DNA from: a virus
Direction: 5' to 3' (one strand)
Virus record (IMG/VR): IMGVR_UViG_3300042945_002470
Span: 1 to 54,056 of that record
DNA length: 54,056 nucleotides
Both the position numbers and the translations under genes were made by a program. Shown here piece after piece: positions 1 to 54,056 of the stretch; the first letter of the stretch is position 1, and each line of letters begins with the position of its first letter. The notes below the pieces were generated by a model that was not told the origin of the DNA, made no database searches, and worked only from the letters and a program-made list of their open reading frames with translations.

Positions 1-1521
1 ATGTGATCCACCAGAACCTATTGTAACACCACCTTGACCAAAAGTTGATGGACCGTCAGATATACCGTTGTTAACCACTAATTTACCACTTGTGGTACCA
101 ATCGTTAAAATGTTGTTACTATCATCATAAGTAAAATCAGATTCAGTTTTAAGTTGACCACTACTACCAGCATAAACAACTTGACCCGCTGTTAAATTAG
201 AAACCGTTAAACCAGAGAACGTGTTAATATATTCAACAATGTCATCTTTACCTTGATTTTGTTTTATGGTTAAAGAGTTGTTTGTTGAATTATAAGTAAA
301 CCCTGTTACAAAAGTATCTGTGGATGTTAAACCACTAACTGTAAAAGGTGTTTTAGTGGAATCGTTATAACTAAACGTGATGGTACCATTTGAATATGTA
401 CCACCTGTAACAAATGTATCGGTAAAAGGTAATGTATATGTACCGTCAGGGACGTTTTGGTTGTATTTTAAACCTATTACACCGTCATTATCACTATTTG
501 AAGGGGCGGTTGTAATAGTACCACCTGTTACAAATGTATCCATGCCATCAATACCAGTAACCTGGAATGAGGTGGCATCGTTTTTAACAAATGTAATAGT
601 ACCATTACTAGTGTCATAAGTACCACCTGTAACAAACGTGTCTTTAACTGTTATGGTATAATTAGTAGTTTCTAATGGTGTACCACGATAAGTTAAATTA
701 TAAGTTTGATTATTATTTGATGTTGTCGCACTCTGTGATAAAGTAATACCTGTCACATAAACTTCTTTTGTTTGTGAAAAAGCCGTTAATGAGGTATAAT
801 TAACAATTTCAAAAGGATTTGTACCAGTAGCTGTTGTATTATAAAGACCAGTCCCAGTAATAGTTAAATTATTAACTATTTCAGTGCCAGTAACATTTAA
901 GTTAGTGGTGTTGATTGTTGAACTGTTTACTGTTGTTATATTACCAGTTACAGCACTTAACGTACTAGAAGCGTAAAGATTTGTTGCATTAACATTAGTT
1001 GCTGTGACACCTTGTAAAGATGATGTACCTGTAACAGTTAGATTACCGTTAACATTTGTTGTACCATATAACGATAGATTATTAAAAGTATCTATTGTTA
1101 TTGGTGAGGCTGAAGAACCGTCATTAAGACCTAATGTTAGGGTATTAGGCGTCCATGTACCACCAGTGACATAAGTGTTTGTGGATGCAGCAATATCTGA
1201 TATGTTAGCTAATACAAAACCTGTTGTGGTACCAGATAGAAATTTACCGGCTAAATTAGTTGTTTCACCTTGGTACTCTGTTATTTTATTTCTTAATTGT
1301 AAGTTATAAAGATTAGAACCTACTTCAAAATATGTACCACCTGAAGTTGCGTTTGATGGATCAACAAAAGGTGTGTAATCACCACCAGTTGTTCCTGAAA
1401 AGAATAAAATACCATTATATAAGTTAACTAACGGTTCACCCATTTGTACACCACTTGAAGGTAGTGTACCATTGTTGGATTGGTTATTCTTAAGTTTGTA
1501 AATTGTCCTTCTTATTGCCAT
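1..1521 (-). CDS. Tail fibre / virion adhesin, 3' end beyond window
   Basis: The frame is open from an ATG at 1519-1521 to the first base of the window (507 codons), so the C-terminus is missing. The protein starts MAIRRTIYKLKNNQ and is rich in Thr, Asn, Ser and Gly. A 'DTFVTGGT/DTFVTGFT' element recurs roughly every 35-45 residues in its second half, followed by beta-strand-like stretches. This composition is typical of trimeric phage fibres made of repeated beta modules. The segment coded around 220-335 closely resembles one in the plus-strand fibre at 8541-10280. It heads a minus-strand group with the 1590-2033 gene, and a candidate promoter motif lies 15 bases before the ATG. No catalytic domain is visible. 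The exact place in the virion is inference. Confidence 0.8.
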   Translation of the reverse strand, partial: MAIRRTIYKLKNNQSNNGTLPSSGVQMGEPLVNLYNGILFFSGTTGGDYTPFVDPSNATSGGTYFEVGSNLYNLQLRNKITEYQGETTNLAGKFLSGTTTGFVLANISDIAASTNTYVTGGTWTPNTLTLGLNDGSSASPITIDTFNNLSLYGTTNVNGNLTVTGTSSLQGVTATNVNATNLYASSTLSAVTGNITTVNSSTINTTNLNVTGTEIVNNLTITGTGLYNTTATGTNPFEIVNYTSLTAFSQTKEVYVTGITLSQSATTSNNNQTYNLTYRGTPLETTNYTITVKDTFVTGGTYDTSNGTITFVKNDATSFQVTGIDGMDTFVTGGTITTAPSNSDNDGVIGLKYNQNVPDGTYTLPFTDTFVTGGTYSNGTITFSYNDSTKTPFTVSGLTSTDTFVTGFTYNSTNNSLTIKQNQGKDDIVEYINTFSGLTVSNLTAGQVVYAGSSGQLKTESDFTYDDSNNILTIGTTSGKLVVNNGISDGPSTFGQGGVTIGSGGSH

Positions 1522-1536
1522 TTTTGTTTTTTATAT

Positions 1537-1544
1537 ATAAATAT
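1537..1544 (-). promoter_or_regulatory. Candidate phage promoter motif GAATATTTATA
   Basis: On the minus strand the sequence reads GAATATTTATATATA, with the core ATATTTAT 15 bases before the fibre start codon at 1521. The same directional core precedes at least a dozen other genes in the window. It is called from recurrence and spacing only. Confidence 0.45.
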
Positions 1545-1589
1545 TCTATTATTGTTAAAATTTTTTATTTAAAAAATATTTACTTTTTT

Positions 1590-2033
1590 TTAATAAAAAC
1601 CTCCATTTAAGACATCATCTTGAATGATAGAATTATCAGCTGTTATTTCTCTAGTATTACCACTTAAATCTAAACCTAGATTTAATTTAGGTGTATAAAT
1701 TATACCTGTGGCAGTCCATACCGTGGACGTACCACTAATAGTGTTAATATTTCTAAATCGTCTACTCGGTGAACCAACACTGATTAAATTATCTGATGTA
1801 GGTAAAACTTCAGTAGTGTATACTGTGATTGCGTCGTTTATTGTAACACCACTTTCACAAGCAACAATGTTTTCTGTGTATAAAGTACTTCCAGAACCAC
1901 AATTTATAATATCACCATCTATTGTGGCATCACCAGTAATATCAATAGTATTAGCACTAAAAGATTCTGAACCTGTAGGTTCTATCACAAATATTTTGGT
2001 TATATCACTATTTCCACAAAAATTACTGCTCAT
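1590..2033 (-). CDS. Small fibre-like virion protein
   Basis: 147 residues, Ser/Thr/Asn/Ile-rich, with repeated short beta-type phrases such as ITGDATIDGDI and SVGSPSRRFRNI. The latter resembles the 'IGSSSRRFKNIY' element common in the last part of phage tail fibres (from memory). Its start overlaps by one base the stop of the gp15-like gene at 2033-3073, so the two are probably translationally coupled. It is separated from the large fibre at 1-1521 by 68 bases that contain the fibre promoter motif. It may be a short fibre or a fibre-associated tip protein. No enzyme motif is seen. Confidence 0.65.
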   Translation of the reverse strand: MSSNFCGNSDITKIFVIEPTGSESFSANTIDITGDATIDGDIINCGSGSTLYTENIVACESGVTINDAITVYTTEVLPTSDNLISVGSPSRRFRNINTISGTSTVWTATGIIYTPKLNLGLDLSGNTREITADNSIIQDDVLNGGFY

Positions 2034-3073
2034 TATAATGGTACTGTTCCTCTTAATATTATTTCTGATAATGCGGTAGAATCTGTTCTAACTACACTTA
2101 TACTTATCATGTCACCATCTTTCACTGAAAATGGTAATGAAACTATACCCCCATTAACTCTTATTATTGCAGCTGTGACATTTTGGATTTCCAATGTAAC
2201 AAAACTTGCCAACGTATCATTTTGGAAAGTTACAGTAGTTGGTGAACCGGGTAAAAATTGAAATATTGCCGTTATTGTTCTGTCATCTTTAGTTTCATCT
2301 TTAATTAATTTAACAACAGCTTTAGGTCTTTTAGTTTCAACCTCGTAAGATAAAATAGCTCTTTCCATACCAGGTTTCACTTCAAATTCATCTTCGTCTA
2401 AAATATAAGCTTGCATTTTAAGTTCATATGTTTGAACATAATATCTTTTCCCATCAATGTCGTCTATAGTTGATTCATCACCTATGCTTTCAAGAAGGAT
2501 TGGAAAGAAATGTCCTTTTATATTTACATATGATTGAGATGAAGCAAAAGTTGTTAATACTTTTTGATTTAACTTATTTAATTCGTTCATTCTAAAAGTG
2601 AAAAACCTAACAGTATAAGTTAAATCAACACCAACAGGTTGGGGTATCATATAAACGTCAGCACCTTTTTTATTTCCATCCCATACTGGTACGGTCATAT
2701 AAGGAAATTTAGCCCTAACAGGTATTTTAAAATCTGAAGGATTAGTACCAGGTTGAGCATCAGGTTTTCTTACAACTGAAACAAAAGGTATTTTAATATT
2801 TTTATATTTATCTGAAGATTGCCATGTTTTAGTAAATTCAGCCCATCTTTGTGCTGTTAAAAAACTAACAGGTACTTTTTCACCATCAATTACAATACCC
2901 AATTTGTCTTCAACCCATTCAACAAAACCCTTATCCAAATCAGCATGGTCAACACCTCTGGGTAAATTAGTTTTATTTTTATCCAAATAATCATTGATAT
3001 AAGCCTTTGGACCACCTTGTGGATCTACCTGTCTTATGTCTAAATCTTTTTTAAATTTTTTTGGTAATGACAT
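2033..3073 (-). CDS. Probable tail sheath stabiliser / tail completion protein (T4 gp15-like)
   Basis: 346 residues. Residues about 150-232 read VDLTYTVRFFTFRMNELNKL, then FFPILLESIGDES, then a YYVQTYELKMQAYILDEDEF segment. This order recalls the middle of T4 gp15 as I remember it: a 'YELSIFTRYEDD' helix, a 'DIPFKRDIKIVL' strand and a closing 'EWSLTFEVNGWMYP' strand. gp15 caps the tail and joins it to the neck. The location next to a gp14-like neck gene supports this. About 110 extra beta-rich residues follow the conserved part. The assignment comes from pattern and neighbourhood, not an alignment. A generic tail protein is the alternative. Confidence 0.45.
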   Translation of the reverse strand: MSLPKKFKKDLDIRQVDPQGGPKAYINDYLDKNKTNLPRGVDHADLDKGFVEWVEDKLGIVIDGEKVPVSFLTAQRWAEFTKTWQSSDKYKNIKIPFVSVVRKPDAQPGTNPSDFKIPVRAKFPYMTVPVWDGNKKGADVYMIPQPVGVDLTYTVRFFTFRMNELNKLNQKVLTTFASSQSYVNIKGHFFPILLESIGDESTIDDIDGKRYYVQTYELKMQAYILDEDEFEVKPGMERAILSYEVETKRPKAVVKLIKDETKDDRTITAIFQFLPGSPTTVTFQNDTLASFVTLEIQNVTAAIIRVNGGIVSLPFSVKDGDMISISVVRTDSTALSEIILRGTVPL

Positions 3074-3076
3074 ATA

Positions 3077-3595
3077 TTAATAATTTGGTAAAAATTCGTT
3101 CATATCTGCATTTGTGCAAGTTATTGTTCTATAATAACCTTTGTATCCCAATCTTGTGTGTGAATTGTCTGAATATATTTTACCATCATTTGTTACTGTG
3201 AAGTATTTTATATTATCTTCGCGGTCGGAATATCCGATATAATCACCGTAATTTATATCACAATTTAACTCATCTAACTGTTCTTGGAAAATGGTAAAAA
3301 TTAATTGTCCGTAATCCATATATCTATTCATACCACCAGAATAAGATTTATTTTGAGCTTCTTCTAATTTTAACTTAACCCTAAGCTCTTTAGGTGCTCT
3401 AAATTTAATTTCATTAGCTTTAGCCTCACCATAAACATCATCAACAAGTGTATCCTTTCTATCAACTTGGAATAATACAACGACAATGTTTAAATCACCT
3501 TCTAAATATTCACGGGCCATTTCATTTTCGATGGAGAAGTCTGTCTCATCGTAAAATTTACCCATTCTATTTACCGGAAATCTTTTCTTAGCCAT
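3077..3595 (-). CDS. Probable neck protein (T4 gp14-like)
   Basis: 172 residues. The centre (VVVLFQVDRKDTLVDDVYGE, then FTIFQEQLD, then INYGDYIGY and IKYFTVTNDGKIY) follows the layout of T4 gp14 as I recall it: an 'ILVDVLVAESIQMRG' strand, 'LIFGEDLKNKF', then 'GDLIYFPMDNSLFEI'. gp14 forms the head-tail connector neck with gp13. It is shorter than T4 gp14 (about 256 residues) because the C-terminal tail is lost. It lies four bases upstream of the gp15-like gene on the same strand, while the gp13-like gene is on the other strand beyond a helicase gene. A candidate promoter motif precedes its start by 17 bases. Confidence 0.5.
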   Translation of the reverse strand: MAKKRFPVNRMGKFYDETDFSIENEMAREYLEGDLNIVVVLFQVDRKDTLVDDVYGEAKANEIKFRAPKELRVKLKLEEAQNKSYSGGMNRYMDYGQLIFTIFQEQLDELNCDINYGDYIGYSDREDNIKYFTVTNDGKIYSDNSHTRLGYKGYYRTITCTNADMNEFLPNY

Positions 3596-3612
3596 AGCGC
3601 ACTTTTATTTCA

Positions 3613-3620
3613 ATAAATAT
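3613..3620 (-). promoter_or_regulatory. Candidate phage promoter motif (minus)
   Basis: The minus strand reads AAATATTTATT, with the core ATATTTAT 17 bases before the ATG of the gp14-like gene. It lies in the 83-base divergent gap between that gene and the SNF2 helicase gene. Confidence 0.4.
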
Positions 3621-3662
3621 TTACTAAATCTGTATTTTCTTTATTTTCCACAGTTGATTATT

Positions 3663-3670
3663 ATATTTAT
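3663..3670 (+). promoter_or_regulatory. Candidate phage promoter motif (plus)
   Basis: TATATTTAT occurs 8 bases before the helicase ATG at 3679, in the same divergent gap. The spacing is shorter than at most other sites, so the call is weaker. Confidence 0.3.
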
Positions 3671-3678
3671 TTTTCATT

Positions 3679-5496
3679 ATGGTAGATTTAACCAAATTAA
3701 AGAGTAAAACCACTTTAGAGAAGATAAGAAATTATCAAGGAGGTAATGATCACATATTAAAAATGAAAAATAAATTAGAGAATGAGGGTTTTTATATTTT
3801 AACCCCTTCTCAAATATCTTACGTGGAAGAAAACATAGGTATAGAACCTACTAAGATTGATAAGATTGTTGAGATAACACCTTATTTGGGTGAACAATTG
3901 AAAGAAAAATACAATTTAAAAAATATACCTGAAAAAGTTTTTATACAATTTGTTTTAGCTGAAAATGAAAAATCTTACCATGTAAAAGGTTTATTATATA
4001 AAAACCAAAAAGAAACTATTTTATTTCACATACCAAAAACACAATTATTAACAGATATGTTTTATGAACCTTATGAGGATTTAGAAGTAGATTTTGATTC
4101 CGTTAATAAGATAAATAAAAAGGGTAGGTCATTGTTTAAACATCAAGAACAAGCTGTTAAATTCCTTCTTAAAAGAAAAAAATGTATACTTTCTGACGAT
4201 ATGGGGCTCGGAAAAACTGCAAGTTCTATTGCTGCAGCTTTATTATCTGGTGTTCAAAAAATATTGGTTATATGTCCTGCCAATGCTAAAATAAACTGGT
4301 TCCGTGAAATAACTAATTTTATAAACGAAGAATATGTAACGATTGTTAAGTCAGGTTTTTGGCAACCCAAATTTTTCACTATTGTTAACTATGATATTTT
4401 AAATAGGTTTCACGAAATAGAGGATAAAAGAAAAAAGACAGAACCTAAGAGTTATATTAATGAAGAAGGTTTTGATTTGATTATTGTTGATGAAGCTCAT
4501 ATGATTAAAAATAAATCTTCAATAAGAGGTAAAATAGTTTCACAAATATCTGAGACGGTAGAAAATGTTTGGTTATTAACAGGAACACCAATAGCTAATA
4601 GACCTATGGATTATTATAATCTTTTAAAAGTTTGTGAAGTACCTGTAGTTAGTAATTTCCAACATTTTGCTTATAGATATTGTGCAGCAAAATCATTCAA
4701 CAAAAAACTTAAATCAGGTAAAGTTAAAAGAATTTGGTTAACTGACGGAGCTTCAAATTTAGAAGAATTACATCAAAAAACCAAAAACTATATTTTACGT
4801 AGAAAAAAAGAGGATCATTTAGATTTACCACCAAAAATTGTATCACCATTTTATTTAGACTTGGATAATAAAAAAGGTTATAAAGAGGCCTTTGATGATT
4901 ATCTATTTTGGTTGGAGTTGGAGGGTAAAAAATTAGGTGTTGGTAGACAAATGGTTGAAATGGTTGTATTACGTAAATTTATATCTAAAGAAAAAGTACC
5001 AATGACTGTTGATATGGTACAAAATTTTTTAGAACAATCTGAAGATAAAAAAATTATTGTTTTTACAGTATTCACGGAATCACTTAAAGAAATGAAAAAG
5101 ATATTCGGTGATATTGCTGTTTGTCATAACGGTGAAATGTCAGATAAGGAAAAACAAAAATCAATAGATGAATTTCAAAACAACCCAAATATCAGAGTAT
5201 TCATAGGTAATATAATATCGGCAGGTTCAGCAATCACATTAACTGCATCAGATACGACGATATTTCATGATTTAGATTTTTCAGCATCCAACCATCAACA
5301 GGCTGAGGATAGAAATTACAGAATTTCACAAGATAAAACTGTGAATGTATATTACCCAATATTCCAAGACACTATCGAAGAAAAAATATTTGAGTTATTA
5401 GAAAAGAAAAAATATATTTCTTCTACAATTTTAGGTGAAAAAAATAACGAATATTCTATATTATCAGATTTTATCTTATCTTTGACCCAAAAATAA
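3679..5496 (+). CDS. SNF2-family DEAD/DEAH helicase
   Basis: 605 residues. An N-terminal region of about 145 residues of unknown fold is followed by a two-lobed SNF2 helicase core. The Walker A is DDMGLGKT (Lys179), motif II is DEAH (residues 271-274), motif III is LLTGTP, and the C-terminal lobe has HNGEMSDKEKQ, a GSAITLTAS segment and a motif VI QQAEDRNYRISQ at about 540. This is the SMARCAL1/UvsW-like class of ATP-driven DNA translocases, used by phages for fork remodelling and recombination. It sits between the gp14- and gp13-like neck genes, an unusual place for a replication gene. It is the first plus-strand gene of the long rightward block. Confidence 0.92.
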   Translation: MVDLTKLKSKTTLEKIRNYQGGNDHILKMKNKLENEGFYILTPSQISYVEENIGIEPTKIDKIVEITPYLGEQLKEKYNLKNIPEKVFIQFVLAENEKSYHVKGLLYKNQKETILFHIPKTQLLTDMFYEPYEDLEVDFDSVNKINKKGRSLFKHQEQAVKFLLKRKKCILSDDMGLGKTASSIAAALLSGVQKILVICPANAKINWFREITNFINEEYVTIVKSGFWQPKFFTIVNYDILNRFHEIEDKRKKTEPKSYINEEGFDLIIVDEAHMIKNKSSIRGKIVSQISETVENVWLLTGTPIANRPMDYYNLLKVCEVPVVSNFQHFAYRYCAAKSFNKKLKSGKVKRIWLTDGASNLEELHQKTKNYILRRKKEDHLDLPPKIVSPFYLDLDNKKGYKEAFDDYLFWLELEGKKLGVGRQMVEMVVLRKFISKEKVPMTVDMVQNFLEQSEDKKIIVFTVFTESLKEMKKIFGDIAVCHNGEMSDKEKQKSIDEFQNNPNIRVFIGNIISAGSAITLTASDTTIFHDLDFSASNHQQAEDRNYRISQDKTVNVYYPIFQDTIEEKIFELLEKKKYISSTILGEKNNEYSILSDFILSLTQK

Positions 5497-5520
5497 ATTT
5501 CACCGTTAATATTACAAAGT

Positions 5521-5548
5521 TGTGGATATTTATGAAATAAAGTCCACA
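5521..5548 (+). promoter_or_regulatory. Candidate promoter motif bracketed by an inverted repeat
   Basis: GATATTTATG has its core at 5526-5533, 14 bases before the ATG at 5548. The arms TGTGGA (5521-5526) and TCCACA (5543-5548) flank it, and the right arm includes the A of the start codon. The same layout occurs at 19784-19820 and 49018-49060. Confidence 0.45.
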
Positions 5549-6693
5549 TGTCACTTATAATAGAAGAAGCTGAAAAACAGAAATTATTTAGGCAAGTTAG
5601 ACACAGATTGGGTGCTCCTCTCAGAAAAATTGAGTTGGATGATGAACAAATGTGTACTTTATTAGAAATCGCCATAGAAGACCACTCTTCATTCGTTAAT
5701 GAATGGTTAATTGAAACTCAATGGTCATCATTAGATGGTATTAATTTAGATACAGCGGATTTAAGTAAAGCGTTAACAACAAGAAGTTTAAACTATGAGG
5801 ATTCTTTTACGTATGCTTACTCAAAAATTGTAGGTTTACAAGCAAGAGGTCCTTGGGAATTAAAACAAGATTATGTTGTTTTAGAAAATGGTAGACAAGT
5901 TTATCAAATACCTGCAGGCAGAGAAATAAATGAAGTTCTATACTTTCAACCACCAACAGTAGACTATGCGTTATACTCAAACTACGGTTTTGGTGATTAT
6001 GGTTTTGGTGGTGGTGTGGCTCAATTACCGTATGGTGCCGCAGGTGGTGGATTTGGTTATGGTGGGTTTTATTTGGCACCAGCATACGATATTGTATTAA
6101 GAAACGCGGATTATAATTTAAAACAAAGAATTGTAAGTTCTCAATTAACTTATTGGGTAACAGGGGGACCAAACGGAACCAAATTATTACATTTATCACC
6201 ACCCCCAGGAAGTAGATTATCTTTTGGAGGTGCTGGTTTTGCTGGAGGTCAAAAAATAAATGTAGGTGGTAGTAAAGTTTGGTATTGGTATTATGAAACA
6301 ACTTCTGATGAAGAAAGACAAAGATGTCTTAATGCTAATAAAGATATTGTTAAATTACCATCAGATGTTCCTGTAGATGTTGTTAATTATACAGAACTTA
6401 ATTCACCGTCTAAACAATGGGTTAGGGATTGGTTTACTGCTTTATGTAAAGAAACCCTAGGACGTGTTAGAGGTAAATTTGGTGGTGCTTTGGGTGTTAC
6501 AGACGCTGAAGTAACCATGGATTACGAATCCTTATTAAGTGAGGCCAAGGAAGATAGAACTACTTTAACAGAAAGATTAACAGAAAGGTTAGAAAGATTA
6601 CGTCCTGAAAATATGTTAACACGAAAGGCAACTGAGGCTGAACAATTAAATAAAGCATTACAATATAGACCTTTAGGTATTACAGTAATATAA
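5548..6693 (+). CDS. Neck / head completion protein (T4 gp13-like)
   Basis: 381 residues. The N-terminus (residues 17-50: VRHRLGAPLRKIELDDEQ, then an LEIAIEDHSSFVNEW helix) and the C-terminus (QWVRDWFTALCKETLGRVRGKF, then a DAEVTMDYESLLSEAKEDR helix) match T4 gp13 as I recall it: '[21 protein letters not shown]', 'RWVKDYATALAKELNGQI', 'DGQRLIEEARLEKEAL'. gp13 forms the neck with gp14 and seals the filled head. A Gly/Tyr/Phe-rich insert (about residues 145-175) makes it longer than T4 gp13 (about 309). Its stop overlaps the start of the next fibre gene by one base. A candidate promoter with an inverted repeat lies just upstream. Confidence 0.82.
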   Translation: MSLIIEEAEKQKLFRQVRHRLGAPLRKIELDDEQMCTLLEIAIEDHSSFVNEWLIETQWSSLDGINLDTADLSKALTTRSLNYEDSFTYAYSKIVGLQARGPWELKQDYVVLENGRQVYQIPAGREINEVLYFQPPTVDYALYSNYGFGDYGFGGGVAQLPYGAAGGGFGYGGFYLAPAYDIVLRNADYNLKQRIVSSQLTYWVTGGPNGTKLLHLSPPPGSRLSFGGAGFAGGQKINVGGSKVWYWYYETTSDEERQRCLNANKDIVKLPSDVPVDVVNYTELNSPSKQWVRDWFTALCKETLGRVRGKFGGALGVTDAEVTMDYESLLSEAKEDRTTLTERLTERLERLRPENMLTRKATEAEQLNKALQYRPLGITVI

Positions 6694-8501
6694 TGGCTAA
6701 CTTTTTCACACGTCCAAAATTTGAGGATCGTCAATTGGTACAATATAGTGGTACCAGTATTACATTATCAGGTGAAACCAACATTTATCCAACTGGTTTA
6801 TTAAGGATACAAAAAAATCCAGTACCTGGTTATGTTGCCACAGCAGCGGGTTGGGATGGTGAGGTTGTTTGGGGACCTGTTAGTGGTTTAACTTGGAATT
6901 TAAGTGCCTCTTGTAATAGTATAATAAACGTAGCTCAATTAGTTGCGTGTACAGATTCTGGTAGTACAATACAAATCACTTCAGGTGGTTTAACATTAGA
7001 TGGTGGTACAATACAATTTTTGGATCCACTTTCGGCTGGTACAGTTAATGATTATGCGTTAGTTTTAGATGGTTCAGGATATATCAAACAAATACCAACA
7101 AGTGCTATAACATCAACACCATCACCTTATATATTTGGATCACCCACCATTTCTATTATACCTTTGTCTGGTAATAACACAACATTATCAGATGGTAGTA
7201 TAATATTAGGGGGTACTGGTAACACAATAAATGATAGTAGTTCACCATTATCAACGATTGTTAACGGTTATTTTAATGATATATATGATTCCGATTTTTC
7301 ATTAATAAACGGTGGTTTATTTAACGTAATATCTGGACAGTCTTATGGTGTTATTACCAATGGTAGACAAAACACAATTATATCTAGATCCACCCTTACA
7401 AATCTTTCTGGTTGGAAAACAATTATTAATGGTAGACAAAACACAATTAATATAGTATCAGGTGAAACTGGTTACGAAACAATATTAAACGGTAGATTAA
7501 ACAATATATTAGGAACATCGACATTAAACTCAACCATAATAAACGGTGATAGTAATGTTATTAGTGGATCTTCAAGTGCTAATAAATATAATACAGTATT
7601 AAATGGTTTAAGTAATTCCATAAATGAAGGTAATTTTAATTTTGTTAACGGTCAAGAAAATAGATTAAACGAAAAAGGTTTTTTTAATTTTGTTAACGGT
7701 CAAGAAAATAGATTAAACGAAAGTAGTTATTCAGTAGCTTTTGGTAAATCAAATAATATAAACAATAGTGATTATAGTTTTATATTTGGTTTTAATAGTA
7801 AAATATTAGAAGCCAGTAATGGTAATGAAAATTCAAGAGTTATTTTAGGATCCAACTCATTAATTAGTGGTCAAACAAGTAGTGTTGTTATATTAGGTGA
7901 TAATATAACAGGAAACTCATCCAATACCGTTTATGTACCTAATCTTAACATAGGTACTATAGGTAGTGGAACATCAATATTCAACTTAGGTATTGACGCT
8001 AATGGTAATGTTGTATCTGGTAGTACTGGTACTGGTGGTGGAGGAAGTGGTACATTTACTGGTAATACCTCAACATCTTGTATTACCGATTTATGGGTGA
8101 GTAACATTTATGGTTGTAACAATAATTTAAACATTACTGGTGACACATATATCGCAGGTACATTATATGCAACATCAAAATCATTCGCCATACCACACCC
8201 AACTGAAAAAGATAAACAATTAATTTATGGTTCATTAGAGGGTCCTGAAAATGGTGTATACCACAGAGGAAAATTAGTGGGTAATAACACAATTAACCTA
8301 CCAGATTATTGGTCTTCTTTAGTAGATATAGAAACTGTAACCGTTACATTAACACCAAACGGTAGTTACCAAAAACTTTATGTTGTATCAATATTAGATA
8401 ACAGTATTGTTGTAGGTTCTGAAGATAATATAACAATAAATTGTTTTTACACCGTATATGGTGAAAGAAAAGATATAAAAAAATTAGAAACTGAAATATG
8501 A
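6693..8501 (+). CDS. Tail fibre with YadA-head-like repeats
   Basis: 602 residues. After an N-terminal attachment-like region (to about 160), residues about 165-420 consist of short repeats with an Asn-Gly core (NGRQNTI, NGRLNNI, NGDSNVI, NGQENRL, FGKSNNI). These resemble the left-handed beta-roll repeats of trimeric autotransporter heads. A Gly-rich linker (TGGGGSGTF) near 450 is followed by a C-terminal domain from about 495 (SFAIPHPTEKDKQLIYGS, then a LEGPENGVYHRGKL strand and LPDYW). I know that kind of domain as a recurrent terminal domain of phage and bacterial surface fibres. A 48-base tandem duplication is present. It is the first of five adhesion-type genes on this strand. Confidence 0.82.
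   Translation: MANFFTRPKFEDRQLVQYSGTSITLSGETNIYPTGLLRIQKNPVPGYVATAAGWDGEVVWGPVSGLTWNLSASCNSIINVAQLVACTDSGSTIQITSGGLTLDGGTIQFLDPLSAGTVNDYALVLDGSGYIKQIPTSAITSTPSPYIFGSPTISIIPLSGNNTTLSDGSIILGGTGNTINDSSSPLSTIVNGYFNDIYDSDFSLINGGLFNVISGQSYGVITNGRQNTIISRSTLTNLSGWKTIINGRQNTINIVSGETGYETILNGRLNNILGTSTLNSTIINGDSNVISGSSSANKYNTVLNGLSNSINEGNFNFVNGQENRLNEKGFFNFVNGQENRLNESSYSVAFGKSNNINNSDYSFIFGFNSKILEASNGNENSRVILGSNSLISGQTSSVVILGDNITGNSSNTVYVPNLNIGTIGSGTSIFNLGIDANGNVVSGSTGTGGGGSGTFTGNTSTSCITDLWVSNIYGCNNNLNITGDTYIAGTLYATSKSFAIPHPTEKDKQLIYGSLEGPENGVYHRGKLVGNNTINLPDYWSSLVDIETVTVTLTPNGSYQKLYVVSILDNSIVVGSEDNITINCFYTVYGERKDIKKLETEI
7634..7722 (+). repeat. 48-bp tandem duplication inside fibre gene
   Basis: A 41-base stretch starting at 7634 recurs at 7682, exactly 48 bases (16 codons) later, and encodes the unit FNFVNGQENRLNE twice. 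The near-identity at DNA level shows recent duplication of one beta-roll turn. Confidence 0.9.
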
Positions 8502-8518
8502 TAGTTAATTCTAAAGTA

Positions 8519-8526
8519 ATATTTAT
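8519..8526 (+). promoter_or_regulatory. Candidate phage promoter motif
   Basis: TAATATTTATTA has its core at 8519-8526, 14 bases before the ATG at 8541. Short arms ATTCT (8508-8512) and AGAAT (8533-8537) bracket it. It lies in the 39-base gap between two fibre genes. Confidence 0.4.
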
Positions 8527-8540
8527 TATAAAAGAATAAA

Positions 8541-10280
8541 ATGGGTAGAGATATTATAATAAAACCAAACAGAAACACCACGGGTACTGGTTTAGAACCA
8601 GTGATATATTTTAGTGGTGAGACAAATGCTACCATATCGTTAAAAGTTAATGATGATGGTTCGGTAGTGTTTGTTGGTAGTAATGGTGATATAACAAATA
8701 TCAACAATTCTAACTTATTCGTTGGTGGTCCTATAATTACCGTACCTAGTGATATTAAATTTGTTGTAACAGGTAATTCGTTATTTTTTGGTTCTATTTC
8801 TGCAACAACATTTTATGGTGACGGTTCTGGGTTAAGTGGTATTACAATATCTGGTATTACAGGTTTACAAAGTGCCTTAGATTTAAAAACTGATTTATCG
8901 TTATTTAGTTCACATACCGCTAACACAAATAACCCGCATCAAACTTCTTTAGGTAATTTATTTGGAGGATCTGCACATACGCATACGATATCTGAAGTTA
9001 TAAATTTACAAAGTAGTTTAGATTTAAAAACTGATTTATCGTTATTTAATTTACACACAGGGGATACTAACAATCCACATCAAACCTCTTTAGGTAATTT
9101 ATTTGGCGGTTCAGCACATACGCATACAATAAGTGAAATCATAAATTTACAAAGTAGTTTAGATTTAAAAACGGATTTAACTCTTTTTAGTTCACATACC
9201 GCTAATACAAGTAACCCACATCAAACTTCTTTCTATCAATTAATTAGTACAGCTCATACACACACAATTTCTGATATAAATGATTTAAGTAATCAATTAA
9301 ACTCTAAATTTAGTATTTCAGGTGGTACTGTTAATGGTGATGTACTAGTTTTGGGTAATGTAACAATTCTAGGTTCAGCGACAACAATAAATACATCGAC
9401 ATTATCAATAGCTGATAATGTTGTTACTTTAAATTCTAACATAACTGGGGGTACACCATTCCCAGGTCATTCTGGTATTGAAGTTTTACGTGGTTCAGGT
9501 ACTACCGCGGCTCTTTTGTGGGAAGAACAAAGGTCACAATGGGAGGCTGGGTTACACGGATCCACAAAAAGAATTATTTTAGAAGGTGACAGTTTAGCTT
9601 TATTAAATTCGGGTCACACACATCCTATATCCGAAATCACAGGTTTACAAAGTGCCTTAGATTTAAAAACTGATTTATCGTTATTTAATTCACATACAGG
9701 TAACACAAGTAACCCGCATCAAACTTCTTTAGGTAATTTATTTGGAGGATCTGCACATACGCATACGATATCTGAAGTTATAAATTTACAAACAAATTTA
9801 AATAATAAATTTAATACTTCAGGTGGTACAATTAGTGGTGACATTTTAGTTACAGGTTCAGTATCGGCAACAACATTTTATGGTAATGGACAATATTTGA
9901 CAGGTTTAGTAACTAATGATTTTTATGTAACAGGTGGTACTTTTAGTGGTGGGACTTTAACTCTTAATAGACAAAATGGTTCTGTAACTATTACCGGTTT
10001 TACTTCTGTTAATACTGTTGATACTTTTGTCACTGGGTTCACCTATTCAAATAACAATTTAACAATATCTCAAAATCAAGGACAACTACCAATAAGTGTT
10101 AATATTAGTACAATGACTGGGTTAACTGTTAATGGTAATATTTCTGCTACAACAATGACAACAACAACACCACTACCAAGTGATAATAGTACGACAGTAC
10201 CAACAACTGCGTATGTACAAAATAAAATTGCCACAGCAACAGCACCACAAAATTTATTTAATTATTATAATTTCATTTAA
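8541..10280 (+). CDS. Tail fibre with 47-residue 'NPHQ/HTHTI' repeats
   Basis: 579 residues. Residues about 108-250 hold three tandem 47-residue units (LQSSLDLKTDLSLF, then SSHTANTNNPHQTSLGNLF, then GGSAHTHTISE), and a fourth stands apart near 368-415. Each carries HTH triplets, and SGHTHPI occurs too. HxH triplets bind metal in the needle of T4 long fibres, so metal-stabilised trimer turns are plausible here (inference). 'LSLGNLFGGS' and 'SATTFYGDGSGLSG' phrases and a C-terminal TPLPSDNSTTVPTTAYVQNK are common fibre elements. The last is the 'STKVATTAYV' motif of many phage fibres. Residues near 490-540 resemble part of the minus-strand fibre at 1-1521. Confidence 0.85.
   Translation: MGRDIIIKPNRNTTGTGLEPVIYFSGETNATISLKVNDDGSVVFVGSNGDITNINNSNLFVGGPIITVPSDIKFVVTGNSLFFGSISATTFYGDGSGLSGITISGITGLQSALDLKTDLSLFSSHTANTNNPHQTSLGNLFGGSAHTHTISEVINLQSSLDLKTDLSLFNLHTGDTNNPHQTSLGNLFGGSAHTHTISEIINLQSSLDLKTDLTLFSSHTANTSNPHQTSFYQLISTAHTHTISDINDLSNQLNSKFSISGGTVNGDVLVLGNVTILGSATTINTSTLSIADNVVTLNSNITGGTPFPGHSGIEVLRGSGTTAALLWEEQRSQWEAGLHGSTKRIILEGDSLALLNSGHTHPISEITGLQSALDLKTDLSLFNSHTGNTSNPHQTSLGNLFGGSAHTHTISEVINLQTNLNNKFNTSGGTISGDILVTGSVSATTFYGNGQYLTGLVTNDFYVTGGTFSGGTLTLNRQNGSVTITGFTSVNTVDTFVTGFTYSNNNLTISQNQGQLPISVNISTMTGLTVNGNISATTMTTTTPLPSDNSTTVPTTAYVQNKIATATAPQNLFNYYNFI
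8862..9792 (+). repeat. 141-bp coding repeats in fibre gene, plus a displaced near-identical copy
   Basis: Units begin near 8864, 9005 and 9146, exactly 141 bases apart. A block of about 150 bases at 8862-9012 recurs almost unchanged at 9642-9792, 780 bases (260 codons) downstream. All offsets are multiples of three, so the reading frame is kept. Confidence 0.88.
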
Positions 10281-10292
10281 AAAATATAAAAC

Positions 10293-10733
10293 ATGCCAGC
10301 AAATACAACACCAATTTTTATTTTAACCCCAAATAGAGGGATAAACGGGGGTGCCAGAATTACAGGTGCTAATACAACAAGAGATTTATCTGTAACAACT
10401 AACGCAGTAATATTATTATCTGGTGGTACAGATGGTAGTAGAATAGATGCAATTGAGTGGAACCATTCTTCTTCAGGTGCAACAGCATCGGTAGCGACAA
10501 TAGGTAGGTTATTTCAGTGTTCCGATAATAACTTTAGTAATCCTAGATTATTAAAAGAAGTATCTTTAGCTGCAATAACACCCAATCAAACAGCTACTAT
10601 TGGTCAAACACAAACTATGACTTTTACTTCTCCTATAATATTACCTGCAGGTTTTTCACTTGTTGTAACAATAGGTACTGCACAAAGTGCTGGTAACTAT
10701 TATGATGTTATAGCCTATGGTGGTAATTATTAA
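10293..10733 (+). CDS. Small virion-type protein, unknown role
   Basis: 146 residues, starting MPANTTPIFILTPNRG. It is beta-rich, with no Cys apart from one in LFQCSDNNF, and no enzyme motif or signal peptide. Composition (Thr, Asn, Ala, Ile) matches the neighbouring fibre genes. It is preceded by an A-rich leader (AAAAATATAAAACATG) without a Shine-Dalgarno sequence, as is its downstream partner. It may be a capping or accessory protein of the fibre encoded just upstream. That role is inferred from position only. Confidence 0.6.
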   Translation: MPANTTPIFILTPNRGINGGARITGANTTRDLSVTTNAVILLSGGTDGSRIDAIEWNHSSSGATASVATIGRLFQCSDNNFSNPRLLKEVSLAAITPNQTATIGQTQTMTFTSPIILPAGFSLVVTIGTAQSAGNYYDVIAYGGNY

Positions 10734-10752
10734 AAATTAAAAAATATAAATT

Positions 10753-10992
10753 ATGACCTATAAAATTTTAAATACAAGAACTTTTAATGAGACTTTATTT
10801 ACTGAAGTAGAATACGATTTTGATGGTACGACTATTGTTGTTGAAATTCCCCATTTTATGCCACAAACATCACAAGATGTGATTAGTGGTATCATAAATA
10901 GAGCTTCTTTAGAACAAAATAAATTACAAGTGATACAAAACTTAGGTAATTTAATAAATGATTTGCCTTTAAATCAAACACAAGATTTATAA
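10753..10992 (+). CDS. Small hypothetical protein between fibre genes
   Basis: 79 residues (MTYKILNTRTFNETLFTEVE...). The N-terminal half looks beta-stranded and the C-terminal half helical (INRASLEQNKLQVIQNLGNL). Its leader (TTAAAAAATATAAATTATG) is nearly identical to the one before 10293. It is separated by 9 bases from the large repeat protein at 11002. Phages often place small chaperones or assembly factors beside fibre genes, so that is one possibility. I do not recognise the family. Confidence 0.55.
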   Translation: MTYKILNTRTFNETLFTEVEYDFDGTTIVVEIPHFMPQTSQDVISGIINRASLEQNKLQVIQNLGNLINDLPLNQTQDL

Positions 10993-11001
10993 AAATTAAA
11001 T

Positions 11002-14000
11002 ATGGCTACCTATTACTTTACTGGTAACATAGATAATAACTGGGGAACCGCAGGTAATTGGTCAACAACATCAGGTGGTTCTGGTAATGGTGCTGTACCT
11101 ACAAGTGCTGACGATGCCATATTTGATGGTAGTTCACCTAATTGTACTGTTAATACAACAGGAAGAGTATGTAAAACAATTAATTTTTCTACCTATACTA
11201 ACACAATTACAATGAGTAATACTATAACCGTTAGTGGTAATGTTACTTTAGGTGCAAGTATGGGAATAGCTGGTGCAAGTGCTTTAATAGTAAATACCAC
11301 AGGAAATCTTACAAGTAATGGTAAAACATGGTCAAATGATTTAAATTTAACCGGAAATTTACAAACCTATACATTAATTGATAATTGGACTGTTAGTGGG
11401 AGTTTATTATTAACGGGTTTTGGTACAATAACAATAACTGGAACTTTTAATATAAATGTTGGTGGAAGTTTAAGTGTGGGTGCGACTACTACTACATCAG
11501 GAACAGCGACTATAGTAATGAATGGTACGGGTAGTTATGGACATAGTAGTAATCCAATATTACAAAATAATTTAACTATTAATACTTCTGGAACCGTAAC
11601 AATATCAGGAAATGTTTATTTTTACAACAAAACATTTAGATATATAAGCGGTACTACAGTAACTACCGGAAGTACATTAAATACACAATCCTCAACATTT
11701 GCTGCAAGTGGAATGACTTTTAATTCTATAAGTACTGGCAACATGACACTTTTAGAAGATTTAAATGTAAATGGTTTATTTTCTACTCAGGCGGGTGGTA
11801 CTATTAACGGAAGTTTCACGGTAAATTGTAATGGTGGGGCTACACCCAATAACGGATTTTTTAATGGGACTGCAACAATAAGTTTAAATGGTGGAACATG
11901 GTCTGGAGGTGCTGGGTTTATAGCAACAAATGTAAATATAAATGGAAATGTAACCATTGCAAGTCCTACATTTCAAACCGCAACTTTAAAATATTTATCT
12001 GGAACAGTAACAGTAACAGGAACCCCAAGACTTGGTGGTAGTTTAGATGTTTCTGGCATTACTTGGAATAACTTAAGCCTTTTTGGTACTACGACTTTAT
12101 TAAGTGACTTAAATATAAGTGGTTTAACCACATTTCTTAATACAACAACTATTAATGGAAGTTTTAGAGTAAATTGTAATGGAGGTATAAGTGATAGTGG
12201 ACAAGCGATACTAGGTACCTCAACATTAAGTTTAAATGGTGGTACGTGGAGTGGTAGTGGTGGTGGTTATTTCGGTATAAATACAAATATAAATGGAAAT
12301 GTAACCATTAGTGGGGTTGTAACTTTTGGTACACCAGGTAGAACATTAACTTATATATCTGGAACAACAACCACATCGGGTAGTACATTACGAATGGTGG
12401 ACAATAGTATCTTAAATACTAGCGGTATGACTTGGAATAATATCGCAGTTAATTATAGTCTTAATTCATCAACAATAACATTAACAAGTGATTGTAATGT
12501 GTCTGGTAACTTACTAATGACTAATGTAACAACAATAAATGGTGCATTTAATATGAATGTTGGTGGTAATTTAACTATTGGTGCCACCCCAGGTGCCGGA
12601 ACATCTACTATAGTACTTAATGGCACTGGAACATGGAGTGGAAACTTTAGATTAAGAAATAATTTAAGAATAAATACGCCAGGAACAATCACAATAAGTG
12701 GTAGTGTACAATACGATACAGGAACTTTAACCCATGTTAGTGGAACAACAATTACCACAGGAAGTACATTAACAGTAGCGGCCGCAACACCAATAGTGGT
12801 TAACAATTCAGGTTTTACACTTAATAATGTTAATACAACCGCAAATGTGACATTTTCTGGTACAAGTGGTTGTGATATTAATGGAACTTATACATGTACC
12901 ACACCAGGAACAACACATACCTTCGGTTCAACCTTAACTTACAATATAAATTCTTTAAATATCGCGGGAACAAATGCCTCAAGAGTAACGTTTAGGTCAA
13001 CTACAAGTGGTTCTAAAGCGTTGATTAATTTAAGTTCAATACAATCAGAATATTATTTAAATGTTACAGATATTAATGGAAGTGGTGGTGCTGCAGGATG
13101 GACATTTGGTGGAACATTATCTAATACGGATAATTGGAATTCAAGTACCTCTTTATATTATGTGGGCGTCACCAATTTTAGTGCGTCAGGTTCTTGGTCT
13201 CCATATTCGGGTGGTGTTGGAATAACTTCTATGTCTGCACCTGCGTCTACCGATGATATTGTGTTTGATACTAATAGTGGCGCGTGTACTATGAATGTGG
13301 CTGGTGTTTGTAAAAGTGTAACTTTTGCGACTTACACTAATACAATCACAATGACTAATGGTTTAACCGTAAGCGGTAATGTTACTTTAGGTGCGGGTAT
13401 GACGATAGCGGGAGCAGGAACATTGACTGTAAATGCAACAACAATTATTACTTCAAATGGTAAAACTTGGCCAAATACATTAGTACTTGCGGGTAGTATA
13501 ACAATTACTTTAATTGGTGATTTAACTATTAATGGTTTGTTTTCATTAAACACATCACCCGCAAATACTGTAATGACATTTAATGGTACAGTTAACATTA
13601 ATTGTTATAGTGGTTTTACAAATAATAGTGATGGTGGTACTGGTACATCACAGGGAACTGGAACTACTACTTTAAATATATATGGTGGTACATGGAGTGG
13701 ACAAGGTATGACAAGATTAGACACCAATATTATAGGTGATGTTACCATATCAACTGTTAGATTTACTGTTAGAAAATTAACTTATGTTTCTGGTAATGTT
13801 ACCTGTTTAGGGAGTTCTTGGATATCGGGAACATTGGATGTTGGTGGAATAATGTGGAACGACTTATTTAATGGAACTGGTACTTTGTTATCTGACTTAA
13901 ATGTTAGAGGAATATTAGGTATAAACAATGGTGGTTATGGCGGTGCTTTTAATATTAATTGTTATGGTGGTATAAGTGTTTCATCTTTTCTTCAAAACGC

Positions 14001-14589
14001 TACCGGTGCTTCTGCACCAACAATAAATTTATATGGTGGTACATTTTGTCCCACAGCCGCATCACAAGGATTTTTAACTTGTATTATTAATATAATTGGT
14101 AATATAACGTTTGGAACTGTAGTATTGGATCAAAGTAATACTGTTAGATATATTTCTGGTAATGTCAAAGGTACAAGTACTTCATCATTAATAATAACTC
14201 AAAACGGAAATACTTTACTTAATTTTGATAAAATAAATACCATAAGAACTGTTACAATAACTGGAACAAGATCAGTAACAATGAATAAGTTTTTTAATGG
14301 TACCACCTCTACCCCTACAAGAATACAATGTTCAACCACAACAGGAACTTACGCAGTAGCTTTTCAGGATGGGATTGAAAAAGTTGCTAAAAATGTTAAA
14401 GTATCAGGTTGTATTGTATCAAATAGAAATCAATTATTATTAACAAGTATAAACGCAAATAAAGGAAACAATTTTGGTGTGAGATATATTAACCAATTAC
14501 CGAATGGTAATCCATTAAAATATGTAAATACTATTGTGTCACAAGATGGTGGCGCTTTAATGGCCGACCCAAGTTTTATTGTTAACTAA
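11002..14589 (+). CDS. Giant beta-repeat virion adhesin (1195 residues)
   Basis: The largest gene in the window. The first 100 residues (YYFTGNIDNNWGTAGNWSTT, then VPTSADDAIFDG, then a CTVNTTGRVCKTINF strand) are typical of modules starting with 'W..A.NWS.G.VP...DD.' seen in large secreted Bacteroidota adhesins. The module is repeated from about residue 745 (STDDIVFDTNSGACTMNVAG...). Between lie many 20-30-residue repeats with 'ISGTTTTSGSTL', 'TWNNI' and 'NGGTWSG' phrases, suggesting a beta-solenoid. No catalytic motif or lysin domain is visible. It is probably a receptor-binding or decoration fibre. Similarity to host surface proteins suggests acquisition from the host, which is inference. 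Confidence 0.75.
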   Translation: MATYYFTGNIDNNWGTAGNWSTTSGGSGNGAVPTSADDAIFDGSSPNCTVNTTGRVCKTINFSTYTNTITMSNTITVSGNVTLGASMGIAGASALIVNTTGNLTSNGKTWSNDLNLTGNLQTYTLIDNWTVSGSLLLTGFGTITITGTFNINVGGSLSVGATTTTSGTATIVMNGTGSYGHSSNPILQNNLTINTSGTVTISGNVYFYNKTFRYISGTTVTTGSTLNTQSSTFAASGMTFNSISTGNMTLLEDLNVNGLFSTQAGGTINGSFTVNCNGGATPNNGFFNGTATISLNGGTWSGGAGFIATNVNINGNVTIASPTFQTATLKYLSGTVTVTGTPRLGGSLDVSGITWNNLSLFGTTTLLSDLNISGLTTFLNTTTINGSFRVNCNGGISDSGQAILGTSTLSLNGGTWSGSGGGYFGINTNINGNVTISGVVTFGTPGRTLTYISGTTTTSGSTLRMVDNSILNTSGMTWNNIAVNYSLNSSTITLTSDCNVSGNLLMTNVTTINGAFNMNVGGNLTIGATPGAGTSTIVLNGTGTWSGNFRLRNNLRINTPGTITISGSVQYDTGTLTHVSGTTITTGSTLTVAAATPIVVNNSGFTLNNVNTTANVTFSGTSGCDINGTYTCTTPGTTHTFGSTLTYNINSLNIAGTNASRVTFRSTTSGSKALINLSSIQSEYYLNVTDINGSGGAAGWTFGGTLSNTDNWNSSTSLYYVGVTNFSASGSWSPYSGGVGITSMSAPASTDDIVFDTNSGACTMNVAGVCKSVTFATYTNTITMTNGLTVSGNVTLGAGMTIAGAGTLTVNATTIITSNGKTWPNTLVLAGSITITLIGDLTINGLFSLNTSPANTVMTFNGTVNINCYSGFTNNSDGGTGTSQGTGTTTLNIYGGTWSGQGMTRLDTNIIGDVTISTVRFTVRKLTYVSGNVTCLGSSWISGTLDVGGIMWNDLFNGTGTLLSDLNVRGILGINNGGYGGAFNINCYGGISVSSFLQNATGASAPTINLYGGTFCPTAASQGFLTCIINIIGNITFGTVVLDQSNTVRYISGNVKGTSTSSLIITQNGNTLLNFDKINTIRTVTITGTRSVTMNKFFNGTTSTPTRIQCSTTTGTYAVAFQDGIEKVAKNVKVSGCIVSNRNQLLLTSINANKGNNFGVRYINQLPNGNPLKYVNTIVSQDGGALMADPSFIVN
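11107..11340 (+). repeat. Adhesin module copy A (copy B about 13249-13480)
   Basis: The coding block from the 'DDAIFDG' codons to the 'NGKTW' codons recurs about 2.14 kb downstream in the same gene. The offset at the shared GGTAATGTTACTTTAGGTG is 2139 bases (713 codons). The copies have diverged at synonymous and non-synonymous sites, so this duplication is older than the one in the 6693-8501 fibre. Confidence 0.75.
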
Positions 14590-14599
14590 CAATAATCAG

Positions 14600-14607
14600 A
14601 ATATTTA
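14600..14607 (+). promoter_or_regulatory. Candidate phage promoter motif with long leader
   Basis: GAATATTTATATATAAATAA begins at 14599, in the 75-base gap after the giant adhesin gene. The next ATG (14665) is 57 bases away, much farther than at other sites, so the transcript would have an unusually long leader. Confidence 0.35.
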
Positions 14608-14664
14608 TATATAAATAATAAATTTTTTTGTATAAAAAACCCAAATTAACAACTAAACATATTA

Positions 14665-16422
14665 ATGGACATCAAAAATAATTACTTTTTTAAAAATTTT
14701 GAGGCAATTAATATTGTTTATAATGAGTATTGGGATTTTAATTTATCTTCTGATAGATTAGGTGATTATATTCATTACGCAACAAACTGTAAAAATTCTT
14801 GTAATTATAACATAATAACTGATGGTTTGGTTGTTTGGTTTGATATTAATAATACTGGTACCACAACGTCAGGTTATAACCTGACTTCTTTAGTGGAATG
14901 GTCAGGTCATACACTGACACCTTCCACTGGGTTTACTTTAAATGATTGGGGTTTAACGGGTGTGGATAATGGTAGAACTTATTGTCTATCAGGTGAAACA
15001 TTAGTTATTACACCTACAGATACAAAATTAGTATTATATCCAGTAACAGGTTTAACTGTTTTTTTTGAAGGTACAGGTTGTACAACGACTAAAGGTCTTT
15101 ACGATTATCCTTGGTCTTTCCATTCTAATGCCACAACAATTGATGGTTGTGTTGTTGGAAACACTATTTGTTTAAACGGTGGGTTTTATCAAGGTTTTTT
15201 TAAATTAGACACAGATAAACCGGCACCAAATTCTGTAATGAATGTGGATGAATGTAATAATACAGGTTATACGTTAACCACAACCTCAGCAACAACCAAA
15301 TGGGAAATAATGCCAACCCAATTTAATAAAGGTTGGTCTATGGAAACTTGGATTAATGGTTCCAATGATTATTGTTTAAATTTAACGGGAAGTACGTTAA
15401 ATAATTTATACCCAAACAACAAAGGATTTTTCTTTTATATAGGTACAAGAGCTGAAAATAAATTTTGGAACACTTTTTCAGGTGAATCTGGTTATAAAAC
15501 AACAACTGGAATACCTTTATCAAATGATGAAGAAAAATTGTGGGATCAAAATTTACAAGGTCCTAATGACGGACAATCTTGGTTTACAATTAAAGGAACC
15601 ACATTATCTTGTTGTTGTGATGCTTGTGGTAATACAACAACTTATACTGACCCTAGTATTATAACAGGTGGTCAGAATTGGTTTCAATATCAAGGTAGTG
15701 GACTATGTTGCCAAACATGTAGTGCTACAACTACAACCGTTGTAACAGGTCATTCATATTCTTATTGTGACCAATTATCAGAAAACGCTTTAGGTTTTAG
15801 AATTACAGATGATGGTAGAATTGGTTATCGTAAACTAACTGTAACAGGAGGTTGTTATAATAATGAATATAGAATAACTGGAACCGTAATGGAAGAAGGT
15901 TATTCAGAACCAAATATAATACCGTCAGGTAATACTTGGAACCATGTTGTTGTAACATATACAGCAGGTAGTGGTTTTAAAAATGATTTACCATCTGGTA
16001 CGCTTAAGTTTTGGGTCAATGGTTTAGTAAAATACCAAGTTAAAGATTTTATTGGTTTAAAACTTAGGGCATTAGATGAATGGAGTGATAAACAAATAGG
16101 TGTACCTTTTAATATGAGTTGGGGTGGTGGTACACAAGGTTTATTAGAAAGTCAAACATTTAACGGACCTGATTATGCTGATAGAAATTTATTAATACAA
16201 GAAAATTTTGCAGGAACTTTTGAAGGTGAATTATCACAATTAAGATTTTATGAAAAGCCTTTAAACGTTTTAGAAGTTAGAAATAACTTTTTTATCGATT
16301 GTAGAAGGTATTGTAAACCAAACACCTTTGGTGGTGCACAAATAGTACAACCTAACTCGGAACTTTGTGGTGACTGTAAAAGTGGACCATTACCACCGTA
16401 TATTTTTATACCGTGTGATTGA
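14665..16422 (+). CDS. LamG/concanavalin-like, Cys-rich virion protein
   Basis: 585 residues. Two parts of a lectin-type beta sandwich can be read: residues about 225-245 (KGWSMETWINGSND) and 385-540 (ALGFRITDDGRIGYR, then NTWNHVVVTYTAGS, SGTLKFWVNGLVKY, and FEGELSQLRFYEKPLNVLE). These are the strand motifs of LamG domains, which bind glycans or proteins. Between them lies a Cys-rich insert (TLSCCCDACGNTT and GLCCQTCSATTT), and the tail also has several Cys residues (CRRYC, LCGDC), perhaps metal-binding. It is likely a receptor-binding or baseplate-associated protein. No signal peptide is present. Confidence 0.72.
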   Translation: MDIKNNYFFKNFEAINIVYNEYWDFNLSSDRLGDYIHYATNCKNSCNYNIITDGLVVWFDINNTGTTTSGYNLTSLVEWSGHTLTPSTGFTLNDWGLTGVDNGRTYCLSGETLVITPTDTKLVLYPVTGLTVFFEGTGCTTTKGLYDYPWSFHSNATTIDGCVVGNTICLNGGFYQGFFKLDTDKPAPNSVMNVDECNNTGYTLTTTSATTKWEIMPTQFNKGWSMETWINGSNDYCLNLTGSTLNNLYPNNKGFFFYIGTRAENKFWNTFSGESGYKTTTGIPLSNDEEKLWDQNLQGPNDGQSWFTIKGTTLSCCCDACGNTTTYTDPSIITGGQNWFQYQGSGLCCQTCSATTTTVVTGHSYSYCDQLSENALGFRITDDGRIGYRKLTVTGGCYNNEYRITGTVMEEGYSEPNIIPSGNTWNHVVVTYTAGSGFKNDLPSGTLKFWVNGLVKYQVKDFIGLKLRALDEWSDKQIGVPFNMSWGGGTQGLLESQTFNGPDYADRNLLIQENFAGTFEGELSQLRFYEKPLNVLEVRNNFFIDCRRYCKPNTFGGAQIVQPNSELCGDCKSGPLPPYIFIPCD

Positions 16423-16429
16423 TATTTAT
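16422..16429 (+). promoter_or_regulatory. Candidate phage promoter motif
   Basis: GATATTTATT begins at 16421, overlapping the stop codon of the LamG gene, and lies 7 bases before the ATG at 16437. The short spacing resembles that at 54037-54044. Confidence 0.35.
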
Positions 16430-16436
16430 TAGTAAT

Positions 16437-16826
16437 ATGGCACAAAACTTTTTTATACGTAAAAATTCAAACCTACCAATATTAAAATTGAAATTAATAA
16501 ACGATGGTAGATTAACATATAGAACAATATATGACCGTCTAGAGAACGCGGCTATAACATTTTCCATGATGGATGATAAAGGTATTTACAAAGTATTTAA
16601 TAAACAAGGTTTATTGATACCAGTAGATAAAGAAATATGTCCTGAAGATGGTGAATACTATTTAGGTTATGAGTTTGACCTTAAGGATGTTAATGTATCT
16701 GGAACATTTAAAGCTGAATTTAAAATTGATTTTTTAGATAATGGTGAATCCCTTATCGTACCAATACGTGAAGATTTGTATGTAACCGTATTAGATAGTT
16801 TTACTAAAAGTAAAATCGTCTGCTAG
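16437..16826 (+). CDS. Small virion-associated protein, possible Ig-like/baseplate domain
   Basis: 129 residues from the ATG at 16437 (MAQNFFIRKNSNLP). A start 18 bases upstream is possible but would overlap the preceding stop and the promoter motif. The pattern ITFSMMDDKGIYKVFN, then YYLGYEFDLKDVNVSGTFKA and a FKIDFLDNGESLIVPI strand suggests a compact beta-sandwich. It recalls N-terminal domains of siphophage baseplate upper proteins, where a 'substitution of polynomial material law' fold is described by 'A.F.m.d..G.' and 'G.Y.aeF...'. That similarity is loose. It ends the adhesion gene group. Confidence 0.6.
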   Translation: MAQNFFIRKNSNLPILKLKLINDGRLTYRTIYDRLENAAITFSMMDDKGIYKVFNKQGLLIPVDKEICPEDGEYYLGYEFDLKDVNVSGTFKAEFKIDFLDNGESLIVPIREDLYVTVLDSFTKSKIVC

Positions 16827-16884
16827 TATTCACATATTCATTTTATTTATATAAATTTTATTAGTTATTAATTTATAAACGAGA

Positions 16885-16898
16885 GGTTATCTGTAACC
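16885..16898 (+). promoter_or_regulatory. Hairpin in the DNA polymerase leader
   Basis: GGTTA-TCTG-TAACC can form a 5-bp stem with a 4-base loop, inside an unusually GC-rich stretch (GAGAGGTTATCTGTAACCCG) 22 bases before the polymerase ATG. The surrounding 93-base gap is otherwise A/T. T4 DNA polymerase represses its own translation through a leader hairpin, so an operator is a reasonable guess. The stem is short. Confidence 0.35.
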
Positions 16899-16919
16899 CG
16901 TCCCAAACAGAATTTTTAT

Positions 16920-19778
16920 ATGGATAAAAAAGAAATCAAACAGGCCACTCCAGAAATGATAAAGGATTTTTTAGAAGGCCAAGACCCTGAAAAATATATT
17001 GTAGCCGTAGAGTTACCCCAAACCGGAGATTGGTCTATAGATGAGACCGATAGAGTTTACACATTTATTGATGACCCTAAAAAGGGTAAAATGATAAAAA
17101 CCCAAAAATTTACACCTTTCTTATGGACAAAATCACTTAGGGGTAGTGGTTTCTACGGTGATGACATGGATAGAATGCGTGCTGAAGCCAAAAAATTTGG
17201 TATTTTCACTGAGAAGCTTAGAACAGATGGTGATGAACGTTTAGAAGATGGTTTTAAATTTATTGTTAAAACTTCTGGTACATATAGAGAGTTAATTAAC
17301 TTTTTTAAAAAAGGTGGTTTAGACCCTTGGAAAAGAAAGGATTTAATTCAAATGGTACAACCTATTGAACAGTTTATGATACAAACAGGTAAACGTTTAT
17401 TTAAAGGTTTTGATGATTATACAGAGGTTCATAAATTAGTATTTGATATTGAAACCACTTCATTGGATCCTGAAGATGGTCATATATTCTTAATAGGTAT
17501 TAAAGATAATCGTGGTTTTCGTAAGATTATTGATTCCTATGATGAAAGTGGTAATTGGAGTGAGGTGTCTGAACGTAGAATGTTAAAAGAATTTTTCAAC
17601 ATTTTACATGAACGTAATGCTTCTATTATTACAGGTTATAATTCAGAAAACTTTGACTGGAAGTATATTTTAGGTAGAATGAGAATTTTAGGTATTAGTG
17701 ATGAAACTTTTGTTATTAGTAAAAGTGGTGATAAAACTATTACTGTAAACACAAAAGGTATTATAAAAACAAGACATCCAGAAATACCTATGTATCGTAA
17801 AACAGCATCACTTAAGTTAGGTGCTGAATTAGAAAAGTATGAACAAACAGTTATGTGGGGTATTAATATTCTAGATACTTTACATAGGGTTAGACAGGCA
17901 CAAGCATTAAATTCGAACTTAAAAGAAGCTGGGTTAAAATATATCGCGAAAGAGGCAAAAGTAGAAAGACCAACTCGTGTTTACGTAGACGGCGGACAAT
18001 TGGGTAGAATTTGGGTTGAGAATAAGAATTACAACTATAACCCAACAAGTGGTCAGTGGTATGATATTGATGGTGTAAAACCTGAACCTAAAATGACTGA
18101 GGATAAAAAGGGTAGCTTAGTTGTTGTTGAGGGTTATGAAGATAAATGGGAAATTGTTGACGGTAGATTCTTAATCACCGAATACTTAACGGATGACTTG
18201 TTAGAAACTGAACAAGTAGATGATATCTATACACAGGCAGGTTTTTTAACAGCAGCTTTAGTACCAACAACATTTAATCGTTCAATAACCATGGGTACGG
18301 CAACAATGTGGAAATTATTAATGATGTCTTGGTCTTATGAAAATGGTTTGGCATTACCCGATATTTTACCTAAAAGAGATTTTACAGGTGGTTTATCTAG
18401 GTTGTTACATTTAGGGTACAGTAAGAAGGTAGCTAAATTTGACTACGCCTCACTATACCCATCTATTCAGTTAACACATGAAGTATTCCCAAGTTGTGAT
18501 ATTACAGGTGCTTTGAGAGCCATGTTAAAATACCTTTCTGATACACGTAATAAGTATAAGAAATTAATGAATGATGAGGCGGCTAAAGGTAATATGAAGT
18601 TATCATCAATGTATGATAAGAAACAATTACCTATTAAGATATTAAATAACTCAGCTTTTGGTTCTATTTCGGCACCATATATTTTCCCATGGGGTGATAT
18701 CGATATAGGTGAAATGATTACATGTACGGGTAGACAATATCTTCGTTTAATGATTAAATTTTTCATGGGTAGAGGATATACACCTTTAGTATTGGATACG
18801 GATGGTGTTAACTTTTCTTGTCCTGAAGATGTTGAAACTAGAACTTATGTTGGTAAAGGTTTACATCGTTTTGTTAAAAAAGATGAAGTATATACAGGTA
18901 TTGATGCTGATGTTGCTGAATATAATGAAAGATATATGTTCGGAGCTATGGGTCTTGATATTGATGATATTATGGATGCAACGATTAATTTATCTAGAAA
19001 AAATTACGCTATATTAAAACCAGGTGGAAAAGTTAAATTAACAGGTAACACTATTAAGGGTAAAACAATACCTAAGTATATTGAAAAATTTTTAGCTAAA
19101 GCTATTAGGTTATTATTAGATGGTAAAGGTAAAGAATTTGTTGATTTTTATTATGAGTATTTAGAAAAGATTTATAACAAACAAATACCTTTAGTTGATA
19201 TAGCTAACAAATCTAAAGTTAAAAAAACAATTGAATCCTATCGTAAAAGAGGTTTAGATAAAAACGGTAAAGATTTACCAAGACAAGCTCACATGGAATT
19301 AATTATTCGTGATAATATTCATGTTAATTTAGGTGATACACTTTATTATGTTAACAATGGTACTCGTAAATCACACGCCGATATTTCTTTCAGTAAAACA
19401 AAAAAAATACCTGAAGGTGAACTTAAATTTAACTGTTATTTAATTACAGAAGACCAAATTAAGAAAAATCCAGATTTAACTGGTGATTATAATGTACCAA
19501 AGTATATTGAAGCCTTTAATAAAAAGGTAGAACCACTTTTAGTTGTATTCCCATTACATATACGGGAATCCTTAATTATTGATACTCCTGAAAATAAACA
19601 ATTTTTTACTTCTAAGGAATTAGAATTGATTGGTGGTGTAGCGACTAACTCTGAAGATCAAGATACTTTAGAAGAACTTATGACAATGAGTGAAAGTGAA
19701 ATTAGATTTTGGGGGTTAAATGGTAAGCCTTCGGATTACATGATAAAGGATCGTTTCGAAGAATTCCAAGAAAGTTAA
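16920..19778 (+). CDS. Family B DNA polymerase with 3'-5' exonuclease
   Basis: 952 residues. The exonuclease domain shows ExoI FDIETT (Asp176, Glu178), ExoII ITGYNSENFDW and an ExoIII candidate ITEYLTDDLLET. The polymerase domain shows motif A KFDYASLYPS (Asp508), motif B KILNNSAFGS and motif C LDTDGVN (Asp626, Asp628). All catalytic residues are present, so it should be an active proofreading replicase like T4 gp43. An insert with NYNYNPTSGQWYDIDG lies between ExoII and ExoIII. No intein or frame break is seen. It is flanked by a leader hairpin and a strong inverted repeat. Confidence 0.96.
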   Translation: MDKKEIKQATPEMIKDFLEGQDPEKYIVAVELPQTGDWSIDETDRVYTFIDDPKKGKMIKTQKFTPFLWTKSLRGSGFYGDDMDRMRAEAKKFGIFTEKLRTDGDERLEDGFKFIVKTSGTYRELINFFKKGGLDPWKRKDLIQMVQPIEQFMIQTGKRLFKGFDDYTEVHKLVFDIETTSLDPEDGHIFLIGIKDNRGFRKIIDSYDESGNWSEVSERRMLKEFFNILHERNASIITGYNSENFDWKYILGRMRILGISDETFVISKSGDKTITVNTKGIIKTRHPEIPMYRKTASLKLGAELEKYEQTVMWGINILDTLHRVRQAQALNSNLKEAGLKYIAKEAKVERPTRVYVDGGQLGRIWVENKNYNYNPTSGQWYDIDGVKPEPKMTEDKKGSLVVVEGYEDKWEIVDGRFLITEYLTDDLLETEQVDDIYTQAGFLTAALVPTTFNRSITMGTATMWKLLMMSWSYENGLALPDILPKRDFTGGLSRLLHLGYSKKVAKFDYASLYPSIQLTHEVFPSCDITGALRAMLKYLSDTRNKYKKLMNDEAAKGNMKLSSMYDKKQLPIKILNNSAFGSISAPYIFPWGDIDIGEMITCTGRQYLRLMIKFFMGRGYTPLVLDTDGVNFSCPEDVETRTYVGKGLHRFVKKDEVYTGIDADVAEYNERYMFGAMGLDIDDIMDATINLSRKNYAILKPGGKVKLTGNTIKGKTIPKYIEKFLAKAIRLLLDGKGKEFVDFYYEYLEKIYNKQIPLVDIANKSKVKKTIESYRKRGLDKNGKDLPRQAHMELIIRDNIHVNLGDTLYYVNNGTRKSHADISFSKTKKIPEGELKFNCYLITEDQIKKNPDLTGDYNVPKYIEAFNKKVEPLLVVFPLHIRESLIIDTPENKQFFTSKELELIGGVATNSEDQDTLEELMTMSESEIRFWGLNGKPSDYMIKDRFEEFQES

Positions 19779-19783
19779 GAATA

Positions 19784-19820
19784 TTTGAGTTTTCTTTGAT
19801 ATTTATAAAGAAAACTCAAA
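19784..19820 (+). promoter_or_regulatory. 14-bp perfect inverted repeat with promoter motif in its loop
   Basis: The arms at 19784-19797 and 19807-19820 (TTTGAGTTTTCTTT and its exact complement) enclose GATATTTAT (19798-19806). The right arm ends immediately before the ATG at 19821. As RNA the hairpin could end polymerase transcripts. As DNA it could be an operator over the promoter motif. If transcription starts inside the repeat, the mRNA would keep only the right arm. Confidence 0.55.
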
Positions 19821-20480
19821 ATGTTTATATCTAAAAAAATAATACAAGAATTGGTTAATAAAAACGGTAGTAAACTGGGAGGAGACAACGTTAAATTAAG
19901 CATCGACAATTCTAAATCAGCATCTAATAGTACTATGGATCCTATGTTTGATCCTGAAGATGGTGACCAATTAAAAAATTCATCAATACAAAGTACAAGA
20001 CAACAAGGTTATAGAGGGTGGTACTCTCTTGTACCTATGCCATCGGTTAAAACACCAGTACCAAACACAATCAATGTTAGTGATAATGTTAGTTATATGG
20101 AAGATAAAAAAGAAAAACCATGTAAACATTGTAAAGGTGAAGGTTGTAAAATATGTACTAAAAATAAAATTAAAGAGGCATCTAAATCAAAAATGGAAGA
20201 ATATGTTGAGGATATTGTTACCAAAAAAATTTCAAAAGATGTTTTAGATAAAGTTAAAAAAGGTGGGGATATTAGAAAAAATGGTATTCCTGAAATTGAT
20301 ATTATTGCCGAAGAAAATCCCGTTTTGGTTAGAAAAACTAAAAACCTTATTGATGCCATTAAAAGTAACTTGGCAACTGGTGAAGAAAAAGGGATTATAT
20401 TGAACTTCTTGATAACTAACATAGATACTATTGATATACCTGTTGAATATAAAAATGAAATGTTAAAAAAATTAAAATAA
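19821..20480 (+). CDS. Unknown protein with a CxxC-x4-CxxC zinc-ribbon-like motif
   Basis: 219 residues. A cluster KPCKHCKGEGCKICTK (Cys101, 104, 109, 112) resembles one repeat of a DnaJ-type zinc ribbon. The N-terminal 90 residues are polar, with PMFDPEDGDQLKNS and QQGYRGWYSLVP. The C-terminal 100 residues are helical and charged (MEEYVEDIVTKKISKDVLDK). It begins the group 19821-22448, whose members overlap or abut and probably form one transcript. Role unknown. A virion or packaging function is possible because of the late-type promoter motif just upstream. Confidence 0.6.
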   Translation: MFISKKIIQELVNKNGSKLGGDNVKLSIDNSKSASNSTMDPMFDPEDGDQLKNSSIQSTRQQGYRGWYSLVPMPSVKTPVPNTINVSDNVSYMEDKKEKPCKHCKGEGCKICTKNKIKEASKSKMEEYVEDIVTKKISKDVLDKVKKGGDIRKNGIPEIDIIAEENPVLVRKTKNLIDAIKSNLATGEEKGIILNFLITNIDTIDIPVEYKNEMLKKLK

Positions 20481-21037
20481 TGGCAAATTCTTCATTACAA
20501 GGACATACTTGGGATCTACCAAAAGAATTATGTAATCATCTTAACAGGATATATAGAGCATATAAGGGTGATAAGGATGTTGAAGGTTATAGTAGATTAG
20601 ACAATCTAATCAAAAATCCTAAAATGAGTTATGAACAATTAAAAAGAATTAAAAACTTTTTTGACACACATCAAACATCCAACACAGATTACATGGATGA
20701 TAAAAAACAAGACACACAATTTATATTAAATGGTGGATCTAAAATGAGATATTGGGTTAATAAAACTTTAGAGGACGCTAGAAGGGGTGTTAAAAACCCT
20801 AAAGAATTGAAAAAAGATGTTGGTATGATGAACCAATTTCAAAAAGACAGACTTAGTAACACAAGGGGTTTATCTAAAAACCCAACAAAAGTTGATGGGA
20901 ATAAAGAATTAAAAGAACAAAAACAAATAAATAAGGATATTTATATTAAGAAAGAGATAGCTTTAATGGAATCTCTAATAAACATTTTTGATAAAAACAA
21001 AGAAATATGCCAGCACAAACAATCTCTCCAATCTTAA
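20480..21037 (+). CDS. Hypothetical protein, helical and basic
   Basis: 185 residues, starting MANSSLQGHTWDLPKELCNH. Its ATG overlaps the stop of the preceding gene by one base. It is highly charged and predicted helical throughout (YEQLKRIKNFFDTHQ, QINKDIYIKKEIALMESLINI). The phrase 'HTWDLPKELCNHLNRIY' is followed by 'KDVEGYSRLDNLI', which I have seen in hypothetical proteins of large phages but cannot name. It overlaps the next gene by 31 bases in another frame. Confidence 0.6.
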   Translation: MANSSLQGHTWDLPKELCNHLNRIYRAYKGDKDVEGYSRLDNLIKNPKMSYEQLKRIKNFFDTHQTSNTDYMDDKKQDTQFILNGGSKMRYWVNKTLEDARRGVKNPKELKKDVGMMNQFQKDRLSNTRGLSKNPTKVDGNKELKEQKQINKDIYIKKEIALMESLINIFDKNKEICQHKQSLQS

Positions 21038-21354
21038 CTGACGCGGCTAGTGTTCAGGATATGGGACCAGGTGGTGTCTTAAATCAACTACCTAGTTTAA
21101 AAGCCACAGCGGATGCTGAAAGATTACATCTAACTGTACTAAATGATTATAAAGATAATAATAACGATAGATATGGCGCACAACATCCTAACGCTTTAAG
21201 TGATATGGATGAAAAAGGTCGTGGTGAAACTAACAACCAAGTAGGTACTAAAACAGACATCATGACTAAAAATACGTTATTATATTCTTCAGGTAATAAG
21301 TACAAACCAGGAATGGGTTATAATAATAGGAATTTTCCTGAACAACATTGGTAA
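21007..21354 (+). CDS. Hypothetical virion-type protein
   Basis: 115 residues (MPAQTISPILTDAASVQDMG...). It overlaps the preceding gene by 31 bases and ends one base before the WYL-like gene. It is low in hydrophobic residues and rich in Asn, Gly and Asp, with a C-terminal KYKPGMGYNNRNFPEQHW. It is probably extended or partly disordered. No domain recognised. The tight gene packing supports its being real. Confidence 0.55.
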   Translation: MPAQTISPILTDAASVQDMGPGGVLNQLPSLKATADAERLHLTVLNDYKDNNNDRYGAQHPNALSDMDEKGRGETNNQVGTKTDIMTKNTLLYSSGNKYKPGMGYNNRNFPEQHW

Positions 21355-21355
21355 G

Positions 21356-21739
21356 ATGAAGCTTTACTCTCTCCTAAAAGAAATTATTGTAGAAGAAGCT
21401 AGTAGGAATGAAGTTGAGAGGGCTATCACAAATCATGATTTAATTGAAATTTATTATGAGGGTGATGAAACAATCAACCCAGGTCGACGTAGTATTGAAC
21501 CTTATGTGTTAGGTGTATCTCCTAGAGAAAATTTAATATTACGTGCATATCAATATGCTGGTGTTACTGACACCGAACAACCTGGTTGGAAAACTTTTAG
21601 GTTAGATAAAATAAGGGACTGGCAGGAATTAGGTAGGACATTTAATACACCAATTTCTGATAGAATACCCAACATACCAAAATACAACCCTAATGGGGAT
21701 AGAAGCATGATAACAATATACAAACAAGCTAGGTTTTAA
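21356..21739 (+). CDS. Stand-alone WYL-like domain protein with L-K-E leader helix
   Basis: 127 residues. After a helical start MKLYSLLKEIIVEEASRN, residues 26-95 read LIEIYYEGDETINPGRRSIE, a PYVLGVSPRENLILRAYQY strand, then WKTFRLDKIRDWQEL. This follows the WYL sensor fold (I.Y......R.IEPY.L....NL.AY.......FRLDRI). WYL domains bind nucleic acids or nucleotides and usually sit behind a DNA-binding domain. Here there is none. The L-K-E near residue 8 could be a prohead-protease-type cleavage site. A regulator or an injected internal head protein are alternatives. Confidence 0.6.
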   Translation: MKLYSLLKEIIVEEASRNEVERAITNHDLIEIYYEGDETINPGRRSIEPYVLGVSPRENLILRAYQYAGVTDTEQPGWKTFRLDKIRDWQELGRTFNTPISDRIPNIPKYNPNGDRSMITIYKQARF

Positions 21740-21740
21740 T

Positions 21741-22367
21741 ATGGAAATGAACCCACAAATGATAGAGATACTCAAAAAGGCAAAAGCAATTGATAAGGCC
21801 GCAAGAAAATTTGATAATGGTGCGCCAAAAAAACCACAGTCTGGTGGTTTATTAGACCAAATAGGTGGTTATGATAGTACACCAATGATGAGTGAATCCA
21901 CACCATCAATAAAAAAAGATGTGAATAGTGAAAATTACAGACAAGCTGTAACCAACTCTAAATTACCACCAGCAATACAAAAGGCTATGTTGGAAAATCC
22001 GATACCACAAGCCGAATTTGTTAGTGTAGACCAAGAGGCTATTAGACAACTTAGAGAAATGGATGAACCGATTAATACATATAATGAAGAAGATGAAATA
22101 GATATGTATGAAAAACCAATTAGGAGAAATGAAACACAAAAAAATAGACCTATTAGTGAAACAGTTCAATCCAAACCAGTCGATATTAATGAAAGTTATT
22201 TACGTAAATTAATAGCTTCCGAAATATCAAAAGCCTTACCTAAAATAGTTGAGGATTATTTTGATAAACGTTTAGTTAAAGAAAACGTACAATTTAAGGC
22301 AGGTAACACTATCTTTTCTGGTACCGTAATGCCAATGCCAAAGTTAAAAGGAAAGAATAACATTTAA
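21741..22367 (+). CDS. Hypothetical acidic protein, possible head-core or scaffold type
   Basis: 208 residues. It is polar and proline-containing with little hydrophobic core: MEMNPQMIEILKKAKAIDKA, a disordered middle (GGLLDQIGGYDSTPMMSES), then an acidic stretch EEDEIDMYEKP and a C-terminal helix ESYLRKLIASEISKALPKIV ending near a FKAGNTIFSGTVMPMPK strand. It starts 2 bases after the WYL-like gene. The profile would suit a scaffold or core protein, but there is no direct evidence. Confidence 0.55.
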   Translation: MEMNPQMIEILKKAKAIDKAARKFDNGAPKKPQSGGLLDQIGGYDSTPMMSESTPSIKKDVNSENYRQAVTNSKLPPAIQKAMLENPIPQAEFVSVDQEAIRQLREMDEPINTYNEEDEIDMYEKPIRRNETQKNRPISETVQSKPVDINESYLRKLIASEISKALPKIVEDYFDKRLVKENVQFKAGNTIFSGTVMPMPKLKGKNNI

Positions 22368-22385
22368 CATTAAAAAAAAAACAAC

Positions 22386-22448
22386 ATGACAACTAAAGGA
22401 TGTGGTTGTAAAGGCAACAAAGGTACACCAAAAGGTAACAAGAAATAA
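22386..22448 (+). CDS. Possible 20-residue Cys/Lys/Gly microprotein
   Basis: ATG at 22386 to TAA at 22446-22448 gives a 20-residue peptide with CGCKGNKG and four more Lys residues near its end. It follows 18 bases after the previous stop, has an A-rich leader (AAAAAAAACAACATG) like other genes here, and directly precedes a strong terminator. CxC with Lys/Gly repeats could bind metal or nucleic acid. The small size keeps confidence low. Confidence 0.4.
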   Translation: MTTKGCGCKGNKGTPKGNKK

Positions 22449-22475
22449 TTCATGACCTTTACAGAAAGTAATTTG

Positions 22476-22505
22476 GGTTCACATTATTTGTGAACCTTTT
22501 TTTTT
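22476..22505 (+). terminator. Rho-independent terminator
   Basis: The stem GGTTCACA (22476-22483) pairs with TGTGAACC (22489-22496) around a 5-base loop and is followed by nine T residues (22497-22505). It closes the transcript of the group that begins at 19821. Confidence 0.88.
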
Positions 22506-22535
22506 ATCCTATAGTATCTTTTTTTATCTTTTAAG

Positions 22536-22543
22536 ATATTTAT
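22536..22543 (+). promoter_or_regulatory. Candidate phage promoter motif with direct repeat
   Basis: GATATTTATA begins at 22535, 14 bases before the ATG at 22558. ATTTATATGAAAA occurs twice (22538-22550 and 22552-22564), the second copy covering the start codon. This could be a binding site for the small DNA-binding protein encoded here (inference). Confidence 0.42.
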
Positions 22544-22557
22544 ATGAAAACATTTAT

Positions 22558-22701
22558 ATGAAAAATTTAAAAATAACTGATGACGCTCATAACATATTGA
22601 AAGAATATTGTGATAAAAATTTTCTAAAAATATCTGAATGGATTAGTTCTGAAATAATCAAATTGATTAAAGAAAAAAGTGATGATAAAAAAAGACAATG
22701 A
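22558..22701 (+). CDS. Small ribbon-helix-helix-like protein
   Basis: 47 residues. The pattern is a short strand (NLKITDDAH), a helix (NILKEYCDKN), a turn, and a second helix (FLKISEWISSEIIKLIKEK). This fits the ribbon-helix-helix fold of dimeric repressors such as Arc/CopG, where the first strand enters the DNA groove. It lies directly upstream of the homing endonuclease gene and overlaps it by about 20 bases. It may control that gene or its own promoter. No other domain. Too short for certainty. Confidence 0.5.
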   Translation: MKNLKITDDAHNILKEYCDKNFLKISEWISSEIIKLIKEKSDDKKRQ

Positions 22702-23461
22702 AAAATACTATAAAGAATTTTGGTTTGATAATGAAAGGTGGTATGGATATAGAGTTTGTCCTAGATGTGGTGACGATGTTTTGTGTTATGCACAAAAGCA
22801 GTGCCTTTTATTGAGGAATATTAAAAATAAAACCAAAAAGGGGTGTTTATGTAGAAAATGTTATTCTGATGTATATTCAGGTAAGGGTAACAATTTCTAT
22901 GGTAGAAAACACAGTGAAGAAACTAAGAAAAATATTTCAAATAGTAGGAAAGGTAAATATAACGGTGATATACACCACACAAAAAAGGATGAATATAAGG
23001 AATTATCGAAGATAATAATGCAACGTAATTGGAGTGATGGTATATTAAACAGAGAAGAAATATCTGAGATGATGAAGACTAATATAAAATTAGGTAAATT
23101 AAATACACAAAATAAATCTAAAAAAGAAAATGAGATTAAATATTTTTTAAATTCTTTAGGTCACGAGGTCACACAGTACTTTAGGGTTGATACCAAAATA
23201 TGTGACTTTTACTTACCCAAACTTAATTTGATTATAGAATATTTTGGTGATTATTGGCATTGCAATCCTATTAAATATAATGAAAACTACTTCAACCACA
23301 AAAAGGGTTTAAAGGCTAAAGAATTATGGGAGCAAGATAGTAATAGACTTGAGTTAATAAAGAACTATGGTTATAATTTAGAAGTTGTATGGGAAACTGA
23401 GTTGAAATACAACAATAACAAATTATTAGAAATAATTAAAAAATATGACAAACGAGATTAA
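22682..23461 (+). CDS. Homing endonuclease: zinc ribbon, NUMOD3, Vsr/PD-(D/E)XK-like nuclease
   Basis: 259 residues from the ATG at 22682 (a GTG lies one codon earlier). The N-terminus has CPRCGDD and CLCRKC, a likely zinc ribbon. Residues about 75-97 (NFYGRKHSEETKKNISNSRK) are a NUMOD3 DNA-binding motif, a hallmark of phage homing endonucleases. The C-terminus (KKENEIKYFLNSLGHEV, then ICDFYLPKLNLIIEYFGDYW, HCNP, and NRLELIKNYGYNLEVVWE) is a Vsr-like nuclease core with acidic residues in place. It is free-standing, not inside an intron. Its last 17 bases overlap the start of the glycosyltransferase gene whose 5' end is disrupted 68 bases later. Confidence 0.85.
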   Translation: MIKKDNEKYYKEFWFDNERWYGYRVCPRCGDDVLCYAQKQCLLLRNIKNKTKKGCLCRKCYSDVYSGKGNNFYGRKHSEETKKNISNSRKGKYNGDIHHTKKDEYKELSKIIMQRNWSDGILNREEISEMMKTNIKLGKLNTQNKSKKENEIKYFLNSLGHEVTQYFRVDTKICDFYLPKLNLIIEYFGDYWHCNPIKYNENYFNHKKGLKAKELWEQDSNRLELIKNYGYNLEVVWETELKYNNNKLLEIIKKYDKRD

Positions 23462-24805
23462 TAACCCCGTGAATGGTCGTGAGAGGATCAACGTACTAGT
23501 TGTCCCTAGTGACCGTTCTGGGGTTAGCTGAGCAAATTTAGATCAGTTGACCCACATTTAAAATTACAAGAATTATTCCCTAAAGATTTTTTCGTTGATA
23601 TTGTAACTGCAGGTACAGATGGTATTGATTGGAATGATGAGAATTATCTTAAACAATTTAATATAATACATTTCCATAGAACAATTAATGATGTGGTTGA
23701 TGGTAGGTTACAACCTGTTTATGGTGAAAAGGTTAAAAATATTTTTGATAGATTAAAAAAATATGGTGTTATAACCATAATGGATTTAGATGATTATTGG
23801 ATGCCAGGTCCAGAACACCCAGTACATGTTATGTTAAAACAAATGAAAATGGATGAATTAATAAAATCCAATTTCGCCGTAGTGGATTATGTTACAACCA
23901 CAACATCAATATTTGCTGAAGAAATTAGAAAATATAATAAAAATGTTGTTGTTTTACCAAACGCTATAGACCCTTCGGAACCACAATTTCAAAAGAAAGA
24001 AATTAAATCTGATAAAAAAGTTAGGTTTGGTTGGTTAGGTGGTTCTTCTCATTTACATGATTTAGAAATTCTTAGGCAAGGTTTAAATGTTTGGACAAGT
24101 AGTGAAGAGGGTAAAAATTCACAATTAGTTTTATGTGGTTTTGATTTAAGGGGTAATGTTACCGAAACAAACCCAAACACAGGTGAACAAAAAACAAGAA
24201 AAATTTTACCACATGAAAGTGTATGGTGTCGTTATGAGGAAATTTTCACTAACCATTATAATTCATTATCCAATGATTATAAAAAACATTTATTAAAATA
24301 TAATCAAGATGAAGATAATGATTATAAAGATAATAATGAAACTTATAGAAGAGTTTGGACTAAACCTATTACCACATACGCATCAAATTATAACATGTTT
24401 GATGTGTCTTTGGCTCCGTTAAAAGAAACTTTATTTAATAAAGTAAAATCACAATTAAAAGTTATTGAGGCTGGTTTCCACAAAAAAGCTTTAATAGCTC
24501 AAAATTTTGGTCCTTATACAATTGACTTGGTTAATGTAATTGAATATGGTGGGAAAATTAATGAAAATGGAAACGCAATTTTGATTGATTCTAATAAAAA
24601 CCATAAAGATTGGTTAAAAGCTGTTAAATTCTTATATAATAACCCACAAATTGTTGATAAAATGGGGGAAAATCTTTATAATACAGTTGTAAAAAAATAC
24701 CATATTGATGTTGTCACGAAACAAAGAGCAGAATTCTATTCTTCTATTGTTAATGGTAACAAAAAAGAAGTTAAACAATTAGTAAAAGAAACAAATGAAA
24801 TTTAA
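23445..24805 (+). CDS. GT-B glycosyltransferase with frame break at 23529
   Basis: The N-terminus (ATG at 23445) reads INVLVVPSDRSGVS and stops at TGA 23529-23531. The continuation in another frame starts at 23528 and reads KFRSVDPHLKLQEL, then FFVDIVTAG, LDDYWMPGPEHP, VVVLPNAID, FGWLGGSSHLHDL and SLAPLKETLFNKVKSQLKVIEAG. Joined, GVSKFRSVDPH is a natural N-terminus of a GT4-like enzyme of about 450 residues. Five extra bases separate the parts. Without recoding only a protein from an internal start (GTG at 23693 is one option) could be made, lacking the N-terminal Rossmann strand. The first 70 bases are much richer in GC than the rest. Substrate unknown. Confidence 0.75.
23475..23533 (+). other. 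Possible recoding (hop) element or 5-nt insertion
   Basis: The sequence at the break is GTT AGC TGA GC AAA TTT. The last sense codon AGC (23526-23528) is followed by TGA and repeated as AGC at 23531-23533, in the frame of the downstream part. Moving from the first AGC to the second skips five bases and gives GVSKFRS. Upstream, 23475-23514 can fold: GGTCGT/GTGACC outside, then GGA-CAAC/GTTG-TCC with one bulged T and a 6-base loop. A take-off codon before a stop, a matching landing codon and a 5' hairpin are features of T4 gene 60 bypassing. A plain insertion is equally consistent with the sequence. Confidence 0.35.
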
Positions 24806-25505
24806 CATTGAAAAACTATTATTCTTTGATGTAGAAACTGTATCTAATTATCGTAATCTTTATGATATGACTGATATTGAATTGGATATTTGGATGAGAT
24901 ATTATGACACATTTAGGAAAAAAGTTACAGATGAAACTAAATTAGAGGGGTTAAAAGAAGGTTCAAAAGAATATTACAGTGAAGTTTATAGACAAACAGC
25001 GGCATTTTTCCCAGAATTTGGAAGGGTTGCCTGTGTGTCCATGGCTTTTGTGAATAAAGGTAAAATTAAATTGGAATCTTACAGTGGTAAGGATGAGTTG
25101 GATATATTAAAAAATATTAGAAATGTATTTGATAAAATTGATAGGTTAGATTTTTCACTTTGTGGTCATAGTGTTAAAATTTTTGACATACCCTTTTTAG
25201 GTAAAAGATACTTTATAAATGGATTAAAACCACCTACTATTTTCCCTAATCACGATACTAAACCTTGGGAGGTGAAAGTTTTAGATACTAAAGATGTTTG
25301 GCAATTCGGTAATAATTGGTCGTTAGGTTCTTTAGATTTAATATGTTCGGTTATGGACATAAAATCCCCAAAAACTGGTAATGTTAAAGGTGATAATGTA
25401 ACACATAATTATTGGCTTGATAACCACGAAGAAATAAAGGAATATTGTGAAAGAGATGTTAGGTCTTTGGTAGATATTATTACAAAATTAAATAATTTAG
25501 AATAA
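24795..25505 (+). CDS. DnaQ-like 3'-5' exonuclease (PolB-type DEDDy)
   Basis: 236 residues. ExoI is LLFFDVETVS (Asp12, Glu14), ExoII is FSLCGHSVKIFDIPFLG and ExoIII is EYCERDVRSLVD, with Tyr and Asp in the DEDDy spacing. An N-terminal insert (SEVYRQTAAFFPEFGRVAC) is typical of 'predicted 3'-5' exonuclease related to the PolB exonuclease domain'. It is separate from the exonuclease domain of the polymerase at 16920 and may serve repair or recombination. It overlaps the preceding gene by 11 bases and the dUTPase gene by 1 base. Confidence 0.88.
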   Translation: MKFNIEKLLFFDVETVSNYRNLYDMTDIELDIWMRYYDTFRKKVTDETKLEGLKEGSKEYYSEVYRQTAAFFPEFGRVACVSMAFVNKGKIKLESYSGKDELDILKNIRNVFDKIDRLDFSLCGHSVKIFDIPFLGKRYFINGLKPPTIFPNHDTKPWEVKVLDTKDVWQFGNNWSLGSLDLICSVMDIKSPKTGNVKGDNVTHNYWLDNHEEIKEYCERDVRSLVDIITKLNNLE

Positions 25506-26155
25506 TGAGTGAAGAAATACAAAATTATATTAAAGAATTAATACACCTTAAAAATTTAGGTTTGGTCGCCGGTGATGAGGCCGAAGAATTAGATGGTTTA
25601 ATTGAAAAACTAAACCAAATAAACACAGATGAAGGAAATTTAAACCCCAACAACAATCAAGAATTTAACATACCAATAAAATTTGTCAACAAATCTGACA
25701 ATCCAGATCCTGTTTACGCAAAAGATGGTGATTCTGGTTTTGATTTAAGAGCTAACCTTGTTAGAACAATCTTTAAAAACGGTCAAAACTTAGAGGTTAA
25801 TTATGACTATGTTATGAAACCTTTTGAAAGGGCCTTAATCCCTACAGGTTTATATTTTGAACTACCTTATGGTTACGAATTACAAATTAGACCAAGAAGT
25901 GGTTATTCATTTAAAACAGGTTTAATGGCTATATTAGGTACTGTAGATCGTGACTATAGAGGTGAGGTAAAAGTTATACTTATTAACCTTTCAGATAAAG
26001 AAGTTAAAATAGAACACGGAGATAGAGTTGCACAAGGTGTGGTGGCACCAAGAGTGAGTACAGAATTGGGTAAGTTAATTAAATTAACCTCGGTGGAAGA
26101 ATTAAGTGAAACTGACCGTGGTGTAAGTGGTTTTGGTTCAACAGGTAATAAATAA
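25505..26155 (+). CDS. dut: dUTPase with N-terminal extension
   Basis: 216 residues. Residues about 75-216 contain the five trimeric dUTPase motifs: I (DSGFDLRANL), II (RPRSGYSFK), III (GTVDRDYRGEVKV, with the catalytic Asp), IV (GDRVAQGVV) and V (RGVSGFGSTG). It hydrolyses dUTP to dUMP and pyrophosphate, keeping uracil out of DNA and feeding dTMP synthesis. An extra 50-60 helical, acidic residues precede motif I (IQNYIKELIHLKNLGLVAGD), an unusual feature. It is one base coupled to the exonuclease gene. Confidence 0.95.
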   Translation: MSEEIQNYIKELIHLKNLGLVAGDEAEELDGLIEKLNQINTDEGNLNPNNNQEFNIPIKFVNKSDNPDPVYAKDGDSGFDLRANLVRTIFKNGQNLEVNYDYVMKPFERALIPTGLYFELPYGYELQIRPRSGYSFKTGLMAILGTVDRDYRGEVKVILINLSDKEVKIEHGDRVAQGVVAPRVSTELGKLIKLTSVEELSETDRGVSGFGSTGNK

Positions 26156-26158
26156 TAT

Positions 26159-26653
26159 ATGTCAGTAGTAGCAGTAAAAATAACAAAGAATAAAATAACC
26201 ATAGGAGCCGATAGTATATTGGTTAATGGTTATACACAAGAAAAGGATAAATTAGCCAAACTATTCAAAAACGAATGGATGGTTGTTGGTGATGTTGGCG
26301 AGGCTCAAGAAGGGGCTTTATTTCAGATATTTTCCAAAACAAGAAAACCAAGAGAGGCTTCAGTAGAGGCCATAACTGAATATTTGTTTGATTTTTTCCA
26401 ATGGAAAAGAGAAAAAACTGATGCCGATAAACTGGAAAATAGTTATATTATTATATTTGAAGGTAAGGCATTTCTTGTTGAAGGTTTTTATGTAAAAGAA
26501 GTTACAGATTACGCAGCAATTGGTGCTGGTATGGATTTTGCTTTGGCGGCCCTATATTTAGGTTCTTCTGTTAGTGACGCTATTAAAACGGCTTGTCATT
26601 TATCAATCCTTTGTGAAGAACCAATAAACATAATAGAAGTAGAAAGAAAATGA
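26159..26653 (+). CDS. HslV/proteasome-fold Ntn-hydrolase-like protein with Ser2
   Basis: 164 residues. The pattern M-SVVAVKITKNKITIGADS, then KLFKNEWMVVGDVGEAQEG, IIIFEGKAFLVEG, and YAAIGAGMDFALAALYLGSS matches HslV beta-subunits ('M-TTIVSVRRNG...', 'YNDKVIAGFAGGTADA', '[21 protein letters not shown]', from memory). In HslV the nucleophile is the N-terminal Thr exposed after Met removal. Here the equivalent residue is Ser2, which could also act as an Ntn nucleophile. No HslU-like ATPase gene is in the window. It is either a small protease/amidase or a structural reuse of the fold. Confidence 0.7.
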   Translation: MSVVAVKITKNKITIGADSILVNGYTQEKDKLAKLFKNEWMVVGDVGEAQEGALFQIFSKTRKPREASVEAITEYLFDFFQWKREKTDADKLENSYIIIFEGKAFLVEGFYVKEVTDYAAIGAGMDFALAALYLGSSVSDAIKTACHLSILCEEPINIIEVERK

Positions 26654-28224
26654 TAACAGTAGTATATTCAACAAGAAATGAAAATAAAGAATTTCAAACA
26701 CACATTAAAAAAACTATAGGTGTTAAAGAGTTTGAAATATTGGAGTTTATAAACAACGGTGAAAAATCTTTAACACAGGTTTATAATGAAGGGTTAAAAA
26801 ATTCTAAATATGATATTGTTGTTTTCTCACATGACGATGTTATTTTAAGTGACGGTTGGGGTAAGAAAATAATCAAACATTTTCAAAATACTGATTATGG
26901 TATTTTGGGGAAAGCCGGTACAACCGATATGTCAGAGGTTGGTCGTTGGTGGCAAGATACAACCAAAATGATTGGAATTGTTTCACACTCACATGAAGGT
27001 AAAACTTGGGAGAATAGATATTCGGCTAATTTTGAAGATGAGGTTATTGAGACGGTTGTGTTAGACGGTCTTTTTTTTGTTACCCATAAAGAAAGAATTA
27101 AAGCAAAGTTTGATGAAAACTTTAAAGGGTTCCATTTTTATGATGTTGATTTTACTTTTAACAATCATTTAAACGGTGTTAAAGTTGGGGTTATGTTTGA
27201 TATTAAAATCACCCATAAATCCATAGGTATGACTAACGATGAATGGGAAAAAAACCGTGAACAGTTTGTTGAAAAATATAAAGACAAACTTCCTTATAAA
27301 ATTAAACCTGAATTAAGATACGAAATTAAAACTAAAGTCCTTAAAGAAACACCTAAATTAGGTATTATAATTCCAACAAAAGGTAATGTTAGTTTATTAA
27401 AACAGTGTATTAATTCTATTATAGATAATGGTGGGTATTTGACTAACACTATGATTTATATAGCCGATACAGGTTCATCTGATGAAGAAAAAATTGAAAT
27501 TAAAAATTTTATTAGTGGAATAGATGGATTTAATATCCGTTTTTTTGAATATGATTTCTATAACTTTGCTGTAATCAATAATGATATGGTAGAAAATCAT
27601 GTACAAAAAGATACTGAAGTTTTATTATTCTGTAATAACGATATTAAAGTTGTTAACAATGCCATTAACTTAATGATGGATGTTTATCTTAAAAATAAAA
27701 AAACGGTTGGTACCATTGGTTGTCGACTTCACTATGGTGATAACACCACACAACACTCTGGAATAATGATGTTTTTAACACAAAATCAACAAATAGGTAT
27801 TTCCCATTATGGTTTACGTTCTTATTATACCTACCATAAAGAAACTAAAAAAGATATTTTAGGTAATACTGGTGCTTTTATGATGATATCTAAAAATTTA
27901 TTCAATCAAATAGGTGGTTTTGATGCATCTTATCGAGAGTGTTTTGAAGACGTTCAATTAAACATTGAATGTATAAATAGAAATAAAGATAATATTTTTG
28001 TTGGTGAAGCGGTTTGTTATCATTATGAAAGTCAAACTAGAAATAAAAGTGAAGAAAAATTAAAACGTGAGTCCGAAGACTATACAAAAAAGTTAATTCC
28101 ATTTATTATTAAAAATAAAAAAACTTATAATTATTTCAGTAACATTAAATCCAAAGACTTTGAGTTTTTAATGGAACAAAAAACTAAAGAAATTAAACAA
28201 AATGCGGTTGGGGGTTTCATATAA
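26650..28224 (+). CDS. Two-domain GT-A glycosyltransferase
   Basis: 524 residues. The N-terminal half (MITVVYSTRNENKEF, then VVFSHDDVILSDGW, and a FHFYDVDFTFNNHLNG segment) is a GT-A-like domain of the kind related to StrF. The C-terminal half (KLGIIIPTKGNVSLLKQCI, then IYIADTGSSDEEK, LLFCNNDIKVV, GNTGAFMMISKNLFNQIGGF and FEDVQLNIEC) is a classic GT2 domain with a DxD-like NND. The fusion suggests two sequential transfers by one enzyme. It opens the glycan island. The start overlaps the stop of the HslV-like gene (ATGA). Confidence 0.85.
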   Translation: MITVVYSTRNENKEFQTHIKKTIGVKEFEILEFINNGEKSLTQVYNEGLKNSKYDIVVFSHDDVILSDGWGKKIIKHFQNTDYGILGKAGTTDMSEVGRWWQDTTKMIGIVSHSHEGKTWENRYSANFEDEVIETVVLDGLFFVTHKERIKAKFDENFKGFHFYDVDFTFNNHLNGVKVGVMFDIKITHKSIGMTNDEWEKNREQFVEKYKDKLPYKIKPELRYEIKTKVLKETPKLGIIIPTKGNVSLLKQCINSIIDNGGYLTNTMIYIADTGSSDEEKIEIKNFISGIDGFNIRFFEYDFYNFAVINNDMVENHVQKDTEVLLFCNNDIKVVNNAINLMMDVYLKNKKTVGTIGCRLHYGDNTTQHSGIMMFLTQNQQIGISHYGLRSYYTYHKETKKDILGNTGAFMMISKNLFNQIGGFDASYRECFEDVQLNIECINRNKDNIFVGEAVCYHYESQTRNKSEEKLKRESEDYTKKLIPFIIKNKKTYNYFSNIKSKDFEFLMEQKTKEIKQNAVGGFI

Positions 28225-28975
28225 TTTATTCGATGGAGAAGAGCTTTTAGAAGGTTCAATAAAACAAATAAGACAACATGTTGATTATGTAAGTGTTGTT
28301 TACCAAACAACATCTAATTTTGGTAATGCGTGTAATCCAGAGTTATTACCACTTTTAGAAAGGTTAAAATCAGAAGGATTAGTAGATGAGTTATTTGAAT
28401 ACTCACCTAAAATCAATAAAGGTGGACATTCAAATGAAATTCAAAAAAGAAACATAGGTTTAGCTTTATCACAGGGTGCTGGTTGTACTCACCATATGTC
28501 AATGGATTCGGATGAATATTACATACCATCAGAATTTGAAAATCTTAAAAAAATAATAGAAGAAGGTGATTACGATTCCTCTTATTGTCAAATGCAAACG
28601 TATTATAAATCTTGGGAATACTCTTTAGACCCACCTGAAGAGTATTATGTTTCATTAATATTTAAAATTAAATTAGACTCCAATTATATAATGGGGTATC
28701 CAACACCAGTTTTAGTAGACCCAACTAGAAGGATGGCACCAAGTGATAAACCTTTAGTTTTAAAACGTGAACAAATACAAATGCATCATGGTTCTTATAT
28801 AAGAGATAACATAAGAACTAAGTTAACTAACAGTTCCGCTTCGGTTAATTTTACGAACGATATTGATAGAATTGTAAGCCATTATAATAATTGGTCCTAC
28901 CCAAATCAAGTTTTGTGGGGTGGGTTACCTAGTACTTTACATAAAGTAAAAAAAATTAAGAGTTTATTTGTATGA
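28202..28975 (+). CDS. Glycosyltransferase-like protein (GT-A, SDSDE type)
   Basis: 257 residues. MRLGVSYNLFDGEELLEGSI and VDYVSVVYQTTS form the first Rossmann-like strands. THHMSMDSDEYYIP holds a DxD metal/nucleotide-sugar site, followed by FENLKKIIEEGDYDSSYCQM. The DSDE in front of a 'Y.P' turn is typical of GT-A enzymes related to family 92/DUF23. It overlaps the preceding gene by 23 bases and the next by 4. Acceptor and donor unknown. Confidence 0.7.
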   Translation: MRLGVSYNLFDGEELLEGSIKQIRQHVDYVSVVYQTTSNFGNACNPELLPLLERLKSEGLVDELFEYSPKINKGGHSNEIQKRNIGLALSQGAGCTHHMSMDSDEYYIPSEFENLKKIIEEGDYDSSYCQMQTYYKSWEYSLDPPEEYYVSLIFKIKLDSNYIMGYPTPVLVDPTRRMAPSDKPLVLKREQIQMHHGSYIRDNIRTKLTNSSASVNFTNDIDRIVSHYNNWSYPNQVLWGGLPSTLHKVKKIKSLFV

Positions 28976-29622
28976 GGTTAAATGAATATTTTGATAAAAT
29001 ATATTGTATAAATCTTGATAGGAGGACTGATAGATGGGAAGAGTGTCAAAAAATTTTTTCTAAACACGGTTTAGAAGTAGAACGTTTTTCAGCCATCGAT
29101 GGTAGTAAAGAAAACTATAATTTAGGTTATCCATATGATAGTGAATTGGCCGGATCCATAAGTCACACTAAAGTTATTGAAAAAGCTAAAGAATTAAAAC
29201 TTAAAAATGTCTTAATTTTAGAAGATGATGTTGATTTTATAGAAGATTTAGAAAAACAATTTACAGAATTTGTAAAAGAAATCCCCCAAAATTGGGACGG
29301 GTTACTTTTTGGTGGTAACCATGTTGGTGGTGGTATGATGGTTAATAAAAATATGATGAAAGTTAATAGATCATATGCCCTACATTCATACGGTTTAAAT
29401 TCTAAAGTTTTTAACGAAACAATAGACTATATGAATAGTAGAATTCAAAATGTTATAGACAACGGAAAAGAAGTGATTAAGACTTCTGTGGCGGCAGATT
29501 TTTTTATGGCAGATTTACATAGAATAAATAATTGGTATTGTTTTAGACCTCATTTGGCTTGGCAAAGAAAAGGTTTTTCCGATATTCAAAATGCCGTAAT
29601 GGATTATGATTTTTTAAGATAA
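28972..29622 (+). CDS. GT25-family glycosyltransferase
   Basis: 216 residues. YCINLDRRTDRWEECQKIF at the N-terminus, RFSAIDGS, then AGSISHTKVIEKAKELKLKN and VLILEDDVDF are the family 25 signatures (LPS beta-1,4-galactosyltransferases such as LgtB/LpsA). FFMADLHRINNWYCFRPHLAWQ fits the C-terminal part. GT25 enzymes usually transfer galactose or glucose onto LPS cores or, in eukaryotes, collagen hydroxylysine. It has ATGA overlap upstream and a 3-base gap downstream. Confidence 0.85.
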   Translation: MRLNEYFDKIYCINLDRRTDRWEECQKIFSKHGLEVERFSAIDGSKENYNLGYPYDSELAGSISHTKVIEKAKELKLKNVLILEDDVDFIEDLEKQFTEFVKEIPQNWDGLLFGGNHVGGGMMVNKNMMKVNRSYALHSYGLNSKVFNETIDYMNSRIQNVIDNGKEVIKTSVAADFFMADLHRINNWYCFRPHLAWQRKGFSDIQNAVMDYDFLR

Positions 29623-29625
29623 AAT

Positions 29626-30335
29626 ATGAACAATTACGTACCTAATAAAATATCAATATTAATGCCAACTAGAAGTAGACCTAACGATGTTGTTGAGGTA
29701 ATAAATTCACTTATAGAAAACGTTAGTGATAAAAAAAATATTGAGATATTGTTAAAAATAGATGATGATGATACTGAAACATATGAGACTGTAACATCAA
29801 AGTTCAAAGAATTAATTGACGTTAATATAAAAATATTAATAACAACAAGAGAAAAGGGGTATTTCAACTTATCAAAATATTTTTACGAGTTATTTGAAAT
29901 AAGTAGTGGCGAGTGGTTGTTTTTATTCAATGATGATTTAAGGTTGTTGACAAAAAATTTTGATTTAGTTATTAAACCATATCAAGGTAAAATAAATATG
30001 TTACATAGTAAAAATGTAATAAACGGTGAAGGGCGGTATTTCCCAATAATACATACAAATATCATAAAAACATTGGGCCATTTCTCTATTGATGTACCAT
30101 ATATTGACGGTTGGTTAAGAGTTATTGGTGAAAAATTAAATATTATAGAAAATATTGATTTATCATTAAACCATATGCACCCACCAACACCGATAGATGA
30201 TGTTGGTGTTGAAGTTGAAAAGTTAATGATTATTTTCGTAAAAACCAATTTAACTGGAATTATCACATAAATGACCCTAACGGTTTAATAAATAAGGATG
30301 CTCAAATTCTAAAAAAATCACTTTTTTTAAATTAA
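29626..30335 (+). CDS. GT2-like glycosyltransferase with 3' frameshift
   Basis: The unbroken frame runs to TAA at 30270 (214 residues): ISILMPTRSRPNDVVEVINS, LLKIDDDDTETY, REKGYFNLSKYFYE, and WLFLFNDDLRLL, all GT2-type. The last 14 codons (LMIIFVKTNLTG) look unnatural. Moving one base back at about 30224 gives KLNDYFRKNQFNWNYHINDP and a stop at 30333-30335, two bases before the next gene, as elsewhere in the island. So one A appears to have been lost (TTAAATG to TTAATG). The catalytic core is intact and the shortened protein may still work. Confidence 0.75.
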
Positions 30336-30336
30336 A

Positions 30337-31176
30337 ATGGTAAAAATAAATATTATAGGCGGTGGATTTCAACACGATGTTTGTTCATCCGCTTTAAACA
30401 CCAATAAATATGTTAATTGGGTTAAGGATGGTTCAGCTAATATTTCAATACATATAGACCACGCCATACTTAATCCTATTGATAACACTAAAGAAAATTA
30501 TGGTTGGTTAGCTGAATCCAGTAATATAATACCTACTGTTATTGAAGAGGTTAAAAGAAACACTCATCTATATAAGGAAAAGTTTAAATTTATCTTTACA
30601 CACGATAAAAGAGTTATGGAGTTGGATCCTACATTCTTTAAGTTCACATTACCTAATGCTTTACCGTGGATTAGAAATAGAAAAATTTATGATAAATCTA
30701 AACTATGTTCTTTCATTGTTTCTAATAAAAGAATGACAGATGGTCATTCTTATAGATTAAATGTTTTACATAATTTAAAAAGTAATAAAATAGATCATTT
30801 TGGTCGTGGGTTTGGTTTTAAAGAACTACCTTGGGTTATAAAAGATGAGAACGGTTTAGATGAGTCTGGTAAAATTTTAGCCCTTAAAGATTATTATTTT
30901 TCAATGGTTTTTGAAAATGGTAATTACGATTCTATTTTTTGTGAAAAAATAACAGATTGTTTCGCAACAGGTACTATACCTATTTATTGGGGTTCACCAT
31001 CAATAGGGGAATACTTTGATTTAAATGGTATTATAATATTTGACGAAAACTTTAATGAAGATATGTTAACAGAAGATTATTATGAATCTAAAAAAACGTC
31101 TATAATAAATAATTTTAATGCCACACTTGAATTACCTAGTTCAGAGGACTATATTTATTTAAATTATTTAAAATGA
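30337..31176 (+). CDS. GT10-family fucosyltransferase-like
   Basis: 279 residues. LCSFIVSNKRMTDG, then HFGRGFGF, and FSMVFENGNYDSIFCEKITD, with CFATGTIPIYWGSP, form the C-terminal GDP-fucose-binding motif of alpha-1,3/1,4-fucosyltransferases (FxFENS...YvTEK...A...GtvPVv.G). The Ser of ENS is replaced by Gly-Asn. N-terminal CSSALNTNKYVNWVKDG fits the acceptor domain. No membrane anchor, so it would act in the cytoplasm. It is adjacent to a GT11 gene, which points to fucose or a related deoxyhexose as donor. Confidence 0.82.
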   Translation: MVKINIIGGGFQHDVCSSALNTNKYVNWVKDGSANISIHIDHAILNPIDNTKENYGWLAESSNIIPTVIEEVKRNTHLYKEKFKFIFTHDKRVMELDPTFFKFTLPNALPWIRNRKIYDKSKLCSFIVSNKRMTDGHSYRLNVLHNLKSNKIDHFGRGFGFKELPWVIKDENGLDESGKILALKDYYFSMVFENGNYDSIFCEKITDCFATGTIPIYWGSPSIGEYFDLNGIIIFDENFNEDMLTEDYYESKKTSIINNFNATLELPSSEDYIYLNYLK

Positions 31177-32009
31177 TTTCTTGTAGTTTTTTTGGTGGTT
31201 TAGGTAACAATCTATTTCAATTAGCAACGGTATATAATATCCATAAAAAATATGGGTTTGATTTAAAAATACCAACCACGGTAAGTAGGGTGGGTATAGA
31301 ACAGTTTGGACAGTCAAATAAATTAGAATTCGAAGATTTATTTGAGAATATCTTTCAGTATGATGATAATTTAGTTAATACTTTAACACATTATGGTCAT
31401 ACTGATGTTCATTTAAAAAGTTATAATTATACACCTATAAATGTATCTGATAATACTTGTTATTTCGGTTATTTCCAATCCTATAAGTATTTTAATGATG
31501 TTGATATAAGTAAAGAATTTATCTTAAAAAGTGATAATATTTCTTTTTTAAAAGAAAAATATGATAATATTTTTCATAAAAAAACTATTTCATTACATTT
31601 TAGACTAGGTGGTGATAGAGTTACACAACATATGCAATTTTTCCACAAAAATCTTTCTTTAGATTTTTATAAAGAGGCTTTAAAAATTATAGATTATAAC
31701 GAAGATGATTATAATATACTGATTTTTACTGATAATGTACCAATATGTGTTACCTACTATTTAAATAATTTAGGTTTTAAAAAAAATATTTATATAATAG
31801 ATAATAACAATAATAATGTTTTAGATTTTACACTAATGAGTATGTGTGACATAAATGTTGTAAGTAACTCAACGTTTAGTTGGTGGGCAGCGTATATGAA
31901 TCAGAAACAAAATAAAAAAATAATAGTAACAGAAAAAGAATGGTTTGGGCCTGGTTATAAACATTTCGATTTAACCGACACTTTCCCTAAAGAATGGATT
32001 AGAATATAA
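31173..32009 (+). CDS. GT11-family alpha-1,2-fucosyltransferase-like
   Basis: 278 residues. Three family 11 motifs are visible: FFGGLGNNLFQLAT at the N-terminus, SLHFRLGGDR (the HxRxGD donor site) near residue 140, and VSNSTFSWWAAYMN near 230. FGYFQSYKYF is also typical. GT11 enzymes move L-fucose from GDP-fucose to the 2-OH of galactose. The HxRxGGD has one extra Gly compared with HxRRGD. It starts inside the stop of the GT10 gene. Confidence 0.9.
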   Translation: MISCSFFGGLGNNLFQLATVYNIHKKYGFDLKIPTTVSRVGIEQFGQSNKLEFEDLFENIFQYDDNLVNTLTHYGHTDVHLKSYNYTPINVSDNTCYFGYFQSYKYFNDVDISKEFILKSDNISFLKEKYDNIFHKKTISLHFRLGGDRVTQHMQFFHKNLSLDFYKEALKIIDYNEDDYNILIFTDNVPICVTYYLNNLGFKKNIYIIDNNNNNVLDFTLMSMCDINVVSNSTFSWWAAYMNQKQNKKIIVTEKEWFGPGYKHFDLTDTFPKEWIRI

Positions 32010-32010
32010 T

Positions 32011-33114
32011 ATGGAAAATATAAATTTTTACAATACTACAATAACTAAAAAAGCTATAGATATTGTAAACGAAACATTAAATTCTGGTATGATTTCAGCA
32101 GGTAAAAAGGCTGATGAGTTTGAAAAAAAATTATCGGAATATGGATTAGTTAATCCTGTTACGTTAAATAGTGGTACCGTTACTATGCATTTAGCTTTGT
32201 TAGCCTCAGGTGTAAAACCAGGTGATGAAGTAATATTACCGGCTCAAACTTTTATCGCTACAGGTTTAGCTGTATTATACGTTGGAGCCACACCAGTTTT
32301 TGCTGATATAAATAAATTTGATGGTAATATATCGGTAGAATCGATAAAAGAAAAAATAACACCAAAAACTAAGGCCATCATTCCTGTTCATTGGGGTGGG
32401 TATCCTTGTGATATGGATGGAATTGGTAAAATTGCTGAAGAATATGGTTTATCCGTAATAGAAGACGCGGCACACGCTTTCGGTTCAAAATATAAAAATA
32501 AACTCATAGGTTCTATATCTAGATTTACATCATTTTCTTTTCAAGCAATTAAACACCTAACTACTGGTGATGGTGGTGCTTTATGTTGTTTAAATAGTGA
32601 AGATGTAGTAACAGTTAAAAGACTTAGATGGTTCGATATAGATCGTGAAAATTCTAAAACAGGTGTGTTAGGTGAAAGAGAATATGACGCAGTAAATGTT
32701 GGTTATAAGTACCACATGAACGATTTATCGGCTAGTTTAGGATTAGGTAATTTACAAGTTATAGAAGATAGATTGAGTAAAATTCAAAATATAGCTTCTT
32801 ATTATAATAAAGAGTTATCTAATGTTAATGGTATAACATTAATGGATTATAAATCTGATAGAGAATCATCATATTGGTTATACCCTATTTTAGTAGAAAA
32901 TAGAGATGCCTTTGTTAAAAAAATGAAAGATAATAATATACCAGTCTCAGTTGTACATGTGGGTATTGATAAAAATAGTGTTTTTGGTGGTAAGGATATG
33001 TCATTGTTAAATCAAAGGTATTTCGATAATAATCAAATACATCTACCAATAAACGACTCTTTACAAAAAGAGAATATTAAGTATATTATAGAAAAAATAA
33101 AAGAAGGATGGTAA
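32011..33114 (+). CDS. DegT/DnrJ/EryC1/StrS-type PLP sugar aminotransferase
   Basis: 367 residues. LNSGTVTMHLALLASGV (phosphate binding), GDEVILPAQTFIAT, VIEDAAHAFGSKYKNK (Asp-Ala for the pyridine ring), and FSFQAIKHLTTGDGGAL with Lys181 as the Schiff-base lysine. It would aminate a 4- or 3-keto nucleotide sugar using glutamate. All catalytic residues are present, in contrast to the second DegT-fold protein at 37847. C-terminal NNIPVSVVHVGIDK is also typical. One-base gap upstream, 7-base overlap downstream. Confidence 0.9.
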   Translation: MENINFYNTTITKKAIDIVNETLNSGMISAGKKADEFEKKLSEYGLVNPVTLNSGTVTMHLALLASGVKPGDEVILPAQTFIATGLAVLYVGATPVFADINKFDGNISVESIKEKITPKTKAIIPVHWGGYPCDMDGIGKIAEEYGLSVIEDAAHAFGSKYKNKLIGSISRFTSFSFQAIKHLTTGDGGALCCLNSEDVVTVKRLRWFDIDRENSKTGVLGEREYDAVNVGYKYHMNDLSASLGLGNLQVIEDRLSKIQNIASYYNKELSNVNGITLMDYKSDRESSYWLYPILVENRDAFVKKMKDNNIPVSVVHVGIDKNSVFGGKDMSLLNQRYFDNNQIHLPINDSLQKENIKYIIEKIKEGW

Positions 33115-33932
33115 AAAAAAATACGTTAATTAAATTAACTGGACACTCTAAGAGATGTGGGTTTTCTTGTATGTTTTCTAGTGTTTGTGAGTTTATTTAC
33201 CGTACTAACGATGAAAATCATGTAAGTATACATTGGAGTAATACAAGATATGATGAAAGTGATAAAAATAGTTTAGACTATATTTTCACACAAAAGGAGG
33301 GTGAGTTTGATGATGTTATCACATACGGCAATAATTGGCCTGTAAACCAAAATAATGTTAAAAATTTTTTTAATGTAAGACCTCACACTAGACCAGATTT
33401 AATAAATGAATTTAATGAAAAATTTTGGTGTGTGTTTTCTTTAAGTAATGATTTAATTAATAGAATAGAAAATTTAAACACAAAAAAAGGTAATAATAAA
33501 ACACTAGCCGTACATATAAGACGTAGTGACGTTTTAAGTGAAACCTACTTTAGACACCTTATCAGTTGGGACATAAATGATTTAAGTTATTATTATAATA
33601 ATATTAAAAAAGAATTCGAAGAAGGTCAGTATGAAAAAATATTTTTATGTACCGAAGATGATAATATTCATAAATTTTTAAAGACTAAATTTAGTGAAGA
33701 TATTTTATTTACCCAAGAAACTGTAAGAATAGGCCACGATATAATTGATCACACATCATCCTTAGAGTCTTTATACACTAAAGACGGAAAAGTGATACTG
33801 TTAGATATAATGTCAGATATTATATTTGCCTCAAAATGTGAAGGGTTCTTAGGTACAGAATTCTCGGGAGTTTCAATTTTTATAGAAGTATTTAATAACA
33901 ACAATTTTAAAAAAATAAATTATTTTAAATGA
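33108..33932 (+). CDS. Fucosyltransferase-like GT-B protein
   Basis: 274 residues. TLAVHIRRSDVLSETYF near residue 135 is the 'HxRRxD' site of alpha-1,6 and protein O-fucosyltransferase-type enzymes (GT23/GT65/GT68 group). YEKIFLCTEDDNIHKFLKTK and GFLGTEFSGVSIFIEVF are the following motifs ('I.laTDd', 'G..SSFS..a'). The N-terminus (CGFSCMFSSVCEF) is short. It is related in plan to the gene at 34849. Donor probably a GDP-deoxyhexose (inference from family). Confidence 0.65.
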   Translation: MVKKNTLIKLTGHSKRCGFSCMFSSVCEFIYRTNDENHVSIHWSNTRYDESDKNSLDYIFTQKEGEFDDVITYGNNWPVNQNNVKNFFNVRPHTRPDLINEFNEKFWCVFSLSNDLINRIENLNTKKGNNKTLAVHIRRSDVLSETYFRHLISWDINDLSYYYNNIKKEFEEGQYEKIFLCTEDDNIHKFLKTKFSEDILFTQETVRIGHDIIDHTSSLESLYTKDGKVILLDIMSDIIFASKCEGFLGTEFSGVSIFIEVFNNNNFKKINYFK

Positions 33933-34849
33933 AAAAAATAGTATTAATAGGTGGTTTTGGTTTTTTAGGTAAAAATTTACAAAATGCGTTAAAAGATCAT
34001 GAAGTACATACCATTTCTAGACGAAATGGGTATGACTTAATGGAAAAAAATAAAATAAAAGATTTTTTAGTTAAAACTAATCCAGACTATGTTATAAATT
34101 GTTCAGCTTATGTTGGCAGTTTGGAGTATGTTAACGCTCATACAGCTGATGTTATATCATATAATATTATGTTAGGTATAAATCTTTGGGATATACTGAA
34201 AGATATTGAATATAAAGGTATTGTTATAAACCCAATATCGAATTGTACCTATCCCGGTAAAGCTGACACACAAAAAGAAGATGAATGGTGGGACGGTATG
34301 GTACACCCTAGTATTATCTCATACGGTACGGCTAAAAAAACTATTTACATGATTAATAAGTGTTATGAGAAACAATACGGCATTAAAACCATAAATATTA
34401 TTATGCCAAATTCTTATGGTGAATATGATTATGATGACGAAAATAAAGTACATGCACTAAATGGTATTATTATAAGAATGTTAAAAATGGTAAAAACAAA
34501 CAACAATGAATTTACTGTTTGGGGCAGTGGCACACCGATAAGGGAGTGGGGTTATATGCCAGATACCGCTAATTTTATTAAATATATTATAGATAATGAG
34601 ATAAAAGAATTACCAAACCCCATAAATATGGGTAGAGGTGAAGGTCATACAATAAATGAAATAGCTGAAATTGTAAAATCTGAAATAAATGAAAACATCC
34701 AAATCGTAAATGATTTATCTAAAATAGATGGTGATCCTATAAAAATTTTAGACGGAACACTATTTAAAGAGCATTTCCCAAACTTCAAATTTACTGATAT
34801 TAGAGAGGGTATAAAAAATACAATAAATTATTACAAAAACAGAATTTAA
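33929..34849 (+). CDS. NAD(P)-dependent sugar epimerase/reductase (GDP-fucose synthase-like)
   Basis: 306 residues. KKIVLIGGFGFLGKNL is the NAD(P)-binding GxxGxxG, and SYGTAKK contains the catalytic Tyr132 and Lys136. The phrases DYVINCSAYVGS, a HTADVISYNIMLGINLWDIL helix and IMPNSYGEYDYDDENKVHAL resemble GDP-L-fucose synthase (WcaG: 'P......N....N..ag...', 'P.NlYGp.D.....shv.pali'). That enzyme makes GDP-L-fucose from GDP-4-keto-6-deoxymannose. The related ColC makes GDP-colitose. Its position among four fucosyltransferase-like genes agrees. Confidence 0.78.
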   Translation: MKKIVLIGGFGFLGKNLQNALKDHEVHTISRRNGYDLMEKNKIKDFLVKTNPDYVINCSAYVGSLEYVNAHTADVISYNIMLGINLWDILKDIEYKGIVINPISNCTYPGKADTQKEDEWWDGMVHPSIISYGTAKKTIYMINKCYEKQYGIKTINIIMPNSYGEYDYDDENKVHALNGIIIRMLKMVKTNNNEFTVWGSGTPIREWGYMPDTANFIKYIIDNEIKELPNPINMGRGEGHTINEIAEIVKSEINENIQIVNDLSKIDGDPIKILDGTLFKEHFPNFKFTDIREGIKNTINYYKNRI

Positions 34850-35646
34850 TGAGTTATTATATAATACATAAAATACATGATGGTGATGGTTTTTTTGCTA
34901 AATTTAACCATGTTTTAATGCATTTACATGAAGCTGATAGTTTAGGTTTAATACCTTATGTAGACTTCACTAAATCATCAAATATTAGAGACCATCATAA
35001 TCCCATCAATAATGAATGGGAATATTGCTTTAATCAAGATGTAATTATACATGATGTTTATAAAAATAACCATCAAATGTCTAACGGATTGTTTTTAGGA
35101 TGGTATCCAGCACAGGGAAAAAACTACAGAAATAAAGAATTAAGTTTGAGACTTAATTCTTTATACCAAAAATACGTTAAAGTTAAACCAGAAATATTAA
35201 ATAAGTTAAATCAAGAGGTAGAAAAATTTAAAACATTAGCTGTTCACTGTAGAAGAAGTGATATGGTAAGAGATCACCCAAACATAGGTTTAAATTACAC
35301 TAATCAAGTTTTTTTAGATAAAACATTAAAAATATTTAACGAAGGTAATTTTGAAAAAATTTATTTAGCTACAGAAGAGTACGAGATTTTAGATTTTTTT
35401 AAAAATGAATTAGGTGACAAGTTAATCTACCAAGATTGTTTTAGGGTAGGACCAAATGAATCACCGGTTTTTAAAACTGATACAAGACCATTACATAGAA
35501 CACAACAGTGTCAAGAAGTTTTGATAGATGCATTAAACATGTCAAAATGTAATAGTCTTTTATGTGGTGTTTCAGGTGTATCAAACGCCACAATTTACAT
35601 AAATGGGTTACAATTTGAAAATGTTTATTATTTTGATGAAATATGA
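34849..35646 (+). CDS. Fucosyltransferase-like protein
   Basis: 265 residues. TLAVHCRRSDMVRDHPN (HxRRxD motif), FEKIYLATEEYEILDFFKN and CNSLLCGVSGVSNATIYING match the plan of the 33108 protein and of NodZ/FUT8-type fucosyltransferases. The N-terminus FFAKFNHVLMHLHEADSLGL is the 'G.fs....vl..l..a...G..P.vd' segment found in such proteins. One-base overlap with the epimerase gene upstream. Whether the two act on different linkages cannot be told from sequence. Confidence 0.68.
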   Translation: MSYYIIHKIHDGDGFFAKFNHVLMHLHEADSLGLIPYVDFTKSSNIRDHHNPINNEWEYCFNQDVIIHDVYKNNHQMSNGLFLGWYPAQGKNYRNKELSLRLNSLYQKYVKVKPEILNKLNQEVEKFKTLAVHCRRSDMVRDHPNIGLNYTNQVFLDKTLKIFNEGNFEKIYLATEEYEILDFFKNELGDKLIYQDCFRVGPNESPVFKTDTRPLHRTQQCQEVLIDALNMSKCNSLLCGVSGVSNATIYINGLQFENVYYFDEI

Positions 35647-36248
35647 GAAAATACACAGAAAAAGAATTAATTAATTTTGAAGAAGATATTGCCGAAACTT
35701 TTAACGCGGGTAAAATAAAAGCCCCTGTACACTTATACAGTGGTAATGAAAAACAAATGATTGATATATTTGAAAATATATCTGATGAAGATTGGGTTTT
35801 TTGTTCTTGGAGATCACACTACCAATGTTTATTAAAAGGTGTACCACCTGAAATACTTAAGGAAGATATCATAAAAGGTAAATCTATAACATTATGTTAC
35901 CCTAGTCATAATATATATTCTTCAGCTATTGTTACTGGTAATATACCAATAGCCACAGGTGTGGCTTTGGATATTAAACGTAAAAATGGTAAAAACAAAG
36001 TTTGGTGTTTCGTTGGTGATATGACCTCTGAGACTGGTACATTTTTTGAAAATTGGAAGTATTCTGTTAATAATGATTTACCTATAACATATGTTATTGA
36101 AGATAATAATAAATCCGTTTGTACTGATACAAGAAAAACTTGGTCTAACGATGAGTTATATTTTGCTAAAGAAAACAGAAAAATAATGTACTATAAATAC
36201 GAATCTAAATACCCACACGCTGGAGCAGGAAAAAGAATACAGTTTTAA
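35643..36248 (+). CDS. Miniature TPP-dependent dehydrogenase E1 alpha-like subunit
   Basis: 201 residues, about 60% of a usual E1 alpha. WVFCSWRSHYQCLLKGVPPE matches the 'R.H...l..G' site, and CFVGDMTSETGTFFENWKYS with PITYVIEDNNKSV is the TPP/Mg motif (GD...x24...NN). The C-terminal part usual in pyruvate or branched-chain E1 is absent. It is followed after one base by the E1 beta-like gene. In some deoxy-sugar pathways such pairs add a two-carbon (acetyl-type) branch to a keto-sugar. That use here is inference. Confidence 0.78.
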   Translation: MRKYTEKELINFEEDIAETFNAGKIKAPVHLYSGNEKQMIDIFENISDEDWVFCSWRSHYQCLLKGVPPEILKEDIIKGKSITLCYPSHNIYSSAIVTGNIPIATGVALDIKRKNGKNKVWCFVGDMTSETGTFFENWKYSVNNDLPITYVIEDNNKSVCTDTRKTWSNDELYFAKENRKIMYYKYESKYPHAGAGKRIQF

Positions 36249-36249
36249 T

Positions 36250-36789
36250 ATGAAAAAATATTTTGATGAATTGAAAAAATCTATGGATTGGTTGAACACC
36301 AAACCAGACACATTATTTTTAGGTCAAGCTGTAGAATATGACGGTACATCTATGACGACAACAATTAAAGATGTTGACACATCCAAAAAGTTAGAAATGC
36401 CTGTCAACGAAGACATGCAGGTAGGAATGTCACTTGGTATGGCTTTAAATGGTACAGTACCAGTGTCCATATTTCCTAGATGGAATTTTTTAATTCTAGG
36501 GGCAAACCAAATTGTTAATCATTTGGATAAGATTAAAATAATGTCAAGTGGTGGCTATACACCTAAAGTTATTATTAGAACGTCTATTGGGTCACAAAGA
36601 CCTTTACATCCACAACATCAACACATATCAGATTTTACGGCAGGATTTAAAGCTATGTGTGATACTGTAGATATTATCAGACTTGATGAACCTGAACAGA
36701 TTTTTGAATCGTATAAATACGCTTATGAAAGGACAGATGGTAAATCAACTATTTTAGTAGAATGGGGGGATTATTATAATGAGAAATAA
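36250..36789 (+). CDS. Miniature E1 beta / transketolase Pyr-domain protein
   Basis: 179 residues. LFLGQAVEYDGTSMTTTIKD, EMPVNEDMQVGMSLGMALNG (with the Glu that activates TPP), a FPRWNFLILGANQIVNHLDK helix, and SSGGYTPKVIIRTSIGSQ with PLHPQHQH follow the E1 beta Pyr domain ('E..i.G.a.G.A..G..Pv.e....df...a.dqi.n..ak...ms.g....P.v.r...G......PqHsq'). The C-terminal transketolase domain (about 130 residues) is missing. It would pair with the 35643 protein to form the TPP pocket at the interface. Confidence 0.8.
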   Translation: MKKYFDELKKSMDWLNTKPDTLFLGQAVEYDGTSMTTTIKDVDTSKKLEMPVNEDMQVGMSLGMALNGTVPVSIFPRWNFLILGANQIVNHLDKIKIMSSGGYTPKVIIRTSIGSQRPLHPQHQHISDFTAGFKAMCDTVDIIRLDEPEQIFESYKYAYERTDGKSTILVEWGDYYNEK

Positions 36790-37804
36790 ATTTTATTTTC
36801 TAGATGAGGATGTTAAAAAAATACATCAACACGTTGATTTTTCTGAAATGAAAAATAAATCAATTCTTATTACTGGAGCAACTGGGTTAATAGGTCTTTA
36901 TTTATTACTATCATTAAAAGATATTTTTATAGAATATAATATTAAAATAACAATAATATATAAATCGAAAATAGATGATTTATTTAAGTGTTTTATAGAT
37001 TTTGATAAAATTGAGTGTATTAATGAAGATATTACCGATATCAAATCTTTAGAGAGTAAATTAGGTACTTATGATTATATAATTCATTCCGCTGGTTACG
37101 GACAACCAAATAGATTCTTAGAAAATGAATTAAAAACAATAGAATTAAATACATCGTCCACACTTTTTTTATTCAAAAAATTAAACACAAACGGTAAATT
37201 CTTATTCGTTAGTAGTAGTGAGGTTTATTCCGGAATAGATAATAACCAAACAGAAAGTGTTGTAGGTAGAACAACACCAGAACATAATAGAGCTTGTTAT
37301 ATTGAAGGTAAAAAATGTGGTGAGACAATTTGTAACATATATAGAAAATCTGGTGTTAATGCCAAATCAGTTAGATTATCTTTAGCATATGGACCAGGAA
37401 CTAAAATAAATGATAAAAGGGTACTAACTAATTTTATTGAAAAGTCTATATTAGATAAAGAAATAAAACTATTAGATAATGGTAGTTCTATAAGAACATA
37501 CATATACGTTGCGGATGCTATTATAATGTTTTGGAAGATATTATTTGAAGGTAAACAAAATGTTTATAACGTTGGTGGTATACAACCAAAAAGTATTTTT
37601 AATATAGCTAAAAAAATAGCTAGTTTAATGAATGTGGAAGTTATTAAACCAAACACTGAACACACTTTAACTGGTAGCCCAAAATCTGTTAAAATAGATT
37701 TAAAAAGATATAAAGAAGAATTTGGTTTTTTTGATTTCGAATCAATAGAAAACGGTTTAAAGAAAACAATAGAATGGCATAAAATATTATACCAAAACAA
37801 ATAA
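36779..37804 (+). CDS. NAD-dependent sugar epimerase/decarboxylase-like SDR
   Basis: 341 residues. ILITGATGLIGLYLL is the NAD-binding motif. YDYIIHSAGYGQPNRFL, KFLFVSSSEVYSG (catalytic Ser/Thr region), and CYIEGKKCGETI with Tyr174 and Lys178 complete the extended SDR active site. VRLSLAYGPGTKINDKRVLT and YVADAIIMFWKIL follow. The 'ASGYG.P..f' phrase is typical of UDP-glucuronate decarboxylase and dTDP-glucose dehydratase relatives. Substrate not determinable. It overlaps the E1 beta gene by 11 bases. Confidence 0.82.
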   Translation: MRNKFYFLDEDVKKIHQHVDFSEMKNKSILITGATGLIGLYLLLSLKDIFIEYNIKITIIYKSKIDDLFKCFIDFDKIECINEDITDIKSLESKLGTYDYIIHSAGYGQPNRFLENELKTIELNTSSTLFLFKKLNTNGKFLFVSSSEVYSGIDNNQTESVVGRTTPEHNRACYIEGKKCGETICNIYRKSGVNAKSVRLSLAYGPGTKINDKRVLTNFIEKSILDKEIKLLDNGSSIRTYIYVADAIIMFWKILFEGKQNVYNVGGIQPKSIFNIAKKIASLMNVEVIKPNTEHTLTGSPKSVKIDLKRYKEEFGFFDFESIENGLKKTIEWHKILYQNK

Positions 37805-37846
37805 ATATTATTTACAATAACGATTATATGATTTAATTTTTTTTAT

Positions 37847-38995
37847 ATGGTAAAATTAGTTAGCGATACAATAAATAAAGATGATATTAATTCATTAATA
37901 GAATGGTTATCACAAGATAAAATACCCAGACTAACTAAAGATGTTTTAACTAAAGAATTAGAGTTAAAGTGGTCTAAAAAAATGGGTACTAAATACTCTG
38001 TTTACGTAAATTCTGGATCTTCGGCAATATTACTAACATTAGCCGCATTAAAATATTCAAACAGACTTAAAAACAATAAAATAGTAGTGCCAGCTTTAAG
38101 TTGGGCCACTGATGTTAGTAGTCCTATGATTTTAGGTCTAGACCCAATAATGTGTGATTGTAATCTAGAAGATTTATCTTGTGATTTAACACAACTAGAA
38201 GATATATTCATAAAAGAATCACCATCCACATTAATTTTAGTTTCACCATTAGGGTTTGTACCTAAAATGGATAAAGTTGTGGAATTATGTCAAAAATACG
38301 ATGTTATATTATTAGAAGATGTTTGTGAAAGTATGGGATCTAAATTTGATGACAAATATTTAGGCTCTTTCGGTTTCGCTTCTTTTTTTTCACTCTATTT
38401 CGGACACCATTTAAGTACAATAGAAGGTGGGTTTATCAACACCAATGATGAGGAATTTTATTACACTTTATTAATGATGAGAAGTCATGGATGGGATAGG
38501 GATATACCATCTTGGAAACAGGAGGAATATAGAAAAAAATATAATTGTAGTGAATTCGACGCTTTATATAATTTTTACATACCAGGGTTTAATATGAGAG
38601 CCACAGACTTACAAGCCTTTATTGGTTTAAGGGTTATAGATAGGTTGGATGAGTATGTTGAAAAGAGAAATGAAAACTTCTTTTTATATAACAACAGTAT
38701 ACATAATACTAAACTTAAATTACGTATAGACAATAACTGTTTCATATCAAATTTTGCTATGCCTGTTGTATGTGAAAATAGGAATGATGTTGTAAAAAAA
38801 TTATTAAACAACAATATAGAAGTTAGACCATTAATAGCTGGTAATATGGGAAATAAACCTATGTGGTATGAAAAATACGGTAAGGTAGAACTCCCTAACG
38901 CTAATTTAATAGACAAATTAGGGTTCTATTTACCAAATCACCAAGATTTAAATTATAACGACATAGATAAGATATCTGATATTATAAATGGATAA
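37847..38995 (+). CDS. DegT-fold PLP/PMP protein with His in place of Lys (sugar 3-dehydratase type)
   Basis: 382 residues. The fold is clear: YVNSGSSAILLTLAAL, KIVVPALSWATDVSSPM, VILLEDVCESMGSKFDDKYL, then FFSLYFGHHLSTIEGG, and IPGFNMRATDLQAFIGL. Where aminotransferases have the Schiff-base Lys, this protein has His187-His188. In this fold, His at that place marks 3-dehydratases such as ColD and the E1-type enzymes that remove the 3-OH of 4-keto-6-deoxysugars. I recall His188 as the ColD residue. Cys residues for an iron-sulfur cluster are not obvious, so ColD-type chemistry is the better guess. There are 42 bases between it and the preceding gene. Confidence 0.8.
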   Translation: MVKLVSDTINKDDINSLIEWLSQDKIPRLTKDVLTKELELKWSKKMGTKYSVYVNSGSSAILLTLAALKYSNRLKNNKIVVPALSWATDVSSPMILGLDPIMCDCNLEDLSCDLTQLEDIFIKESPSTLILVSPLGFVPKMDKVVELCQKYDVILLEDVCESMGSKFDDKYLGSFGFASFFSLYFGHHLSTIEGGFINTNDEEFYYTLLMMRSHGWDRDIPSWKQEEYRKKYNCSEFDALYNFYIPGFNMRATDLQAFIGLRVIDRLDEYVEKRNENFFLYNNSIHNTKLKLRIDNNCFISNFAMPVVCENRNDVVKKLLNNNIEVRPLIAGNMGNKPMWYEKYGKVELPNANLIDKLGFYLPNHQDLNYNDIDKISDIING

Positions 38996-39557
38996 CATAT
39001 TTTTTGATAAAAAAAAGTTAAAGTACTGTGGTGAAAATGTAATCATAGGTAAAACAGTAAGGATTAGAAAACCAGAAGAATCTATTATAGGTGATAACAC
39101 AATAATAGACGATTTTGCTTACATTTCTTGTGCAATAGAGATAGGTAAAAATTGTCATATAGCCTCACATGTTTCTATATCTGGTGGATCCGGTAAATTT
39201 AAAATGGGTGACTATTCAACAATTTCAAATCATTGTTCAATACATTGTGCTTCTAGTGATTATACAATAGTTTCTTTAGATTTGCCGTCTGTGCCTAAAG
39301 AATTACAATTTGGTGGTGAAGTAGGTGACGTAATATTAGGTGATTTTGTTACTATAGGTGCACATTCTTGTATACTACCATCAGTTAACATACCTAACGG
39401 ACTATCTTGTGGTGCACATAGTTTAATAAAACATAAAGATGTTTTAAAAGGTTGGTCATTATATGTCGGATCACCATTAAAATTTATTAGAAACAGAAAT
39501 ACAGAACAATTACAAAATTGGCTTAATAACAACAATATAAATTATATGATTAAATGA
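38988..39557 (+). CDS. Left-handed beta-helix (hexapeptide) acyltransferase
   Basis: 189 residues. Hexapeptide-type turns run from about residue 15 to 150: GENVIIGKTVRIRK, IIGDNTIIDDFAYIS, IEIGKNCHIASHVSIS, and VGDVILGDFVTIGAHSCILP, followed by VNIPNGLSCGAHSLI and a GWSLYVGSPLKFIRNR end ('G.Pak.i..r'). This is the WbbJ/VatD-like sugar O- or N-acetyltransferase class. It is probably the last tailoring step for the sugar made by neighbouring enzymes. It overlaps both neighbours by 4-8 bases. Confidence 0.88.
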   Translation: MDNIFFDKKKLKYCGENVIIGKTVRIRKPEESIIGDNTIIDDFAYISCAIEIGKNCHIASHVSISGGSGKFKMGDYSTISNHCSIHCASSDYTIVSLDLPSVPKELQFGGEVGDVILGDFVTIGAHSCILPSVNIPNGLSCGAHSLIKHKDVLKGWSLYVGSPLKFIRNRNTEQLQNWLNNNNINYMIK

Positions 39558-40498
39558 AAAAAATATTTATTACCGGAGGTGCTGGGTATATAGGTACCAC
39601 TTTAATACCATTATTGTTAGAAAACAAACTACAAGTAACAGTTTATGATTCATTATTATTTAATAACGGTGATAAACTGTTACCGTACATAACTAATGAA
39701 AATTTCACTTTTATTGAAGGTGATATTAGAGATAAAGAGAATTTAAGTAAACACATAAAAAATCATGATATAGTAATCCATTTAGCCGCTTTAGTCGGAT
39801 TTCCAATATGTAGAGAAAAGGGGGAAAAAGAATCTTACGATGTTAATGTTATTGGTACAAAAAACGTTATTGATTCTATGAATGAAAATCAGTATTTATT
39901 ATTTGGTTCTACTGGATCTAATTACGGTGAAGTTAAAGGTATTTGTACAGAAGAAACACCCTTAAACCCATTGTCTATATATGGTAGAACTAAAACAGAT
40001 GCTGAAAAATTGGTTTTGGATAGAAAAAATAGTACAGCTTTTAGATTTGCAACAGCTTTTGGGGTTTCTCCAAGACTAAGATTAGATTTGTTAGTAAACG
40101 ATTTGACATATAAATCAATTAAAGAAGGTTATGGTGTTATTTATGAATCACATTTTTTAAGAACATTTATTCACGTTAAAGACATAGCAAGTGTTTTTTT
40201 ATTTGCTATAAAAAATAATGATAAAATGAAAAACAATGTTTACAATGTGGGATCGGATTCAATGAATTATTCAAAAAAAGAAATCTGTGAATTAATCAAA
40301 AAAGAGATACCATCAGTTTATTTTAATTACGCTGACGTTGGTGAAGATGCGGATAAAAGAAATTATAAAGTTAGTTACGATAAAATAAAATCATTAGGTT
40401 TTGAAACCAAAGTAGATATAACAACAGGTATTAAAGAAATTATTAAAGTAATACCATTATTAAAATTAAATAATCCCTACTATAATGTATTAAAATGA
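39554..40498 (+). CDS. NAD-dependent sugar epimerase/dehydratase (SDR)
   Basis: 314 residues. KKIFITGGAGYIGTTL, DIVIHLAALVGFPICREKGE, LLFGSTGSNYGEVKGIC, and SIYGRTKTDAEKLVL with Tyr143 and Lys147. FRFATAFGVSPRLRLDLLVN, LRTFIHVKDIASVFLFA and VYNVGS follow. Complete extended SDR of the GalE/RmlB relatives. 'ALVG.P.C' and 'FGvSPR.R.DLlvN' are typical of enzymes in O-antigen clusters. It is the third SDR in the island and may act before or after the TPP-dependent step. Confidence 0.88.
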   Translation: MKKIFITGGAGYIGTTLIPLLLENKLQVTVYDSLLFNNGDKLLPYITNENFTFIEGDIRDKENLSKHIKNHDIVIHLAALVGFPICREKGEKESYDVNVIGTKNVIDSMNENQYLLFGSTGSNYGEVKGICTEETPLNPLSIYGRTKTDAEKLVLDRKNSTAFRFATAFGVSPRLRLDLLVNDLTYKSIKEGYGVIYESHFLRTFIHVKDIASVFLFAIKNNDKMKNNVYNVGSDSMNYSKKEICELIKKEIPSVYFNYADVGEDADKRNYKVSYDKIKSLGFETKVDITTGIKEIIKVIPLLKLNNPYYNVLK

Positions 40499-40895
40499 AA
40501 GACAGAAAGTATTTACCCACAATGTCGGAATTGATAGATTATCAATTGTACAATTAAAAGAAGTTTTTATTCTTGAACATAAATTAGAATATTCAAAAGA
40601 AATAAAAATTATTACACATGATATACAATTATTTTTAGATGAAAATAAAAATAATATAAACACTGAAACAATAAGAGCTGTAGTGATTTTATTCCAAATA
40701 AATCCCTATATATGACATAATGAATCTAACTATCGTAAAGGTATTAAATACGGTAATAATTTAGAGTTAACCCATGGGTTAAAAGGTATTAGAAATACCA
40801 CAAAAAATAAAATACAAGAAATTGTAGGTGGACATAAAGATTATAAAATTGATTGTTTAGCAGCCGAATTTAAAGATTCGGAAATTAGTTGGTAA
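40495..40895 (+). pseudogene. Decayed gene of an 'ELIDRLSIV' family
   Basis: The start ATG at 40495 overlaps the preceding stop. Translation gives KDRKYLPTMSELID and then stops at once. Inserting four bases in GATAGATTA near 40532 gives DRLSIVQLKEVFILEHKLEY and so on, to INPYI, a TGA at 40713-40715 where Trp would fit (I-W-HNESNYRKG), then GLKGIRNTTKNKI and TAA at 40893-40895. The restored length (405 bases) is a multiple of three. 'T..ELIDRLSIVN.K' and 'W..E...RKG' are familiar from small proteins in glycan clusters, but I cannot name the function. Two independent lesions indicate decay. Confidence 0.7.
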
Positions 40896-40897
40896 TT

Positions 40898-41695
40898 ATG
40901 ACTAAAAGACGAAATAAAAAATTAACACAAGAAGATATCGACAATATCGAATCTTTTAATCAACAAAAACAAATAAACGATGGTGGTAATACATTTTTAT
41001 CTAACATTAAAGTTGACGTTAAACCAAAAACTGAAAACCAAAAAAAATTGGTTCAAGCCATAAAAGATAATGAAATAACAATAGCTTCAGGTTTACCTGG
41101 AACTGGTAAAACTTTTCTTGCATGTGCCGAGGCTTTAAAGTTATTAAAAAACCCTGAATTACCTTACCATAAAATTATATTGGTTAAATCAGTTACCACT
41201 CTGAAGGATGAGGAGATTGGTTATTTAAAGGGTACTATGGAAGAAAAGATGGAACCATTTATGGACTCATTTTTAGATAACTTTAATAAAATTATAGGTG
41301 AGGTTTTAACACATAAATTAAGGGATGCTAAATATATAGAAATAAAACCTATAGCTTATGTTCGTGGTAGAAGTATTGATAAATCTATTATTATCATTGA
41401 TGAGGCACAAAACATTAGTTTGGATAACATGAGAACTTTAATGACACGTATCGGTGAAAACTCCAAGTTAATTATATTGGGTGATGTTAAACAAAAAGAT
41501 ATTCGTAATAGAAAAGAAAGTTCATTAGAAGTGGTTATAGAACGTTTTAAAGATAAACCAAATTTCGGTACCGTAGAATTAAGAAATGAAGAAGATATTG
41601 TACGTAACCCAATTATTAAAGTTATTGAAGATATTTTTGATACTATAGAAGAAGAGAAAACCAATAACGGTAAAAAACAAATTTTAAAAGACTAA
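40898..41695 (+). CDS. phoH: PhoH-like ATPase
   Basis: 265 residues from the ATG at 40898. A TTG nine bases upstream would overlap the preceding stop and is less likely. Walker A is ASGLPGTGKTFLAC (residues 65-72), motif II is IIIDEAQNISLDN (Asp168), then RIGENSKLIILGDVKQ, as in PhoH/RhlB-type nucleotide-binding domains. LVKSVTTLKDEEIGYLKGTM is the conserved 'P.....e.lGfLpG' segment. PhoH genes are widespread in marine and T4-like phages. The function is still uncertain, perhaps RNA-related helicase activity. It is one base coupled with the next gene. Confidence 0.93.
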   Translation: MTKRRNKKLTQEDIDNIESFNQQKQINDGGNTFLSNIKVDVKPKTENQKKLVQAIKDNEITIASGLPGTGKTFLACAEALKLLKNPELPYHKIILVKSVTTLKDEEIGYLKGTMEEKMEPFMDSFLDNFNKIIGEVLTHKLRDAKYIEIKPIAYVRGRSIDKSIIIIDEAQNISLDNMRTLMTRIGENSKLIILGDVKQKDIRNRKESSLEVVIERFKDKPNFGTVELRNEEDIVRNPIIKVIEDIFDTIEEEKTNNGKKQILKD

Positions 41696-42360
41696 TGAAA
41701 ATAGGTGTTTCAATTAACGGTGTGTTACGTGATTTTTTTGGTAGGATAGAAAAAACACATACAAAATATTTTGGTTCAAAGGATGGGGAAGAAATATTCA
41801 TACACGATTATGATTTAGAAAAGTGGGTTAAATTCCCTGAAGAAGAAATTGTAAGAAATGAAATTGAATTTAATCCGGAATTTAACGAAAAAGAATTTGT
41901 AAAATCTGAATCAACATTTGAACTTACAGAAGTTAAAGACGAACCAATTACTGTTGAAGAATTTATATATGATAAGTGTTGTTTAGAGATATTTGGTTAT
42001 GCTGATGAAGTTATTGATGGTGCTGTACAATCAATTAATGGTTTAGATTTACAATTAAAAACAAATGAGAAAAAACATGATATTATTATAACAAGTCGTG
42101 AAGTAGGTAGAAGTATTCCTGCCACATTATTTTTTTTATCTAAAACTGGTTGTATGATACAAGATATTAAATTTACTTTAAATACGACAGACTGTTGGCA
42201 ACATGTTGATTGTATGATTACAGATCACCCAGAAATTTTAAACTCCAAACCCGAAGGTAAAACCACAATTAAAATAGAAAAAACATATAACAAAGACATA
42301 CCTTCAGAATATACTATTAAAACAGTTAAAGAACTTATAGGATTAGATTTGTTTAATTAA
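41695..42360 (+). CDS. HAD-fold nucleotidase-like protein lacking motif I aspartates
   Basis: 221 residues. KIGVSINGVLRDFFGRIEKT occupies the place of 'IGvDiDGVLaDf' in HAD/5'-nucleotidase-like proteins, with Ser and Asn instead of the two catalytic Asp. IIITSREVGRSIPATLFFLS matches motif II (Ser/Thr) and the following helix, and VDCMITDHPEIL resembles motif IV ('aDv.ITD.p...'). The loss of both Asp residues predicts no phosphatase activity, so a binding or regulatory role is likelier. It is coupled to phoH upstream. Confidence 0.6.
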   Translation: MKIGVSINGVLRDFFGRIEKTHTKYFGSKDGEEIFIHDYDLEKWVKFPEEEIVRNEIEFNPEFNEKEFVKSESTFELTEVKDEPITVEEFIYDKCCLEIFGYADEVIDGAVQSINGLDLQLKTNEKKHDIIITSREVGRSIPATLFFLSKTGCMIQDIKFTLNTTDCWQHVDCMITDHPEILNSKPEGKTTIKIEKTYNKDIPSEYTIKTVKELIGLDLFN

Positions 42361-42404
42361 TCTTTTAAAGTTTACTTATTACAATTATTAATTAAATCTA
42401 TTTT

Positions 42405-42788
42405 ATGAACAAATTTAAAAATACGGATAATAAGTCCTCATTGTTTGAGATAGCCGGAAATGAATTTTATTTTGATTTAGAAGCTTTAAGTCAATTTGTA
42501 AGGTTAGATAATTCTGAAAGTATCGAAGATATTTTAGGTGAAGCTAAAAAAGAAATTGAATCCGAAAAAAACAATGAAGTAGATGAGGTTGTGGACTACA
42601 GCCAAATAGTAGATTTAACCAAATGGGAAACTACCAAAGCTTTAATGGATGTTATTTTAAACGAAAATTCAATAGTCGATGAAGCTATGGGTAGCACCAA
42701 ACTAGGTGAACAATTATCCATTCCCTTTAGATTGTCATTTAACACATTATTAAAACATAATATAATAAAAGAAAACAATGGAAGATAA
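42405..42788 (+). CDS. Hypothetical acidic protein
   Basis: 127 residues. The first part is beta-like (SLFEIAGNEFYFDLEALSQF), followed by an acidic linker (KKEIESEKNNEVDEVVD) and a helical C-terminus (WETTKALMDVILNENSIVDE, then LSIPFRLSFNTLLKHNII). It is preceded by a 44-base A/T-rich gap without the GATATTTAT motif, and overlaps the next glycosyltransferase gene by 11 bases. Family not recognised. Confidence 0.6.
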   Translation: MNKFKNTDNKSSLFEIAGNEFYFDLEALSQFVRLDNSESIEDILGEAKKEIESEKNNEVDEVVDYSQIVDLTKWETTKALMDVILNENSIVDEAMGSTKLGEQLSIPFRLSFNTLLKHNIIKENNGR

Positions 42789-43851
42789 CACTAAACAAGT
42801 CGTTAAGAACGCAATCTCTAGTTTAGAGAACAAACAATTTAAAATTTATTTTTTCACAATGGATACCAAAGGTAATCCAATCGCTAGTTTGGCTAACATT
42901 TACGATCACGCTAAAATACTACGTGATTTAGGTTATGATGCACAAATTTTACATGAAAAAAATGATTACGTTTCAGTAGCCAATACATTAGGTGATGTTT
43001 ATGCTGAAATACCACACGTATCAATTGAATCTCAGCAATTAAAAGTTAATCCACAAGATTTTATAATCATACCTGAAGTATTTTCAAATGTAATGGAACA
43101 AACTTTAAATTTACCTTCTAAAAGAATTGTGTTCTCACAATCTTATGACTACATTTTTGAAATGTTAATGCCAGGTAAGAGTTGGTCTGATTATGGTATC
43201 ACAGATGTTATTACAACAACCGAAAAACAAAAAGAATATCTTGAAAGTTTGTTTTCTAAAAAAATTAAAGCTGAGGTAATTCCTGTAAGTATACCAGAAT
43301 ATTTTAAACCTTCTGATAAACCAAAAAAACCAATAATAGCGATTTCAACTCGTGACCAAAGAGATCTGGTAAAACTTTACAAGGCATTTTATTTAAAATA
43401 CCCTCATTTAAAATGGGTTTCTTTCCGTGATATGAGAGGTTTACCTAGAGAAACTTTTGCTAAATCATTATCGGAATCCTGTTTAGCTATTTGGATTGAC
43501 AAGGATTCTTCTTTTGGAACATTCCCTGTGGAAGCTATGAAATGTAATGTACCTGTTTTAGGGTTAGTACCCAACATGGTACCCGAATGGATGTCAGATA
43601 AAAACGGTCTTTGGACACATGACCCATTAATGATTGTTGATTTAATCGCTAACTATTTCCAAGCTTGGTTGGAGGATGGTGAACCTTCTGAGTTATATGA
43701 AGAAATGTCTAAACAAAAAGATACATACTCTTATGAGGAACAAAAATCAAAAATAAAAGAAGTTTATGAAAAATTCTTTACAAATAGAATTAATGAATTA
43801 AAATCTTCACTACCGTTAGAAGTGGAAAATAATGTAGAAACAGAAAAATAA
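42778..43851 (+). CDS. GT-B glycosyltransferase (GT4-like)
   Basis: 357 residues. FKIYFFTMDTKGNPIASLAN and HAKILRDLGYDAQILHEKND form the acceptor-domain start, and IIIPEVFSNVMEQT and RIVFSQSYDYIFEM follow. In the donor domain IAISTRDQRDLVKLYKAF and SSFGTFPVEAMKCNVPVLGL contain the 'E.F.....EAmacG.PVv' motif with Glu in EAMKC. It is located with phoH and the sigma gene rather than in the main island. It may be a more ancient phage gene and could modify virion proteins or DNA. Confidence 0.8.
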   Translation: MEDNTKQVVKNAISSLENKQFKIYFFTMDTKGNPIASLANIYDHAKILRDLGYDAQILHEKNDYVSVANTLGDVYAEIPHVSIESQQLKVNPQDFIIIPEVFSNVMEQTLNLPSKRIVFSQSYDYIFEMLMPGKSWSDYGITDVITTTEKQKEYLESLFSKKIKAEVIPVSIPEYFKPSDKPKKPIIAISTRDQRDLVKLYKAFYLKYPHLKWVSFRDMRGLPRETFAKSLSESCLAIWIDKDSSFGTFPVEAMKCNVPVLGLVPNMVPEWMSDKNGLWTHDPLMIVDLIANYFQAWLEDGEPSELYEEMSKQKDTYSYEEQKSKIKEVYEKFFTNRINELKSSLPLEVENNVETEK

Positions 43852-43859
43852 TTTAAAAA

Positions 43860-44660
43860 ATGGCAGAAAATAAAACAACAATCATAATCCCAATCCATAA
43901 AATGGATGACACTTTAAATTCTTATTTTGAAAAGGCTATTAAAAGTGTTGAAAACCAAAAAATTAACCCGGAAGAAGTTATTATTGTAACAGCAAAAGGA
44001 GTTAAAATTAATGAAGAATATTTAAAAAACGTAAATTATAGAATAGTAGTTAATGAAGGTAATACCGATTTTTGTTCACAAATTAATTTTGGTGTTGAAC
44101 AAGTTAAAACCACTTTCTTTTCTATATTGGAAGTTGATGATGAATATTCAAAAATATGGTTTGACAATGTTAATAAATACGTAGAGGCTTACGATGAAAC
44201 TGATGTTTTTTTACCTATTGTTTTAGACGTAAGTCCTGAAGGTCGTTTCTTACATTTTAGTAATGAACCTGTGTGGGCTAAAGATTTTTCTGATAAATTA
44301 GGATTTTTAGACAACGATGCTTTATTAAACTTCCCCAACTTCCAGTTGTCAGGTGCTGTTATTAAAGTAGACGCTTTTAAAGCCGTAGGTGGTTTAAAAC
44401 CTAGTATTAAACTTCATTTTATATATGAGTTTTTATTAAGAATGACTTATTATGATAAAAAAATAATGACCATTCCTAAATTAGGTTATAAAAAAGTTAA
44501 TATGAGACCAGATTCTTTATTTTTTAATTATCAAAATAAAGAAACGGATAAAATCGATGTTATTGAGGCCAGATTTTGGTTTAGTACCTCACGTAAAGAG
44601 TGTTATTTTAAAGCTGATCGTAACATAAAATTCGATAGAGAGACTTCTACAATAGTATAA
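43860..44660 (+). CDS. GT2-fold glycosyltransferase-like protein
   Basis: 266 residues. TTIIIPIHKMDDTLNSYFEK, EEVIIVTAKGVKINEEYLKN, NEGNTDFCSQINFGVEQ, and FFSILEVDDEYSKIWFDNVN (VDD as DxD-like site), then LSGAVIKVDAFKAVGGLKPS, follow the GT2 order. The C-terminus beyond residue 220 is short. It is nine bases after the GT4-like gene and one base coupled to the sigma factor gene, so expressed together with both. Confidence 0.75.
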   Translation: MAENKTTIIIPIHKMDDTLNSYFEKAIKSVENQKINPEEVIIVTAKGVKINEEYLKNVNYRIVVNEGNTDFCSQINFGVEQVKTTFFSILEVDDEYSKIWFDNVNKYVEAYDETDVFLPIVLDVSPEGRFLHFSNEPVWAKDFSDKLGFLDNDALLNFPNFQLSGAVIKVDAFKAVGGLKPSIKLHFIYEFLLRMTYYDKKIMTIPKLGYKKVNMRPDSLFFNYQNKETDKIDVIEARFWFSTSRKECYFKADRNIKFDRETSTIV

Positions 44661-45433
44661 TGTCCACAGAAAGAAAAAGAGGAAGAAAACCGTCAAAAGA
44701 TCCTTATTTTGGGCATGTAGAAGAATTAGCTGTTAAAGAGTTTTTATCTTTAGGCAATTTAATACATGACCCAAAATCATTAGAAGGATACAGATGGACT
44801 GGTAGTACTAAAGATGAATTTAGGAGAAATGAAATTTATCGTCAACACCTACAAGCTCCATTAAACAAAATGATAGAAAGTATCATTAGAAGATATAAGT
44901 TATATTCTAAAAGTATGACTTTTGAAGATTTACATTCTGATACTTTATCATTTTTAATGATGAAATTTCATAAATTTAAACCATCAAAAGGTAAAAAATC
45001 ATATTCTTATTATGGTACTGTTTGTAAACATTATTTATTAGGTAAACTAATAAAAGATGATAAAAAACTAAAAACTTTAATATCATATGAAGATATAGCC
45101 CCAGATTTAGAAGAAAATGAAGAGTACTCTTATGAAATAGATAATCAAGAATTAGATTTAACTTTATTAATAGACGAAATATCCAATTCGATTAAAGAAG
45201 AGTTACAGAGTAAAATTTTAACCGAAAACGAAATAAAAGTTGGTAATTCTTTGGTTTCTATTTTGGAAAATTGGGAGAATGTTTTTGAGGGTAAGGAAGC
45301 AACTAATAAGTATAATAAAAACTTAATTCTTTATTATATGAGAGAAATGACATCGTTAAGTACCAAAGATATTAGAAACGCAATGAAAAGATATCGTGGT
45401 ATTTATAAGTTTATAAAAGATGGTGGTTTATAA
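44660..45433 (+). CDS. Late sigma factor (T4 gp55-like)
   Basis: 257 residues. A basic N-terminus (TERKRGRKPSKDP) is followed by APLNKMIESIIRRYKLYSKS, FEDLHSDTLSFLMMKFHKF, and YSYYGTVCKHYLLGKLIK. These follow sigma-70 region 2 (core binding and -10 recognition: 'l...i..i...y........dl.q.......i.kFdp.k...fsyy...ik......'). It has no visible region 4, like T4 gp55, which recognises only a -10-type box. The GATATTTAT motif found before many genes here is a natural candidate for that box. Stop lies inside a hairpin. Confidence 0.68.
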   Translation: MSTERKRGRKPSKDPYFGHVEELAVKEFLSLGNLIHDPKSLEGYRWTGSTKDEFRRNEIYRQHLQAPLNKMIESIIRRYKLYSKSMTFEDLHSDTLSFLMMKFHKFKPSKGKKSYSYYGTVCKHYLLGKLIKDDKKLKTLISYEDIAPDLEENEEYSYEIDNQELDLTLLIDEISNSIKEELQSKILTENEIKVGNSLVSILENWENVFEGKEATNKYNKNLILYYMREMTSLSTKDIRNAMKRYRGIYKFIKDGGL

Positions 45434-45443
45434 AAACCACCAT
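45420..45443 (+). terminator. Hairpin overlapping the sigma gene stop codon
   Basis: ATGGTGGTTT (45420-45429) pairs with AAACCACCAT (45434-45443) around ATAA. TTTTGA follows, so the T run is short. It could be a weak terminator or transcript-end stabiliser between the sigma gene and the virion genes. Confidence 0.5.
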
Positions 45444-45447
45444 TTTG

Positions 45448-45455
45448 ATATTTAT
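45448..45455 (+). promoter_or_regulatory. Candidate phage promoter motif
   Basis: GATATTTATA begins at 45447, right after the hairpin and 16 bases before the ATG at 45472. It would start the baseplate/virion transcript. Confidence 0.48.
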
Positions 45456-45471
45456 AAATAAAAAAGAAATT

Positions 45472-45867
45472 ATGGGCAGACCACAGAAAAAACAAGTAAA
45501 ATTAAATACGGAAAGTTTTTTGGGTATAACCCAAGAGGCTTATAATGAACTTGTAGAACAAAGAAGTACTTGCATACGTACAATTAACGAAAATAAGAAT
45601 AAAGTTAATGTAGAAGACATGCATGACTTAACCAACTTAAATAAAGCTAACACCGACCTTCTTAAAATTATTGATTCCACTATAGATAAAAAAATATCAT
45701 TAGTTAAACTAATGAGCCAATTAATTTTTAAAGGTGGTGAATCCGATACAAGTGGTAATGTAAACGGTTCTTTAACACCTGAAGATATGGCTTTACTACG
45801 TGGTATTTTTAATGAAGATGGTGATAAAAGTGATGATGATGATAAAAAAAACTACAAAATTAAATAA
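45472..45867 (+). CDS. Small helical protein, possible small terminase or virion factor
   Basis: 131 residues from the ATG at 45472 (MGRPQKKQVKLNTESFLG). A start 27 bases upstream is possible but would remove the spacing to the promoter motif. A helical centre with Asn/Lys/Leu (YNELVEQRSTCIRTINENKN, and NKANTDLLKIIDSTIDKKIS) is followed by an acidic Asp-rich tail (EDGDKSDDDDKK). This might be a small terminase subunit or an assembly factor. No clear signature. One-base overlap with the next gene. Confidence 0.55.
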   Translation: MGRPQKKQVKLNTESFLGITQEAYNELVEQRSTCIRTINENKNKVNVEDMHDLTNLNKANTDLLKIIDSTIDKKISLVKLMSQLIFKGGESDTSGNVNGSLTPEDMALLRGIFNEDGDKSDDDDKKNYKIK

Positions 45868-47297
45868 TGGGTTTTATTGAAGAAAAAACAGAAATTATTA
45901 ATAATGTAGCTTTATTTGAGGTATTAAAGGATTTGCCGAAAACTAAGTCGACTTCTTCATTGGAATCTGTTAACACAAAAAGTAAAAATTTATTACCTTA
46001 TCTATTAGACTTATTTAGTACTGTATGTAAAGAACAAGAAAACGGTAAAGATAGAGCCAAATGTGAGGCAACTAGAATTTTAACAGAAATTTTGATACAA
46101 TTTTTCCCACAATTAATTAAAATATTAAAAGACGGTATAATTGAAGGCATTAAAGCTGGTTTAGCTTGTGGTGTTGACTTTAACATACCAAGTCCGGCTC
46201 CGACAATTGTAGTAAAGGCTGAAAAAATAGATTTTACTGATATGTTAAAAATAGATCCAAACAGTGATATAGGCTCTATGTTATACGGAACAAGTTCTAA
46301 TGAAGACTTTAATTGGTTTTTATATGATTTAATACAAACAGGTGGGTCTAGTAATTGGAAAAATTTGGTTGATGTCACGTACGATCAAAATACACAAAAT
46401 TTTGAAATGAAGATAGACCAATCTTATGTTGGTAAATCCTTCAATCAATTTTTAATTGATTTTATTAATTCAATAGAATTATTGACTTTGGCGACTTTAA
46501 TACCAAGAATTCTTAACATATTAACAGGTGTTCTAGGTGCCAATCTCCCCAACATTAACACAAGTATAGAAAAATTATTGGCTCTAGAAAAAGTTAATAA
46601 ATTACAAGATAAATTTAATAGTTCAGATCCTTGTAAAGAAGATTATGTTTATGATGATAGTTACTTTAAATTTACAAATGAAGAAACTTATGAGATGGAA
46701 AACATTGCCAATCAAAAAAAGACTGGTGTTGTTTATTTAAATTTGGGTTGTGGTTTATTACCTGTTACGGTTAACATACCTTTATTGAAAGGTATATCTG
46801 ATGAAATAAAAAACACGCCTCCATCTAAAATAGATGTTGTTATTACACAATCTATAGACAGTATAAATAATGACCTAACCAACAATGTACCCGACAGTGA
46901 TAAAAACGTATCCAAATTGTCCTTAAATTTAAAAATGTTGGAACAATTACCTAAAGTATTTACTAATATTATTTTAGAACCTAAAATAGTTTCATTGTAT
47001 AAATTATCTATGAAGACTGTTAATGATATAACATTTAATGTTACTGATGGTTTTGATTATGCTATAGCGACTAGAGTATTTTTTGAGTATGTTTCAAGAG
47101 AATCTCTAGCAGCTTTACTAGAAATAATATTTAGACAACTCAAAAAAGAAATACTTTCATTAGTTGCTGAAATAGCAGCAAAAATAATTAAGGAACGGGA
47201 GGATAGAAGAATTAAACAAATAAATAATATAGTTTTAGGAATTGTAGAAGGTGCAATAATTGCTGCACCAATACCTAACACATCTAAATATATTTAA
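45867..47297 (+). CDS. Virion structural protein, unknown (476 residues)
   Basis: It has amphipathic helical regions (LLPYLLDLFSTVCKEQ and RILTEILIQFFPQLIKILKD), a beta part with GVVYLNLGCGLLPVTVNIP, and a C-terminal helical region (LAALLEIIFRQLKKEILSLV, then NNIVLGIVEGAIIAAP). The pattern is of a large assembly protein associated with membrane or hub rather than an enzyme. Located in the same tightly packed unit as the baseplate OB-fold protein at 47910, so a baseplate or tail role is inferred. I do not recognise the family. Confidence 0.6.
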   Translation: MGFIEEKTEIINNVALFEVLKDLPKTKSTSSLESVNTKSKNLLPYLLDLFSTVCKEQENGKDRAKCEATRILTEILIQFFPQLIKILKDGIIEGIKAGLACGVDFNIPSPAPTIVVKAEKIDFTDMLKIDPNSDIGSMLYGTSSNEDFNWFLYDLIQTGGSSNWKNLVDVTYDQNTQNFEMKIDQSYVGKSFNQFLIDFINSIELLTLATLIPRILNILTGVLGANLPNINTSIEKLLALEKVNKLQDKFNSSDPCKEDYVYDDSYFKFTNEETYEMENIANQKKTGVVYLNLGCGLLPVTVNIPLLKGISDEIKNTPPSKIDVVITQSIDSINNDLTNNVPDSDKNVSKLSLNLKMLEQLPKVFTNIILEPKIVSLYKLSMKTVNDITFNVTDGFDYAIATRVFFEYVSRESLAALLEIIFRQLKKEILSLVAEIAAKIIKEREDRRIKQINNIVLGIVEGAIIAAPIPNTSKYI

Positions 47298-47298
47298 T

Positions 47299-47727
47299 AT
47301 GGCTAAATGTAAAGACACCGGTAAAACAGATTTTAAAAACCCAAATTCAATTTTAAAAGCTTTACTTAATTTATTTAAAATAGGGAATTCTGTATCAACT
47401 AATATATTACCCGCATCAGCTGTTTTTGGTGCTAGATGTGGTGATTTTAATGCTTCTGAAATAGCGGCAAAAATAATAAGAAGACAAGCCGAAGCTGGTA
47501 TACCTGTAGGACCGTTACCTAGTGGTAAAGTTTCACCAGATGAAATAATGGAAAAAATTAGAATAGAAGAAATGGTTGAAGCTATTTCTACAAAATTAGT
47601 TATGCAAGTTGCTATACAACCTGGAACTGCTTTACAGGCAACTGGTATTGCAGGACCTGGTTTACCAGTACAAACAGCTGGTACTATAGTAGGTATAGCT
47701 AAAGGTAAAGCTGTTGTTTGTAATTAA
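47299..47727 (+). CDS. Small virion-type protein
   Basis: 142 residues from the ATG at 47299, one base after the previous stop. An earlier in-frame start would overlap the preceding gene. It has a Lys-rich N-terminus (MAKCKDTGKTDFKNPNSI), helices (AAKIIRRQAEAG, a PDEIMEKIRIEEMVEAISTK segment), and a Gly/Ala/Pro-rich end (LQATGIAGPGLPVQTAGT). It may be a membrane-touching or hub accessory protein. Function unknown. Confidence 0.6.
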   Translation: MAKCKDTGKTDFKNPNSILKALLNLFKIGNSVSTNILPASAVFGARCGDFNASEIAAKIIRRQAEAGIPVGPLPSGKVSPDEIMEKIRIEEMVEAISTKLVMQVAIQPGTALQATGIAGPGLPVQTAGTIVGIAKGKAVVCN

Positions 47728-47730
47728 TAG

Positions 47731-47913
47731 ATGGAAAAGATTAAAAATAAAAGTAATGCAGAACTCATCGAAATGCAAAAAAAATTAAAAGATGAGTTTG
47801 AAAAAATTAGGACCGATTTAGTTAATTTATATGATTATTGGACCTTAATTGAAGTAAAATATAACGAAATAAATAACGAATTAAACAATAGGTTTGGAAT
47901 TAACAATAAATGA
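47731..47913 (+). CDS. Short coiled-coil protein
   Basis: 60 residues with heptad-like spacing of Leu/Ile (SNAELIEMQKKLKDEF, RTDLVNLYDYW, VKYNEINNELNNRF). Its ATG is three bases after the preceding stop and its end overlaps the next gene by four bases (ATGA). The context and packing make it a real gene despite its size. A chaperone or small structural connector of the baseplate is plausible. Confidence 0.6.
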   Translation: MEKIKNKSNAELIEMQKKLKDEFEKIRTDLVNLYDYWTLIEVKYNEINNELNNRFGINNK

Positions 47914-49019
47914 GTTTAGATGATTTTATAAGAGTTGACCTAGGTTATGGTGATTCAAGATTAGATAAAAAAACTTTTCCTTTATGGTATTATGGTATCG
48001 TAGAAAGAGTTGACGATACTTTTTATGCTGGTCGTATTAAAGTCAGAATTGAAGGTGTTGATAGAAAAATTTTGTTGCCGGCCGGTGGTAAAACAAAAAT
48101 AGAAAATAAAGAATTAGGTAATGAAGATAGTGATGCTTATTTACCTTGGTGTGAACCTTTATTACCTAAATTCCTTAACATTGTACCACAAGTTGGTGAG
48201 ATGGTTAAGGTCGCTGTTTTTGATTATCGTAATAAACAACAAAGAAGGCAATATATAGGTCCTGTTATAGGCCAAAAAACACCAGCAGATTTTCAATACA
48301 ATGACTATAATATAGCAACTTTACAAACAGAGAATTCTGCATATTCACCAGCTTATGATAATTGGCCAGAATCCAGTCAAGGTAATTGGTCTATATACCC
48401 TAATGTTAGTGATGTTGCTTTATTGGGTAGAAGAAATACGGATTTAATATTAAGAAATAAATCCAATTATGATGAAATAATATTAAGATCGGGTAAGATT
48501 GATTATAGAAATCTAAACACAAATAGTCCACCTATATCTTTAAACATTAAAAATCCGGCTTATATCACAATAAATCATACATTCCCAACAGAAAATAAAA
48601 CAGAAACACAAACAAATTTAGGTTTAGGGAATGATAGAACCCACATTAATTTAGTAGCGGATAAATTGAATTTGATAAGTCATATGGGTTCATCAGCCAA
48701 AGGTAAGGCACCTGTAATATTGAATGGTGATGATGTTTTACAACAAATTATAACAGAAAACACCAAATTACACCCATTAATTTATGGTGATGTTTTATGG
48801 GAATTCATGAGTATTCTTAGGTCATATATAGAGGGTCATATACACGAGGGTTCTAGATTACCTTCAGATAAAAGTGGACCTACTTTAGAATTAATCAAAT
48901 GGTTTAATAAAAATTTAGGTAACCGAGTAAGTAAACCAAGTCCAGATTTAACGGTTGAAAACAGTTATGTTGATTTTGAAGGTTGTACATTCTTAAGCAA
49001 AGGTGTTAGAACTAATTAA
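47910..49019 (+). CDS. Baseplate hub/spike OB-fold protein (gp5-like N-terminal domain)
   Basis: 369 residues. PLWYYGIVERVDDTFYAGRI, KVRIEGVDRK, LPWCEPLLPKFLNIVPQVGE, MVKVAVFDYRNKQQRRQYIG and PVIGQ follow the OB domain of T4 gp5/VgrG ('yGiV.d.dDP...grv.vr...'; 'lPWA.p..p......P..Ge.v.v....'). After that come beta-type repeats (DLILRNKSNYDEIILRSGKI, SLNIKNPAYITINHTF), which could form a short spike. No lysozyme domain is present, unlike T4 gp5. C-terminal IEGHIHEGSRLPSDKSGP is typical of such proteins. Confidence 0.75.
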   Translation: MSLDDFIRVDLGYGDSRLDKKTFPLWYYGIVERVDDTFYAGRIKVRIEGVDRKILLPAGGKTKIENKELGNEDSDAYLPWCEPLLPKFLNIVPQVGEMVKVAVFDYRNKQQRRQYIGPVIGQKTPADFQYNDYNIATLQTENSAYSPAYDNWPESSQGNWSIYPNVSDVALLGRRNTDLILRNKSNYDEIILRSGKIDYRNLNTNSPPISLNIKNPAYITINHTFPTENKTETQTNLGLGNDRTHINLVADKLNLISHMGSSAKGKAPVILNGDDVLQQIITENTKLHPLIYGDVLWEFMSILRSYIEGHIHEGSRLPSDKSGPTLELIKWFNKNLGNRVSKPSPDLTVENSYVDFEGCTFLSKGVRTN

Positions 49020-49060
49020 TTCCCGATGATATTTATAGTAAAAAAAGATTAATGGGAATT
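49018..49060 (+). promoter_or_regulatory. Candidate promoter motif bracketed by an inverted repeat
   Basis: GATATTTATA (49028-49037) lies 14 bases before the ATG at 49052. AATTCCC (49018-49024) and GGGAATT (49054-49060) flank it. The right arm covers the start codon's G and the next codons, so a leader hairpin from read-through transcripts could hide the start. Confidence 0.45.
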
Positions 49061-50599
49061 TTAAGGACATATTTCAATAAAGATACCACTTTAATTAGGG
49101 ATTCTTATGTTAATACAGGTAGAAACCCTATTGTGGAACTGTTTCACGGTGGATCATTAAAAGCTGAGGAAGTAAAATACTCAAGATATATATTTGATTT
49201 AAATTTTGATGAGATACTAAAAAAGGTTAATTCTAAAGATATACCTTACGTAAATGGGATGACCCATACGTTAAAAATGACTAACACATCTTGTTTTGAC
49301 CAAGAACAACTATGTAAAACAGTTTCATCATGTGTTGGTGAAATCAAAAGAGCCACTTGTTTTGAATTAATATTATTCCAAGTCCCAGAATCATGGTGTG
49401 AAGGTAATGGTTATGATTACACACAAACTACTGTTTCTTGTGCTGAAGGTGATAAAGTATATTGTGAGGGCCCAGCAAATTGGTTTGTTAGAGGTGATGT
49501 TACAACGTGTTGGTCCAATCAAGGTGTTTATGGTACCGACCCAAGTAATTGGTGTGCTTCTGGTACTACTAGTGGTACTTCTGGTACTACAATATGTAGT
49601 GGGGGTACAAATTTAATTATTGCTACGCAACATTTTGATTTTGGTAATGAAAATGTTTGTATTGATGTTACTGATTATATAAATGGTTTAATTTTAAGTG
49701 GTTACACAGGACTTACATATGGATTAGGTTTGGCTTTTAAACCTGCTTTAGAACAGGCACCTTTAGAGGATGCTGAGTATGTTGGTTTTTTCGGTAAAGA
49801 AACTAATACAGTATTTGAACCGTTTTTAGAGACAAAATGGGATGACAGAATTAGTGATGATAGAAATAAATTTTATCTAAATAAATCTAACAACATATGT
49901 TTATATGTTAACGCCGGAGGTCAGAACACTAATGCGACTTTTAGTGGTGTAGATATATACGACCAAAATGACGATTTGTTTACAACAATACCGTCATCAG
50001 GTATTACGCAAGTAACAAGAGGGGTTTATTGTGTTAATTTAACAGTAGACGATAATCCAACATCTGGTTATTGTGGTAACATACAATTCCGTGATGTATG
50101 GAAAGATGTTACAGTAGGTTCTAAACATTTAGGTAACGTAATATTAGACTTTATAGTGTTGGAAGACACTGACTACTACAGAATTGGATCTACTAACAGT
50201 GCAAATGCCAATGGATTAGGTGTGGGTTCTGCTAGTAATATGTCTATTTATGATTACGAGTTTAATGTGGTAGGTATAAAAAGAAAAGAAAAAATTAAAA
50301 GAGGTGATACTAGACGTGTGAATGTTAATGTACGTATACCTTACACATACGACCAAACGGCTTTATTGGATAAGGTTTATTATAGGATATTCATTAAAGA
50401 AGGTGGTCATATACAAATAGATTATATAGATTGGCAAGAAGTTAGTAGGACACCTGATGGTAATTTCTTCTTAGTAGATACATCTTGGTTTATACCTAAC
50501 GATTATTTTATTGAAATTAAAATTGAATCTAGCGGGGAAGTTAGAACATATGGTGACATAATACCTTTTGAGGTTGTATCAGAAAAAGATTGGTGTTAA
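49052..50599 (+). CDS. Cys-rich beta-sandwich virion protein
   Basis: 515 residues. KDTTLIRDSYVNTGRNPIVE, LFHGG, KYSRYIFDLNFDEIL, and HTLKMTNTSCFDQEQLC resemble the start of DNRLRE-like beta-sandwich surface modules (D..v.....NP...l..g.....R.ll.Fdl......atL.l..t). A central Cys/Gly/Ser-Thr-rich part (ESWCEGNGYDYT, WCASGTTSGTSGTTICSGG) may coordinate metal or form disulfides. FNVVGIKRKEKIKRGDTRRV and YRIFIKEGGHIQIDYIDWQE follow, possibly a second sandwich. It has its own promoter motif and a terminator right after. Likely a baseplate or fibre-attachment protein. Confidence 0.65.
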   Translation: MGILRTYFNKDTTLIRDSYVNTGRNPIVELFHGGSLKAEEVKYSRYIFDLNFDEILKKVNSKDIPYVNGMTHTLKMTNTSCFDQEQLCKTVSSCVGEIKRATCFELILFQVPESWCEGNGYDYTQTTVSCAEGDKVYCEGPANWFVRGDVTTCWSNQGVYGTDPSNWCASGTTSGTSGTTICSGGTNLIIATQHFDFGNENVCIDVTDYINGLILSGYTGLTYGLGLAFKPALEQAPLEDAEYVGFFGKETNTVFEPFLETKWDDRISDDRNKFYLNKSNNICLYVNAGGQNTNATFSGVDIYDQNDDLFTTIPSSGITQVTRGVYCVNLTVDDNPTSGYCGNIQFRDVWKDVTVGSKHLGNVILDFIVLEDTDYYRIGSTNSANANGLGVGSASNMSIYDYEFNVVGIKRKEKIKRGDTRRVNVNVRIPYTYDQTALLDKVYYRIFIKEGGHIQIDYIDWQEVSRTPDGNFFLVDTSWFIPNDYFIEIKIESSGEVRTYGDIIPFEVVSEKDWC

Positions 50600-50619
50600 A
50601 AACACAAAATGATATTAAC

Positions 50620-50646
50620 AAAAAACCCCGAGAAATCGGGGTTTTT
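50620..50646. terminator. Bidirectional rho-independent terminator
   Basis: CCCCGA (50626-50631) and TCGGGG (50636-50641) form a stem with a GAAA tetraloop, flanked by A5 and T5. It sits between convergent genes ending at 50599 (plus) and 50651 (minus) and would stop transcripts from both sides. Confidence 0.92.
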
Positions 50647-50650
50647 AATT

Positions 50651-51070
50651 TTAGGCGTAAAATTTACCTTCTTCACGAGCTCTTTTTTGTTTAGCCATAT
50701 AATCCATTTGTTTTTGTTTCATATATGACATATGGTCTTCTTTACTTTTTTGTTGGACAAATTTACCGATAGTTTCTTTTGATTTACGAACTTTATCTTC
50801 AAGTTTAGTAAAATCATTCACAATACCATCAATTTCTTTAGTATAACCATCTCTACCAGTTAGTTTAGAGTTACATAAATCTTCAAAAGCCATTTTAGCT
50901 TGTTGAATTGCTCTAACAATTTCATCAACCGTTGATAATTCACCGTTATTAGTTTTTAACAACACAAGAGATTTTTCTTTCGACTGATTAGGTTGTTCAC
51001 CTTCTTCTTTCATAATCTTCTTTACTAACTTTTCTATATCGTTTTCGTTTAATCTTATTACTTTTTTCAT
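50651..51070 (-). CDS. Helical protein with capsid-targeting-like N-terminus
   Basis: 139 residues from the ATG at 51068-51070. A TTG further upstream would cross the promoter motif. The N-terminus, MKKVIRLNENDIEKLVKKIM followed by KEEGE, is an amphipathic helix of a type I know from many short genes of large Bacteroidota phages ('MK..IRLTESDL.RLVKKV..E'). The rest is Lys/Glu-rich, helical (DKVRKSKETIGKFVQQKSK, YMKQKQMDYMAKQKR). A candidate promoter motif is 17 bases upstream. It may be an internal head protein cut after the leader helix (inference). Function unknown. Confidence 0.62.
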   Translation of the reverse strand: MKKVIRLNENDIEKLVKKIMKEEGEQPNQSKEKSLVLLKTNNGELSTVDEIVRAIQQAKMAFEDLCNSKLTGRDGYTKEIDGIVNDFTKLEDKVRKSKETIGKFVQQKSKEDHMSYMKQKQMDYMAKQKRAREEGKFYA

Positions 51071-51087
51071 GATAAAATGTTTTTTAT

Positions 51088-51095
51088 ATAAATAT
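51088..51095 (-). promoter_or_regulatory. Candidate phage promoter motif (minus)
   Basis: The minus strand reads AAATATTTATATAA with its core 17 bases before the ATG at 51070. It is back-to-back with a Bacteroidota-type promoter on the plus strand that shares the same bases. Confidence 0.42.
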
Positions 51096-51125
51096 TTGTA
51101 TGTTGACAAAAAATCCATATCTTTG
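51096..51125 (+). promoter_or_regulatory. Exact Bacteroidota sigma-70-type promoter
   Basis: TTG (51096-51098), 19 bases, then TATCTTTG (51118-51125) match the Bacteroidota consensus TTG-N19-TAnnTTTG exactly. The ATG at 51133 is only 7 bases beyond the -7 box, so the transcript would be almost leaderless. This promoter should be used by the host polymerase and thus early in infection. Confidence 0.65.
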
Positions 51126-51132
51126 TTTTATT

Positions 51133-51483
51133 ATGAAAAAGATATTTAGATTTTATAAAGAACCAAGTAATAGATGGTATATAGATTTACCAGAATGGCC
51201 GGGTGATAAAATAGATTTAGAAATGGTTGAAGGTGCTGACGATATGTTGGATTATGTGTCAGAAGGTGGTGATAATGTTAACTTACTTTTATCAATTGAC
51301 GAAATTGAAGGTGGTAGTAAATTAAAATTAATTAGAGAGGCCACCGAATATGGTAATGGTTCGTTTTATTTTTTAAAATCTCATATGGGTGTTGATTTAA
51401 ATAAAGAAATTTGGTTATGTGATGTGACTAAATTTATTTTTGGTGGGTTTCCTAATGAAATTTTTTTCGTAAAAGTTGATTGA
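51133..51483 (+). CDS. Small conserved phage protein (DUF6717-like?)
   Basis: 116 residues from the ATG at 51133. KIFRFYKEPSNRWYIDLPEW, then KIDLEMVEGADDMLDYVSEG and WLCDVTKFIFGGFPNEIFF suggest a small alpha/beta fold. The 'FyktP..RWYIDlPeW.G...dLeMV.GAD.mLd' phrase I associate with a domain of unknown function found in phages and bacteria, which I believe is DUF6717, from memory. It starts just after an exact host-type promoter, so it is probably early expressed. This makes an anti-host or regulatory role possible. Confidence 0.65.
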   Translation: MKKIFRFYKEPSNRWYIDLPEWPGDKIDLEMVEGADDMLDYVSEGGDNVNLLLSIDEIEGGSKLKLIREATEYGNGSFYFLKSHMGVDLNKEIWLCDVTKFIFGGFPNEIFFVKVD

Positions 51484-51538
51484 TTTTAAAAAAATTATTA
51501 ATTTTACAAAACAATTAAAGATATTAAATAGTTTAAAT

Positions 51539-52300
51539 ATGGCTAAGAAAAAAGACCTTAAAGAACAAAACCCCAAATTCAATATTGATTTGATTGAACT
51601 TTTGGCTGAAAACGATCCTTCTTCTACAAATAAGTATTTACCTTTTATGGTTAAACAAACCGAGACTTGGGTTGATTGGTTAAAAGAAGAATTAAAAAAC
51701 AATACATTCAAAGAAATGTTTGATATTGTGAAAGAATTTGAGGATCTATCTAATAAAAATTTATTGGAGAATAAAGACATCTATTCTTATACATCCAATC
51801 AAGAAATTGTTGATACGATTAAATTGGCTCGTGAAAAGGTAACAAAAAGTCATGTTAAAAAATTTGAAACCTTGTCTTTATATGAAGACGATAACTTTTT
51901 GGTTGTTCAACCACTTACTTCCCGTTCATCCAATATTTACGGTAAGTCAACAAAGTGGTGTGTTTCTTCAGAACAAAATGACTTTAAAAAATATTTTAAC
52001 CAATATACCGAAAACGGTGTTTTAGTGTTTTTTATTGATAAACGTGTTAAAGAAGAAGAAACTCGTGATAAAATTTATTCCAAAGTGGCTTTCCACCATG
52101 ACAAATCTAAATCTGTTGGTACTGAAGCCACAACTATATGGGACTCCAAAGATATTAAACTTAACGCTGTCAACATGATAGATTTAATGACAATCATACC
52201 ATCAGAAGTTATGACAGTTATTAATACAACACTTAAAGGTAAATCCAACAAAGAGTTGGCTCAAGAAAAATCAATTAAAGATGGTGTATATAACGGTTAA
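51539..52300 (+). CDS. 'WC-motif' family protein, copy 1
   Basis: 253 residues from the ATG at 51539. A TTG start at 51476 would overlap the preceding gene. Residues about 120-200 (LSLYEDDNFLVVQPLTSRS, YGKSTKWCVSS, KKYFNQYTENGVLVFFIDKR, YSKVAFHHD, TTIWDSKD) share a pattern with the minus-strand protein at 53183-54031: (L/E)LY.DDN..VV.PLT.R....Y.....WC........Y...G.....I..K. The N-terminal 110 residues are helical and Lys/Glu-rich. I know this WC pattern from proteins of large phages but not its function. Its terminator follows. Confidence 0.65.
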   Translation: MAKKKDLKEQNPKFNIDLIELLAENDPSSTNKYLPFMVKQTETWVDWLKEELKNNTFKEMFDIVKEFEDLSNKNLLENKDIYSYTSNQEIVDTIKLAREKVTKSHVKKFETLSLYEDDNFLVVQPLTSRSSNIYGKSTKWCVSSEQNDFKKYFNQYTENGVLVFFIDKRVKEEETRDKIYSKVAFHHDKSKSVGTEATTIWDSKDIKLNAVNMIDLMTIIPSEVMTVINTTLKGKSNKELAQEKSIKDGVYNG

Positions 52301-52314
52301 TCTTTATGGATTTT

Positions 52315-52351
52315 AAAAAAAGGTGGTATTTACATTAATACTACCTTTTTT
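52315..52351 (+). terminator. Rho-independent terminator
   Basis: AAAAAAGGTGGTATT (from 52315) pairs with AATACTACCTTTTTT (to 52351) around TACATT, with one G-T pair. The T6 run follows the GC part of the stem. It lies 15 bases after the stop at 52300. Confidence 0.82.
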
Positions 52352-52362
52352 ATGTTTAATAA

Positions 52363-52641
52363 ATGATAAAAAAGGTGTTAAAAAAATTTCATTTCATCAA
52401 AAAAAATAATATATTTGAGTTTAATTATAATAACAACTTATTTGATGACTTAATTGCGGTTGGTGTTGAAAATCAATTATTAACATATGTTAACAATGAA
52501 AATACTTTAACCTTTAATAATGGTGTTAATAATAATATTTTGACGGTTGGTGAAATTTGGAGTTTAGGTTCAGTTAGATTCAATTTAGAAACAAGAAAAT
52601 TAAATTATTGGGACGGAAATCAATGGATAGAAATAGAATAA
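52363..52641 (+). CDS. Small hypothetical protein
   Basis: 92 residues. A basic start (MIKKVLKKFHFIKKNNIFEF) is followed by Asn-rich beta-type sequence (NNNLFDDLIAVGVENQLL, TLTFNNGVNNNILTVGEIW) and SVRFNLETRKLNYWDGNQW. The last phrase ('...WDG..W') is typical of small phage-tail 'carbohydrate-binding' hairpins but is too short for a call. It follows closely after a terminator and overlaps the next gene by 19 bases. Confidence 0.5.
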   Translation: MIKKVLKKFHFIKKNNIFEFNYNNNLFDDLIAVGVENQLLTYVNNENTLTFNNGVNNNILTVGEIWSLGSVRFNLETRKLNYWDGNQWIEIE

Positions 52642-52901
52642 CATTTGAAGATTTAAAATTTAAACCTCACCCTAATGGGTTGGGTGGTGTACAAGCTATA
52701 ATGGAGTTTGACAATGGTCACCGTATTTCTGTCATTGGTGGTGGCAGGGGTCAATATGGTGATGGTGTATCTACTTTTGAGATTTGGAGAAGTTGTGATG
52801 ATGATATTAAAGGTCACCTTTCAAAAGAAGAGGTAACAGAAGAAATGATGGACTTACAAACTTTAACATCAGATACACCAAGAAATGAGTTTGGGTTTTA
52901 A
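52623..52901 (+). CDS. Small conserved-looking alpha/beta protein
   Basis: 92 residues from the ATG at 52623 (MDRNRITFEDLKFKPHPNGL). GVQAIMEFDNGHRISVIGGG, GQYGDGVSTFEIWRSCDDDI and HLSKEEVTEEMMDLQTL follow. The first half seems a beta-sheet ('F.NG..iSV..G...Ygd...tfEia'), the end a helix. I have seen this 'F.L.F......G..A...F.NG...SVi.G...Yg' layout in small phage proteins with no known role. It starts within the preceding gene. Confidence 0.6.
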   Translation: MDRNRITFEDLKFKPHPNGLGGVQAIMEFDNGHRISVIGGGRGQYGDGVSTFEIWRSCDDDIKGHLSKEEVTEEMMDLQTLTSDTPRNEFGF

Positions 52902-52918
52902 AAAAATTAGGTAAATTT

Positions 52919-52926
52919 TATTTTTG
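52919..52926 (+). promoter_or_regulatory. Possible host-type -7 box
   Basis: TATTTTTG fits TAnnTTTG and lies 4 bases before the ATG at 52931, a layout like that at 51118. The bases 19 upstream are TTT rather than TTG, so the match is partial. Confidence 0.3.
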
Positions 52927-52930
52927 TATT

Positions 52931-53191
52931 ATGGAAATTAAATCACTTAAAGAACAATATATAAAATTAATGGCAGATAAGATATCTGTAAGTATCGAAG
53001 ATTTATCACAAACAGAAAAAGAGTTGATTGATTTTGGTTATGAGTTATTTTCGGAAAAAATGGAAGATATAAAACTACTCAATGATGATTTAAGAAGAAT
53101 TTCTATAGAATTGGCAAACTTAAAATCATATAGAGATGATATACAACGTGATAAATGGAATGAAGATTTAGATGATGATTTTTTAGATTAG
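52931..53191 (+). CDS. Small helical acidic protein
   Basis: 86 residues, probably a coiled coil or helical hairpin (IKSLKEQYIKLMADKISVSI, LIDFGYELFSEKMEDIKLLN, and RRISIELANLKSYRDDIQRD) with an acidic end (EDLDDDFLD). It ends nine bases inside the 3' end of the convergent gene 53183-54031. Function unknown. Confidence 0.55.
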   Translation: MEIKSLKEQYIKLMADKISVSIEDLSQTEKELIDFGYELFSEKMEDIKLLNDDLRRISIELANLKSYRDDIQRDKWNEDLDDDFLD

Positions 53192-54031
53192 ACTATTAAT
53201 ATAAGTTCTAATTGTACGTCTTAAAATTGATTCCGTGACATTTTTAAATTGATCAACAATTTCCAAATATATTTTACCCACCGTTCTTTTTTTTGAGTTA
53301 AAATTCAAATAAAAAGGTTTTTCATCTATTACGATATAATCACCCATATAACTACTAACTTTATTGTAGTTATCTTTTAGGTAATTCATTACCTCATCAT
53401 CTATACCACCCTCATCAAACCTAATGTCTTTAAACCATTCTTCGGATTCTTTTAAATTATTACTATCATTATGTGGTACGTTTAAAACGTTCCAAAGATA
53501 ATGATCTGTTATTCTAATTATTTCAGGGGTCATATTTGGTATATCGGATATTTCAAAATTAAAATTCCATAGAAAATTATCTTCCATATCATAGATACCG
53601 TTTTCTGGTGAATAATAAACTATGTTTGTTGCGAAATTATTAATATCATTTGAAACATTAACATAGTAATCGTTTAATGTTCTATCATTTCTAAATTCAT
53701 AACCTAATATACCACAAACATCCTCAAAACTATATCCACCATCATCCCATCTTGACATAATTAATATCTCTGAAGCAACGGGATTTCCTGTTATCCCTAT
53801 CTTTTCTTTCTTTGGTTTTCTTTGAATGATAACCGCGTGTATACCTTTATGGTAATATTCCCACTCGGATTTATCATCATTAATACACCATTGACAGAAA
53901 CTAGCGTATTTTTGTAAAGCCCTATGTGTTAATGGGACAACCACAATAACATTATCATCTTTGTAAAGTTCAACTTTTTCTTTTTTTGGAACTCTAGCCT
54001 CTTTTAATATGTTTCTAATTAAATCTCTCAT
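53183..54031 (-). CDS. 'WC-motif' family protein, copy 2, with L-K-E leader
   Basis: 282 residues. MRDLIRNILKEARVPKKEKV begins with a short helix ending in L-K-E followed by Ala, similar in plan to the T4 internal protein leader (MKTYQEFIAE-A, from memory). Residues about 20-85 (VELYKDDNVIVVVPLTHRAL, YASFCQWCINDDK, YYHKGIHAVIIQRKPKKEK, and MSRWDDGGYSFED) share the WC pattern with the protein at 51539. The rest shows no known domain, and SFEDVCGILGYEF follows. It has a promoter motif 5 bases upstream. Function unknown. An injected virion protein is one option. Confidence 0.65.
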   Translation of the reverse strand: MRDLIRNILKEARVPKKEKVELYKDDNVIVVVPLTHRALQKYASFCQWCINDDKSEWEYYHKGIHAVIIQRKPKKEKIGITGNPVASEILIMSRWDDGGYSFEDVCGILGYEFRNDRTLNDYYVNVSNDINNFATNIVYYSPENGIYDMEDNFLWNFNFEISDIPNMTPEIIRITDHYLWNVLNVPHNDSNNLKESEEWFKDIRFDEGGIDDEVMNYLKDNYNKVSSYMGDYIVIDEKPFYLNFNSKKRTVGKIYLEIVDQFKNVTESILRRTIRTYINSLI

Positions 54032-54036
54032 ATATT

Positions 54037-54044
54037 ATAAATAT
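54037..54044 (-). promoter_or_regulatory. Candidate phage promoter motif (minus)
   Basis: The minus strand reads GATATTTATAATATATG, with the core 5 bases before the ATG at 54031, the shortest spacing in the window. It lies at the right edge and the next upstream gene is not visible. Confidence 0.38.
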
Positions 54045-54056
54045 CATCAACTATTC

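Follow-up and report, generated by a model that had tools for sequence, protein, structure and literature searches.

A putative minimal translational-bypass element associated with homing endonucleases in a phage glycosyltransferase gene

A glycosyltransferase (GT) gene of a 54-kb viral contig is split close to its 5′ end by a stop codon lying between two identical serine codons, directly downstream of a homing endonuclease gene. It is quite probable that a mobile homing-endonuclease cassette has been inserted at the 5′ end of the gene, bringing with it a minimal translational-bypass element. A similarly good probability is assigned to the native enzyme being made by a hop of the ribosome between the matched codons. 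The hop, the driving role of the hairpin and the protection from cutting are inferences, and no expression data support them directly.

The window, that is, the whole analysed stretch of 54,056 nucleotides, contains the split site on its plus strand. The first open reading frame (GT ORF1, 23445-23531) runs from the ATG at 23445 to the stop, comprises 28 codons and overlaps the end of the endonuclease frame. Its translation ends with MTNEINNPVNGRERINVLVVPSDRSGVS, followed by TGA (23529-23531). The N-terminal extension of ORF1 carries the 5′ arm of a stem-loop, and the uninterrupted relatives have no such extension. An earlier reading, made from the sequence only, had noticed a foldable segment at this place; the structure is real, but its extent had been given as 40 nt (23475-23514), whereas the actual stem-loop covers 65 nt (23462-23526), with the first base of the take-off codon as the end of its 3′ arm. 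The take-off codon, as read from the sequence, is AGC for Ser (23526-23528) and is directly followed by the stop. The landing codon, also AGC (23531-23533), shares the last base of the stop and lies in another frame than ORF1, so that the bypassed gap is merely TG (23529-23530). GT ORF2 (23531-24805) encodes the GT-B glycosyltransferase body of 424 aa counted from the landing codon, begins with SKFRSVDPH and matches the glycosyltransferase family PHROG 7162 (E 7.5e-40). The stop of the GT frame, the repeated AGC and the position of its second copy in the frame of the body, all pointed out earlier, are correct in coordinates and codons. The same gene is uninterrupted in four contigs at 96% protein identity, where the junction reads GVS-KFRSVDPH with one Ser codon; a 5-nt hop would therefore give exactly the native length. 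The continuation GVSKFRSVDPH, formerly judged only to be natural, is identical to that of these relatives. No tRNA genes were found in the window.

The homing endonuclease frame (22682-23461, plus strand) starts at ATG 22682 or GTG 22679 and overlaps the GT start. It contains CxxC cysteine pairs, a NUMOD3 motif (Pfam, E 5e-6) and a C-terminal PD-(D/E)XK/Vsr-like nuclease region (KICDFYLPKLNLIIEYFGDYWHCNP), and it matches PHROG families of homing/HNH endonucleases. Among 14 homologues, NUMOD3 is present in 13 and REase_MTES_1575 in 9, and the acidic and His residues of the nuclease core (D175, E186, D190 and H193 in the numbering of A8) are invariant. By motif and nuclease core, the criteria for a NUMOD3/PD-(D/E)XK-type homing endonuclease are met, cleavage itself being inferred. 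A 47-aa frame at 22558-22701 (plus strand; MKNLKITDDAHNILKEYCDKNF...) lies just upstream of the endonuclease start and overlaps it. To the eye, its predicted product resembles a small ribbon-helix-helix DNA-binding protein; a Pfam match was not obtained for it. A tiny frame rich in Cys, Gly and Lys (MTTKGCGCKGNKGTPKGNKK), visible by eye at 22386-22439 (plus strand), lies ahead of the cassette and after the preceding gene.

The recurrence of this arrangement was established with a degenerate pattern for PSDRTGV-AGY-TGA, followed by three protein-profile scans and an endonuclease scan. Altogether, 44 distinct GT genes are interrupted at the same codon, so that 43 further elements accompany that of the window. 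A second case was found in L012/L013, a GT relative at 51% identity recovered from two metagenomes, with the arrangement AGC-TGAAA-AGT and its own hairpin. Because the final pattern demanded a stop after the take-off codon, its presence in all 44 genes reflects how they were selected and is no finding in itself; the selection made no use of the codon match, the hairpin or the landing frame. For L094, L046, L048, L123 and others the status was assigned by eye, the automated classifier being insufficient, and the pattern matches in L036 and L040 proved to be unrelated genes. The take-off codons are GGT (17), GGC (16), AGC (8) and AGT (3), and the stops are TGA (27), TAA (16) and TAG (1). The gaps measure 2 nt (4 elements), 3 (26), 4 (3), 5 (4), 6 (1), 8 (1), 9 (2) or 10 nt (3), which corresponds to hops of +5 to +13 and to the use of all three frames, with 29 of the 44 elements in frame and 15 in the two other frames. 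In the 44 genes the hop would restore the native protein length as judged from uninterrupted relatives. Named phage genomes gave no nucleotide match, only distant proteins, and the two distant GT relatives found in cellular genomes are both uninterrupted.

These counts bear on whether the split is a sequencing or assembly error. The copy in the window comes from a single contig, with no raw reads behind it, which leaves room for such an error in this one case. The 43 further distinct elements share the same design, and several of them came up independently in two or three metagenomes; an error, raised as a rival from the beginning, is therefore excluded in practice and refuted for the class, and its probability is negligible.

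The take-off and landing codons are matched far beyond expectation. Their first two bases are shared in 43 of 44 elements (AGN/AGN or GGN/GGN), compared with a mean of 18.9 and a maximum of 30 when landing codons were sampled 20,000 times from that position of 124 uninterrupted genes. When only distinct combinations of take-off, gap and landing are counted, 24 of 25 match (expected 8.8, maximum 16). The relatedness of the elements inflates these statistics; yet the matches hold for AGN as well as GGN and in all three frames. The landing codon is readable by the tRNA of the take-off codon in 35 of 44 elements. Eight landings are GGA or AGA, with a third-base mismatch for a G34 tRNA, and the one real misfit is L057 (AGT to GGC), which would need a U36-G wobble at position 1; being imperfect for tRNA re-pairing, these landings speak against the hop. 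A Ser take-off is invariably encoded by AGY; at that site the uninterrupted genes have TCN (39) more often than AGY (15). L214 lands on GGA, and its near-identical uninterrupted relative L213 has GGA there too, from which it follows that the landing codon of L214 is the recipient's own; judging from this pair, a landing codon can be a codon that the recipient gene already possessed. In the window phage AGC is the rarest Ser codon (7/615), and GGC accounts for 15/681 Gly codons. It has been observed that C-ending take-off codons (AGC, GGC) are among the rarest of the phage and that Gly landings are mostly GGT; the rarity of the take-off codon may add to the pause or serve the stem.

Ordinary recoding, by a fixed -1 or +1 frameshift or by stop-codon readthrough, has to be considered here, given that a rare take-off codon followed by a stop is a known shifty context and that 29 of the 44 elements are in frame. 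Readthrough of these 29 would also give a protein, one or more residues longer, which is a point against the hop. However, gaps of 2, 4, 5, 8 and 10 nt demand both shifted frames, the stop varies (TGA, TAA, TAG), and ordinary recoding predicts no matching codon exactly where native coding resumes. It is regarded as very improbable.

The matched codons are accompanied by a hairpin. That of the window has a minimum free energy (MFE) of -35.4 kcal/mol over an 81-nt folding window, with a z score of -6.4 relative to dinucleotide shuffles and -7.2 relative to 200 synonymous recodings of the same peptide. An upstream hairpin is present in all 44 interrupted genes. In 22 of them the mean MFE over 82-nt folding windows is -30.1 kcal/mol (z -4.9), whereas the hairpin is absent in 124 uninterrupted genes (82-nt folding windows, mean MFE -9.8, z -0.15). 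Relative to synonymous recodings, z scores range from -3.2 to -7.3. The lowest MFE among the uninterrupted genes listed, -21.4, belongs to L017. The 5′ end of this gene (2917-3000) is almost identical to that of the interrupted L313, but L017 has neither the stop nor the gap, and C replaces one G of the stem (MFE -20.0 vs -31.3 in L313). By this comparison, L017 is likely a lineage that lost the element and whose hairpin is decaying.

The stem pairs also covary; covariation was counted on two separate alignments because MAFFT placed the subgroup of the window out of register with the other elements. In the 16-element alignment, 9 pairs have double-sided changes, amounting to 27 cells against 9.9 in shuffled data, a value reached by none of 500 shuffles; sliding the partners by one base roughly halves the stem pairing. 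In the 3′ arm the bases that vary (-1, -4 and -7) fall on third codon positions. A covariance model from which the subgroup of the window had been excluded still matched the window at E 3.7e-12, and its best match was the GT site in each of the 22 other interrupted records. Over 31 phage records the strong matches were at the GT only, and copies of the element in other genes were rejected on this basis. The covarying hairpin is thus tied to the interruption, while stimulation of the hop by it is only inferred. No conserved 3′ structure follows the landing codon (80 nt downstream, z 0.38 vs 0.18 in uninterrupted genes), no take-off stem-loop like that of gene 60 is conserved in the elements, and a KKYK nascent-peptide signal is absent from the ORF1 peptides.

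Removal of the extra bases at the RNA level, by a mini-intron or by editing, would also restore the native length precisely, and in a gene invaded by homing elements this deserves mention. Nevertheless, the region 22300-24900 has no Rfam match, even at E 1, the interruptions of 2-10 nt are below the size of known self-splicing introns, and variable gaps between matched codons are a signature of tRNA re-pairing; the probability of such removal is accordingly very slight. A group I or group II intron or an intein at the interruption was likewise rejected, on the lack of an Rfam match, on an interruption of 5 nt and on the location of the relatives' inteins elsewhere in the GT. Inteins do occur at further places of the same GT in L024, L027, L028, L029, L031 and L034, which makes the gene a hot spot for homing elements. 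Separately, in L012 an IMPDH/GuaB-like protein (5896-6669) is apparently interrupted by an intein (GGGCFVGETKVITKDGEKDIKD), as judged by eye.

After the landing codon the bodies run at full length, about 378-422 aa (424 in the window) and longer with inteins, wherever the record allows. Between interrupted genes dN is well below dS, with dN/dS values of 0.093/0.929 for L103/L207 and 0.100/1.072 for L079/L102 (a ratio of about 0.1). The interrupted L012 compared with the uninterrupted L010 gives 0.008/0.261. Because the element moves, the two members of a pair need not descend from a common interrupted ancestor. Residue constraint is present on both sides of the break. From these substitution patterns, the gene downstream of the break is under purifying selection. 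A second GT copy was found in none of 23 records, which may be incomplete, and the GT of the window is single copy. In the predicted structure of an uninterrupted relative (mean pLDDT 82.6), which is a GT-B fold closest to GlgM, BshA, PglA and MshA, strand 1 spans residues 4-9 and helix 1 residues 15-31. According to this model the break at residue 17 cuts strand 1 off from the remainder of the fold, and since strand 1 is thereby separated from helix 1, ORF2 is not expected to function by itself.

Two explanations without a hop are affected by these data. The first is that the insertion killed the gene and that a pseudogene was left behind by the endonuclease, as the sequence-only reading had allowed for a 5-base insertion. 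A stop near the 5′ end and the lack of expression data are compatible with it. However, the bodies remain open at full length, dN/dS is about 0.1 in L103/L207 and L079/L102, and the hairpin and matched codons are kept in genes that have lost the endonuclease or retain only a decayed copy (L012, L029, L032, L185, L103), which makes this explanation distinctly unlikely. The second is that two products are made, ORF1 terminating and the body starting anew by reinitiation or at an internal start. Termination-reinitiation is common in phage operons, and in the AGC and GGC elements a CTG overlaps the stop (CTGA). On the other hand, the GGT/TAA elements have no CTG, the first in-frame ATG, GTG or TTG lies 5 to 214 codons downstream of the landing at no conserved place, ORF2 would be without strand 1, and the matched landing codon and the hairpin would be left without a role; separate products are considered unlikely, if slightly less so than a pseudogene. 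Overall, a dead gene and a separately started body are both disfavoured by the full-length bodies, the dN/dS values, the residue constraint, the single copy, the split fold and the unconserved starts. The production of one enzyme by a matched-codon hop remains the preferred interpretation.

The distribution of the element follows a pattern of mobility. In a tree built from the N-terminal regions of 149 GTs, the 23 interrupted genes are scattered and the interrupted state requires at least 20 changes. Interrupted genes have uninterrupted sisters (window/L002, L028/L130, L012/L010, L063/L068, L207/L205 and L214/L213), and such pairs differ by the endonuclease, the hairpin and the gap, identity returning at or near the landing codon. 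L028 and L130, for example, are 97% and 95% identical in DNA on the two sides; what sets them apart is the endonuclease, the gap and the recoding of the hairpin region, and identity returns at the landing AGC. By sequence, the element of the window groups with L079, L244 and L249, a subgroup from another GT clade, a placement consistent with transfer between GT clades.

Endonuclease frames 40-52% identical to that of the window precede many other interrupted GT genes at the same place, and a scan for the family leads almost always to this GT gene. Only fragments remain in L212, L103/L242, L063, L177 and L102, and no homologue was found near the interrupted GT in L012, L029, L032 and L185. Taken together, comparison of the genes makes it highly probable that the element is part of an endonuclease-driven mobile cassette. 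The proposal that a homing endonuclease and a minimal bypass cassette travel together is supported by the 44 genes, the codon match in 43 of them, the covarying hairpin, the selection and the endonuclease that neighbours many of them, whole or decayed. Where the endonuclease is present and the GT uninterrupted, V is replaced by T or A right before PSD in 9 of the 18 loci listed, compared with 1 of 122 endonuclease-free GT genes. This replacement is a possible alternative route to an altered target and an escape from cutting. Loci with an endonuclease, an uninterrupted GT and T or A in place of V, L or I before PSD include L101, L221, L267, L078, L324, L326, L328-L330 and L344. A rule that every endonuclease-bearing uninterrupted GT carries V to T/A before PSD was rejected: it is true for the closest endonucleases but fails in roughly half of the wider set.

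A scheme for the hop can be inferred from the analogy to gene 60 of phage T4. There, forward sliding is promoted when a 5′ stem-loop folds again behind the ribosome, and the tRNA from the take-off codon also pairs with the landing codon (PMC5009743, PMC11194080). After translation of the 28 codons, the ribosome would halt with TGA in the A site and the peptidyl-tRNA on AGC. The hairpin, unfolded within the ribosome during the pause, would re-form behind it, pull the mRNA forward and loosen the codon-anticodon pairing; by inference, the geometry is compatible with a pull by a few bases. The tRNA-Ser would then slide a few bases to the following AGY and pair again; in other phages tRNA-Gly would do so on GGN. 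Translation would resume in the frame set by the landing codon. In this way the presumed target of the endonuclease, the codons for PSDRTGV-S/G, would be split and recoded while the full-length enzyme is still made. The hop remains inferred, as there are no proteomic, ribosome-profiling or reporter data.

The GT element shares with T4 gene 60 and mobA a homing endonuclease adjoining a gene with an untranslated gap (PMC5009743, PMC3014915, PMC11194080), a stop that immediately follows the take-off codon, a landing codon that matches it, a 5′ stem-loop and an insertion absent from close relatives. The differences are considerable. The gap is 2-10 nt instead of about 50 nt between Gly GGA codons, and take-off occurs on AGY or GGY, thus on Ser as well as Gly. 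The GT elements have one stem-loop abutting the take-off codon, unlike gene 60, and neither a conserved take-off or 3′ stem-loop nor KKYK. The nuclease is of the NUMOD3/PD-(D/E)XK type in place of the HNH mobA, a single PHROG annotation being the only HNH likeness, and the recipient is a glycosyltransferase with dozens of instances in place of a topoisomerase. In its predicted operation the GT element works like the T4 byp cassette and, by the tests made, is not a member of that lineage. A short bypass of this kind would need neither a 50-nt gap nor a take-off hairpin like that of gene 60.

Among other systems, synthetic stop-hops of a few bases over a stop flanked by matched codons are known in E. 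coli (PMC5009743); they share the matched codons and the short hop, whereas the GT elements, with their dedicated hairpin, are natural and conserved. The Byp elements of Magnusiomyces mitochondria are also inserts neutralised by bypass, with take-off and landing codons not always perfectly matched, but they act on yeast mitochondrial ribosomes in many genes and are reported to be context independent (PMC5009743), whereas the GT elements occur in a single gene, have a conserved hairpin and lie beside a nuclease. Free-standing phage homing endonucleases of the NUMOD3 or PD-(D/E)XK (Vsr-like) type have the same domain make-up and invade conserved genes; those associated with the GT differ in travelling with a recoding element inside the target frame or with altered target codons. 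The possible mycobacteriophage bypass in the Corndog tape measure gene (PMC4351075) has a different arrangement and was set aside.

Efficient bypassing has been called apparently unique to T4 gene 60 (PMC3014915), no natural in-frame stop hopping was known according to a review, and shorter matched-codon counterparts have long been presumed (PMC5009743). With at least 44 phage genes carrying versions of it, bypass recoding looks widespread. It is likely, though somewhat less firmly held than the reading of the window itself, that mobile minimal bypass elements are widespread, in which one 5′ hairpin and a stop suffice for a hop over 2-10 nt to the recipient's own matching codon, that endonucleases interrupt conserved coding sequence in this manner without introns or inteins, and that these are the first natural stop-hops, in and out of frame. 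Knowledge of bypassing previously rested mainly on T4 gene 60, and 44 natural variants in gaps, stops, codons and stems are now available. This comparative set can serve to find the minimal signal, to test the pull of the 5′ hairpin and to measure the choice of landing site by codon matching. Gene callers will truncate genes interrupted in this way. If the inferred hop takes place, the elements would add to introns and inteins a third means by which a homing endonuclease can reside in a coding region without destroying the gene.
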